A stretch of DNA of 64,000 bases from Solicoccozyma terricola (taxonomy: Eukaryota > Basidiomycota > Tremellomycetes > Filobasidiales > Piskurozymaceae): positions 160,948 through 224,947 of the forward strand of contig BCLD01000019.1 in NCBI GenBank assembly GCA_001600875.1, given 5' to 3'. The notes under the pieces are model-generated. The model was not told the DNA's origin, did no database searches, and saw only the letters and a list, made by a program, of their open reading frames with translations. This document shows, piece by piece, positions 1 through 64,000 of this stretch (the first letter of the stretch is position 1; the number at the start of each line of letters is the position of its first letter). A program made the translations under genes and the position numbers.

Positions 1-3000
1 AGCTATCCATCCTAGAACGTCGTAGACGTACCGCTTTATTCTTCCGACAACATAAATACAATCTCTTGCGTGAGACTTCTATGGGATACACTGCACTCCT
101 GGTCCTATTATCAACCCCGAGTACATTCGATGCGGCACCGAAAATCGCATGGGAAAGGATTTTGGAGATAATTGGGATGTATGATTTATCACCACCTCGA
201 GTGTTGGATATCATACTTGATGCGTTTTGTGTCTTTTTGGAGAAGGAATGGGAGTGGTTTATGGGATTGATGAAGGAGAGTCCTTGGGGTGTGGTAGATG
301 TTGGAATTGATGATATGGAGATGAAGGTGGACGCGGATGTGGACGTCGAGTCGCCGTTGTTGAGTTGGAAGTTTGGAGATGATGTGAAGAGGGAGAAAGG
401 GAATAGGATATTGAGTCAAGTTGTTGGGTTCAAATACACCTTTTATCAAGTGAGTGGGTTGGCACCGCGAACGTTTTACCGAGCGGTTGGTTGATTAACA
501 ACTCTTTGGATTGCAAGGAAACCACTCGAGATCTGAAGGGTATCGAAAGACGAGTTGATGAGACACCGAGAGACCTTTTATTGATGACTGCCATCCTGAT
601 GAAACATGGATTATTACGAACAATGGATATCTTGCCTTATGTGAGTTGAACCCAGTGAAAGGTCCCAGCGAGGAAAGTTGTGCGGAAATATTGACGAGCA
701 AGATCCGCCCCCCCCCCCCCCCCCCTCCGCCCCACTCCAACAGCTCAGCGCAGATGACAAAGCGATGGCAGCTCTCGGTCGGAAATTCAAGAACGAAACT
801 CAGATCAAGATATCTAGTCTCAGTGGGAATGCATTATCGGCCGCTGCAGCGTTAACGGACGATGATATCGTACCTCTTGCAAACGGTACTGCATCGACCG
901 CAGCTCAAGAGAAACCGAAAGATGAGAAACCTAGAGTCTACGTCGAACAAAAGGTGTTGTTATGTCAAGCTCTCCTCTCGGTTGGGCACTGGTCACCTGC
1001 TTTACTCATGCTATCAAAATGGCCGGTAATGGCGCATTACCATCCTTCAATATCGGACATCCTCCTTCGTATCGTTCGACATATGATTGAACCCGCCTAT
1101 CGACCGTTAGAAGCCGACTTGGCGATATCCGCACCTTCACCTGTCTATGTAGCTGGGAATCCACGATTGGCATCTCCAGCAAATAAACAAGAACAACTCA
1201 CCTTGATTCTGCCTCAACCAATGGACACGGCAAGAGTGGCAATCAAGTACTTTTACCCTGCATGGATAGATGGCGTTCCAACGTGCACGAGTATAGAACA
1301 GGTGGCGGAATGGGTGAGGCCTTTTATGAGGCTTGTGGGTCCGCTGGGAGCTAGAGATGTGCAGGTGTTGGTTTGGCTATGTAGGATCGGTATCCATCAA
1401 CGGTCGATCGATGTAAGTGGGCGATACGGGATCGTCAAGGGCCGTTGTTGGACTGAACATCTTTTTACCATGCAATCGTAGACTTCAGACGCCGTGACGA
1501 CTTCTTGGACCGACCTCATTCGATGCACCCTCCTTCCATCCTTGCCCCTCCTCGACTGTAACGTAGGCTACAACAACGAGTTATGGCCACTACTCCAACC
1601 CTTCCCTTACAGTTTCCGCTACGCGCTCTACGGAGAATGGGATGTCGCGCTCACTGATCGGTTGAACCGCGCCTACTCTCCGGCAATGGCATTGGCTGCA
1701 GCTCAGTCGGCAGTCAATGTACGTTCCACACTTCGTCGTGTGACCTCGGGAAACGACAGGCAGGCCGCAAGAGCGCTTGGCAAGGCAAGCACAGCAGCAC
1801 CGACCATGCTCTGGTCAGCGCTTCTGGATCAGATCAAGAGTTATCCGAACATGATCCCAAGTCTGGCAAAGGCCGTGTCTCGTTACGGCTCCGATCTCGG
1901 ATGGGACGTTGCCATGTTCATGTTGCTAAAGACTTTATCAGATCCTGGTCGGGATCGTGTTAAGGAGGATGGCCTCCACGCCGCAGATTGGCTGCAATGT
2001 GAGTGAATGAAACATCACCGGTGTTTAACATATCGCTCATCAAGAACATATGTTCCCAGCCGTATCGAAATTCGTCGGCGTCCTGAGCCGAAGCACGGAC
2101 AAGCTACATCTCGAGCCTTTAATCCAGTTGTTCGCCAATCAGCTCAAAGCCAAGAGTCTTGCCGATCTCGTCGCTCTACAGACCCTCATCGAAGAGATGA
2201 CTGGGATTGAGGCTCTGCACAACATTTCAGACAGCCAGGTGGCATGCTTCAGTGGAGGACCGATGCTCAATGAGGAAGGAGTTCATGGAACGACCATCGA
2301 ACATCAAGAGCCGCCTCGGTCGGATGCCGATCGCTCTTCACAGCTGAAGGCTGATAAACGACCGGAAAGGAAAGCGTCCTATGACAAGCCGAGCCAGCGG
2401 CTGATCAGTGCACTGATCAAAAGCGGTCTTGCTCAGCCAATTCTCATTGCCATTGCTCAACTGCGCAAGTCCTGCGTCTTCAATGCAACGTCGTCAGCAC
2501 AGCATACCAAGCAGTTGTCGAAGAAATTTGATGAGGTGAGCGGGACTTTCAGTGACGAGTTCGTGCGGGGATTGACCAGTTTGCTTTTGCTTAGTGCGAT
2601 GCGATCTTCCGCCAATACATCCGATTGCTCTACTCGGGCATGTTGGCGGATGAACAGGAATACAAACAAATCTTGCCCCTTTTCCTACCGACACTTCGCG
2701 CTATGCAGCATGACTTTGGCTTGGATCTGGCGACGTCGTTCCAGATGTTGCGTCCGAAGCTGCATTGGCAGATATACGTCGTGAGTTCTGGTTCGTCAGA
2801 AAGGTGGCGTGAGCTGTTGTTTACCATGTGACGGCTACACAGAGTAGGGAAGAGGCACTTCGCTTACAGCTGCGCCGCGCGGGCTACCGAAAAGATCTTA
2901 GTCAAGAGGAGGTGAGACTCGCCTGCCCATTCACCCTGCCCCGCCGCACTTTTTGAACTCTCCGCACCCATCCACAGATTGACCTCATCCAATGGGACGA

Positions 3001-6000
3001 GTCATCAATCATCTCACCCCTATTGACTGCTGTGGTCGATGTGGCATCGTGTTTGGACCCTGTGATCCGCAAACACCAACTGTAGGAATTCGCCTGCACC
3101 GGATCGCACGAAGACTACCATCTGATCGGCCTATCATATCACAGCGAACCCTTTATCACTAGCTTCTGGCAGCTGGCACTTGGCGAAATCGACATCCCTG
3201 AGAAAATGTATTCCGATACGATTGCACGATTGCAAGTCATGGCAACGACGCTGCAGGAGTGGAGCCAACCCAGCGTAGCCCTGAATCGCTTCTGGATCGA
3301 GGCTTACCGGTCCAACCGCGATCACGTTTTAAAGCGGGTGGACGGACTGAGCAAGGAGATTGCTGCCCAGCGAGCAGAATACGAGACATCTAAGAAAAGA
3401 CTAGAGAAGGAAATGAAGCTGTGGTTCACGGGTGAGTCGCGAAACGCTGCGGAGCGAAGCTTTTCCTAATGTACACACTCCACCTAGGCACGAACCAACC
3501 GTCTTTCGACGATCCTCAACCCTTGCGCCGCAAAGAATTTGCCGCACTGCTGCACCATACATGTTTCTACCCTCGGGCGATTGCCTCTAAAGCAGACGCC
3601 ACTTTTGTAGCTAAATTTGTCCGTTATCTGCACGATTGGAACGCCGAGCGTTTCTCCTTGGTGGCAGTCTACGAACATGTGAGCACTGATGTCTGCCGGC
3701 CGCATTGAAGTAGACCCTGACCTGTGCATTGGTCGCCAGTTCTTGGACAACAAGCTCGCCAGCTGCATCTTCTCATGCACGGAAACGGAAGCTTCCAGTC
3801 TAGGTACGTTATCAGCTGTGACACAGTGTTATTTGCTCCTTACACCTATTTGACCCTCAGGACGGTGTCTCAGTTACCTGCTGGAAGACGCTGAGCGTTG
3901 GCGATCCGACTTCGAGACCTTCAAGATCGAGGCAATCGGGCCAAATCCGGCCAAGGCGAACAAGGTGCTGGATGGCATGCGTCTCAGTGTGACAAGGCAC
4001 ATCGATTGGTTCAGTTTCAAGCGATTGTGTAAGAAGTGGCACAGCAAAATCCTTGTTGTGAGTATTGATTGCCTTTCAATCGAATGTAGTATCTGACATT
4101 TGTTCATCACACCTCCTAGGCCATCACTACATGCCTCCAGGCTCCCGACTATATTCATATCAAGAATGGCATCACCGTCGGCAACATTCTGCTTCCACAC
4201 TTTCCGAGACAGAAGTCAATGTACGAGGCGCTCGTCAAAACATTGGGGCAGTTCAGAGAAACAGAGAAAGCTCGACCCGACTCTCGTGAAGACCTGGTTT
4301 TGGCTTGCAATTCGTGAGCACGTTCTGCTTTCGGGGTCTAGGACCAAAACTGATGGAATTCGTTGACTATGGGCAGGCTGGAAGCCGCCATCTCCAAAGC
4401 GGCGTCCAGAGACCCCTCTTGGATCCTGCCGAATGACATTTTCTCACCGCCGCCACCCGGCAGCAAGCAAGAGGCCGTTGCAACGCCACCAGTAGGCACG
4501 CCGCCGGTCAGAGCGGAGAACATCAAAGACTTGAAGTCGAACGGTGTGCCGATCGATGTGGCGATGCAGGACTCTCGCGAAGTCAAGGCATCAGATGCCA
4601 GTGATCCGGCTGACGTTGTTATGGCTGCCGTTGAGGGTGCGGACGGTGCCGCCGCTACTCCGACTTCCGCCAATACTAGCGGACCCGACATCGCTGCATT
4701 GCGTGACCAGCTCGCAAAGTCGAGAGCGGAGGGTAAGTTGCGATCGGCTGCTGCTGCGGAATCTGCGACACCTGGTAGCACAACTCCGAACGGAGTGACC
4801 GTCACCCCGGCTTCGAATGATGTCAAGCCCCCGCCATCCGCACCAACGGGCCCTCGAGTTGGTGGCCACCCGAGCCGTCCTGCGTCACCCCGATCGATAG
4901 AGGACGCCAAGTCCAAGGCAATTCCCAGCGGACCACGTAGTAGAGATGTCGGACGCTCAGATGACCCAGCTTCTGGGCCTATTCCTCGCGGACCACGCTC
5001 TGATTCTGAACGTATTCAGGACAGCCGTACCGCTGGTCAACCTCGCCCATCCGGTCTTGACCGGGAGCTTTCTAGAGAGGACGGTCGACGAACTACCAGG
5101 TCATCGGTCATGCCACCGCCACCCGCGCCCCGCGACCTTAGGCGAGAGCGCGAGGACAACAGGGCTGGGGACAGGCATCGCCCTACAAATGAGGCGGATG
5201 GAAGATTGCGTGAGAGTCGCTCGAGTCGAGCGTCGACCGACCTGCGCCGGGACAAGACCCCTCCTAGAACCAAGTCTCCACCACGCAGACCGGGTAGTCG
5301 AGCAGCGAGTGTGGACAGCCGCACAAGTCGCACCAGCGAACGCAAACGACAGGAACGTGATCGCGATGGGGATCGCCGTGATAGGGATAGACCAACGAGG
5401 TCTAGTAAGGATGGAGATCGAGATAGAGATAGGGAGAGGGAGAGGGAGAAGGAGAAGGAGAGGGAACGAGGGCGTGGCGAGGCGGACCGGGGAGAGGACC
5501 GGCATCAACGGGAGAGAACGGACAAGCCGAGGGTGGACGACGATCGGGAGAGTCGACACCGAGATCGGGATGGTCGTCGCACGGACAAAGAGAGATCGGA
5601 GCGATCTTCGGTGAAGGATCGTTCGGATCGAGAGAGGAAGAGTGAGAGAGAGCCCGGACGTGATCGACCTAGTGCTCCTGGTGGTGCTGAGCGGCAAGAT
5701 CGTGAGGCCAGGAGCGGAGTGCCTTCCCGTCGTGGAGGCGAGCGAGATCTACCAGCGCATCTCGATATGCCGCTTGCGGCACCGCAGCCTCGCCGTGATG
5801 CCAATCCCGGTCGCGCAGCCATGGGGTCGTCGAACGTCGATCAAACATCTCGACCACCCGAATTGCCTCGACCGGAGCCGCCTAGAACGAGTGCAAGGGA
5901 AGTCGTCCACGAGCGGACGCCGCCCATCAACCCTGATCGACCGCCTTCTAGTAATTCGATGTCCCTGTTCGATAGGCTCGGCCCAGGTCCATCTTCGAAT

Positions 6001-6927
6001 GCTGCAGTGCAGGATGGTGGCCGACGGGCGATGGCGGAGGACAGTGTAAGTGGATGGCGCGTCACTGTTGCTAATGTCGTTAATGCTGATGAAAAAGTCA
6101 TTCTTTCAGCAGGACGCCGGTCCAAGACTCCGTCAACAGCGTACCCCTCCCAGAGAGCTGTTACCGGGCGGGTCGTCGTTGGGAGCCCCTGCAGTAGCGC
6201 AGCGTGATCTCCACGTAAATGGCCATGCTGAGCAGGTGAACGGCTCTCGGTCTGATTTACAGAGAAGGCGGTTGGCGGGAGACGTGAGTACAATGGTGAT
6301 GACGGCAAAGTTTTACCCTTTCTCCTGAAATCAAAGCTTACTTGGACTATCTCGCAGATACCCTTGAGCCGCACTCCATCTCAAGGCCAATCTCTGATGT
6401 CTCGATTGGGTGACGCACCTTCCAACGGCTCTCCTCGTCCATCCACACTAACTCCCAACGTCAACCTACCCGCCAAGCCACCACCGAGCCAAGCGTCAGG
6501 CGGCAGTGGTATGATGCCGAGGGGTCAACCGGAGGCTGTGGAGGTGACTGCGATGTCTAGTCCGAGTGGAGACGGGTCCGCGAGGAAGCGGCCTGCAGAG
6601 GGTGAGTGTTAGAAGCCCGGAATCTCGATCCGCATACTGACCATACGATTTTCATTTCGTCTCGGGCCCCCCCCCCCTCTCTCTCTCTTCCCGCCAGGCT
6701 CCGCTCGTGAATCGTCAACCACAGGAGATACGATACCACCCACCGACGTCGCCTCTCCATCTGTTTCAGCCCCTTCGAAACGAGCGAAACTAGATAGAGT
6801 CGGTGCGCAGAAGCGAGCTGAGCGACCGAGAGCAGCTGGACCGGATCGATTGTTTGCTGGGTTGACAGGCGGTGGAAGGGTTACGCGGGGACAGGAGAGG
6901 GAGAAAGAGCATGAGGGTGGGAATTAG
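1..6927 (+). CDS. THO2: THO complex subunit 2 (THOC2), 5'-truncated by the window edge
   Basis: Scaffold subunit of the nuclear THO/TREX complex, which couples transcription to mRNA export. The reading frame is already open at base 3, so the N-terminus lies outside the window. Family signatures are an arginine-rich stretch followed by KYNLLRE and GYTALL (about 21-100), DLSPPRVLDIILDAF (about 184-228) and VGFKYTFYQ before the first intron. Many short introns follow; those I checked have GTGAGT donors (441, 637, 6602). The intron from 637 carries an 18-C run and that from 6602 an 11-C run. The C-terminal third is low complexity: Pro/Ser-rich (4360-5100), then an Arg/Asp/Glu repeat region (about 5340-5660) and a basic tail ending at TAG 6925-6927. 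The charged tail fits the RNA/DNA-binding C-terminus known for THO2. Individual mid-gene exon borders (1400-4370) were not all resolved. Confidence 0.9.
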
Positions 6928-7386
6928 GTAGTACTTAGGGGCGTTGTGAGACGACGACGTGGAACATTTATGAAATGCATGCATGGCGACGAATCAAAGA
7001 TGGGGCGATGATATATGTTTTCAGAAAATGATGCTCAGATGTTGACCGCTTGCAAAAACGGGGATGATACCTGGCAACTCTCCAAACGGGAAGAAAATAG
7101 AATCTGGGTTGTTTCAAAAAGGTGTCTTTCGACACATCTACATGAAGAGCAATAAAATAAAATCAACCCGAACTAGATATTTCCTTCCCCGCCCCGCCCC
7201 TCCTCATCGCTTCGTCTTCCCTAAACCAAACTCTTCCACCTATTTAAAAGAAAATCTCCCCTATCCAACCACTTTTGAAATTCTCCCACAAGTTGTTTCC
7301 GAGTAATTCGAAAATACATCCAGTGGTTGATCCGGGTGATTGTTTTAAGTAGAAATTCTTTTTGAAAATAGGAAAATGAAAGTGAT
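6928..7386. other. Intergenic, convergent 3' ends
   Basis: Region between the stop codons of THO2 (+) and RPL43 (-). It should hold both 3' UTRs. AT-rich stretches are present but I see no coding potential beyond chance ORFs. Confidence 0.6.
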
Positions 7387-8452
<1,066 letters not shown>

Positions 8453-8839
8453 TTTATTTGAAGTCTTGAGAAGTGGGGGTTGGTTGATTGGAGAGGTGAG
8501 AGCGAGCGATGGGATTGTTTGAGACGGGGTGTAGAATTGAGGGCGAGGTGACAATTCGAAGCGCAAGAGGGAATGCGCTTGGGAAACCTCGAAATTCGAA
8601 ATAGTTGATAACGGTTGGGCGGGGGAATGGGAGGGAGACGGGGAATGACGTGTCGGGGGGGACGGGGAGAATGACGTGGCTTTGTGGGGGGGTGGCGGGG
8701 ACGGACACGGACACGGACACGGACACGGACATGGGGGACCCTCGCGCTTCATCTCCGTGTTCACTCGTCCAATCACCAGCCCCCCATCACAATCCACCGA
8801 AATACAACCATCCACCACCCACCTACCCACACCCCAACC
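8453..8839. repeat. Divergent upstream region with GGACAC hexamer repeat
   Basis: Shared upstream region of RPL43 (-) and the small ORF at 8840 (+). A near-perfect GGACAC hexanucleotide array lies at about 8699-8731. G-rich stretches flank it. No other gene is visible. Confidence 0.6.
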
Positions 8840-9103
8840 ATGGCTCCTCTCCTTCGTACATACTTCAACCCAGCACACCGCTCATTCCTCTCCACTCTAT
8901 TCGCATCCACTTTCCTCGGTGCAGTTCTCGTCGTTTCATTTCCTTGTCCTGCTAGACCCAATGCAACTTCTCTAGGCGGAACAGGGAGAGGGATAGGAGG
9001 GGTTAGTGCAGATGGGGAAGGAGTGGTAGGGAGGAAGGGAAGGGAGGAAATTGTGATTATGATGAGAGAAAGAGGAGGAAGGAGGTTTTTGGATGAGGAT
9101 TAG
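8840..9103 (+). CDS. Small predicted single-pass membrane protein, unknown
   Basis: Intronless 87-aa ORF starting MAPLLRTYFNPAHRSFLS in a good initiation context (CAACCATGG). Residues about 18-36 form a hydrophobic stretch (STLFASTFLGAVLVVSFPC) that could be a membrane anchor. The second half is Gly-rich and then charged, ending RRFLDED. The basic N-terminus plus hydrophobic segment would fit a small mitochondrial or ER membrane protein. I do not recognise the family. It could be spurious, but the start context, the divergent position and the leader-like N-terminus argue for a gene. Confidence 0.5.
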   Translation: MAPLLRTYFNPAHRSFLSTLFASTFLGAVLVVSFPCPARPNATSLGGTGRGIGGVSADGEGVVGRKGREEIVIMMRERGGRRFLDED

Positions 9104-10654
9104 GAGAAGGAGAAGGAGAAGTAATAGATTGGGAAATCGTTGATTATAGAGGAGATCTAGCGAATGGGTTTTGGGAGATTACACGAGATGGAAGGATTGG
9201 TACTACATCGTGGGGTATTCTCTACTGGATGAGGGATATCAAACCCACACTTCCCTTTCGACGGTCTCGCATCCTTGTAATGGATATCAACCGAAAAACA
9301 AACGTTCCCCACGTCTTGGGTCTGGAGGGTGGGAGGGTGAAAACAAACACCAACACAACTCTCTGCAACACGTAAATTGCGGAAAAAAAAAAACTACAAA
9401 TCCAAGTCTACCAAGCAACCGGTCATAGAGTGGATAAAATACAAACGATATTACGTGCTGTGTTCACCATCACCGCAACAACGACGTATCAATTTCCCAC
9501 GTTTACGTTTAAACGAAACCCAACGAACCTCGCGTCTCTCTCCCCCCTCAAAAAAAGAAAAAGAAAAAAAAACGAAATAAAAAAAAGGCAACACCAGACC
9601 CGAGTCGAAAATCCTACTCTACTTCTTCACAAGCAAAATCTCATCCATCGGTACGGAAATGACAGAGGGAGGGGTGAAGGGTGTGAATCTCGGATCTTCT
9701 TGAAAAATCACCTCGGTAGAAAAAAATACCCCACCTCTCGCCATGGACAATCAACACTGCGTGATTCATTGAATTGAAGAAATCGACTGGGGATCAGGAT
9801 ATGAATATCCCTTCATCGACTTTTTCGTTAGTAACATTCCCTGGGAAATGAATGATAGGTTCAATTCGCTCGCTGCGTTTTTAAACTTCAAGGACTAGGT
9901 TTTCAAATGGCAATCGGGGACGTTTCAGGATCAACACAGGTTCACGCCTATATTCCTAGGAGTTGAAAATAGCATCCACCAAAAATCGGAAAAGGTTACT
10001 CGTTATTCTTTTTTTATTCTCTTTCCTCGGCCGATGGAGATGTCTCAAAATCATCCGGACTCGGCTTTTAGATTCGCTTTTCGCCTACGGACGGTTGAAG
10101 GTGGAGATCAAATATCCACGGATCATCCTTGTCAAGGGCCTTTGTTTGAATCTTTAAAACAATAGACTTTCTTCTCGAACGCTCGAATACCAAAATCGTG
10201 TTTTGGTTTCATCTCCAATTGGGACTTCAACCCCGATCGGGTCTTCACACAATCTCGCAATTACCTTCTTAGGATTTGGGCGTTTCTGACTTCTCAAGCT
10301 ATCAAGTGAGAATGATCTCAATTCGAATGGGGTGATATTTGTAAAGGGATTGATTCAACGGGTTAAAATCGAAATACCCTGGCACTCAATTTGTCGCCGT
10401 CTACTCCATTGGGTCGCGCGTATAAGGGATTTCACGCATCACAGAGATTACTGGCATCGGGCGACAGACAAAATCGTCGTGCATACACTTCAAAATCGGT
10501 TGTAGATCCTCGAATAAATGTGCGAAAGGCTGTAGTTGCATGATTATGGCTTTCTTTTTTGTAGTTAGAAGGGACTGTGGGAAAAGCTATTACATAGCAT
10601 TAGGAACCACTCCATATTTTCTACCTTCATACTTGGCATTTTGCCCGCCCATTC
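9104..10654. other. Long intergenic region without a recognised gene
   Basis: About 1.5 kb between the small ORF (+) and the 3' end of the PhzF-like gene (-). It is AT-rich with many A-runs. The short ORFs here have low-complexity translations and no recognisable motif or splice structure. I see no tRNA-like or rRNA-like sequence. Confidence 0.5.
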
Positions 10655-11959
10655 TCATAGATACATCTCTCCAGTCGCAACTGTTCGCAATACCAAAAAA
10701 GCAATGTCAGATCCCTTCCTTCCCAACCCCCTACCCTCTCACACTCACCCTTCGTCGCGTCTCCTCTCAACAACACCCTACCCCTCTTTTCCTCCCAAAC
10801 CACTCCTATCTCGCCACGTCTCCTCCCACCTTGCGTCGCAATAATCTCCTTCCCCTCCATCCCTAGTTTCTTCGAATACAATACAGCCAAAGCGGTGTGG
10901 AGAGAACCAGTCACGGGGTCTTCTGGGATACCGAGATCGGGACAGAAGCATCGAGAGTGAAAGAATGGGCCGGTGGTGGTGGTGGTGCGTGGGAGGACTG
11001 TCGTTAATGCGACGGCACGGATGGGTGAGGAAACGGGGAGGTCTCCCTTGAAGGGGGTTGTACCGCGGGTTATGCGGAGATGTGAGTTGAGAGTTGTATC
11101 TTGTCATTCCAAAGGCCAGCCAGAACTCACCAGGAAACTGGGTTGGACATCTACATCCCCAAGATGAGACTCTCCGCAATCTACTTCCAAAACCACATCA
11201 TCTTTACTCGTCCAATATTTCCTAATCGTTACTTTCCCCTTTGTCGCTTTCTCCACAGCTTCATCCAACACCCTCTTCATCTTCTCATCACTGATCTCCC
11301 TCGGTACATCATCCGGGAAATCCAATTCGAACCTCCCTAATGACGTTCCTTCAGGTGAAGCAACCACTTTCCCACCTAGAACACCTCGATGTATCGTTTG
11401 GAATGCGAATCCATTTGATTGTGGGTTAACGGGATAACCGAGCATGATTAGTGCCGCTGTGGATGCTAAAGTCGCATGTCCACATAGGGCTACCTCTGCG
11501 GTGGGAGTGAACCATCGAAGGCCGTAGGGGGGGGGGTCGGAAGGGGATGGAACGAGGAATGCGGTTTCTGAGAGGTTGATCTCGCTGGGGGGGGGGNNNN
11601 NNNNNNNNNNNNNNNNNNNNNNNNNNNNNNNNNNNNNNNNNNNNNNNNNNNNNNNNNNNNNNNNNNNNNNNNNNNNNNNNNATCAGTTGGGGTGGGGTAA
11701 TAGGTGTCGGGGAGACAGACAGAAATGGGGGGAAACTTGCGCTGCAATTTTTTGTTTGATTTCGTCTGTCAAGATTGACTCGGATTTTTTATCGACGACG
11801 ACGACGGCTGTTGGAAAGGGCGCGGCGCGGTAGGGTGAGAAGAGGTGGAGGTAGTAGAAAAGGATAGAGGAAAAACCTCTCGGTCTTACCAGCTGGATTC
11901 CCGCCGAAGGGTGTAGCGCTGAAGGCATCGATGGTGTAGTATCTGATGGTATGTGGCAT
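10655..11959 (-). CDS. PhzF-family isomerase (phenazine biosynthesis-like protein)
   Basis: Member of the PhzF/diaminopimelate-epimerase fold family; the fungal substrate is generally unknown. Starts MPHTIRYYTIDAFSATPFGG with NPA at the first junction. Other signatures are NLSETAF (catalytic Glu region), RWFTPTAEVALCGHATLA, and GIPEDPVTGSLH near the C-terminus. Exons: 11959 to about 11896, 11807-11741, 11584-11132, about 11100-10749, and 10680-10655. The second intron uses a GC donor (GCAAGT at 11740-11735) and its acceptor lies in a C-run next to the 85-base assembly gap. The join gives KIAAEINLSETAF, the expected family sequence. The last small exon gives the end GEMYL. The gap is inside an intron, so no coding sequence need be missing. 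Confidence 0.88.
11597..11681. other. Assembly gap (85 N) inside PhzF-like intron
   Basis: Run of N bordered on the left by ten G (11587-11596). It lies between the GC donor and the acceptor of intron 2 of the PhzF-like gene. On the sense strand the G-run is a C-run just before the CAG acceptor. The N count may be arbitrary. Confidence 0.95.
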
Positions 11960-12564
11960 GATGATATCTGTGTCTGTGGATGGATGTACCACTGGAAGGG
12001 ATTCGATGTGCGATTCAGCTTTATAGACGATGTCGTCGAGTCACGACTCAACCAGATCGGCAATCTCCATCCTGAAACTCAGGAACACGTGGCGAATTGT
12101 CAACAACCGGCGGATAGAGGGCTCGATGCTGTGGAAGGAGTGGGACAGAGTGGGACGACTGTCATGGTATGTTGGTATCGACATCAGTGAGAAACCACCG
12201 GGTCAGCAGGTGAGTGAGTACTGATATTAGGGATAGACAGGGTAGATATGCTGGCAGAAGCAGGGCAGGCAGGGTCAACCAACAGGTAGATGATTCTTCA
12301 GGTTCAGTCTGCGGCGCGCCTGCTGGGCTATCAGTCTTTGCCACGTCTGTATCATTTTCCCTCCACCGGACCCTCACCAGGTGGATACTTGGATGACATG
12401 ACATGCACTGCAACTCGTCGTAGACACAGCTACCCAGTGACTCCCCCCCCCTTTCCTCCGAACTGTCACGTGATTCAAACTGGATCGCTCCCGCCGCATT
12501 CGGCCAGCTGGCAATGCCCCGAGTAGATCCAACCTCGTCCTCAACCCTCATCTTACATCCAACA
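11960..12564. promoter_or_regulatory. Divergent promoter region PhzF-like / CCDC47-like
   Basis: About 600 bp between two divergent start codons. It should contain both promoters and 5' UTRs. ORFs on either strand here look like chance. No clear TATA box stands out. Confidence 0.5.
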
Positions 12565-14054
12565 ATGTCTCTAGGTCCTCTCCTACAGAACGTCTTGGCC
12601 GGACTGGCACCCCGGCAGCCACCATCCATGTCTGAGCCATACCACGGACTTGAATACAGATGGAAGGCTGTTGTATTCCGTCCGGCGCTTTACCAGAAGG
12701 AAGCCTTCGGGTTGCTTTTGGTCGGCGCAATGTTACTCATGTGGTATATTGGGTCGAAGATTAATGCAACCAAGGTCCAGAGCTGGTGAGTGCCGTGCCT
12801 GCTATCTTAGCATGTCTTCTGGTAAACCCCCAGCTGAACTGAAATCCTGGTCATTTCGCAGGGTGGCTACCCATAAACCGATCTGGGACAAGCAATTCCG
12901 CGCAATGTCACCTCTAACTCCCAAACCACCCTTATCCGACGGTCCTTCCACCTACCTCCTGTACTTTACCGGTAGACGTAACGTCCTCTCCTTACATATC
13001 ATCTTCAACCTCAAAGCGCGTCATAACATCTTGGCATACTTGTACAACTTTGCCTACTCGTTGGTTGATCCGTCTTATGAACAGGAAGTAGGAGTAGAAG
13101 ATCAAGTGGTTTTGGATTTCACGCTGGGTGAAGGAAATCTAGGGCTGAGTGGGGAGGGACCTGGAGTGTGGGCGATGGTAGATAAAAGTGGGGTTTTACC
13201 GGTGTTCAGGAAGGAGCGATGGGATGTCGTTAGTCATATCTCTTCTTTCCTAATGCATCGTTGGGGAGTTCCTAGTCGCCTGACATAATTACCAAACCAT
13301 CAGACATTCGCAAGAGCAGTAGAATCACCCGCTATCCCTCAATCCCACATGATCCTTCAAGAAACAGCCGATTCCACAGATTACATCCTCAAGACTCCAA
13401 ACGTCGGTCTTACTGAAGTTATGGCTCATCCAGAGGTAGCGCAATACGTCAAGTCTTTGCTTGTGAGACTCTCCTTACTTCTATTTCCACAACGCCCCAA
13501 CCCGCGTTCTCACATAACTTTTTCACGTCTTCAACGTAGATCACCGACCAACCACCGAATCGACCAACTCGTGGTCCTCTTCCATCAAGACATCAATCCC
13601 GTCATGTCATCCTAACTCTCCGAATGCCATCCGCTTCACAAGCTCATCTCCACGCCCCAATAATCGAAGCCGTGTTCAATATAATCGATCTGCTAGGAAA
13701 ACAACCAGTGAAACCTGAAACTACAAAGAAACTTCGTAAGATCAGACAAGATGTTGATGCGGAATTAACAAAAGAGTTTGAGAAGAGACAGAAGGAGGAT
13801 AGTGGAGAGACGGAGGAGGATAAGAAGGCTGTGAAGAAGAGAGCAGAAGAATTGAGGAGAAAGACGTTGAGTCCAGAGGAACAAAGGAAGGTGAGTTGGT
13901 TGTAGAGGCTTGGGGGGGGGGGGGGGGGGATTCCAGGTAATCGCGTAAGCTGTTGGACATGATGCTCATTCCTTGTTTGGTCATACAGCTCGAGGAAAAA
14001 GACAGGAAGAAAGCACTTCGAAAGAGTCAAGGAAAGCTCACGAAGCGGGGTTAA
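12565..14054 (+). CDS. CCDC47-like ER membrane protein (DUF1682)
   Basis: Homologue of metazoan CCDC47, a subunit of the PAT complex that helps insert multipass membrane proteins in the ER. Five exons: 12565-12785, 12862-13228, 13304-13462, 13540-13890 and 13989-14054, all joining in frame. The N-terminus has YRWKAVVFRPALYQKEAF, then one transmembrane segment (LLLVGAMLLMWYIG). The luminal/cytosolic core includes YLLYFTGRRNVLSLH and FARAVESPAIPQSH. The C-terminus is a highly charged Lys/Glu coiled coil ending GKLTKRG, typical of the family. Intron 4 starts with GTGAGT and has an 18-G run about 20 nt into it. Divergent from the PhzF-like gene. Confidence 0.88.
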
Positions 14055-14507
14055 TGGACGGGAACAAGAGACGAGGGCTGTGACGGAACACGGGTCGCTC
14101 AGGTTCGGAGGTTTGAAAAAAAATGGAACAGCCAGTCTTTGGGGCTTGAAAAGGGTAGTTTGGTAGTTTTCGTCTGTGAATTCATCCTAGGTAATAATTT
14201 TAATCATTCACATTTTTTGTTCTTGCTTTCCATTTCGTTGCAATCCCAACAAACCCGCTCGTGCAAGGAATAAAACTATACAACTTGAAACCATGGTTGA
14301 CCTGGCCAGTATAAAAATAACGATCAAAAAAAACCCCATTGGGTCATGCATGCAAAGATTTCCTTCAATAACCATCCCGACTTTTCCAAATATGATCGCG
14401 TTGAGCTGATCCCTTCAGTCGGATGTTCTCCGACTCCCTCTCCCTCCCTCCCTCCCTCCCTCCCTCCCTCTTCTAGTGTCGAGCCATACTTGGACTTCGA
14501 ATGAGGG
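14055..14507. repeat. Convergent intergenic region with (TCCC)n repeat
   Basis: 3' regions of the CCDC47-like gene (+) and GTP cyclohydrolase gene (-). A CCCT tetranucleotide microsatellite occupies about 14435-14470. A/T-rich sequence near 14100-14350 could hold polyadenylation signals. No gene seen. Confidence 0.6.
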
Positions 14508-16231
14508 TCAAGAACTACGAAAAGTCACAGTGTCAAAAATGAGCTTGTCCATTCGCGGTAATATCCCTTCTCCCCAACCCCCTTCCCTATACTCACCTCT
14601 TCCCTTGTCTTCTGCTGATGTCTAAAACAACCCAACATCGTGCTCGTAACGGTCGTTGCTCCAGGTTTCTGAACGCCTCGCATTGACATACAAAGATGCG
14701 TAGCTTCCATGACGACAGCCACACCTCTAGGTCTGATAGCCTCCATGACAGCCAACGCCACTTGTTTCGTCAACCTCTCTTGTACTTGAAGTCGACGAGC
14801 GAATGTTTCTGCGATTCGAGCGAGTTTAGAAAGTCCGAGAACGAGCTTGTCAGGGATGTATCCGATGGAGATCTGTCGTGGGGAAAAATGTTCAATTTCG
14901 GTTGTTTTAAGAGAGGGTATGAGAGCCAACTCACTCGACCAGTAAATGGTACCATGTGGTGTTCACAAAGACTAAATACGTCGATGTCTCTAACAATAAC
15001 CATCTCGTCGTGGTCTTCCGCAAACACCGCATCATTAATCACATCTAAAGAGGTCGTTACCCATCATCATCAGTTCCAACCGTTTCTGGAATAGAAACAC
15101 CCTCAAGTAAGACAAAGCTCACCGCTCAATCTCTCTTCGTATCCTTTAGTCATCCACATCAAAGCCCTCGCGTATCTCTCCGGTGTACGCTCTAATCCTT
15201 CTCGATCGGGATCTTCACCGATACATTCAAGAACGGTACGGAGTGCACCTGAGAGACGAGCGAGATTGGCAGCGCTCGATGTTGGAGTGGAGTGGAGGCG
15301 AAGATGGGTCGATTTAGCTGTACGTTAAGCGATATCCGCCAGAGTGGGATGAAGATTGAAAAGGACATGAGCCGGGTGGGGAAAAGAGGGGGGTGGGGGG
15401 GGGGGGGGGGCGGGGGGAAGACCGAATGAGAACACGAAATATGGACCGCAACAGCATTTCTTTTCACTCACCAGGCCATCCTAAACCTTCTGAATCAGCA
15501 ACCACCCATCCTTGTTCTCCTTGACCCACAACCATCTGTCCACCTTGCGTTCCATCCTCGTCGTGTGACTCATCCACATGATCAACTGCCTTTCCCTTCC
15601 CTGATACATTCATTCCGGTAATCCCACTATCGATACTTTCCACATCCCGAATATCAGACCTTCCATAAGCCATCTCTGGATCTAGTCGTGATTTTCCAGT
15701 TCCAGCTCTGGCATTCAAATGTAAAGTGGAAATAGCAGAATCTAATATACCTTGTTGAGAAGTAGGTGGGTTGAATCCAATCATCGGTGGATTGATAGAT
15801 GTAGGTGTGATCGCTCCACTTCTTGGTTTAGCGAGGATATTAGGTGAAACAGAGGATGAATTTGAAATAGGCCTGAATCCATACCCTTCTCGTTGAGACC
15901 TAGGTGGACCAATGTATGGTTGAGCGTGGGCACCAGTCACATCAGGCGCCGGTACAGCAAACAGCGTTGAAACCGCGGGTTTGAATGCAGGAGCATCAAC
16001 AGACAGCTTCCTCCCACTTCCAGGTCCCTTGAAACCATCGGACGGAGGACTCCTAGCGCCGAGTCCTTGTCTTCCCTTCTCCCATGCTCCGGTAGATGAA
16101 GAACTCAAGATGGACAACTTGGTCAGGGATGATTCCGGGAGTGTGGCGGCGTGACTGGTTGGGGAGCGGTCCGTGAGTGGTTCCGACAAGGTGGATGGGG
16201 ATGAAGCAGGGATGGGACGTGGGGCTGACAT
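14508..16231 (-). CDS. FOL2: GTP cyclohydrolase I
   Basis: Converts GTP to 7,8-dihydroneopterin triphosphate, the first step of folate and tetrahydrobiopterin synthesis. Exon 1 (16231-15472) encodes about 250 residues of Ser/Pro-rich disordered N-terminus not needed for catalysis. Exon 2 (from about 15317) gives [18 protein letters not shown] and TKGYEER. Later exons give [15 protein letters not shown] (zinc Cys and catalytic His), [20 protein letters not shown] and [10 protein letters not shown] (second zinc Cys). The end is ambiguous: splicing at the GTGAGT after TREE leads to a stop at 14510-14508, while reading through ends at 14525 with FLTL, which is what the family normally shows right after TREE. 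Intron 1 carries a 16-base G run (C on the sense strand). Confidence 0.92.
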
Positions 16232-16774
16232 GATTGATGTGTGTGGTGATGGTGGTGGGTACGCTTTATGAGAAGCGAAATATCCATTCTCCCTTTGCTG
16301 TGGGCTTTGCCGACACGACAATTCCCATTCTCGATATCACGTGGCATCCCGAACACGCTATCACGCAATCCATTCGCCACGTCATTCTTGGGCAGCCACA
16401 CACCGCATTTGAGGCGTACCTGGGTGGCAAATGAGAGCACACCTCGTGGTGGAGGGGGAGCACTTCAGCTAGGTTCAAGAGCATGTGTGCAGATCTTGTC
16501 CTGCTTCATCTCCCCCACAGATTCAACGGTACAGTAGTGAAACGGAGGTAGAAGTACTCCATTCAATACCGTGGGCAGGTCCTTTGCTTCTTTTGTTGTT
16601 CCCTTTCAAGGCCTTATCCTATTTAATCGCCGCCGTCAAGCCTCGGGGTATATATGTAGGCTGTCGAGTGGTCTCCACCAAAGGCCCCCATCTATCAGCA
16701 ACATACGTCGCTTCCTCCTACTTCAAGATACCCATCTCTCTCCCATCACTGACATTCATCTTTCACTCTCAGTC
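16232..16774. promoter_or_regulatory. Divergent promoter region with TATA-like element
   Basis: About 540 bp between divergent start codons of GTP cyclohydrolase I (-) and the Cys-rich orphan (+). A TATATAT element lies at 16649-16655, about 120 bp before the orphan ATG, a sensible TATA position for a transcript with a short leader. Confidence 0.5.
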
Positions 16775-17915
16775 ATGGAAGACGAAATATCCTCCACTCT
16801 GCTAGAATTCTCAGGCAACCTTGAACTAAGTGATTTGACAATAGACAGCTTATTCCAAAATGGCGGTACGTCCCAGGGTCCTCATGATCAGCTCTGCCAC
16901 ATCACTTACTTCCATCGATCGATTCTCAGGAATGAACACACTGTCTGGCTTTCCTATGTACTGGAATGACGACCGTGATCCAAGCTCAGTTACTGCCCGC
17001 CCATTCCCCGCTACGTCCCTGGGTTCTCCTCTCCTCGACACTTCTTACATAAATGCCACCACGGTGGGGTTCTATTGTCGGGCCCCCGCTTCTCAAGTCT
17101 ATGACGGAAGATGTCTTTGTTCATCTCATAGAATGTATTGGTTGTGTAAATACGTGGATTCGAGTGGCGTGAGTTGCACAAAGCAGTTTCGTCTAATAGC
17201 CGAAGAAACGGGTTGTGACAAGCATAACGGGAAGACTTCGTTTGCATGCAACAGAGATGGATGTGGCAAGACATTTAAAACAGTGTGCTCATGCAGCCGG
17301 CCGGAGGAGGATCCAACGATTGACTCTGTAGCAATGAACGGGAGTGACTATCTGATGGGTATCGAATTCCAGGCCAATGTCCCCTCATCTCCTTTCAACA
17401 ATGCTGCCAACTCAATGACGGTACCCGATCAGAGGTTCGAGACTATGAGTCAATATCCTTCATACATCTCAGACCTGGCTACTAGCAACACTTCAGGGGA
17501 TGCTCCTCAGGCGTCGCATGGGAGATGGGATAATCGAATGGACGGCACGGAAACATTCAATTTCGATTTCGGTACAAGGGCATCGATGGGACCCTACCAG
17601 TTGGACTACAGACCAATTCAGGATACTCCAGGGATTCCATATATCAGCCACGTTCGACCGAGTGTGAGTCAATACGGCGAACCGACGAGTTTCGCACTGG
17701 CTCTAAGCACCTCAGCCAACGATAACTATGTCATGTCGGGGGAGCCTTCAGCATTCGTGTCAGGGTCGCAACATGCCGGGCTAAGTTTATCTCTGGAACC
17801 CAAGACTGCGGTACCCCCGTACAAATGTCAATTGTGTTCAAGGGGTTGTTATCAACGTACCCGTTGCGAAGACTGTGTTGCAAAATATGGTTCTGAGTTC
17901 CTACTTAGCTCGTAA
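16775..17915 (+). CDS. Cysteine-rich protein of unknown function
   Basis: Two exons, 16775-16865 and 16930-17915, joined in frame over a 64-nt GT-AG intron; about 358 aa. N-terminal MEDEISSTLLEFSG is acidic. The middle (about residues 70-150) is rich in Cys/His, with CRAP, CLCSSHRMYWLC, CDKH, FACNRDGCGKTFK and CSCSR. The last part again has a compact Cys motif (CQLCSRGC...CEDC) before the stop. Between them is a Ser/Asn/Gly-rich linker. The Cys/His spacing suggests metal-bound modules, and an acidic start with a low-complexity linker would fit a transcription regulator, but I do not recognise the family and assign no function. Confidence 0.75.
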
Positions 17916-18949
17916 GGGTTATCTCTCGGACCCGAGACGACGGTACACCAACCTGGGAAGTTGAAGCAAATGTCTCTCGTGTCTACGAAAGTTTTATAAA
18001 GGTACCACCCAATGCTATCGGTGTAACGCCAAAGGCTAGGAAGATCCAAATCGCGCGGGACTTTCGGCTCTTCGGCTCCAAGCAGGAATGACCCGTCATG
18101 TACTTACTTGTAAAAACATCCCGCCCTTTTCACATGTTCCAGCCAGAAAAAGCCACGTGACTCTATTTTTCCCACAGCTATAAGTTGGTCCTTCACCTCG
18201 TCCAGCCTCTCCTCCTTCTACTTCATGGGCCCGCGATGTGTCGACCTCTCCCAAGAGCGTAGGGCACATCGTACACATCGACCGATTGGAAGCGTGCGTC
18301 TGCTGCTCCCATAACGAGGACAACATTCAACCCCTCATGCACGTACATTTCCTTGTCGACGGGGAAAAAGAACCTAGTTATTACGGCGTTCACCCTTGAT
18401 AGACCTTTTCTCGCTCTCTGCTTTCTCCGACGTTTGAGGATACTGGGGGTCGTCTTCTTCCTTGATCTCCTCGTAAGAGTTGATGGTTGAGGGAAAGGCG
18501 GTTCCCTGGTGTTTGAGTTGGATGAAAGCGGGTGGCAGGAAGGGCTTCCGTTATTTCATATCCTTGTTGATGGTGACTTTTGGGTCGGACGCTATGCGTT
18601 CATGAGGATTTGGGAGAAACCAACGGAATGACATTTCGCTAGTAGTAAATGACAATTAGGTAGAATGACGAGTCGGAAGCTAGATAGGTGGAATATGTTG
18701 GTGTATGCTCGATCTATGATTCAAGTTGCAAAATTTTATACTCCCGTAATCCATTCACTTTCCCGCAACATGAACATCTGAACAGTGGATTCTATACGCG
18801 CACATGATTTACTGTAACATGACCTCGTACGGCCAACATTTCTCCGCTCCCAACTTGGATTACAAAACAGTCACGCTCGTCCCCCATTCTCATTTCTACC
18901 ATCACTCGTCCTATCCCTCCACTTCATCGACACCGCTTCTCGCTTTCCC
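17916..18949. other. Convergent intergenic region, no gene seen
   Basis: About 1 kb between the 3' ends of the Cys-rich orphan (+) and dolichol kinase (-). ORFs are short and lack splice or motif support. It presumably holds the 3' UTRs. Confidence 0.5.
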
Positions 18950-21900
18950 TCAAACACCCATCAACACCCCAATACACCATCCCCAAATCGGTAAGATCAA
19001 ATTATCATTCTGTTCCGATAGAGCCTCGAGTAACGTCGCCAACAGCGCCATGAAGATGAATTTCGGGAACTGTTGATATTAACAACCATACTTGTCAGTC
19101 AGAAGGGGGACACACAGAACCAGGCGGAAGAACACGTACTGAAACATCGGACCAGCCACATAGCAACACGATCATTCCGCCACTAGCCACGACAGATGCC
19201 CAGAATGCTAATGAACCTTCGATTGTTTTTTGTGATGAGGTTGACCAGCGGAGGTGACCATATCGACGGCCTATTATCGAGGCCTGCGTTGGAGGGAAGT
19301 AAGTGGAGAGAGCAGCGACGGGGGCATGTGAGACAGAAACATACCAGTGCGTCACCGATACCAAGAGCAAGTACCCCGAAGAGCGATAAGAGGGGTTTTG
19401 GACTATGGCACAGGATGAGAATCAATCATTGCACCAAGGGACGATGTAATTCCAGACTCACCTCTCCAACCATAATGCCCCTGCACACCCCGTCAAAAGG
19501 TAGAAATGACTCAATACTGCTGTCCCCGAGTCCTTACTCTCATCGAGAAATTCATTCAAGAACAAATGCACCGTTGCTCCAAGCGGGTACAGCGCAAAAT
19601 ATCGAATGTATTCGCAGAACGTAAAGACGGCGAAAGCGAATGAGAACGCGAGATGTGTGAATGCAGGCTGGAGATGCAGGATACTTTAATCTCGAGAGTT
19701 TTTTAATATAACGATGATACCACTCACGTCAAGCACGATTCCTGGCACGAACATGACAACAGCCAAACCATGAAAAAACTTGCGCCGGGCATTCACGCTC
19801 AGCGTAGGCATTCGTTGATCGGCCGCGTTCATCATCTGAGTAGCAACGCTGCTGAAACCACCTGCATCCACCGGAGAAGGTGAGACACGATCACTGATGT
19901 TGTGAGCCGGTACGGCTGGGCCATGCGATGCACTACTATCGGTCTTCACAGCCACGCGATGTCCCGTTGGTCCATTAGTAGTAGTCACCCACGATCGATT
20001 CCTGCGAGACCGAGTGAGCTGGCGCGACCACCCTGCGACGGAGATGAGGGCGAGTACTCCCCAGTACGCCAATAGCAGCGGTCGAGACCACCATCGTCGT
20101 CCTTCAACGACGTAGAATATTGCCCATAGCCATGGATCTCGCCATCGTAGGCACCATTTCGTCCACGTCCCAACGACGCCACCGCAAACGATAGCAGCGC
20201 CGGCATAGAAGCCTGCTGCGAGAGCTTTACGATAGACTTCCTTCTCTGCCGGGTAACGTAGACGATGTGCTGGCTTTTGTGCGATCTGGCGCGAGAGCAC
20301 GAGGAGCGGAGAGAGGAGGAAACCAGCGAGCAGACAGCCTGGGATCAGGGCTAGTTGGAAGATGAGGAGTGGGGTTGGTAGCCTGTAGGATTTGATGAAT
20401 GGTGTGCGAAACACGGCAATCTGGGAATATCGTCATCAGCTCAGGATGCCATCGGCAGCTTACGACTAACGCTGCCCACCTTCATCCGCGTCAAGTTGAC
20501 TGTCTCCATAAAGAGACCGGTCGCACATTGACATACAGCTCCCAACTCGCCAAGAGTGAAACCTCTTCTTGCCAGTCTTACGCATACGTATAGACTGAAT
20601 TGATAGAACAGCGTGGCCAGCACAATATCCGAGTAAGAGAGGTCTGTGAGGAGAACTTTTTCGATCAGCCTGATCCCACGTCAACAGGTCAAAACACTAA
20701 ACTGCCCTCGCGTACCTCTCATAGCATCCGGTCGCCATCTCTCTGCCGCCATTTTGAGCACCGTGGCACACCCCGTCAACAAGAAGGAAAACGTGACTAT
20801 CGACCAAGTCCGCCTCCATTCACTTATTCTCGCCCACATCCACGATGGCCTTCCGGAAGAATGCGGCGTTCCGATAACGTCCACGACTGGCGTCGATGTC
20901 GGTGACAATGATTCTTCCTGTGCCAAACGCGCTCTATCCCTTGCCTGCCTGATCTCAAGACGACGAGACCAAATCAGATGGACGAGCAGTGTCGCTGACA
21001 ACAAGCACGTCATGTGTGCGAGATGTCGTCGTGATAATGCCAATGCAGAGAGAGCGAGACAAGATGGTTCACGACACCGTGATGCGACGCTGGAAGCGTA
21101 CATTGAAATGTGGCTTGGTGTTGAATCAAGCACGAGAGGTCGTTCAATCAGCCAATCTGACGGTAAGAACGACCTTGGGTCGCTCTTCAGTCGCTCCAGG
21201 GTCGAATAAAGCATAGCACCGCTTAACAATGGCCCGAAAAGGAGTGCGAACAGGGCTCCGTCGTCGATGCAGTCTCTGCGCACAGGCAATGACATCGTAA
21301 TTAGCTATTGTAAAAGTCACTTGAAACCCAGTCCGACGGCACATTCCAGCGACTCACCGATAATTTCTTTCATCCGTAGCCCATACGAAACCATTCCCGC
21401 CTATGGGGTTACCTTCAACCTCTCCTTTACAACGACTGGCACCTAATGACGCTGTCAAACCATGTCGATCTCTTGTCCGATGCTGCGATTGTGCAGTGGT
21501 TGTATGTGTTCCTGCATAATTCGAAGAATGACGACGAATCAGAGGCGGGAGGAGTTCGATGGGTTCTGGGGATATGGAGCGGAAGCGGATGTATACGAGG
21601 GATAGGATTGTCATGGCGATCATTTCTGAAGAATGAGGCGAAGAAGAAGATGGATGCGGTCAGTGAGGCGGGAACAAATGCCATCCAGTTCCCGTGGTCG
21701 TAACATCCTCACCTGTAGCTACCAGCGTTTCGCCATGAGTTCTCGCCAACCTCCAAGCGCCAAACACGACACTCCCAGCCAAAAGGCCTCTTTCACACCG
21801 TCTTCTAGTCAACTTGAGTACAACACGACGATGACATATCCGTAGATTGAGAGGGAGAATAGCTGGTAAGGATGATTTCTGAGTGGATTTTCTGGATGGT

Positions 21901-22495
21901 GGAGGTGTAGCGCGAGGTGCTAGAGTTTGAAAGTACCCTGATTGTGGACGAGATATGGACCTGGAGCTGTATAGGAATATTTTGTGTTCAAAGGTCGAGG
22001 TAACTCGCAGCATGTTCTAGGTATTATGAACAAAACTCACAGCATTCTCGACGCATCATGCTGACCAGTACTCCCCACCCTTCCCCTTAACCTTGATTTA
22101 TCCAACTGTCCATCGGAAGCTACCGGAGACTCGAGACCCTCGACCGCCGCTCCTGATGCTACATCCTTACCATTCCTCTTGGTTCTATCCAGCCCGTTAT
22201 CCTGCTCAATTGTATCCTCATCACTACTATCCGATCCACCAGGAGCGCTACTCGTTGGTCTTTCCAATATATTCGGCGCTCTGACTGTCGGTCTTCCATT
22301 TGGAGTCGGAGCACGTTGAGTATTGAATGATCTCCTTTTCTCACGTACCGCTTGGAATGGAGGAGTCGACGCGGTAGGCGGTGGTGGTGGTGATGGTGAA
22401 GGAGACGACCTTGGTGTCGGCCGTGGTTGATAGGCCGACACCTTGAGTGGTCGTCCCTGTCTAGGATGAGGATGTTCAGTGCGAATGGTGGGCAA
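18950..22495 (-). CDS. SEC59: Dolichol kinase
   Basis: CTP-dependent kinase of the ER membrane making dolichyl phosphate for N-glycosylation and GPI/O-mannosyl synthesis. Exons, all in frame: open 5' part to 22041, 21966-21721, 21626-21358, 21275-20716, 20643-20480, 20420-19728, 19667-19462, then two short exons giving GVLALGIGDAL and ASIIGRRYGHLRW, and a last exon to TGA 18952-18950. Hallmarks are NARRKFFHGLAVVMF, LDESKDSGTAVLSHFYLL, the CTP-binding GIGDALASIIGRRYG, KTIEGS and LEALSEQNDNLILPI. Many hydrophobic segments. The N-terminus carries a Pro/Ser-rich extension of about 150 residues. No in-frame ATG precedes it: the open frame at 22495 begins with TTG, so a short upstream exon or an error is likely and the true start is unknown. 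Confidence 0.88.
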
Positions 22496-22955
22496 TGTGT
22501 TGAAGATGGTGCTATGAGAGTGGTGTGGACGCCTGTCATGGGCCGTTGACGGGATGGTTGGGGTTGGTTGGAGTTGACATGAACTGACATTAGCATGCGG
22601 CCACGTGCTTCCCTGCCGAAGCTGACGTAATCACTCGCTCCGAACGGCATCACCCGGGATATATCCCTCCCCAGATCCTTCACACGTGGTTCAGAAGTTG
22701 TATGCATATCCTCAAATGAGAACATCCCTAACGCATACAAATCAACACAAGGAACCGTCGGGTGGTATAAATGAAAAAGAAAAATCATCCCTTCAAAAAC
22801 GTCATCATCCCCCAACGAGTTTGAAACAGGAACATTCATTCCACCGAACAATTCCCCTCCCCCGTAAGGTCAGGGGTAATGTGAAGTTTTAAATCAACTC
22901 CCCCTTCCCCTCCCCCATCACACAATCAACGAAGCCCCCCCGGGGCTTTCTTGAT
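22496..22955. promoter_or_regulatory. Upstream region of dolichol kinase / 3' of RPL26
   Basis: Holds the promoter and possibly the missing first exon of the dolichol kinase gene (-). RPL26 is also on the minus strand and ends at 22956. No separate gene supported. Confidence 0.4.
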
Positions 22956-23629
22956 TTAAGATGACATCTCAACGTCAGTCTTCTCAGCAACGGCCTTCTT
23001 GCTACCTGCTGCCTTCCTCTCCAAGATGGCCTTTCGGTCAGCGTCGAGTTTGAGAGAAGTGATGACGACGTTGGATGGGTGAATACCGATTTGGACGGTT
23101 GCACCGTTGGTCTTATCCTTGGTGACTCGGTCGATGTGGATGACCCATTTCTTTCGGTAGACCTGTCGAGGGAACGGAGAGAAAAGAAGAGGATTAGAAA
23201 AAGAGGAGAAAAAAATTAAAAGCCAAGACGGAAAATGGTGGGAAAACTCACCTGGACAACTTTTCCCTCACGTCCCTTGAACTTGCCTCGCATGACAAGA
23301 ACCTCGTCATCTTTGCGGATAGGCATGGATCGGACCTGCAGGGCGGGAAAAAAAATCGACAAAAGGGATATATTCGAATATCGTCAGTGCACTGTTTTCC
23401 CCAAGATTTAAATCCCTTCTCCCTCCTTCCCATTTCCCCTCGCATTACACGTCTTCCAATCCTCCAACCGCTTTGTTTTCTTCTCTTTCGATAATCTTTT
23501 CTTTTTTTTCAAAAATTTCAAAAAACACTCACAGAGTGCTTGCCCCTCAAATCCTTGGACAAAGAAGAGCTCATAATCTTCCTCTTGATTCCAGATGGAG
23601 CCGAGAAGTGAGCCTTGCGCGACTTGCGC
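22956..23629 (-). CDS. RPL26: 60S ribosomal protein uL24 (RPL26), first exon not located
   Basis: Large-subunit ribosomal protein near the exit tunnel. Minus-strand exons encode [14 protein letters not shown] and [16 protein letters not shown] (from 23629), then [20 protein letters not shown] and GREGKVVQ, then [36 protein letters not shown] and a tail ending TDVEMSS with TAA at 22958-22956. Donors and acceptors are canonical. The first exon, expected to encode about 8-10 residues (MKF...SSR type) and to end in two bases of an Arg codon, must lie upstream of 23630; I could not place it with confidence. As in RPL43, a long first intron is likely. Confidence 0.9.
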
Positions 23630-25357
23630 CTGTCATGTGCGATAACTGTGTTTTTTTTATCATAAAGAAAAAGGGAAAGGGAAAGAGGAGTTGGTTAGCG
23701 GATGTTGTATCATTTTTTTAGGGGGGGAATTAAGAAGGGTGGTGCTGGTGATGCATTCTCTCTGCCCATCGTCTTCCCGTTCACATCTTTCTTCGTTTCT
23801 TTCTCTCTCTGCCCACTGAAGTCGAATGAACCGTCTTTATGAGACGGACAGACGACCGGACCAGTCCAACGTTGTATCTCTCGTCATAGTATATCCCCTC
23901 AATCTCATCGTAGTATTCCCAGAGTTACACGACGTCGGTAGAGTAAGTTGATGAACAGGATACCCGGTTGAAATTCTTCAAAGAGAATGATTGAATGAAC
24001 TTGCAATATTCGAGTTCGAGTTGAAAGGATTCGAGTTCAAGAATCCGTTCGTTTCGATTGATCCGGGGGGTTTTTTTTTTGGGTGAGTGTTGGTGGTGGG
24101 GTTTTATATGGAGAGTAACGTCCCATAAGGTATGAGTGTTCCCTTAGATAGTCGGATAGCTTTTTGTTGTATCCTTTCATCCTGTCAACTCCAACGTTTA
24201 GACTACCACCCGGTCATACCAAACTCATCCAAGTCTCGAATCAGAAGCACCACAAGCACCAACACCAGCACCACCAGCACCACCAGCACCACCACCACCA
24301 AGCCCCAACCCCAAACAGATACCCACGAGAAACCATCCTACTATCGAAATTGATCTTGCTTCTTGACGATGAAGGTGTTGCTTTTTTTTTGGCGTTTGGT
24401 AGAACCCAGAAAGAGAAAGAGAATCGAGACGGCTTAGGCGGGCTAGGAGGGATTGAAGGCGGGCGGCTGGGAGGGTGAGGGCAGAGAGTGCGCTTAGAGA
24501 ATGGAGGGAAGGGGGGTGGGTGGAATAGAAGCGCGTGCGCGTGGGACGGGGGGGGAAGGGCTGGGGTGTCGGCGTTAAGGATGGATCGGGGTGGGTGCCA
24601 CGTCACAAGGGGAAGCTGCACGTGCTTGCCTAACCGCCACTCAATCCCGCATGGTGCACCCCGCTCTCACCCGGGAGTGCTCCATGACAGGCTCACCCCA
24701 CCCCCGTGATCCTCCCTACCCCCTACTTCGGGCGAGGTGACCGTGGGGCTCAACATCCTTGTCCACCTGTTCCCAATCCCCGCAATCCCCATCCTCTCGC
24801 CCAAACAAGCAATTCCCTGTCGTCATCGCAAAAACATCCCAAGAGACGTATACGGCTAGGTCCACATTTGTGGAAAGAAATCCAAACTACCTCAGAGAGA
24901 TCTCTATCGATCGACTCGACGAAGACACCGGGACTCGGATCTGGATCAACTTCGGATCTATCGTCGATTTTCCCCCAATTCGAATCGATCTGGGGAAGAG
25001 GCCGGTTCCTGATTGGAAATCCGTTTCCTTACCTATTGAACGAGTCGAATGTTTTGACTTGGGGGAGAAGACGACCTAATACGACAAACAAACGGAGAGG
25101 AACGATTTGCATCCACAGTGCGGCATCACTTGGGAAAGACCGGTGAGGTTGGTCCCAACGTCCACAAAAACAAACTCGGCTAGGAAAAACCCAAAGATCT
25201 TACCCCCCCGGGAGAGGTTTCCACAAATTCCGAACCCTCACGATTCCATCAAATCCCATGCTCTGAACCTTTTCATCTCATCACCGATTCAAATTCCCCT
25301 ATTAATCTCCTACATCATCTGAAACGGAGAGAGAGGACACGAACATCGCGAAACACA
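23630..25357. other. Intergenic and 5' region of RPL26 and of the Zn2Cys6 gene
   Basis: Should contain the first exon and promoter of RPL26 (-) and the promoter of the Zn2Cys6 regulator (+). An imperfect CACCAGCAC-type trinucleotide-like repeat lies at about 24247-24302. An open frame at about 24759-25079 starts only at TTG, and I do not call it a gene. Confidence 0.45.
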
Positions 25358-28300
25358 ATGGGGGAAACGAAAGGAAACATTGCATCTGATCCATCATCAT
25401 CATCATCACATACACATACACCATCTACTTCTACTAGATCTATCAAATCTCCAAAGGGGAAGACCAAGACGGAGAATGGTGGGAAAGGGAAAGGGTCGGA
25501 AAATGGGAAGATGAAACGGGTGAGTTTTGGTTTGGTTGGGATGATGTGGTGGGAAAGAGAAAAGGGAGGGGGGGGGGGGGGGGGGGTGGTTGGAATGTTG
25601 AGATGTTGAGATGTTTTGGAGAAAAACTAATTATGGGAAGGTTCCTTTTCTGGGTGTTTTGTTAGATCCCGAGTTGTGATATTTGTCGAATGAGGAGTAA
25701 GTGAAATGATTACTGTATCCAATCGAGGTTATTACAATCTCCCCAGAGAACTGATAAAATTAAATCTCCCCATCGCGTCTCGCTCCTCCTCCGTCGTTTC
25801 CTCCTACGCCAACATGTTTACCCCACGTTAAACAGAAGTCAAATGCGTCAAACAAGGAGGTCAAACGAGATGTCAAGGATGCGTTGAATTGGATAGAGCG
25901 TGCACTTATAATTATTGTGCAAAGAAACCTGGTCCACCGAATCCGTGAGTTTGTGATCTGGGAAATGGGAATGATTTGGGGGGGGGGGGGGGGGGGGTGG
26001 GGGGGGGGGGGGTGGGGGGGGGGAGGGGGGGGGGGGGGGGGGGGGGGGGGTTTGATGAGGGATGACGATTGAAGGGGAAAGTTGGAGGTGTGATCGATCA
26101 GGCCCGTGACTGATCAAAAAATGTTCTCATGATACAATCCAGGTACTCCCGTTCCGTCATTGAATCTTATACTCCCTACCCAACACATCGTATACGTCAA
26201 TCAAATCACACAAACCACATCCACTCACCAACTTCAGCGGTTGGATCTCAGCTACCATCCAGCGTTGGATTACCCGCTCATTTCCCATCAGGAGATCATG
26301 ATGGGATATTGGGATTGTCACCGTTGGAAGGAGGAGCATCACATTCGGAATTACCACCTTTGAGACATGCATATGGATCGAATGAGATGCATCATATCGG
26401 TGGTACACATCAACAATCTCATGCTCATACCGGAGCCGGAGTAATAGGACCATCTCCAAGTTCTGGATCTACATCATTCACGCCACCGGATATCCTTAAT
26501 ACTTTTGATATGACGGATGATTTGTTTCGACCGTGGATATGTTCGACGGATGGTGGGAATTTTGGATCAGGTTCACAGACTGGAGGAGATCATCACGGGT
26601 TTCAAAATGGACATCATATGGATCCCTTGGTTGGTCTAGGTGGTGGTTACGATTGGGATTTACCAGGACCTTCTTCATCTCGCAAAGTACCGACACCAAT
26701 AGGTCGAAATGATACCGGGATCAGTAACGATCCGATGTTTCAGGATTTCGACGCGACGATGACGAACGTTACCGGAGTTGGAGTTAATAACCAGTCGCAA
26801 ACCCACCGATTGTCTGGATCGTCTCATATATCCCAGTCGCAGGGCGGACCAATGTCCCCGCTCGTTGATAATGGACCGCTGGCGTCGATTGAGGATCTGA
26901 CAAGGTGGAGCACGATATTGACTTTTTTGAGTTTGTATTTCGAGCACCTCTAGTGAGTAACGGCGGGTGTGGTTTGGACTCTGAAGAAGTTGTGGGGGGG
27001 AAATACTGATGTCTTAACCTCATCTCCTTTAGTCCACTTTTACCCCTTATGCACTGGCCGAGCTTTTCACAACAACTGATTGCAAGACAGGATCGCAAAG
27101 ATCCGGTATTCCGAGCGTTCTTACTGAGTTTAGGTGGGGTTGCTTGCGATACGTTTTACCCCGAGTCAACCATCACTGACAAAAACCATCTCCCCCGCGC
27201 CCGCCGGCTATCCACCCCACCACCTACCTCAACCACCGCCACAGTCGCCTACTCAATCCTCCAGCTTCCGAAATCCGTAATCCCATCCTCATTCACATCG
27301 AAAGAACTCAAAGCGCTACATCATCGTTGTCATTTGGCTTCCAGACGATTACAACCCCGACTATACGAGCCTCCTCAACTTATGCATATCAGCACACTCT
27401 AGTAAGTCTCCATTCTGTGTCTTTTTCAAATGCGTGCCCCTGGTTGACGCTCAAATTCCTCAAATCACTCCCGACACAGCTGCGACCACATTTACCTCGG
27501 TTCAACGGGTAACGACAACGCTGCCAACGCGGTCCTAGCAGAAGCTATGCGTCTAGCTATCGCTATGGGACTTCATGATGATTCGGTTGCAGAACAAGCA
27601 GGAATGGATGCTATTGAGAAGGAGACTCGTCGCAGAGTGTTTTGGGTACTCTGTGAGTGTCGTGTCCGGTGAAATCTAGTAAATATCCAACGGTTCAACT
27701 CATCGTGGGCAAAATGCACACCACACCCTGGACAGATGGATCCGATCGAACGATCGCAACTTTGATTTCCTGCCCTATGCTCCTCTCGGATGAAGACATT
27801 TTCGTTTCGGATCCATTGGAAGTGGATGATTCATTGATCACCGCCGCTGGTTCATTCCAACAACCGATAGGACGAACACCGATAATAAGTGGATTCGTCC
27901 ACGTCAGTCGAATCTTCCGATTACTCTCTCACGTCTTACGACTCGTACGACAACGAGCAAGAGCACAATCGATCGATGGAGATACTGACGCGTTCCCTGA
28001 TCCAAGATCATTGATTCGTTCACTTCAAGCGTTATTGGATGATCTCCCACCTCCGTTACGGTTACAATCGGATATACATGAAAAAAGATCACAACATGAG
28101 AATAACGCTTTCGAGACGTGTAAAGCGAATTTATTGGTTAATCAGGTGTTGGTTAGGTTTGCAATTTATCAATATGCGATGTTGAGGAGCGTTGGAAGAC
28201 CGGAGCAGTATTTGGATGAATTGACGGAAGATGTATTGAAGACTTTGCATAAGTGAGTGTTGGGGTGATGCAGGAGAAATCCGACTGTTATTCGTTGCTA

Positions 28301-28765
28301 ATGATGAGGTCGGGGTCGGTAACAGTATGTCAAGTGAATCATTGGCAGCCAACGGAGAATCTATTGTGAGTGTCATCAACTCAAATCATTCACGTTCCTC
28401 CTTCCTCCTTCAGCCTTAATCTAATCAAAACATGGGAATTCCTCATCACAGCGTCGCAAAGTCCTGTTCATAGCTTCTTCCCTACTCAACAAATACCCAG
28501 GAGACAACGCAGGACACGATCACGTCGCTGATTTCTTGAATGTCGTACGTACTCTCCCCGCTCCCAATCTCCCACACAACATCTGTGTATGGTTTTTCCT
28601 CTCGTCCTGACGTCTGATACGGATGTGGATTAACAGTATAATAAGATTTTGAGAGAACAAACGACGACGGGGATAGTGAGCGCTGAAGAGCAACAGGAGC
28701 ATGAACAACAGGGGCAAGGACACGGACAGGGGGATGTTTTACTACCTGTGCCGTTCGCGGTGTAA
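25358..28765 (+). CDS. Zn2Cys6 fungal transcription factor
   Basis: Fungal-specific binuclear zinc cluster regulator. Exons 1-3 are 25358-25519, 25666-25696 and from 25836; they join to CDICRMRKVKCV and CQGCVELDRAC, a complete C-x2-C-x6-C-x8-C-x2-C-x6-C cluster near residue 60. A His/Ser/Gly-rich linker follows. The fungal_trans middle region starts at about 26880 (EHLYPLLPLMHWPSF, later AMRLAIAMGLHDDS and ETRRRVFWVL). The gene ends in a Gln-rich tail at TAA 28763-28765. Introns 1 and 3 carry long G-runs (25568-25586, 25978-26050). No target can be inferred; it is not clustered with a metabolic pathway. Confidence 0.88.
25978..26050 (+). repeat. 73-nt G tract within intron of Zn2Cys6 gene
   Basis: Seventy G of 73 bases, broken by T at 25998, T at 26013 and A at 26024. 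It lies on the sense strand between a GTGAGT donor (about 25945) and the acceptor at about 26142. On the pre-mRNA it could form stacked G-quadruplexes. Confidence 0.95.
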
Positions 28766-29107
28766 GGAGGGCTGAACTTGGGCTGAACGAGGGCTGGAAG
28801 GTAGCTGGACGAGGGCTGTATTTTGGGAACTTGGTGAAGGAAGAACGACGTAGCATGTAGCATGTTCGAAGCCGCAAACTAATTAATATTGTCTGGTTGC
28901 TCCGGGTGAGTTCGGGAGATCGGCGAGCCGGGTGGCGGTGGCGGTGGCGGCGGGTGCACGTGGCGTGGAAGCAAGGAGGGAGAGCATTCCCCTATTGTCG
29001 GCCAACTCCCCACATCGACAACATCAGTAGACAGCTCACTCCACTGCTTCACTCCACCGCTTCATTCCACCGCTCCACTCCACCACACACATACCCCACT
29101 TACCATC
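28766..29107. other. Tandem intergenic region
   Basis: About 340 bp between two plus-strand genes. It includes a short GGTGGC repeat near 28930-28950 and a CCACCGCTTCA-type direct repeat near 29040-29090, just before the next start codon. It should hold the promoter of the 203-aa orphan. Confidence 0.45.
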
Positions 29108-30122
29108 ATGGCAGAGAACTTGGCCAGCTACATCGCAAGTCCTCATTCCGACATTCCAACATTCCGACATTCCCGACGCGCTGACCTTTTCCTCCTCCTT
29201 CCATCCAGCACACCGGTGGTCAATCCGTCAAGGACGCTTTCGCCGCAGCTGCTCGTGCTACATCGTCTCTCGTCGCCGGGGTGAGTTCGGAACCATTTGC
29301 TTTGACGGGAAACACGTCTCGGGAATTGACTGAGGTCGAGGGGGGGTTTTCAAAGGGTGCTCACGAACATCATCAATCTGGGACTCTACCTCCTGATGCT
29401 ACCGCTTCTACGGTCAAACAATTGGATGATGAAGGGAAAGAGGTGTTTGGGGATGAGAAGATCAAGCATGAGATTTTGAAGAAGGTGAGGTTCGATAGGT
29501 TGGAATAATTGTCATTTACAGGTGAGATGTCGTGAAAGGATGACTGATATTTTCTTCAAACCTATCTTATGGATATATCAGCTGAGACTCCTTGCCAAGT
29601 GAGTGTTTGTTTCGGAGTTTATCTGCCAATTCTGGAAAACGTTTGATTGACATATTCACCGGTCTATTAGGGCCGACGAGAAGCACGGTCTCGGAGAATT
29701 GGCGGCTCTCAAGATCGATCTCGAGCAAGACAAAGGTATCCAAGTGAGTCTCTCTCTATCTAATGTTCTCTCCGCTCTTCCATGTTCTCAATATTAACTC
29801 CCTTCGTTCATGCCTTCTCCATCAGTTCTACAAACCCCTCAGGTACTACTCGGTTTCTAAACCTGCTGGAGTCGATTACATTGGAGAGATCGAAGTCGAG
29901 GAAGGGAAATGTATTCATGGTGAGTTGATTTTGATGATGATTACAATGAAACCCAAATAGTTCCCCTCACATCACTAATTTACTTCCCCTTCGACAGCCC
30001 GTGTTTTCCGTCCAGAAATTGGAAAAGGTCCATTACACTTCCATTCGATCGATACTCGCCCAGCTGGAGAAGGTGGAGCGGTCTTCAGCGTTGGTGATGA
30101 TTTGGTTTACTTTGATTATTGA
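29108..30122 (+). CDS. Conserved-looking protein of unknown function, 203 aa
   Basis: Six exons: 29108-29134, 29209-29484, 29582-29598, 29671-29743, 29826-29919 and 29998-30122. They total 612 nt and join in frame. The first intron has a GC donor (ATC|GCAAGT at 29135). The protein starts MAENLASYI, has an Ala-rich helix (KDAFAAAARATSSLVAG), a polar middle (KGAHEHHQSG), and a C-terminal half that looks beta-rich (FYKPLRYYSVSKPAGVDYIG, ARVFRPEIGKGPLHFHSIDT, GDDLVYFDY). No signal peptide or membrane segment. I do not recognise the family; the dense, consistent splicing makes it a real gene. Confidence 0.8.
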
Positions 30123-30229
30123 TCGGAGAATCATGGCATTCCAATTGGCTCTCGCATACCGTTTGGATTAAAGAGGACGCTGGTTAAAGCCGATGATACG
30201 ACATTTGAAAGCAGTACCGATGACTTTGG

Positions 30230-30260
<31 letters not shown>

Positions 30261-31117
30261 GTCGTTCATATGGGATGATCGATGGGGTTTGCCGCTGGAT
30301 GTTGACGGATGCAGGACCCGTGGTTAACCGGTCCTTACCTTTAGTCGGGGAGAAATTTGGATCTCCGAACCGAAAGCACGCCTTTTCCTTGTCCTTACAA
30401 GATTAAGTACACAAGGGAATCCTACAACCGGGTAAAACGGGGGGATCCGTCCCCCTAAGTTCGTGTCTATAACGAATCTTCAGACGTCATCGTATACCCC
30501 TTCGATGCCTTTCAAACTTCAATATCAGGCGTTGGCACACAATGCTCTATCTGAACATCGGTCTTCCTTTGTCTGTCGGTGTCCTTTACGGTCGCCCCAT
30601 CCTGTGCTATACGAAGCGGGTTTTGTTTGGGGCGTTGATTTGCGTCGCTTGTAGGCTGTAGGAGGTAGAAGGGATGGCAGAGGGGCCTCAGAGGGATATA
30701 AGAAACCGATGAGGAATGCCTTTCCGGAATTTGCCACCCCCGCCTTTTCAATTCGAACCATCCGAAACTCTCAACTCTATTCGATCCTCGACTAGCATCA
30801 CACCTCCCCCTTCAACCAAGCCAGCTTATGGCAGTCGCTATCACCTACCGTCTTCAAGCTTCTTCAGTATCGTATTAAGTACGATAGATCTCCAGATCCA
30901 ACCCCCTTTGCCCAACATCCCAGCCCTGCAACTGGCATGAAAGCGTTAAGAGACGAGAACCAACAGTATTCATCGGTCGCCACGCCCTCAAATCACTCTC
31001 TCAATATCCTGATACGTAGACTTGCCTGGAGTGAACGTACCAATAACCTCACCAATCACGAAGCTCCAGCCTGATAGACATCCCAATCTCGGCTCAAATA
31101 GCTTCACATCACCTTTC
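30123..31117. repeat. Intergenic with (TA)n microsatellite
   Basis: About 1 kb between the 203-aa orphan and the first HSF-type gene. A TA repeat, self-complementary, lies at 30230-30252 about 110 bp after the orphan stop. The rest should contain the HSF promoter and leader. Open frames at 30463 and 30716 are not supported as genes. Confidence 0.5.
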
Positions 31118-32967
31118 ATGACCCAACCTGTCTCGACCGGTATGAACCCAAATGTCCATCACTTCGACAACATCGCCTCCCACCCAGTCAGCAAGCTTAC
31201 TACTCAACAGCCAGTCGCTATCAAACCACGAAGATCCTCAGGTCATTCAAGCACTTCACCCAAGAATGTCAACTTCCTAACCAAGCTCTATGAGTGGGTG
31301 GCGAACGCTTGTTCCTGGTGTTCGCGTATGTTGACCTGTTTTCGACCCCCGCTTCGATAGTTTCCTTGCGATCCACCCCGCTCCTGCATGCGATGCTATA
31401 TACTGGGCAGAGAATGGCAAGGAGTTGGTGATCGCTGATGTGAGTTACATAGCTGTGATCCTCGTGCCAAAACGGAACATGTCAAGCTGATTGTGGTATT
31501 GGTCCACCGTTGGCGATAGTCGATCAAGCTCGAAAGGGATGTTCTTCCAAAGCTTTACAAGCACAACAAGATGGCATCTTTCAGTAGACAGCTGAAGTGA
31601 GTGTAGAAAAACGACACCGCGCAGCATTCGTGAATCCCTGACTAATCAACATGCATCGCCCTCCAGTGTAAGGACTTTGACCTGACCGGTCGCTTTAGAC
31701 ACACCGGAAGATGAGTTTGCTGAGATTTTCACCTCTCATACTACAGATCTACGGCTGGGTTCGGGTCTACCCTGGACGGCAATTCAAGGACGTCGAGGGA
31801 AATATCCGTGAAGATGCAAGTGTTTGGGCTCACCCCGACCTCGACCAATTTTCGACCACGAAAGAAGTCATCGGGATCAAGCGCCGAGCTCCACCCAAGC
31901 TATTCCGCACCAGGAGGCTTGCGAACGGAGAGGTAGTGCTAGTTCGTGCCGGTGCAGAAGTCACCGCTCGTGCGATGAAGATGCAGGAGGAGAAGTTAAG
32001 GGCGTTGGCGTTGAGGAGGCAGCAGGTGATGATGGGATTGAGGCGACAGGACGACGGGACGCCAACCGCCAACCTGGTTCACCCTGAGTGGGAAGAGCAA
32101 GCTGGCACCCTCTCGCCACTCGGCAAGACAGCATCGCAAGCGTTCCATGTCTCGGATGCTTGGGCTATGATGCCATGTCAAGAAGACAACTACGGCGGTC
32201 AGTGGACTACCACAGGCGTTCGCAGTCCCGCCGTAGGCCAAGCGTCGGTCGGCCCCATACCCAGTCCCGCTGATATCATCCAAGCTATGGATGCCCACAG
32301 ACTCAGGACCTCGATCTCGACCAATCTCAGCTCTGAGGTCTCAGAGACCGAATTCCAACCATGGGTGTCGATTGCAAGCTCGCATGATCGATTCAAATAC
32401 GCATGCGAAGACTCCCGTCCAGAAAAAACGAACTCCCCGTCGCTTCTCCGTCACAACGTCCCAGTCTTTGGATCGATGTACCAATGTCAAGAGCACGACT
32501 CTTCCTCCTCAGCTTCAGCCTTGGTGGCTGGTACTACTTGTCAGATGCGATACCTCGTCCCTCCGCTGACACCTACGCACACTTCGGAACGCATCTCCGT
32601 CAACTCCTCCCCGCCTTTCCAATCCCAAGATGCGACGACCGGCGCAGGTCATCTCCTGAAACCGACACTCGCCCCACCAACGTTCTCCAAGCTCGACAAC
32701 TCGTCACAAGGACACTGGTCTCACTCTGATCAGTCACCTGGTGCGCCTAGCATGCTCGTATACGGGCCCTTCGCGAGTGAATCTCCCGCTTATCCTTGTG
32801 AGTGACACTTTATGTACGCCTTCAACTGTTGAGGGCCGAACTGATTTCCCCGACTGGGCGCAGACCGAGAACGAGACTCCTTCATCCGTACGAGCCTTCC
32901 TTCCATCAACGGGGTCGAATTCTCTCGTCACCGAGGAATCAAGGATTCCCCTCTGAACGCTCAGTGA
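31118..32967 (+). CDS. HSF-type DNA-binding transcription factor 1
   Basis: Heat-shock-factor-fold regulator. Proposed exons: 31118-31293, 31361-31439, 31520-31596, 31667 (one base), 31747-32797 and 32864-32967. They sum to 1488 nt, an intact 495-aa frame. The DNA-binding domain reads VNFLTKLYDFLAIHPAPACD, IYWAENGKELVIAD, LERDVLPKLYKHNKM and ASFSRQLNIYGWVRV, matching the HSF pattern (FLxKLY, IxW, VLPKxxKH, SFxRQLNxYGF). A basic stretch with RAPPKLFRTRR and a helical segment (MKMQEEKLRALALRRQ) follow; the rest is Ser/Pro-rich and disordered. The start chosen is the first ATG in the frame (31118); an upstream in-frame TTG exists. No canonical HR-A/B trimer coiled coil is obvious. Confidence 0.85.
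31667..31667 (+). other. Candidate 1-nt microexon in HSF-type gene 1
   Basis: The exon ending CTG AA (31596) is followed by GTGAGT. The first good acceptor, CCCTCCAG at 31666 with branch site CTGACTAAT about 25 nt before, is followed by T and then a donor GTAAGG at 31668. That second intron ends CTACAG at 31746, just before ATC TAC GGC. Using both introns (70 and 79 nt) inserts the single base T and gives AAT, the Asn of RQLN. One intron from 31597 to 31746 would shift the frame. Confidence 0.65.
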
Positions 32968-33507
32968 AGCAGGAAGAGCTCACAGTTGGCGGACGAACGA
33001 TACTCCTCAACGGACCACCCGGGTTCCAAGCGAGTGGTCCGGGCAGGTGGCGAGCAGATAATGGCGGTCGGTATAGAAACCCTTTTCGATCTCATATCGG
33101 TGATTCAGATTCGGCCTCGTTAAACACACCCCCCCCCCCCCCCAATCCGTACCGACATAATGTCGATGTTTATATTTTCAAATATCCTGATTGCATGAGA
33201 TGTGGAGTCAGAATGATGGTCACATGTATTCATCATGGAACATTTCCTCCACCCGCTTGCGTCCAGACATACCACCTCACTAGGCAGAACCCGATTTTTT
33301 AATCGTTCAATGAACAATGAAGAGTTGTGAATACTTTGCATATGCTGTCGTCCGAAATCCTGCTATACACACCACACCTGGCTATACACGCAAACCAACA
33401 CCGTCCTCAATGCGAACCTCCTATGTTTGTTTCCCCGATATTCGAGGATCAACCCTTTCCACTCTGCCTCTTAACCGACTCCAGGTCCACTTCTCCCCCG
33501 CTTGCGT
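32968..33507. other. Convergent intergenic region with C tract
   Basis: 3' regions of HSF-type gene 1 (+) and GRX5 (-). A 15-C run lies at 33129-33143. No gene recognised. Confidence 0.5.
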
Positions 33508-34306
33508 TTATCCACCTTTAGGACCCTCACCACTCGATCCTTCTTCCGTTGGTAAAAACTCTGGAATCAATCCTTCCTTGACGAGTAGTTTCTCAAGTTC
33601 TCCTGATTGGTGCACTGGGAGGTCGGGGAGGATTTGGATTTGCGGGTGTGGCGGCGGGGTGGCGGAACGTGATCGGGGAAGATGAAATATGCGGAGAATA
33701 TCAATCAGCGATCGTCATCCAAAAGCCTTCCCAGTCACTACTACAGACACCCACTAGACAGCATAATATCACATCCACCGACAAACTCGCCATTAACGTA
33801 AACCTGAGGAATAGTCGGCCATTCGCTGTACTCCTTGATGCCCTCTCTCAATTCCTGATCAGCGAGACAATTGAAAGTCTTCATTTTCTCAGGAGCGACG
33901 CCTTGTACTTCTAGAATTTGACAAACTGCTCTTGAGAATCCACATTGAGGAGCGTCGGGTGTACCTTTCATGAATACGACTAGGGGGTTTGCTTTTACTG
34001 CCTGTTGAGGACCAATGATCGATTCACAGCGTGAGTATATTTATTTTCAAGTGATTCGATTAGGATTGGCTTGAAGCGAGTGAGTGGAAATCTAATACTC
34101 ACATCGTCAATCAACTTCCTAGCTTCACCGCTGAGCCACCGCTGTTGGATGACACGGGATGATGCTGTGACTTGACGAGCTGGGAGGGATTGCTATGGAA
34201 GGAGAGAGTCGTTGTTATTTGTCAGATCGAGGTGAGAGAGGACGGCGGATGACGGGAGGAAGAAGAGGAGACGTACGAGGACTTGGAGACCACGACGAGC
34301 GAACAT
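33508..34306 (-). CDS. GRX5: Monothiol glutaredoxin, mitochondrial
   Basis: Mitochondrial CGFS glutaredoxin that transfers Fe-S clusters after ISC assembly. Exons 34306-34277, 34192-34103, 34001-33755 and 33614-33508 total 474 nt (157 aa). The N-terminus ([10 protein letters not shown], then Arg/Ser-rich) is a mitochondrial presequence. The active site is [12 protein letters not shown], followed by [19 protein letters not shown], the glutathione-binding TVP-like and GGCD motifs. The junction of exons 3 and 4 rebuilds [11 protein letters not shown]. Divergent from cardiolipin synthase with 222 bp between start codons. Confidence 0.95.
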
Positions 34307-34528
34307 GATGTATGTATTGATGTATGTATTGATGTATGTTGTATATCCTTGGATGTCGATGTGACCCCCATCTGTCGCTGATTCAACGATCCCCCTGCTC
34401 CCCCCTCCCCCCGTCGATCACGTGACAGTTATTCCCACCAACCCATCCAATCCCTACTCCTCCATTCCAACACACCCCTCCATCCATCCATCCTCCATCC
34501 CATCCACCATATCCAGCGGGGATGAGCG
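34307..34528. promoter_or_regulatory. Bidirectional promoter GRX5 / CRD1
   Basis: Only 222 bp separate divergent start codons of two mitochondrial genes. Near GRX5 there is a repeated GATGTATGTATT element (about 34307-34340); C-rich CATCCATC-type repeats lie near 34470-34500. A single nucleosome-free region could serve both. Confidence 0.6.
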
Positions 34529-36005
34529 ATGAACACAATCCCTCGCATTCTTCACACCACCCTCCGGCGTACAGTCGAAAAAAGCGTCCTTGCAGGTAGT
34601 CGTGGGTTCCACATCCACGCCAAATCCATCCCTCCCGTCTTGAAAGCGCCGCCAGGATGTTCAGCAAGATGGTTACGAGAAGAGCGAGTGAGCGATATGA
34701 CGAGTCGGTGGGTAGTCCGAGCGTACTCCACGACTCCAGAGAAAGAAAAGGACCAAAAACAACCCGTCTATACGACTGTAAGTCTGTCTCCTCAAATACG
34801 ATTCCCCGTTCTACACAACTCTATATTAAAACATGTTTTCTAAATGCCCTTCATAGTCTCCGACTCCGACTCCCATCGCCAAAGAAAACCCAACAGAACT
34901 TCGTGAATCTCCTTATACAATTCCAAACGCACTTACAACTGCTCGACTCCTCTCATGCCCTTTCCTCGGGTGGAGTATAGTCACGGGTCAATTCGAACTT
35001 GCGACTGGGATTCTAGTTGCTGGTGGGATAAGTGACCTTGTTAGTTTTTTTTTAATTTAATTTAATTTCTTCTCTTTCTTCTCCCCTGATGAGTACGCTG
35101 ATAATATTTTTCCCTGATTGGAACCTGGGGTGGTACTTTGGACCAATTTCTATCATAGCTCGACGGATGGATAGCTCGTCGATTTAATATGAAATCAGTC
35201 CTCGGTACAATTCTAGATCCAGCAGCTGATAAAGCATTGATGACGACGTTGGTGATCACATTAGCCTGGGAAGGAATGTTACCTCGTGAGTGTAGTGTAC
35301 CTCCCCCCCCCCCGGGACTTCCCCCGTGGTTCTGCGAGGTGTGCGCCTTGATCCGATGGGGAAAAGCTGATGAGATGATGTATCAAGTCCCGTTGGCGGT
35401 GTTGATTTTGGGTAGAGACGTAGCTCTTTCTATATCTGCATTTTATTATCGGTACATCTCCTTACCTCACCCGGTACGTTCATCGTTCTCTCCTTTTCCC
35501 CCTGGTGTTTGAAATGCGACTTGGTAGGCTTACAGTGTTTGGATGGACCTTTATAGAAAACATTCAAGCGTTATTGGGATTTCTCGATTCCCTCAGCTGA
35601 AGTTCGACCTACTACAATCTCTAAGGTGAGTGTTCCATTCCCAACCCCGCTCTTGTCTTCATTGTATCAATATCATCAATCTTCATCACGTTGAAACTTT
35701 TCCTCTCGATTCGGTAGTACAATACAGCATTACAGTTACTATTAATGGGCGTAACGACAATCTCACCATTGATCGGTGCAGATATTTCGATTCCATTACA
35801 AGCATTACAGTAAGTCCCCGTACCAGAGAGTGAAAAGAAAGACCCGGAAAAAAATGGGACTTTTTGGGAATAAACATTATCATCCACCTGCATACTGATG
35901 AGAATCCGGAACACCCGCAGATGGACGGTGGCGGGGACTACTATATGGAGTGGGCTGAGTTATGTTGGGAGTAAAGATGCGGTGAAGATATTGACGAGGA
36001 AGTGA
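34529..36005 (+). CDS. CRD1: Cardiolipin synthase (CMP-forming), mitochondrial
   Basis: Inner-membrane enzyme joining phosphatidylglycerol and CDP-diacylglycerol to cardiolipin. Exon 1 (34529-34777) encodes an Arg/Ser-rich mitochondrial presequence. From 34857 comes YTIPNALTTARLL, then the CDP-alcohol phosphotransferase motif LDGWIAR...G...DPAADK, which fits D-G-x2-A-R-x8-G-x3-D-x3-D. Several membrane segments follow (MTTLVITLAWEG, LAVLILGRDVALSISAFYY, ALQLLLMGVTTISPLI). The intron at about 35286-35394 holds an 11-C run. Stop TGA at 36003-36005. Confidence 0.93.
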
Positions 36006-36241
36006 GTGAGAGGAGGGGGGAGTGAATATGTTGTATGTACGCATACGTATGGTCGGTGTTCCCCAATAAATTGCACGTGACGCGGATAAAGTCGGATGGA
36101 AATGTCTCAATCTCTTCGACGACGACGAGCTCCATCCAAGTCATAAAATATCTCGACGGCGGTTGTGTGACCATTTGCAATTCACACCCTTTCCTTCCAT
36201 CTCCAAGTCATATCCTGTTTTCACCCCGTATTCTGCAAGAC
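36006..36241. promoter_or_regulatory. Upstream region of ARG8
   Basis: Short tandem intergenic region of about 235 bp between CRD1 and ARG8. It should hold the ARG8 promoter and the CRD1 3' UTR. Confidence 0.45.
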
Positions 36242-38071
36242 ATGGCATCTGCTATCCACGTCTCACGAGCTGTTCGTCGAGCCGCTCGGCGAGGTCTCTC
36301 AATTCGGGGTTATACCACTTCGATACAGGAGAAATTGACCGTAAGCGTCTTCTCCTCCCATTTACAATGTCCCCCTTTTATCCCGGAGCTAATACTTCAC
36401 ACTATGTTTCCCATACGTTCCAGCCGAATCTCAAATATACTCAGATCACTCACCCAGACTCTCTTACCCCATCGTCCGCTCTTGAATTCATCGATTCTCA
36501 GAGACCTTATCTCTTGAACACATACTCTCGACCTCCTATACTGTTCACCCATGGGAAAGGTTCGACAATATATGCTGCTAAAAAGGGCTGGCAACATCCT
36601 CTTCGTCCATCCTCATCAAAGGAGACTGAAACCCCAGAGTACACCGCATACCTGGATTTCTCCGCCGGTATAGCAGTAAACGCTCTCGGTCATGCCGATC
36701 CTCAAATAACAAACATCATGACCGATCAATCTTCCAAGATTACACATCTTTGCAATATATACTGGAACGAATGGGCTGGAGAACTAGCTCGTTCGTTGAT
36801 TGAGAAAACAAAGGAATCATCTGGGCTCGGAATGTCCCCTGGTTCGGATGTTGGAGGAAAGGTGTTCTTGGCGAATTCAGGCACTGAAGCGAATGAAGGT
36901 GCATTAAAACTTGCTAGAAAACATGGAAAAGACGTAGCAGCTGCTCAAGCAAAGGAATCAGGTGGACAAATCAAAGATAAATCCACATTAGTCTGTTTCA
37001 CAAACGCTTTCCACGGTCGTTCAATAGGTGCATTATCAGTAACACCGAACCCCAAATATCAAGAACCTTTTGCACCTCTTGTTCCAAACGTCAGAGTTGG
37101 AGAATTTAACAAGGTGGCAGCGATAAACGAGCTCATCGACGAGTCGGTTTGTGGAGTTATCGTGGAACCGATTCAGGGTGAAGGAGGAATTGGAGAAGCC
37201 GATGTGAAATGGTTGGAAGCTGTGGGAAGACGGTGTAGGGAGGTAGGGGCGGTCTTGATATATGATGAGATTCAGGTTGGTGGAATTCTCTTTTATCGGG
37301 TACGGTGACGGGGGCAGACGTGCTGACCTTTTTTTTTTGACGTTTGGGCGTGGTGTAGTGTGGTTTGTTCAGGACAGGGAAGATGTGGGCTCATTCAGGT
37401 TACCCTCAAGACGCTCAGTGAGTGAATGGGATTGATTTTGCGATAGGGATCTCGAGAAGGTGATTGACTCACTATGCGCCAATCCAGACCTGACATCGTC
37501 ACCATGGCCAAACCGCTAGCGAACGGCTTCCCAATCGGAGCGATCATGGTTCGCGATAGCGCCGCTGATGTGATGACAGTTGGTCAGTGTGGAGTCAGGC
37601 CTTCCGCGCTTAGGCAAAAGAGTTGACGTTGCAAAAAAATTCCCTCACTTAGGATCTCACGGAACCACTTTCGGAGGTCAAGTACTTGCCACTCGTCTCG
37701 CTCATCACGTCCTCTCCCGACTATCCGACCCGACTTTCGTCAACACCCTCAATTCTTCAGCTGAACACCTCTCCACTCTCCTTGATCGTCTACCTACGCT
37801 CTTCCCATCCATCGTAAACGGGCCAATTCGTGGTCGCGGTCTTATCCGAGGTATCCCATTCGACGTTCAAACTTCCCCCGACGCACCAGGAGAAGTGGTT
37901 CGTCGAGCGCGGGAGAGAGGTTTACTGCTCCTCACGGCGGGTAGTGATGCTGTAAGGTTGATTCCATCTTTGATCGTCACAAAGGAGGAATGTGAATTTG
38001 CTAGCGGCGTTATCGAGAGCTGTTTGGCTGGAATGGTGCAGGATGGATGGGGCAAGACGATCAAGGAGTGA
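36242..38071 (+). CDS. ARG8: Acetylornithine aminotransferase, mitochondrial
   Basis: Class III PLP-dependent aminotransferase of arginine synthesis, converting N-acetylglutamate semialdehyde to N-acetylornithine in the mitochondrion. The N-terminus MASAIHVSRAVRRAARRG is a basic presequence. The core includes YLDFSAGIAVNALGHADP, LANSGTEANEGALKLARK, NAFHGRSIGALSVT, VEPIQGEGGI, YDEIQ joined by an intron to CGLFRTGKMWAH, and the PLP lysine in TMAKPLANGFPIGA. GSHGTTFGGQVLATR and GRGLIRGI complete the fold. Introns at about 36342, 37277, 37421 and 37582 are short. GABA or ornithine aminotransferase are alternatives, but the motif set best fits ARG8/ArgD. Confidence 0.88.
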
Positions 38072-38367
38072 GGGTAGCTTATGGGATTTGTACAGAAGCG
38101 TAGATGAGAAGATTAGATTTGTATTCATCGTACGGTTGCCGGCTGAGATTTCGTTCATAACATTGAAGTGTGGAGATATCAATACAATGATCTCTATGTG
38201 TCCTATCGCTCTGACATTTCTATCCTGTCGTAACCACCTTCTTCCGGTAAGGCACCACTCGTACCACCCAGTTTTGAAGGGAGAGCGCTTCGTAAATCAG
38301 TCAACATCGAGTTCCACGCATCTACCCGTGCAGAAGATCAGTACGATCCGTCTCACATATCATTCAC
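38072..38367. other. Convergent intergenic region
   Basis: About 300 bp between ARG8 (+) and permease (-) stop codons. Nothing beyond 3' UTR sequence is visible. Confidence 0.45.
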
Positions 38368-40674
38368 CTAGAACTTACTAGGCACCCTCTCTGTCCATTT
38401 TACCGTCCCCGACCGTAGGTGTTTGCGAACCACGAGATAATATGCCGGAACACCGGCCAAGATGAACGCTGTAAAAGTCGGGCCCGTCAGCAAGTTCCGC
38501 CTTGCAACGGACGACCGAGATTCTTACCAAACGCAGCGGCAGCTTCCAGCGGAGCAGCAACGACCGGCATGAGAAGCAAGAAAAGAGCTACGACGCAGAA
38601 CGTGATGGGTGTAGCGATATTGGCACGATATGGTCTGCATCATGGTAAAGGGTACGCCAATCAGATGTGTACAATTACCACGAGCAAGAGGACTCACCTT
38701 TCCAATTGAGGTTCTTTTACTCTGAGTACCAACAATCCCATTACCTGCAAAGATCACACCCTCAGTTGACTTCTTCCCTGGACGACACGATCCACACTCA
38801 CTGTCGAAAAGAAGAAAGTCCAATTCGCCACGCTGAAAAAGCTGACAAGACTTCTAAAGCCACCACCGAAAACGACAAAGACACAGGTCATCCCGGTTTG
38901 AAACAGGATAGCACGATCTGGTGTTCCCCGTGTTGGCGACAGGACGCCCAGACTAGAGGGTAGCAGACCGTCCTTGGCTGATGCGTAGAGAAGTCGAGAT
39001 GCTGGAGACACCCCCAAAAAAATCGTTATGTCATGTCCGCAACACACTATCCACCTCCGTAACTCCACTCACTTGTATATAAACCAGCATTCAACGAACC
39101 AAAACAACTGATCCCCACCACTATCGAGAAGACAGTAGCAGCCACTGTTCCAAACAACTTGATCCCGTAATCCAAGACGACGGTATTCGAGCTCGCCACG
39201 ATGTCTTTTGATAGAACAAGAAAATACGAAATGTTGGTAAGGAGATAGAGGGTGACGATTGTGGTCATTGAAACATGAATTGTTCTCGGGAGATCCCGAG
39301 TCGGGTTAATCATTTGACCAGCAACGTACTATGGAAATGTAGATGCAAAGTGTGCGTCAGTGTGGAATCCGCGCTTGCCCCTTTCCCCAAAATCCAGCGA
39401 AACTAACTCACGTTACTAGAATCCCACCCTTCGAAAGCCCAAAGACTCGAATACAATGCAATCGCATAATTCGAAGGACTGCCGACCGTACCTGCAAAGA
39501 GGCCTTCAGAGAAAGACGAGCCGATTCCACTCCTAATCAGGGACACAAAGCCTAGTACGATGACTGAAGCTAGGGAAACCATCTGTGCGGCAAACATAGA
39601 GTGTATTAATATCGGCGGTGTTGTACGGCCAATGAGAAACCGAATAACGTACTTTGATACCCGTTAGAACCACTTGCGCCTGTGTACCTGATCTTGGACT
39701 AATCATATTGAGCAGACCGATGACGATAAGTACGATGACGGCTGTTATCTGGACAGATATTCGAAACGAGTCTGGGATGAGTTTTCATTCGAACGAGTAC
39801 ACAGAATTGTTTGGGTTGAAACCAAAAAAAAACAGAACGACACTTACTTTGATGGACCATTGTGGTGCTAATATGAGTTCTCCGTCTGTTGCAGAGGTAT
39901 GCTGGTAAATCAATCGGTTGATGTATTCCCTGAGGATATAGAAAACGACCTATTAGGCGCAGATATGTAAGAGCCATGTTTCGATATCGAGTGCTCACCC
40001 GAACACCAGTGCTATTATAGCTGCAGAACCAGGCTTCAAAGCCAATGCCGCCGTCCAAACGAACAGATAAGATGCTAATGGTCCATACTGTAAACGTCGC
40101 ACACAAGCGCACCTTCAGCTTCGATGTAAACGAAACTGATAATAACAACGGCTTGTGAACATGAATTTATCCTCACAGCATAAGATAGATACACTTGAGT
40201 CCCTCCATCCAATGGGATTGCAGCTCCTAGTTCTGCATAACTTGATGCTCCTGTCCAAGCTAACAATCCTCCAACTAACCAAACGAGAAGACTAGCTCCT
40301 ACGGAACCAGTCAAAGCTACTATTAAACCAGGAGATGAGAATATTCCTGAACCTATCATCATTCCCGTGACGAGAGCTACAGAAGGTAGGAGTGTGAGGT
40401 GTCGTTCTTCGGAAGTTGTATTTGGACCTGAAGCTTCGTATACTGAATCCGAGTGGGATAACACGATGGGTTGGAATGTAGATGAGGAATCGGGATGGTC
40501 TCGAGTGGATAGTGGGATGGAATCCAGAGGGATGTTTGAATGTATGGTGTCCATCGAAGCGGATTTGCGATGGTAGACGTGAGATGATGACGCCGACGAT
40601 TCGAGTTCAACGGCGGAGGTGAGAGGTACCTCTGTAGATCCACCTCTGCTGTGGTGGTATGTAGACTGGGTCAT
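38368..40674 (-). CDS. APC-superfamily amino-acid permease (LAT/MUP-like)
   Basis: Twelve-helix amino-acid transporter of the L-type/high-affinity methionine permease branch. Starts MTQSTYHHSRGGST with a Ser-rich cytosolic tail of about 100 residues. The first helix has the APC signature MMIGSGIFSSPG, followed by ASSYAELGAAIPLDGG. Later exons give ALALKPGSAAIIALVFGEY, AIALYSSLWAFEGWD, MINPTRDLPRTI, VGISCFGSLNAGLY, ARLLYASAKDGLLP and the last exon AFILAGVPAYYLVVRKH, ending at TAG 38370-38368. Many short introns cut the gene. The N-terminal tail could carry ubiquitination sites, as in related fungal permeases. Substrate is not determined by sequence. Confidence 0.88.
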
Positions 40675-40914
40675 GGCATCCGCCTGTCACCGTGCAAGGG
40701 ACAGCTGAGTTGCGAGTGGACGACATTGTCTCCAACCGCCAGAAAGAGGTCGACTACCTCCAACATGGTAAACATTCCTCGTGACTTTGCAATTGAAATC
40801 GAGGTGAGGTGCTACAACCATGAAAATACTTCTACTCTGCCTGATCAAATCCATCTGTACAGTAATTACAACACACATGCTGATCGAATGTAGCCTAGAC
40901 CCAATTCACCCGAT
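40675..40914. other. Tandem minus-strand intergenic region
   Basis: Short space of 240 bp between the COX23 stop and the permease start, both on the minus strand. It contains the permease promoter. Confidence 0.4.
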
Positions 40915-41508
40915 CTAAGCAATCCCAGCCCTTCGGTCTTTCCGTCGTTGTTCGATCTGAAGCACAATACATAGACTTTTGGAATCAGTAATCTCGGCCC
41001 CAAAAAGGAACCTCTAATACAATGGTCTCAGTACTAACCCATTTCGCCTTACATTCTCGATACACCTTGAAGAAATCCAGACACTACGAAAAAGGGATCA
41101 TTGTAAGGAATCCATCGATATTTGCGTTTTGGTCAGAATCTGAAATAATGGACAGAGAATGGAATAGAGGGCTCGAGACAAAAGTGGAGAACATACCTCA
41201 TCTCGATTATAATGGCTTCGTTCCATGCAGTCTAGAGAAGCTTTCGATGCTGCTTCACATGGATCTGCAAATTTAGATATTGCTACGCGACTCTGGATAG
41301 TGGGATTGACACACGGTGATGGTCGCGGAGAGAGGGGGGGGGGGGGGGAGGGGGTTATTGTGCAACAGCATCAGGAGGGGGAGAACGTTACCGGACCTAC
41401 CTTGAAAGTCTTTTTGTAGTCGGCTGGTTGTGACAAGTCGTTGGACGGAGGAAGAGGTCTGTCCATCCACGGCGTGGGCTCTGTTGAGGGTGGGACCCTG
41501 GACGCCAT
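40915..41508 (-). CDS. COX23: Cytochrome c oxidase assembly factor, twin CX9C
   Basis: Intermembrane-space protein imported by Mia40 and needed for cytochrome oxidase assembly. Exons 41508-41401, 41292-41197, 41083-41039 and 40956-40915 total 291 nt (96 aa). The start is MASRVPPSTEPTPWMDRPLP. The exon 2 acceptor (ATCCAG before 41292) gives SRVAISKFADPCEAASKASL. Twin CX9C motifs are CEAASKASLDC and CLDFFKVYREC, followed by KAKWIEQRRKDRRAGIA. Intron 1 contains a 15-base G run (C on the sense strand). Divergent from SPT6. Confidence 0.92.
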
Positions 41509-41816
41509 GCTGATGCGGTATAGCGATGTGGATGCGACGATGCTGTGGATGCCAGTAGTCGCTGGTTGGGCCCGTCCGTCTCTCCTTCGCGAGTGAACGG
41601 TCACGTGTCAGTCCAAGTCGAACACTCCCAACTCGCTGTTTCCCTCTGCCAATCTGGTCATATACACACCCCATTTCACATCAGTGCTTCCCGCTACTCA
41701 TCCATCTCCAACCCAGTGGTGGAAGACGCACCACATTTCTTTCGATCGATCAGGTCAGATTTTACACCGCCAGTTAGCGAACTCTCGCTTCACGTTTTGT
41801 TTTGCATCTCCCCTCG

Positions 41817-41898
41817 CCCCCCCCCCCCCCCCCCCCCCCCCCNNNNNNNNNNNNNNNNNNNNNNNNNNNNNNNNNNNNNNNNNNNNNNNNCCCCCCCC
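41817..41898. other. C tract interrupted by an assembly gap (48 N)
   Basis: Twenty-six C (41817-41842), 48 N (41843-41890), then eight C (41891-41898). The gap is probably an unresolved longer poly-C. It lies only 27 bp before the SPT6 start codon, so inside its 5' leader or core promoter. Confidence 0.95.
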
Positions 41899-41924
41899 TC
41901 TCTCCTCCCGCGACCCTTCTCAAC

Positions 41925-44900
41925 ATGTCAGCACGATCCGACGCTGCATCGTCGGAAGGTGAAGGCGATGATATTCGACCGTTCGGTGTTCCAGGCGATG
42001 ACATGAATGATTCATCGGAAGAGGAGGAGGAGGACGAGGAGGAAGCTAGGCGTATCAAAGAGGGTTTTATCGTTGATGATGATGAGGAAGACGATGATGA
42101 GGATGTGGATATGGGTGAAGGTGGAGACGATGAGAAAAGGAGGAGAAAGGATAAGAAGAAAAGAAAGAAGAGGAAGAGAGGTGAGTCGAGGAGAAGGAGA
42201 CATTTGATTGTCGCACGCTTTCTCCCAACCAGCACGGCTGACGTCTGAAATTGGGAATGCTTTTTTTTTTTGTGTGTGTGTGTCCAATTGGAATCATCTT
42301 TTCTTCGACAGAAAACGCATCAGCAGATGTCCTCGAAGAAGATGACCTAGACCTGATTGCTGAAAACACAGGTCAAGTTCGTCCCTCCACTCAAGTCTCA
42401 AACGCCTCTCGATCACTCAAACGATTCCGACGACGACATTCCGGGTCATCAGGTGGTGGAGGAGAAGAATCGGCATCAGAAGGTGGTGATGAGGTTCCAG
42501 ATATAACAAATATGTTTGATCAGGAACCAGTCGCGGTATCCAGAAGGAGGGAATATGATGATGAGGATGACATGGATGATTTTATTGTGGATGAGGACGA
42601 GGCTGAGGGTGGTCCGGAAGACGCTAATAAAAGGAGGAAAGAGGCAAAGGAGAAGAGGAAGAAGGGGAAGGATGATAGATGGGCGGGCGTCAGTCGGGAG
42701 TAAGTCTGAACAATTAGACAGGTCTTGCACAACCAAATGAGAGGATTCTAACGAGATTGAGACCGTCCCTTTTCAGAGCTCAAACTGAGATCTTGGATAT
42801 TTTCGGTGATGGCGGTGATTACGAAGATGCACTTGATATGGAAGATGAAACGATGGCAAGGCCAATGGAGGGTGATGTTAAATACGCCGACGTAAGTGAA
42901 AACGCTAGAATAACCTACCTACTCTCTAAACTGCGACATTCAATTTCCTAACTTTTCGCTACTGCAGGTCTTTGACCCGTCCGAGATCGCATCTCGATTC
43001 ATGACAGACAAAGATGACAATATCCGCAAAGCCGATATTCCAGAGCGGCATCAGCTATCCACTTCATCGTTATCCGTCAACCCCCTTCTCCTCGACCAAT
43101 CTCCCTTCCCAGAATTAGATTCAGCCACCGCTTGGGTAGCACCTCGAATTTCCGAAAGAACAAAATATATGTTCTTGGACCAAGATTCCCCATCAGGTGG
43201 GCGTGACGTTGCTCCTCGTTACGACCTCAAAGATGAATTCTTGGCTGCGGTTAAAGAAGCTCTGAAGTGCCTATTCGTGGATAACTTGGAGGTCCCTCTA
43301 CTGTGGCATCATCATCGTGATAGTTTCATTGAGCTCACACCAAGCCTTCGCGGTTACGCAACTCTCATCAACGAGCGAGAACTGTGGACGTGTTACGATT
43401 TAGGGATCAAATACAAGGCGATCTACGAGAGACGAAGTAACCTCGAGGCAACGTATGATTCGATGAAGGGAGTCGATCCGACGTTCTTGGATGAGTACTT
43501 TGAGAATTACGTTCTTGCGATTCCCGATGGTACCGCAGAGGGTAGCGTTGAAGCAGCAGCCGAGGCACTCGAATGGCTGGAAGCGAGATATCCATCGTTG
43601 ATGACGGCCTTGAACAACGAGCAAGACCAACAGCCGGATTATAGAAGACGGAAAGCCGGTGGGCTTGCAGCAGCAAAGGTAACCAGGGATGACATGAAGG
43701 ATTACATTGCAGTGAGCTTGAGCCTAGGCAAGGTTGTCCAACGAGTATACGTGGACCTGATACTGTGTTTTGCTACTCGCAGAAATTCGGCCTCAGCCCT
43801 TCTCAGGTAGCTATGCAGCTTGTCACAGGCTCGAGACATACTCGATCTACGGATTACCCAATCGCTCCTCTCGAAGAAGCTGATCATCTCGTTGATCCTG
43901 ACAAGAACCTGGTCGACAGAGAGACTGTACTTAGCAGTAAGTAACGCGACTGACGTTTTCGCAGAACGCCCATGCTCATGTCACCCGAAATGCGCAGCTA
44001 CCAAAAACATCCTCGTCGGAGAATTTGGACGAGATCCTCTGTTGAGAGAGCATCTGCGGAGCAAATTCAGAACATACGGTCTCGTCACGACGCAACCAAC
44101 GGACCGAGGAAAGGTTAAAATCGACCAGTACCATATCTATTACGTAGGTGTGAGGCACATCCCGATGATTGATTCTCGCTAATCACCTCTCCTCCTTCTC
44201 AGCCATTCAAATACCTCAAGGAGAAACCACTGCAAGAATTCGATTCAAAGCCGAACTTCCCTCAAATTCTAGCCGCCGAGCAGGAAGGCCTGATCACCAT
44301 CACATTCAGCGTACCAGATGAGGTGCTCAGGGAATTTGAAGGCACTCTTCTGCAATGTTACTGTTCTGCCAGCGAATCTTCAACTTACGCTGCAGCATGG
44401 AACGGTCTGCGTACAGAAATCGTCAATGAAGCAGTCCACCAGCACTTGGTACCAGCGGCTGCAGCCTCAACTAGGGAGCATCTCCGTGAGAAGAATGAGG
44501 CGACCATCGTTGCGGAAGCTGCGGATGAGCTACGTCAGGTGAGTGCAATGAACGCCAACTTGCGTTTTTATTCTGATAAACTTCACACTACCTCTCAGCG
44601 AGTCAGTGTCGGGCCTTTCCGCACTCCAAACATGGCTCCGGAAACCTTGCCAAGTGTTCTGGCTGTCACATGTGGAAAAGGTCACAGGGACGCCATTCTC
44701 GTGGTGCAATTGGACGGCCATGGTCGTGTGACTCAACAGTTGAAGTTGGACGACGTTACTACAATGGACAACCGCAAGCAGCTCACCGAGCTTCTTGAGA
44801 ATTCCCGCCCGGACGTCGTGGTTGTCGGAGGGTTCACCCTGGATACACATTCACTTCGTGTGGAACTCAAGAAAATCCTTCGAGAGCTGGCTGGTGGTAG

Positions 44901-47713
44901 CTCGGCGGATGACGTGGATCCATATGGCGATCTTCGGGATTCTGTGAACGACCCACCGCTCGAAGGCGAGATCCCTCTTGTCTACGTGCACGATGCCGTC
45001 GCGCGCATCTACATGAACTCAATCCAAGGTCAACAGGAGCATCCTTCATGGCCGAACAACGCCCGTTACGCTTTAGCGCTTGCCCGGTATGCACAAGACC
45101 CTTTGAATGAATATTGTGCCCTTGGTGCCGATGTTGTGGCTGTGCAATATAATGAGTGGCAGAGATATGTAAGTGGGACCACACATTGGCTACAGATCCG
45201 TTGCTGACTACCGTCGGACTACATTAGGTTGCGCCGGAGAAGCTGCTCATCCATCTCGAGCGGGCGTTGGTCAGTGTCGTAAATGAAGTTGGTGTTGAAA
45301 TCAACAGGGCTATCGGACACACACATGTGCAGAAGATGCTGCCATTCCTCTCTGGTTTGGGACCGCGAAAGGTAGAGCGACTGTTGAAGGGCATTCAGAG
45401 GGCGGTGAGTTTAGGTGCGCGAACTAAACAACGACGCAAAACTAATAACGTCCCTCACAGGATGGCACGTTGGTCAACCGGGCAAGACTGCTGATCGATT
45501 CCATAGTCGGCCCAGTCATTGCCGAGAACCTCGCAGCTTTCATCTTCATCAAGATGGAAGACGACATGCGTAGCAGCGACCTCACTGACGGCCCGGACGC
45601 TGTGGAGCCAGAAGGTCCCAACCCTCTGGACGCCACCCGTATTCACCCCTTGGACTACGATATCGCCTATCAGCTTTGTGAGAACCTCATGGGAGTAGAT
45701 CCTGAGGATGCAATGCAGCAAAATCGATCTATCGCCGTTCTCGAACTCATGGGAGCCGAGCAAAAGGTGATGTTACTAGCAAGTGTGGACGTGCAGAGGT
45801 TTGCGGAGGACCGGCGTTTGAAAGAAGGAGAGAGAAAGGGGTATACGATCAAGACGATTATGGAGGAACTCCGCAACCCATACAAAGACCGAAGAGGAGA
45901 ATTCGTTGTTCCGACCATGTCCGAGATCTTCACGATGCTCACTGGAGAGACCGTAAATACGCTCAGCAAGGGACTTATCGTTACCGCCCGGATAACAGGC
46001 GCGAAGAGAGAGCGTGCCTTTGGCAAATTAGACTCTGGTCTGCAAGCTACTATACCGGCGGAATACATGGCCAACGACGGGCAAGGGTTCGCCTCTGATC
46101 ATGCATCCAAGGGGCAGACCTTACGAGGAGTCGTAGTCGATGTCGACATGGAGCGCTTTGAGGTCATTCTTGCGACGAGTTCGAACAACATTGCGACTGG
46201 TAGACCACTTGGCAGGCAGGACCCCGATCCATATTTCGACATCGAACAGCAGCAACGCGAGGTGATCGAAGCCAACCGCCGGAAGCGCCAGGATCTAGCG
46301 CAGACGGCGCGTATCATCAAGCACCCGCTATGGCAACTGTTTAACAAGAAGCAAGCGGAAGAGTATCTGGCGAACGGGAATCGAGGCGATGCTGTCATTA
46401 GACCGTCGTCCTCGGGTACGGACCATTTGGCGATCACATGGAAGGTGGACGAGGGGATCTATCAGCACATCGGTAAGTAGTAGACGGAAAGTGTGCTTGC
46501 AGCGCCATATGCTGAAGATGGATGTGATGCGCCTCAGACGTCCTCGAGCTGGAAAAGCCAAGTACATACGCACTCGGGCGTCTGTTCCGAGTGGGTGGTG
46601 CTTCGTACATGGATCTTGATGAGGTGCTGGTCAATCACGTTGGAGCGGTTGCTTCTCAAGTTGACAAGTTGACCGATCACGAGAAGTACATTCCGGAGAG
46701 TGTAATTGGTGGGTTGATGCGTGTTTAGAACGTTCATTCCGGGTTTCATGCTGACCAGGTACTGGCTACAGACACTCGACTTGACGAGGCAATTCGGTCA
46801 AAGTCTGGGCAATCCGCTTACGGTTTCTGTCTGGATTCGGCCAAACCCGGGTGGGCGCAGCTGCGTTTCTTGAGTCGAGCGCTGAAGGATGGGGGGAGGG
46901 TGCAAATCTGGGTGGGTATACGAATACTTCCCGTCTCCTGCTCACGCCCACGCTTACGTCTCATCTCATCTATAGCCCGTCCGGATCTTACCAGGATCGT
47001 TCAAGCTTTTCGAGGCCGAGGTACCTGGGATGCGAGAGCTTTGCGACGCCTTCAAAGCGCAATACCGATCTCGACTTGAGGATCAGAAGCACGGCGTTGT
47101 TGGTAGGACGCCTCGAGCTGCAGCGACTCCGCTCGTATCCACGCCTCTAGGTATCTCACGAACGCCTGCCGGAGGCTATGGTGGCAGGACACCGGGGATG
47201 GGTGGTATGACGCCGGGTGGATGTGAGTGTTCTCTTTGCAAACACACGAACGAGATCGTTTCTCTCGTGCATGATTCTGAGCGGGTTATCTGATTGATCG
47301 AAATCCCTGTCGTCTACCTTCAGACCCAGGTGTCAATCCCAATGCGCATGGCATCCCAGTCACGAGCTATGCTTCAACCCCACTCGGTGGATCTCGAACT
47401 CCTATGCGTCCCGCCATGACTGGCGGATACACTCCTATTATGCACCCCGGTGTCTCGCATGCTATGGGAGGTTATACACCTGTTCGACCTCCGCAACCAC
47501 CATCAGCGGGTTATCCTCCTCCGCCTATGAATCAATCTGCACAGCCGAACAGAGGTTTTATCAATCCGGAGAGAGCGTGAGTTGAATATTTTTTTCCGTG
47601 TGGCACGCTGTCGATTGTTGAGAAGCTGACCCTGTCAAATGTGGCGTGCGCGATTGAACGACGACAGACGAATGCTGGCGGAACAATCGAATAATGGATA
47701 TCAACATTATTGA
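41925..47713 (+). CDS. SPT6: Transcription elongation factor and histone chaperone SPT6
   Basis: Large elongation factor that binds nucleosomes and the Pol II linker. The N-terminus is acidic (Asp/Glu-rich with KKRKKRKR near residue 80), ordinary for SPT6. In order: helical core with [19 protein letters not shown]; YqgF-like domain ([34 protein letters not shown]); helix-hairpin-helix ([20 protein letters not shown]); S1 domain ([20 protein letters not shown]); tandem SH2 ([34 protein letters not shown]); C-terminal Gly/Thr/Pro repeats ([19 protein letters not shown]). The last exon gives [14 protein letters not shown], stop at 47711-47713. Introns throughout are 50-90 nt. Confidence 0.95.
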
Positions 47714-47906
47714 TTCACCCTTCTTGTGGGAATAAAACAACAGAATGAAAACCCCCCTCTTTTATCGCATGTATTCCGATGGTATCCATTGTAAATGAAA
47801 ATGCAATGACAAACGAACAAAAACAGACCGTCATACAACTCGATCGTATCAACTCTCTATCAACAGGTTTCATTTCAGAGTACAACCATTCCGATGCAAC
47901 TGCCAA
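47714..47906. other. Short convergent intergenic region
   Basis: Only 193 bp between SPT6 (+) and VPS20 (-) stop codons; the 3' UTRs probably overlap or nearly so. Confidence 0.5.
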
Positions 47907-49113
47907 TCAAGCTGCTAACGCCACCCTCTCCTCCTTCTCTCTGCCTTCTGCGTGTCGCACATGTTCCTCCTGAACCGGTTCCGAAATTGGGACGTCTGGA
48001 AGGACAGGGACCGAAACGCTTTCCTTTGTTGTATCCTGTTAGATTTTTAATCATCAATTCAAAGGTCCAATGGTTCTCACACGGAGTTTTTTTTTTTTTG
48101 GAAATGGAGGAGATTTTTAAAAACGTACGACTTTGACGCCATTGCGTAATGATTCACGTTCCAATGCAGCTAATTCGATTTGAACTTCTTCCTCTTCTTC
48201 TGGAGACATCTTTGACATCAACGCTTCGTCGATTTCCTATTTGTGTCAGGATGTTTAGCTGTTTGGAAAAACCCAATCCTCGTGTGATAAAGAGGGCGGG
48301 GGGGGGGGGGGGGGGGATTTACTCTTTGTGCCGTCACACCTTCCCCAACTCTATTCATTATACCATCCACTCGTTCTAGCGTCATCTCTTTCTGTAATTC
48401 TTTCAAAACAACTGAACCACGATCGAGAGAGTTTAGGATTTGGGATTGAATTTGGGTGAATTCAATGGTTGAGAGCTGGATTGCATAAGTGTGTCCGTTA
48501 TGGCTGATCAGAATTATGCCAGAGGGAAGGAATTTCGAAAGGAGAAGGTCTAAAAACGAAGGGACTTACTAGTTCTTGAAGGTTGATCAATTGAGCATCG
48601 GTCTTTGTTAACAATTGTTCTTGATATTTCTTCTGACGGAGCGCTGTCACAGCTTTCGACTATGAGAGAAGGATAGACGGGGGTGGAGACAAGTAGTAAA
48701 GCGTTTGAGTATATGGGACGTGTTCTGGTATGGTTATGAAAATTTGTATCAAAAAGTTCACCTTCTGACCAATCTCCAACGCTCGTTTAGCTATCTCATG
48801 TTCATTTGTCAATGAGATTTGCAGCTGGTGTATTCAAAGCCCACAACCGAACACATTAGTATAGCCAATTACCATCCGTTTTAAAACGATCGGAAATAAA
48901 ACTCTCACCCTCTTCTGATACTGTTTCAGTTTATCCCTTTGAACCTTCAAACTGACAGAAACCGCACGTAAGATGATCAGATACTCTCTACAACAGAGTG
49001 TGCATAGTACTAGTGTCTGTCGCCGCAATAAAGGGCTTGAGGACAAGGAAAGCTCACTCCAAGACGGCTTTATCGTGCGCTGTGACTTTAGCTGTGGATT
49101 GAGATGCTCCCAT
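47907..49113 (-). CDS. VPS20: ESCRT-III subunit VPS20 (CHMP6)
   Basis: Myristoylated ESCRT-III component linking ESCRT-II to Snf7 at the endosome. Starts MGASQSTAKVTAHDKAVLE; Gly2 with the following Ser fits an N-myristoylation site. Next exons give LKVQRDKLKQYQKR, NEHEIAKRAL, TALRQKKYQEQLLTKTDAQL and IEFTQIQSQILNSLD, then the helix LKELQKEMTLERVDGIMNRV and DEALMSKMSPEEEEEVQIEL. The last exon (CTAACAG acceptor) reads DTTKESVSVPVLPDVP and ends RVALAA at TGA 47909-47907. One intron holds a 19-base G run at 48298-48316 (C on the sense strand). Divergent from the NDUFB2-like gene (224 bp). Confidence 0.92.
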
Positions 49114-49337
49114 GTGCGCATTAGAGTATTGTTGAACGAGTGGATGGGGGTGGTGGATGGGATGGTGGATGGGGTGCATGAGGGTTGGTTGCTGCCATCG
49201 ATGTGACCAGATTGTCACGTGATCCATTCTCACCACAAACCACCTCCCATAACCATCTCAACGATCAACCACACCACCACCACCACCCATCACCCCATCC
49301 ACCACCCATCCACAACACAGACCCCCTTCCATCAATC

Positions 49338-49844
49338 ATGGCTGGACCAGGTATGTATCTCCCTCCATCCATCTCCTCATTTTCTTCCCACCTTCCAAAC
49401 AATTCACTGATCCCATTCACTGACCCTTTCTGCGACCCCTCTCGCTCCCCCCCTCCTCCCCCCTCCCCCCCAAATCACATCTTCCTCGTGTTCAAGGCTT
49501 TCACCCACACGCTCCGTCGTTTATGCATCGATTCTTAGCAAAAGGATTAGGAGCTAGCATGTGGTTCTTCATCTTCTATCGAGCTAGGTTAGTAATTCCC
49601 CCTCTCTCTTTTCGTCGTCGTCGTCGTCGTTATTTCTTCAAATGAGAGACGTAGAGAGTCTGTTAGGTGAAGGGGAATGTTACTATCCAAGACGCTGACG
49701 TCCTGGCCCCCCCCCCCCCCACCTTGATACCCCTCATTCTCCGAATCGTTAAAACAGGCAAGATGGTCCAGCTTTGATCGTATGTTGATCGTTATATTAA
49801 ATGGGGGGTACCTAACCATCGAATATCTTTAACTGACACCGTTA

Positions 49845-49883
<39 letters not shown>

Positions 49884-50095
49884 CTCCGCGTTCCCCTCTC
49901 CCAACCCATTCGCACACTTCCACATTCCTTCCTAACATCCCCCATCCTCCACTTCCTCCTTCTCCCTTCGTCTAACCCACCCTCTCATTATCGCGTATCA
50001 TGTATCGAACGTAACAGGGTCTTCGGCATCCATGGGATGGACATGGACACGGTCATGGTCACGGAGAAGATCATTCATCAACATCAGGTCATTAA
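49338..50095 (+). CDS. Complex I NDUFB2 (AGGG)-like accessory subunit
   Basis: Four exons, 49338-49350, 49497-49587, 49758-49779 and 50018-50095, total 204 nt for a 67-aa protein. It reads MAGPGFHPHAPSFMHRFLAK, one transmembrane segment (LGASMWFFIFYRAR), QDGPALIGLRHPW, then a His/Gly tail (GHGHGHGHGEDHS). The order (short polar start, single helix with WFF and YRA, DGP-LIG-RHPW) matches fungal NDUFB2/AGGG-type subunits of the membrane arm. The gene is mostly intron; introns 2 and 3 hold 14-C and 35-C runs. The family call rests on motif resemblance. Confidence 0.75.
49846..49880 (+). repeat. 35-C run in NDUFB2-like intron 3
   Basis: Uninterrupted C tract on the sense strand between donor GTATGT (49780) and the acceptor at 50016-50017. 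A further 14-C run is in intron 2 (49707-49720). Confidence 0.95.
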
Positions 50096-52934
50096 GATTA
50101 TCCTCATCCTCAACTGATAAGACTTTTTTTACCCCATCAGTAGTTTCCTTCTCTCAAGTGAGAAAACGAAACGAAAACGGGGGGGGGGGGGTCTTTTTGT
50201 ATTTTAAAAACAACCTTTGGGAGGATCGAGATTTATATGAGAATAAAACATGTGGTTGGGAGTTTTCTTAATGGGAAGTGGGGGGGGGGATTTTTCTTTG
50301 TTCTTTTTTTTCCCTTTTTTACGGAGGGTTGATTCTTGAGAACTGGTCCAAGTATCGAAATACATGGGATTTGGATGGGGGTGGGGTGGGGGGATAACGT
50401 TGATCGTTGTGGTGAGGGAGGAAGGAAACAAATGGGACGGTGGATATAGACGGTTGAACAGAGAGGAGTTCGATCATTTTTACAATCAGCTTGGTGCAAG
50501 AGATCCCATGTTGGAGTCTCAAACCAATGCGGAGATGGATCTCCTATCCTATCCGTCAACGTTTGAAGACTTTCCTTTGAAAAAGATCCCTAGCGAAAGG
50601 AACAGGGTATGACGATAGGAGATGGGGAGTTCTAAGTTTCAACAAAGAGTTTTGATTCTATGCACTGCCGATCTTTTCAGTAGACGTCCTGCGGTGCTGG
50701 GAAGGATATCAGATGAGGAGCGAGAGAGTTGCAGCCCCCTTTGGATATACCGCAATGAACCCTGATTATCATGCTATCCCTCTTACACCCGGGGAGTTGG
50801 GACTGAGGGCGGTCTACTTACAGTTCTGCCTCGAGGTCGAGGCTTGGTGTTTTTGCGAGCAACATCGATCAGTGCACAACCCCCCCCCCTTCCCCCCCCC
50901 CCCCTCCTCTTCCTCTCTCTCTGCGTCTTCATTCCTCTCGCTGTCCACTGCAGATCCCCATGAGTCGAGAGAGTGCATGAGAGAGGGATATGGGGGCGTG
51001 GGAAAGGGTCATGTCGATCGTCCTCTTCCATCCGGGTGACTAGCAGGAGGAGGGTAGGAAGACAGTAGGCAATTGTGGGGGTGATGAAGCCATGAAGCCT
51101 GTGTATTCGAGGTCTACCGCTTTGATATCTCAGTTGATATCTCCCCTCAAAGAAGTCTGCCTCATGATCCCAAACATCCAATCCCACTTGGCTTCTGGAT
51201 CAGAACCCATCCGGATCTCTAGCCAAGGTGAGTGGACGTGCGAGGTCCATGGTCGAGGATACGAGTTGAAGAGGATTCAGTGTGGTCCTCTATATCACAT
51301 CCCACAGATCACCACACAACGTCGGTGTCAGAGTCAGAGACGAAGGACCAGCGTTCCCTCCGTCTCATCTCTGTTCGGTGGGTGGACAGTGAAGAGACTT
51401 CGGAATCTAGAGAGATCAGTCTGAACTGGATTCATCCTCCATATTTGCTCGGAAGCTCGTCGTCATCCTTGGACAATATTTGACCAACAACGGGATCGTA
51501 ACGACCCATCGGCAACCATAACAAGTTAGGATAGGTAAAGAGGGTGAGTGTCATACCTTGATATACTGGACTAGAAACACTTTCATCCATCCCTGCTGAT
51601 ATTGCCCCCCTCCCTCCGCCCCTCTCCTCCTCCGCTCCCCTCTTCATCTTATGCTCAGTCTCAATACCATCTCCAGTCCGTCTCACCGACTTGAATCTTT
51701 GGCCCCCAGCTCACCTAGAACCCCTCACGACCCCTGAGAACACACAAGAGCCACATAACAGAGATCCACAGCGAGACAAAGAGGCCGACACAACCTAGAC
51801 AATTAAAACACAATCGGGAATCCCTCAAGAAACGTAAGTGACTTCCTTTCATTATATCATGCCTCATAATCATGACTACCCAGACCACACCTAGGAGTGG
51901 TCCTGTTTTGTTTTCTCTCTTCACATTGATTTGAAGTAGTTACGGCGTGATAACAGGTTAGTTTCTCTTTTTTGGTATCGTACTTGACATCTGGGGACAA
52001 GATCTTGGGGTGGGTCCCTTAATCGAACGGCCGACGGTCGCTACCGCACTTGGTTTCCTTGTTGACAAGGTTGTCGGGGATTTGAGTGAGTGGTTGGGGG
52101 TTTCGACTCGACGTGGTTTATGGTTGAAAAAGAAGGGACAGACAGTTTCTAGCATTAGATTTGTGTGCCCGATGAGAGAGAGAGTACGGTGGACAGTTCG
52201 GGAAACGAAAGAGAACCCCAGATAGAATCTTGAAGTATCCACATTCGGATGCTCATGCTTGGTCATGAAAAATACGTGCTCTTATGAAAGGAGAGGGTAG
52301 TGACCAAGTGTGGGAAATGTAGACATATAAAAAAAAGGCGGATAGGACTGTGGATGCGTTCCTTTGTTGGCGGGGTCGGGAGGTATCGCAATCCTGTGTC
52401 GTATAACGACAGCGACAATTGGCGTGTCGTAATATCGTCCTGCGTACGCTGGGAAGAGGGGCTTCGACGGTTATCAACGGGATTGACTAGGTGTTGGAGA
52501 AGCGACATACCTCTCTCTCTCCCCTATCATACCCTCCTGAAGTTGTCTCCCTTCAACCTATGCTCCGCCCTATGATATCACTATATATCATGACTTGGAA
52601 ATTGGTTCGAGGTGTCTTTGCCACTTGGTACGGGGGATGGTCCCCCTTTGTCATTTTCAAACCGTTATCTAACACTACTGTTACATTCACCTTTGATCAT
52701 TCGAAAGGTGCTGTTGTTTTGTTTGGCAGGTAACATTGTTAACCGAGCCTTGATCGTCTCATAGTTGCTTCAACTTTTACCAACGAAGAAGAACCATAGA
52801 GATTTTTTCGCCACTCGACCACCGCGTTCCTGTCTCGGAGTCAAACAAATCAAGGTCTTTTTGGTCCACCACTCACTACATCCTCTGCAAACCCCTCCCA
52901 CATCACCTACGTCAACTACCTCACCCAGCCCAAG
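50096..52934. other. 2.8 kb region with open fragments but no supported gene
   Basis: Lies between the NDUFB2-like gene and HSF-type gene 2. Plus-strand open stretches at about 50450-50607 (EEFDHFYNQLGARDP), 50680-51039 (MNPDYHAIPLTPGELGLRAV) and 51170-51483 (GEWTCEVHGRGYELKRIQCG; ISLNWIHPPYLLGS) look protein-like, but I could not join them with canonical splice sites in one frame. They may be a decayed or rapidly evolving gene, or chance. The last kilobase should hold the HSF promoter. G/C homopolymers occur at 50180-50191 and 50881-50904. Confidence 0.35.
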
Positions 52935-55535
52935 ATGGACCCATTCCCAACGGGTGAGGACATTTCAGAATTCGTCAAATGCATGGAGGAGAATCTGAAC
53001 ATGTCCCTGAATCTTCATACAGGAGGTGTTCCCGGAGACTACCAGACCCCTTACGCGCCACAACCAGAACCAGAAGAGACTTGCCTGTTTGGGCACGAGA
53101 ATGGTTGGCAGACTCGAGCGGGATCCGGAGTTGGTTCTGGAGCGACTACGAATGTGAACAGCACGACTACGTCCGGTCAATCCACTCCGTTCAGTTATCC
53201 TTGTACGCCGTTAGGTTATAGTCTTCCAAGGAGAGATCACACGTACGAATCGGTGATGACCAGCGACTTGACGGCTCATCAATCGATGCCAATTTTCTCC
53301 CCACAACTCCCAGCATACGGCGCATCTCTGTTTGGTTTTAGCTCTGCACCTCATCTTTTAGACGGAGATCGAACGAAGACGCCGGAGGTGAGGGGCGAGG
53401 AGAGGAAAATGGTTCTCTCTCCTGCACTAACGAAGAAGGGCAAGCCGATCAAGCAAACGCGGAGACCTAATCGTGTCAACTCAATGGACTTGCCAGTAAC
53501 TACAGGGGGTCATGATGTGACATCGCCAGAGAGGGGTAGGAGTTCTCTTTCAAGAAGGTTATCGGCGAAGAGTAGTCATCAGAGGGATGAGAGCAGGAAG
53601 AGTGCCACGTTCTTAACAAAGTTATATCAGTGAGCAGATGGATATTCACATGCCTAATCCGTACAGTTGCTCACATCACGCGACTGTCTCCTACAGAGTC
53701 CTGTCAGTCATTCTTCCCTTGCAAAGGTGGGGTCTAAGGCTGATCTTTCTCCCCTTTTCCCAGCGAGACTCCAGAATACAATGACGTACGTATCGACACT
53801 GTGGGCTCTTCTACACTCAGCTCACTCTCTCTCCTTACCCCTGTAGATGATTCGGTGGGATGCCAGCGGCAGTAAGATCATCATCGATAACCCTGCGGAG
53901 CTGGAGGTCAAGGTCCTCCCACTCGTATACAAGCAGACCCGATTTGCAAGCTTCAGTCGACAGCTTAACGTGAGTTGCTAATCACCTTACCAGCTCAGAG
54001 TATAGCTGACCATGATTACGTTGGGCATTAAGATCTACGGATTCATGAGGGAGGTGAGACAAGGTCGTCGACAAGTCTCCACCGTTCCGGAATCCGGTGA
54101 GACCGGCAAAGAGGTGACAGAACATGATGCTAGCCAATGGAGTAAGTGAGAACGATTCCATCATTCCCGTCCTGTCCCGCTGATTTTCCCCTCCATCATT
54201 GCAGGCCACCTGTCTCTGAACCGAGGGTCACATCCAGACGAGTTGGTCAACTACAAACGCCGAGTCCCTCCCCGCCTGAACGTCCGCAAACCATCGGTAA
54301 CAGAGGCTGCGAAGGATGACCTTGAAAGTAACGGAATACTAAGTGCAGACTGCACTCTGCCGCATACCGCCCCAGCATGCTCTGTTTCCAATCCGACATC
54401 TGGACAGATCTTCTCTAGGGTGGGAAAGATTACTGGCACGCTTCCAATGCCTCGCAGAGTGTCCGATACGGAATATGCCAGTGGTACGAGGACTTCTTAT
54501 CCGGTGCCCCCTTATGCCAGTGGACCAGCGTTGTCCACTTGTCTATCCACGTCCAATGGATTCCCGAACGACGATCCACCCACATCACCCGCTCAGCTGA
54601 ACTACATCGGGGTAGAAAGTCGTCGAATGGCGTGCTGGAACGATAAACATGCCAAGGAGGCTGCAGGGAGTCAGACTGGAAGATCGCCCATCCCATTTGT
54701 TCAGCAATTCTCGACGCCGGCATCCACGTTCAACGATCTCAGCCATAATGCAGATGGCTTCGGGTCATCGAACGGCAGCGATATGACTGGTTCTAAAGGC
54801 TCGCGGGGCCAAGGTATCACTTCAGTCCCTCCTGTCACCGAAAGCACGCCAGTACGGTTCAATCAGACCTTCGGCCCAACGAGCATGAGTGGAATTCGCC
54901 AGACGAACCTACCCGCCATCACATATCTCACTCATGAGTTGGACCATCGTTCCTCGAACCAAGTTCATAACAACGTTGTCTCGTGGCCGCCGTACCCTTG
55001 GCCGCGCGCATCTTCGTCTCCTCAAGTACACGCCACCGAGGATGGTTACGTCGCCTCGATGCCGAACTTCCCGCACAGGACCATTCCAAATCCTTTCCCG
55101 GGGAGGGCCTCCCCAGTCACCCCATCGCCCGACCCGTCGATTATGGGAGTTGACTCGTCCAATCTACAGACCGCGTGGTTGTCAGGCGGTCAACCACCGC
55201 TTTATATGCAAAGGCCTAGAGATATGACGCTTGCGAACGGGCTCTCAGTACACTGGCAGCGATCTCATCCTGGTTTGCGCAACGCCGATGTCTGGCAGTC
55301 GATTCCGTACCCCTTCACCAGGCCAGGATATACCGCCAATGGACCGTTGTTGCCTCTTCAGCCCGGCTTCAGACTGGACAGCCCTGAACTCAGCCTGAAT
55401 AGCCAAGCATTATGTGATGCAGGTGCTTTGACCGAGAACGAAGTACATTTTCAGCGGGACGATGCAGCACGGATCCACGACGATTTGCACGACGAGTTCA
55501 TCAAGGACCCGGACCGAATGGATTCGGAAGGGTGA
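52935..55535 (+). CDS. HSF-type DNA-binding transcription factor 2
   Basis: Second heat-shock-factor-fold regulator. Exons 52935-53629, 53697-53702 (6 nt), 53764-53785, 53847-53969, 54033-54141 and 54205-55535 total 2286 nt, giving 761 aa. Residues 1-225 are disordered and Ser/Pro-rich with basic KKGKPIKQTRRPNR. The DNA-binding domain reads SATFLTKLYQVLETPEYND, MIRWDASGSKIIIDNPAELE, VKVLPLVYKQTRFASFSRQL and NIYGFMREV, with HSF spacing. A linker with NYKRRVPPRLNVRKPS follows, then a long Pro/Ser/Asn-rich C-terminal region likely to act in regulation. The intron after RQLN is phase 0 here, unlike in the paralogue at 31118. No clear trimerisation coiled coil. Confidence 0.88.
53697..53702 (+). 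other. Candidate 6-nt microexon in HSF-type gene 2
   Basis: AGTCCT between acceptor CTACAG (53696) and donor GTCAGT (53703). It supplies Q-V-L of KLYQVLETPEYND and keeps HSF spacing. Flanking introns are 67 and 61 nt. An alternative donor (GTGGGG near 53727) would make a 30-nt exon but leave an intron of only about 37 nt. Confidence 0.6.
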
Positions 55536-55845
55536 TGCGAGCGTAGCTGGAAGGGAGAAGAGAACATGACGTCGGATGCAAACTGAAGAGGCAAGAAGGC
55601 GCCCGGAGGCGAGGAGTAAATGATGACGGCAGTTTCGGTTATTTGTTGCTGCAAGGCTCATGTATGTATACCTTGGCTAGCTTGATTCATCGCTTATCTG
55701 TATCGCGGGCAAAGTTGACTCCTGCCTAAAGTGCTGTCATGTGCCGAAGTCTAAACGGCCTGGCTCTTGGACTTGAATAGTGGCATGACATTGTTTATTG
55801 CAGACTCCCGTACAGATGTGTCGCTAGCCCTTGAATTTCTGTGTC
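55536..55845. other. Convergent intergenic region
   Basis: About 310 bp between HSF-type gene 2 (+) and hexokinase (-); 3' UTRs only. Confidence 0.45.
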
Positions 55846-58548
55846 TTAGATCTTGTGTTGTGCTTTGAGATCGACTACCGTTGGCACGACCGAGTCTACT
55901 TCGGGGTGAGTATCCTTCGTCTGTGCCTTCTTCGCCTGTAACGCACAGAGCGCGGCTGTGGCGAGGGGAATTAGAGGACGAACCACAATGTCAAACTGCT
56001 CGCTGATCGTTGCTCACCTCCCACACCACTTCCATCCTTAGCGAGACCCATCTTGATTCTTTGCTCGCCCTCAACTCCTAGAACCTCTCGCAAAGCTGCC
56101 CTCATCCTGGCCTCAAAGTTGGGAAGGAATTCCGCGACACTGTGTAGCCGGTCATGCTTCATCAGCCTTTGGGATCCGCCGCCGATCAATACCTCCACGA
56201 CTCACGTTCCATCCAATCCGACGTCGATAGGATCATTCGGCCCAACGACCGCAGTCTTACCCTGGGTGTGAAGGACGACTGCTGCAATTGCGCAAGCTGC
56301 AAGCGCCGCAGCACGAGTGGCGACGACTCGACAAGCCCATTTGACCAGCATAACGTCGCTCTCCTTGACGATCTCCCGCGGGATGCCAACTTCCTTGGCT
56401 AAGACCTTGACGACGTCCTCCGAGTTCTGGCTGTTCTCGATAGCGGAGACTAGTGCGGTGTCGAAGCCGTAGTGGGTATTGAGAGCTGGTGATGAGTGAC
56501 CATCGAACAGGATCGATAGGTCGATCAGGTGGAGGAGGATGTTGCGGACGATCTCTCCGAGGTCTTTCGGGAGGTCACCGGTCGGTCATCAGATGGATTG
56601 AACGCACTCTTCTCATCGGAGTCCACTCACACATGCCAGAAACCATCTTCTCGAAGGCTTGCTTGCGGCTGCACAGGCACGGTCCGCAGGGTTCAATACA
56701 GGTACACGGGCGCGTTCACGCACGCCAATCGAAAACTCACGGATTGATGCTCTCCCTGTCTAGCTTATTATCAAACATTGAAACCGGCAAGACCTTTCGC
56801 TGTAACCCATCACGAACGAAAAAGGCGTGAATAACAAGACATCTTGCCTGAACTCCTCTATTCTCTACTCACCCCGTTATCCAACGCTCCCCATTCAGTA
56901 TTGACCACCATATAATCACCACCCATCTTCCCACCCTTCATAGCCTCATTGATAGCCTCAGGCCCGAGCTTGGTGACTGTTTTAACGTGATCGATGTAAG
57001 CACCGTTGGTTCCAGTTCCAAAGATGGCACCGATGAGAGCTGGTCCTGATTCATACGATCGTGAGAGGAGAGTTCCGACGGTCTACAAAAACGTCGTGAA
57101 TAATTCTTATCAGCAAAGCACAGCGCCTGGACACAAACGGTCGTGGTTTCATCAACTCACGTCGTTGACCAAAGCACTACACTTGACATGAATATGCTTC
57201 TTGTCCAACGAATCTTGCAACAACTTGACAACATCATGTCCAATCGCATTCTTCGCTGCAAATCCTTTCGTCCAAGTGAGTAGTTTACCTTGATCCAAAG
57301 CGGTTTGCTCGACCGGGAAACTGAAGAACCGTAATGTAGGGATATAACATCAGCAGTGCGTTCACTCCTCTTAATCAGTTGAATGGCAAGGTTTACCTAA
57401 AAGTGAACCCAAGGTGAACTACTTCACCAGCAGGCATATCCGATCCCACTTCTGTCATGAAAGCATCCACTGAATCCGCAATGTAGTCTACGAGCCAAGA
57501 AGATCCCCAAGAACTTCTCAATACACACTTTACACTGATAACGAAAGGAAAAACAAAACTGCGGGACTCACCGAACAATTCGCTAGCTTCTCCGTTCTTC
57601 AAGTCAGAAGATACCTTGTATTTTTGCTGCTTGACTTCGAATTTATGATTCCCTAGGAGTTTGACTTCACATACTCGGCTGTTTCGAGTGTGTAATAACA
57701 GGGGAAAAAAAAGGTAAGAAGAAAAAGAAAAAACCCCCGTGGAAAAGGTAGATTGGAAGAGGATGTGTTGAAGCAAATAGTTCGGTCAGCGTTCAATCTC
57801 ATTGACACAGTATCACGTCCAAGCCCGAAACCCCGTCACTCTTATCCCGTCATCACCAATAACACCATCACACCTAACCCATTCGCGTCCTCTCCTTCGT
57901 CCAGAAAAGAAAAAGAGACAAAGGGAGAGACGTATCGAATGACCTCGGGTGGTAGGTTGATAACAATCCCAATGATTGTATCCGAACGGGTTCCCACCGC
58001 CCACAAGATCGTTTCAAAGATCGTTGACGTGGGGTGGGGAAGGTGTATCGCCAATGGAATGGCGGAAGGTAATCGGAAACAAGTTCCTCTGAAAGTGATG
58101 GCGTAAGACTTACAGGTTGGTACCGCCAAGATCAAGGGCGAGGAAAGTTCTGCAATGGAGGAATAGAGAGAGTGGTTGGAATGATTCAAGTCAGTTGAAG
58201 GCTGTTCAAATCCAAACGAGTAGAACCAGTTTATTCCAGATGCCCTATTTCCAGTGACGTTTTTCGTTTTCTAAATTTCCCCATTCCGAACCAAATTCTA
58301 ATTCCTTCCTTATGCTGACATTCCCATTGAAAAACCCCCCCACGACCAACTCACCCGACTTCAGTACCATCCGGCACACCCGTTACGAAACTAGGCACCA
58401 TAGCCACATCACAACCATATTTGTTCAACCCTTGATGAAGTTCTTGATGAAACTGATCTACGATTTCTTTGAGATGAGCAGGAGTGAGTAGGAATTGAGG
58501 TTCAAGGGATGAGATGACGGATTGAGGTGAGATTGGTGTTGGAGGCAT
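55846..58548 (-). CDS. HXK1: Hexokinase
   Basis: Phosphorylates glucose/fructose at the start of glycolysis. Starts MPPTPISPQSVISSLE. The small domain has MVPSFVTGVPDGTEVG and the ATP-binding LALDLGGTNLRVCEV; then LGFTFSFPVEQTALDQG and TWTKGF (sugar site), SALVNDTVGTLLS (catalytic Asp), GAIFGTGTNGAYID, VNTEWGALDN, and the ADP-binding C-lobe with VGLDGTVIEYFPNF. The last exon adds AALCALQAKKAQTK and a tail ending KAQHKI (TAA 55848-55846). Many introns. Total length appears near the usual 480-500 aa. The symbol is nominal; I cannot tell a HXK1 from a HXK2 orthologue, and a glucokinase is less likely. Confidence 0.93.
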
Positions 58549-58973
58549 TGTTGGTTGTGGTGATGAAATGTGTATGTGTGTATATGTGAGTGTGGTGTGG
58601 TGGGTGTTGGTTCGGGTTTGGATTGATATTGCAAGGTGCCCCTGACGTTCGATTTAATTAGCCTAGCAGGATAAATGGAAAAACGAGGTTAGGAAGGATG
58701 CAAGATATTGCAGGGGACGCGGTAATTTCTGGAGGGGAGGGATGAAAGGGGATGGAGATGGTAGGTGTGTGTGGGGTGTTTGCTGGATGCGGCGGTGGTG
58801 GTGGACAGGGGAGGAGCAAGCCTGATGGTGGATGAAGTGCTCTATGGAGACGAGAAAGAATCCTGGGCCGACACCCAATCCATTGGCCAACCATCTCATA
58901 ATCCGTTAGCCCGGGTGACGTATGAATTTATATCACGTGACTCGGAATTATCGAACATTCAACACATTCACAT

Positions 58974-59055
<82 letters not shown>

Positions 59056-59092
59056 ACCCCCCCCCCCCCCCCCCCCCCTGCACCCGCATTCG
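58549..59092. promoter_or_regulatory. Hexokinase upstream region
   Basis: Between the hexokinase start (-) and the MFS stop (-). It should contain the hexokinase promoter. A GT-rich stretch lies at about 58565-58620. The distal part is a C tract. Confidence 0.5.
58975..59078 (+). repeat. 104-nt C tract, longest homopolymer in the window
   Basis: Eighty-one C (58975-59055), one A (59056), twenty-two C (59057-59078). It ends 14 bp from the MFS stop codon (59093-59095), so on that gene's strand a G tract begins in the 3' UTR right after the stop. Confidence 0.95.
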
Positions 59093-61560
59093 TCATTCCC
59101 TCTTCACCCTCTTTGGCACAATCCACCACATAATCAAACACCCTGCTACCATCGCAACCACTACAGGCTGCAACACCTTGACTCCGTATCGACTTGCGAG
59201 TGCTCCCGTTAGGAATGGGAATAGGCATGAGCCAGCTGAGCCTACCCCAGCGACTAGGCCTATGATACCAGAAACTAGCGATGGGGCGAATGAGCGAGCG
59301 CACCTGATAGGAGACTAGGTTTTAGCTATCCAGCTGGAAACAAAGCTTGGAGGAAGTGTATCCGGCGACCTCGAGGGGAAATGCAGGATGCAGTTATTTT
59401 TCGTAACTGTAACGAATCTTTCACCGACCCGTCCTCCCCCGCCAACCCTTGTATCCCACCCTTGTAATCGTCTTATCGAAAAAATGACAATCCATGCCAA
59501 CTCACCAATTCATGCACAATGGATAAATGGGACCCAAGAAAACCCCCATGATACAGACTGCAACAGCGTTTGCGATAAGGTTCGGTACGAACCATACGAT
59601 GAATTCAAATGCCAAGCAGCATAAAAGGCTAGGTAGGGGAGAGAAATATATTCGCAAGTCAGGACAGGACGAAAGAAGTCAGGTTGAAAATTCTATCAAT
59701 GTCTATTGATAGCAGTGTGCTTACTAGATGTAAATGGCCCACACATCGCCCAACTTTTCCCAAAATCCAACGAAATCGATCAGCTTCTCATGCCGAATCC
59801 AGCGTCGCCGACTTCCCACTCAAATCCCCTCATTTCAACACGTCCACAACCTCCCCTTACAAACTCACCTTCTTATTCAGAGGAATCAACACCAATCTAC
59901 CTACAGTCAATCCTCCATAAAAACCAGTCGAGATGTATCCAGATGTTGCGGTACCTGAGCGGTATTCGATGATGTATGATACTATCCAGCCACCTGTCGT
60001 AAAGGGGAATTGAGAATGAGGTGGAGAACGTGATGGTCAGGATGATAACATGAGATGATGTTCGTAAGCAGGGATAGGAGTATGCGTACCGATAGTGACC
60101 TAGTGGCATCAGGAATACCCCCAATCAGTGGTCCATATATCAACACGTTGAACGATCGAAATATCGCAATTCACCACCCACCTCCAAACCGACATATAAT
60201 AACAAGAACACCGCAAGGCAATATACCCTCTTATCTCTCAAGATCCTCTTGAATTTTTTCCCTGAATTTTCATCGTTTGAAATGACCGGAACACCCTCTT
60301 CCACCTTACTCAAACGAGGATTCCCAATCACGCTCATCTCCATATTTACTCCATCCTCGTTCCTTTGTACACCTCCGCCACCCTGCAATTCAATTTGTCC
60401 CTCTCTCTCCTTTGCTTGCCTCTTCAACATTTTTTTCTCTTCTCTTCCCATTTCACCTTTCCACGATCCATCACCACCTACTAATTCTTCCGTCCTCTTG
60501 AATCGGAAGACGAATACGAGGAGGATGAAGTTGGATATTGCGAGACAGAGTGATACTATGTAGTAGTGGTAGAAACGGTGGATGTGAGTGACGAAGAGGG
60601 TAGCTACAAGTGGAGCTGTTGTTGCACCGATACCTGTACGTGACGCAGATAACAGATAACATTAGTTCGTGACCCTTGGCGACTGGTGGTGATGGTGGTG
60701 GTGGTGATCATAAAAATGTAGAAAACCCCCCACCCACCATAAGCAGCATGTAAAAACTGCATCCTCATCTCAGGATTTTCAAACCTATTAACAATTGAAT
60801 TCGTCTGAGCGTCTTGCCATGATGTCCCAAATCCAATGATCAAGAATGATATCGCGAATACTGGGAAAGGGGGATACCAGAATTGTAATGCGTAGCCAAT
60901 GATTTGACAGACTGAAGCGATGACTACGACCTGTGGGGAGTGGGGTAAGGTTGAAATTTGGAGTACATGGTCAGGGGGTGGGATGGCGGGGTACTTGCCT
61001 TGCCGAAGCCTAGTCTGTCGGTGGCGACGAGGTTCAGAATACCAGCGCTTGCAAAGCCAATAAAGCCAGTGATGAATATCATTGAAACTGCGACGAGTTG
61101 TGGTCGGGTTAGATCACACTGGTCCGAACGAACGGATCCGATTGAACCCCGCCGTCCTAGTCTCACTCATGGTGTAATTAACCTGGTAGGCGATTCAAGT
61201 CAGCTGGAGAATCATCACACAAGGACTTTGATACCACATATTCACCTTGAAAAGTACCTGTAATGATGGAATCAATGGTCCAGCCGATCCATCCTGCCAT
61301 CCGGCAATAAACATCGACCAGCAAACACATATCATATACACCAGTTCGTTGCGTTTAGTGAGAATGATTGGCTGTTCTTCCTTCGTCTCACGTCGAACAT
61401 CTTGAGATCGAGACCACCCTGATGGATTCTTGCTACTAGTCTGGCTTGATCTACGGATTTGACTTGTGGTATCTTCTTTTATAGAGGGCGTTTGTACAAT
61501 CTCGTCGTTTTGGTGTAGTTGATGTTGACTATTGTTCTGTGACTTGTTCTCGAACGACAT
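59093..61560 (-). CDS. Major facilitator superfamily transporter
   Basis: Multi-exon membrane transporter. Starts MSFENKSQNNSQHQLHQNDE with a polar cytosolic tail, then helices with ELVYMICVCWSMFIAGWQDG, ITGFIGFASAGILNLVATDR, VSFLIIGFGTSWQDAQTNS-like sequence and FLHAAYG. A central loop (KRQAKEREGQIELQG) separates the two halves. The second half has LAVFLLLYVGLEVGGE, IEYRSGTATSGYISTGFYGG, GRLVLIPLN, ANAVAVSIMGVFLGPIYPLC, and the end IMWWIVPKRVKRE. Paired halves of about six helices fit the MFS fold; GLEVGGE resembles the fucose-permease/Bsc6-like branch of fungal MFS, but substrate is unknown. Confidence 0.85.
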
Positions 61561-62631
61561 GGTGCAGTATTTTCACCGATAGAGAGAGGCGAATACAGGT
61601 TCAGAGCAGTATTCGACACATTCCGACGCTGGCCAGAAACGACCACGTCTCATACGTGAACTAATATGGAAAATCCTTCGTCTCCAACCGTTAATCATCC
61701 TTGGCGGAGTGGGCGAAGTCCCGCCGAAGGCTTCACCAAAAAAGTTTCGCCGCGCGGGGGTTAGTAACCCAACAAACGCCGACCGTCGATCACATGCTCT
61801 GCTGCCAGATGTTTGTTCCGAGTGCCATCCTTCCATTTGCTTTTTTGACTACGTGGCTTACTCACCCCTTACCCAAAAGCACACGGCCACAACCACCTCG
61901 AGGACCATCGTGCCCCGGCAAAAGCTGACTCGACACACGTTCACATCGGTCTCTAAAAAGGCGAAACTTGTTTGAATCCACATGCATATGCGACGGACAG
62001 GGAGCCGTAAACGGAATAATTTTACAGAGGTTGATTAACCCATGACCACGGTACTCGGTCACTAGGTCTTTGCAATGAGATTAAATCATCACTGGTACTT
62101 CCGCTGCTGAGCTCGTGCTGTGGCCAAGACATCCGGCGCAAACATTTTTTGTAGCCGGGAGATCGAAGCTTTCCATTTCCAGGAATGTGGGTGGGTCGTC
62201 GTCATCACCTGATTCGACCGAGATCACCTCTCCCACACTACTAGGTGAGATGAAGGTGAGTCGAAGGTGAGACGAAGGTGATATGGGAACGTCGTAGGTC
62301 TTTCTAGCGATTTCAACGGATCGTTTTTGCAAGTCGAAGCGACGCGGCTATCCCCTCCATCTTGGTCCGGAGTTCCCATACTATATGCATCTACATGCTG
62401 AGATACATATTGACGCACTGGGGCCTCCACCCCATCACTCCCTACTTATGAGCTATCAAAGAAACTTCAGAGTGCCGTCGATGAGTGGACAAATCCGCCA
62501 CCCACCGAAAATCACGTGCCCATCGCCACGCGGGGAAGTCAAGAAAGTCATGAGTTCGGAAGGCTCAATCGTCCAAGTGATATCAGACCTTTTTTCACCT
62601 CGGTACAAAGTTCCAACGCCTCCACATCACC
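61561..62631. promoter_or_regulatory. Divergent region MFS / TMEM70-like
   Basis: About 1.07 kb between divergent start codons. It contains a GC-rich stretch with short inverted repeats (GCGAAG/CTTCGC-like, about 61700-61775). ORFs on both strands here lack recognisable motifs. I see no tRNA. Confidence 0.45.
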
Positions 62632-63637
62632 ATGCAGAGCTCCAGAATGATATGCTCGGTAGGACTTGCGTCTATCCGTCTACGAGGCCCAACTACGGCG
62701 TATCGGATACCATCTATCAAGTCTTTACCTCAACAACGATTCATCACACCAACTCGATCGCGTCTCATGTCTACAGATGTTGAACGAACGATATATGAAG
62801 GTCCTCTATCGAATACCTTTCGGTATCTCAAGTGAGTAATACGAACCCAACATGTCCCCCCAGGTCCAAGCTTCTTTTGCTAATCACAAATCAAATAATC
62901 GTGCGGTCGTTTTCCTTTTGCAGAATCTTCTCCTTGTCATCTCTAGTCTTATCATCAGCTCTATCCCCATTCATATTTATCCTAGAATCATCACTACCAA
63001 CATCCGGTCGTATTTTCCTAGTCATCACAGCGATCTCCGTACGTCTCTCGTTTTCCGAACCAAAACCCGAACTCCTTTCCGCGTTTTAATAAAATCCCCC
63101 CTCCCTCCCCCCCGTCTCCTCCGGCACCATACAATTCAGACTACAACCCTATCTACATGGTTAATCTCTCGTTTCACATCCCCATACGTCGTTTCAATAA
63201 CCGTCCCACCTCCTCCCTCTTCCCATTCCCACACCATAACCACCACCTCAATCTTCCTTCAACCATTAAAAACACGAATAACAAATAGTTCAGTCTTGAT
63301 ACCTTCAGAAAGACCATTGACGACTTGGGAACTTGCGAAAAAGGTAGATGCGGAGGAAGGTGGGGTTGTTGCTTGGACAGAGGATAGGAAAGGGTGGGCG
63401 GGGAGATGGGTTGTGGGAGAAGGTGGGAAATGTTTCGAGGAGGGGAAGGTGGCGAAGTGAGTGGTTGACCGTGAGGGCTGGGCGCCTCCCGCGGGGGGGG
63501 GGGGGGGGGGGAGTGTAGATAGGTTTTTTGCTGATGCGTCCCACTCTTATTCCGCTGGGGATAGGTATTTCAACGTCCATCAAGAATTATTAAATGGAGC
63601 AGCTGATGCTCCCGTTGTCGAAGGATCTTCAACATGA
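62632..63637 (+). CDS. TMEM70/TMEM186/TMEM223-family mitochondrial protein
   Basis: Probable inner-membrane assembly factor. Exons: 62632 to about 62831, about 62924-63031, about 63140-63457, and about 63565-63637; junctions are in frame. The N-terminus (MQSSRMICSVGLASIRLRGP) is a mitochondrial presequence. YEGPLSNTFRYLKIFSLSSL opens the domain, followed by two hydrophobic segments (LVLSSALSPFIFILE; TSGRIFLVITAIS) and the conserved FTSPYVVSITV, a layout typical of TMEM70-like proteins that help assemble ATP synthase and complex I. The C-terminus is polar (YFNVHQELLNGAADAPVVEG). Intron 3 carries a 19-G run at 63493-63511. The family call is by pattern; which member cannot be told. Confidence 0.72.
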
Positions 63638-64000
63638 GAGAAAGAGGACGAGGACGTGGACGAGGACGAGGACGATGAATGAGTTGACATCGATATAGAG
63701 TCCAGGTTGACGGATTAACGATTGATGATAAATCGCACGGTTGACGCTCCAAAACACAAGGTCAAAAAGATGCAAAGGAAATTAAAAATAAAATAAAAAC
63801 TTCCAACATGTTCGTCATTTAGAATAAACAAACGATACCTGGGAATTTCTACCAACCCCCCCCAAACCCCATAAATGATTGTTTTAATTGCCCATAAACC
63901 AAAATCGTTTCCCAATCGTCGTTTCAAGTCAAAAAGAATTCCTTACCCACCCAACCTAAGCGTTGTATATCATGAATGTTTGTGGGGTTGTTTCCCCCCC
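63638..64000. other. 3' flank at window end
   Basis: Downstream of the TMEM70-like gene. A GGACGA repeat lies at 63646-63676. An open frame on the minus strand (63715-63927) is AT-rich and hydrophobic but has no known motif, so I do not call a gene. Confidence 0.4.

Follow-up and report, generated by a model that had tools for sequence, protein, structure and literature searches.

Can a single nucleotide, set between two complete introns, serve as an exon of its own? The question is raised by a gene on the forward strand of the stretch of DNA analysed here (64,000 nucleotides, referred to as the window). A sequence-only reading of this stretch had proposed that base T31667 forms such an exon between introns at 31597-31666 and 31668-31746, and both the sequence and these coordinates were found to be as it gave them. 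Judged on splice signals, reading frame and conservation, two ordinary GT-AG introns around a one-nucleotide exon are indeed the best reading of the junction, and T31667 is very probably a real one-nucleotide exon in the gene of an HSF-type transcription factor.

The HSF-type gene and its predicted exons

The genome that holds the window comprises 23.9 Mb in 33 contigs. Two runs of N within the window, at 11597-11681 (85 bases) and 41843-41890 (48 bases), are probably assembly gaps. The gene extends over 31118-32967 (+) and, as had been claimed, its CDS of 1488 nt keeps its frame when T31667 is included, ends at 32967 and yields a predicted product of 495 amino acids. Residues 53-145 of this product match the Pfam family HSF_DNA-bind (PF00447) with an E-value of 8e-17, and a profile built from the domain also hits the solved chains of HSF1, HSF2 and HSF4; by this predicted DNA-binding domain the gene is assigned to the HSF type, as it had been in the earlier reading. 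The best matches of the product include proteins of Kwoniella, Cryptococcus, Dioszegia and Saitozyma, the nearest named relatives, which belong to the Tremellales, an order of basidiomycetes. The predicted elements of the gene are as follows.

Exon 1: 31118..31293, + strand; ATG at 31118, the start chosen by the gene finder; coding frame +5.7 against -7.0 and -9.5
Intron 1: 31294..31360, + strand; 67 nt, phase 2, GTGGGT..GATAG; gene finder
Exon 2: 31361..31439, + strand; CDS model and coding-frame score
Intron 2: 31440..31519, + strand; 80 nt, phase 0, GTGAGT..GATAG; gene finder
Exon 3: 31520..31596, + strand; ends in ...AGACAGCTGAA, which gives RQL and bases 1-2 of an Asn codon
Intron 3: 31597..31666, + strand; 70 nt, phase 2, donor GTGAGT, acceptor CTCCAG
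One-nucleotide exon T (predicted): 31667..31667, + strand; base 3 of AAT, Asn111
Intron 4: 31668..31746, + strand; 79 nt, phase 0, donor GTAAGG (weak), acceptor CTACAG
Exon 5: 31747..32797, + strand; starts ATC TAC GGC (IYG); coding frame +23.4 against -48.3 and -55.2
Intron 5: 32798..32863, + strand; 66 nt, phase 1; gene finder
Exon 6: 32864..32967, + strand; holds the stop codon; CDS model and masked gene finder

Removal of intron 1 gives LTKLYDFLAIHP, which can be aligned to relatives. The coding score of exon 6 is positive in no frame, its best value (-0.5) being that of the frame used.

The structure was obtained with a home-made gene finder that was self-trained on its own predictions from 264 kb of the same genome. 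Version 1, after three training rounds, comprised 264 introns in 54 predicted genes; the target gene was kept out of its re-estimated tables, though the seed coding model still contained the long ORF of that gene and the background still counted its bases. In version 2, positions 31000-33100 were masked from training and sampling, leaving 55 genes and 267 introns. The finder admits only introns of 35-300 nt and no one-nucleotide exon consisting of a codon's middle base, and its scores include a length prior. The trained consensus consists of donor GTGAGT and branch CTGAY, with a median intron length of 70 nt. In a free run on 30600-33400, version 1 picked both introns and the T31667 exon, and the masked version 2 arrived unprompted at this exon together with the start, the stop and the five introns of the 1488-nt model. 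An additional intron at 32244-32300, predicted by version 1 only, was rejected; it is absent from the masked run, and the residues encoded there are conserved in the homologues P0008 and P0020.

The reading frame at the RQLN-IYG junction

Exon 3 ends in ...CTGAA (the assembly at 31592-31602 reads ...CTGAAGTGAGT...) and exon 5 starts with ATC. Each has a single coding frame, exon 3 scoring +3.8 in that frame against -3.2 and -6.2 in the others and the downstream frame of exon 5 being coding and open for 350 codons, so that the two can be joined in frame only with one added base. T31667 supplies it: it completes AAT, the Asn needed for both the frame and the conserved motif, and the predicted mRNA join is ...CAGCTGAA-T-ATCTACGGC, the skipped form being CAGCTGAA-ATCTACGGC. 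At 31661-31673 (CTCCAG-T-GTAAGG) exactly one base separates an AG from a GT, acceptor and donor both being complete. The earlier statement that a single 150-nt intron shifts the frame into an early stop is borne out, as without T31667 the protein runs from RQLK into STAGFG... and stops after 173 amino acids. The match to PF00447 is reduced likewise, from 62 bits over positions 1-88 for the full model to 46.1 bits over positions 1-57 for the model lacking T.

Annotated proteins of relatives agree on the motif. All 18 aligned relatives, which were drawn from 27 protein matches to the gene product, share RQLN and IYG without variation, and 17 of them have the motif uninterrupted; in the exception, P0021, N and I are separated by 19 additional residues, apparently an intron that annotation failed to remove. 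Outside the aligned set, P0027 has RQLNMYG, and P0001, P0008, P0020 and P0022-P0026 start at the intron's end or beyond it. Searching with the alignment of the domain returned 20 short proteins, the match stopping before the junction in 13. In P0028 and P0029 RQLN passes directly into IYG, and in P0032 and P0044-P0047 it is followed by residues starting with V, as expected of read-through into a donor GTN behind an intact Asn codon. All six read-through homologues (these five and P0021) thus have an apparent single phase-0 intron after intact Asn, at the position occupied here by intron 4. The same arrangement is found in a paralogous HSF gene of the window (52935-55535, +), in the same motif:

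Paralogue's single intron: 53970..54032, + strand; 63 nt, phase 0, after an intact AAC

The ancestral state is most simply one phase-0 intron; given that the homologues and the paralogue appear to have a single intron at the same place, the split arrangement at T31667 looks derived.

At the 3′ end of the intron, the read-through of P0001, P0023 and P0024 leads into ...Q-IYG, which is what CAG-ATC would give. P0001, a metagenome protein of the closest relative that corresponds to 31699-32805 (+) of the window, is 95% identical and starts at a Met inside intron 4, so that everything upstream of the split intron is missing from its gene call. Its frame is intact over 365 residues, with 12 read-through residues, 15 substitutions and one single-residue insertion, and this open frame argues for a living rather than a decaying gene. 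Comparison of P0001 with viral contigs and genome contigs gave 7 and 14 pattern matches, none of them a relative. No antisense ORF across the junction was found, no second copy of the T31667 locus was found in the genome, and a tRNA scan gave no hit.

Splice signals, chance and competing explanations

Both introns carry the elements expected of a complete short intron, that is a donor, a branch candidate and an acceptor, and they flank the base that completes the conserved Asn codon. The branch candidates of intron 3 are CCTGACT and ACTAATC, ending 23 and 19 nt before its 3′ end, and the best candidate of intron 4 is GCTGAGA, ending 21 nt before its 3′ end. Intron 3 lies at the 92nd percentile of the 264 training introns in total score and intron 4 at the 16th. 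The low rank of the latter is due to its donor GTAAGG, a hexamer seen in none of the 264; this donor stands at the 8th percentile, or at the 14th after removal of intron 3. Two introns are nonetheless favoured over one 150-nt intron by 4.8 nats in version 1 and 4.7 in version 2, in a comparison that combines splice signals, length and intron rate.

How often such a split would arise by chance was gauged with several controls. The target's score was reached by none of 4000 dinucleotide-shuffled interiors, and by 3 of 1500 when microexons of 1-16 nt were allowed. Among 20000 genomic 138-mers, with the target masked, 10 reached it, the exon being C or T in one; an earlier sample, in which the 138-mers could overlap the target, gave 9 in 19182, three of these with a pyrimidine exon. 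No training intron scored better split than whole, either among the 264 (best -13.2) or among the 267 (best -12.8), three of them having a splittable AG-N-GT, and introns that the finder had itself split would be missing from these sets. Introns of at least 150 nt are few (9 of 267), and none falls between 140 and 160 nt. No other internal exon shorter than 6 nt was predicted among the 219 internal exons of 55 genes, where the shortest others measure 6 and 10 nt.

The most serious competitor, though an unlikely one, is a deletion made in sequencing or assembly, by which an intact Asn codon before GTGAGT, followed by one ordinary 150-nt intron, has come to look like a split one. It agrees with the six of six read-through homologues and the paralogue, in all of which the donor directly follows Asn; the search for a further copy of the locus gave none, and the assembly does contain gaps. 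Against this, the loss of a pyrimidine between GAA and GTGAG would be no homopolymer error, the intron left behind would have a length that is rare in this genome (9 of 267 at or above it), and the good split would have to be coincidental, at about 1 in 20000 genomic 138-mers with a pyrimidine or 10 in 20000 with any base. A real loss of the base that was never mended, leaving one 150-nt intron and a 173-residue protein cut in the DNA-binding domain, or else a pseudogene, is less probable still. The model lacking T is precisely what a single intron would produce, but exon 5 has kept a coding frame open for 350 codons, the 95%-identical P0001 has kept its own open too, and the good split would again be a coincidence.

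Other splice forms that keep the frame have to be weighed as well. A survey of structures with one or two GT-AG introns of at least 35 nt, with donors at 31575-31740, acceptors at 31600-31775 and the frame kept, returned nine that are stop-free; the one-nucleotide exon ranked best at 2.6 nats, and the runner-up, at -5.0, breaks the motif. Three stop-free forms were compared with the one-nucleotide exon and full intron 4: an intron 31597-31724, which gives RQLK plus an insertion, is 7.6 nats worse; an intron 31597-31715, giving RQLN and ten inserted residues before IYG, is 10.4 nats worse; and the T exon followed by a shorter intron 31668-31710, with a twelve-residue insertion, is 8.6 nats worse. 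All three also place extra residues within a motif that 17 of 18 aligned relatives have uninterrupted, and it would be most surprising if any of them were the form used.

Known one-nucleotide exons and possible origin

The predicted exon is of a kind already known. The earlier reading was right that such exons are rare, but its list, which named APC11 alone, was incomplete, as VPS55 (PMC8831610) and Fusarium CYP621A (PMC12940212) have been reported too. In plants, APC11 (PMC4674806) and VPS55 (PMC8831610) have one-nucleotide exons between two introns; these are described as conserved in most land plants and confirmed by RNA-seq and by sequencing of RT-PCR products (PMC4674806, PMC8831610), while T31667 is known from genome sequence. 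The aligner STAR is reported to miss the one-base exon of APC11 easily unless junctions are supplied (PMC8831610). The closest likeness is to CYP621A, where 20 orthologues and RNA reads in two species are reported (PMC12940212): both are fungal nuclear genes with two short introns around one motif-restoring base, and the intervening sequence of ~139 nt in F. graminearum (PMC12940212) compares with 150 nt between exons 3 and 5 here. The CYP621A exon supplies the second base of a Gly codon (PMC12940212), whereas T31667 is the third base of an Asn codon, and the present case concerns another gene and, judged by nearest relatives, another phylum. In searches of open-licence PMC papers, no listed title or abstract dealt with a one-nucleotide exon from a basidiomycete or from an HSF gene. 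T31667 would be a new member of the kind, lying in the gene for a basidiomycete transcription factor; should it be confirmed, the very short list of nuclear genes with such an exon would grow by one and, as far as those searches reach, come to include basidiomycetes.

Single-nucleotide exons of mitochondria involve other intron types. Examples are those of placozoan cox1 (PMC5436844) and of Ophiostoma mitogenomes (PMC12308204). Stwintrons, the spliceosomal twin introns of fungi, likewise undergo two consecutive splicing reactions within one composite sequence (PMC9024468). In these an internal intron lies within a splice element of an external intron (PMC9024468), whereas T31667 lies between two complete introns, and a stwintron was rejected on this ground. 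The microexon of Trichoderma Xlr2, whose inclusion is reported to be regulated by glucose (PMC11121469), is 20 nt long as against 1 nt here.

Splicing at T31667 would proceed by intron definition and in sequence, as it is unlikely that splicing complexes could occupy the two sides of a single base simultaneously; intron definition with stepwise removal is also what the authors of the APC11 study suggest for Arabidopsis (PMC4674806). Intron 3, with the stronger signals, may be the first to leave; GAA-T would then abut intron 4's weak donor, GTAAGG, and intron 4 would be removed at the ancestral 3′ end. This order is contrary to that told of potato invertase, in which the second intron beside a 9-nt exon leaves first (PMC4674806). 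An artificial one-nucleotide exon in the same gene is said there to be skipped in 33% of transcripts (PMC4674806).

Two routes could have led to this arrangement. The last exon base may have been lost and a cryptic AG-T-GT within the enlarged intron taken up, by which the frame was saved; a comparable rescue of a lost exon base is proposed by the CYP621A authors (PMC12940212). Alternatively, a new 70-nt intron may have been inserted one base upstream of the old one. A copied intron or introner was rejected, as 31590-31755 matches only itself in the genome, and so was a tandem duplication of intron 3 into intron 4, blastn-short giving no match between the two introns. No copy of intron 3 elsewhere and no likeness to intron 4 were found, which favours neither route.

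The suggestion that skipping of T31667 acts as an on/off switch found no support, as no conserved two-intron arrangement was seen and the skipped form is simply a frameshifted protein of 173 amino acids. There is little reason to favour a broader joint reading, in which a lineage-specific one-nucleotide exon arose by splicing rescue, its regulated skipping leaves no working HSF domain and the HSF genes of this fungus are repeated sites of microexon birth, with a 6-nt candidate in the paralogue as a further instance.

Some minor observations concern other HSF genes. The DNA-binding domain of the paralogue at 52935-55535 (+) contains a candidate 6-nt microexon, AGTCCT, at 53697-53702 (+), flanked by introns 53630-53696 and 53703-53763 and giving LTKLYQ-VL-ETPEYND; the split reaches 5.3 nats and a single 134-nt intron 0.1, and apart from T31667 no smaller internal exon was predicted in the 264 kb. 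Another HSF gene is present in two copies on different contigs (L005 on C24, L006 on C5), 98.9% identical over 2399 bases and 99.7% over 606, with single Ns scattered in both. The two copies are either the result of recent segmental duplication or a remnant of a second haplotype.
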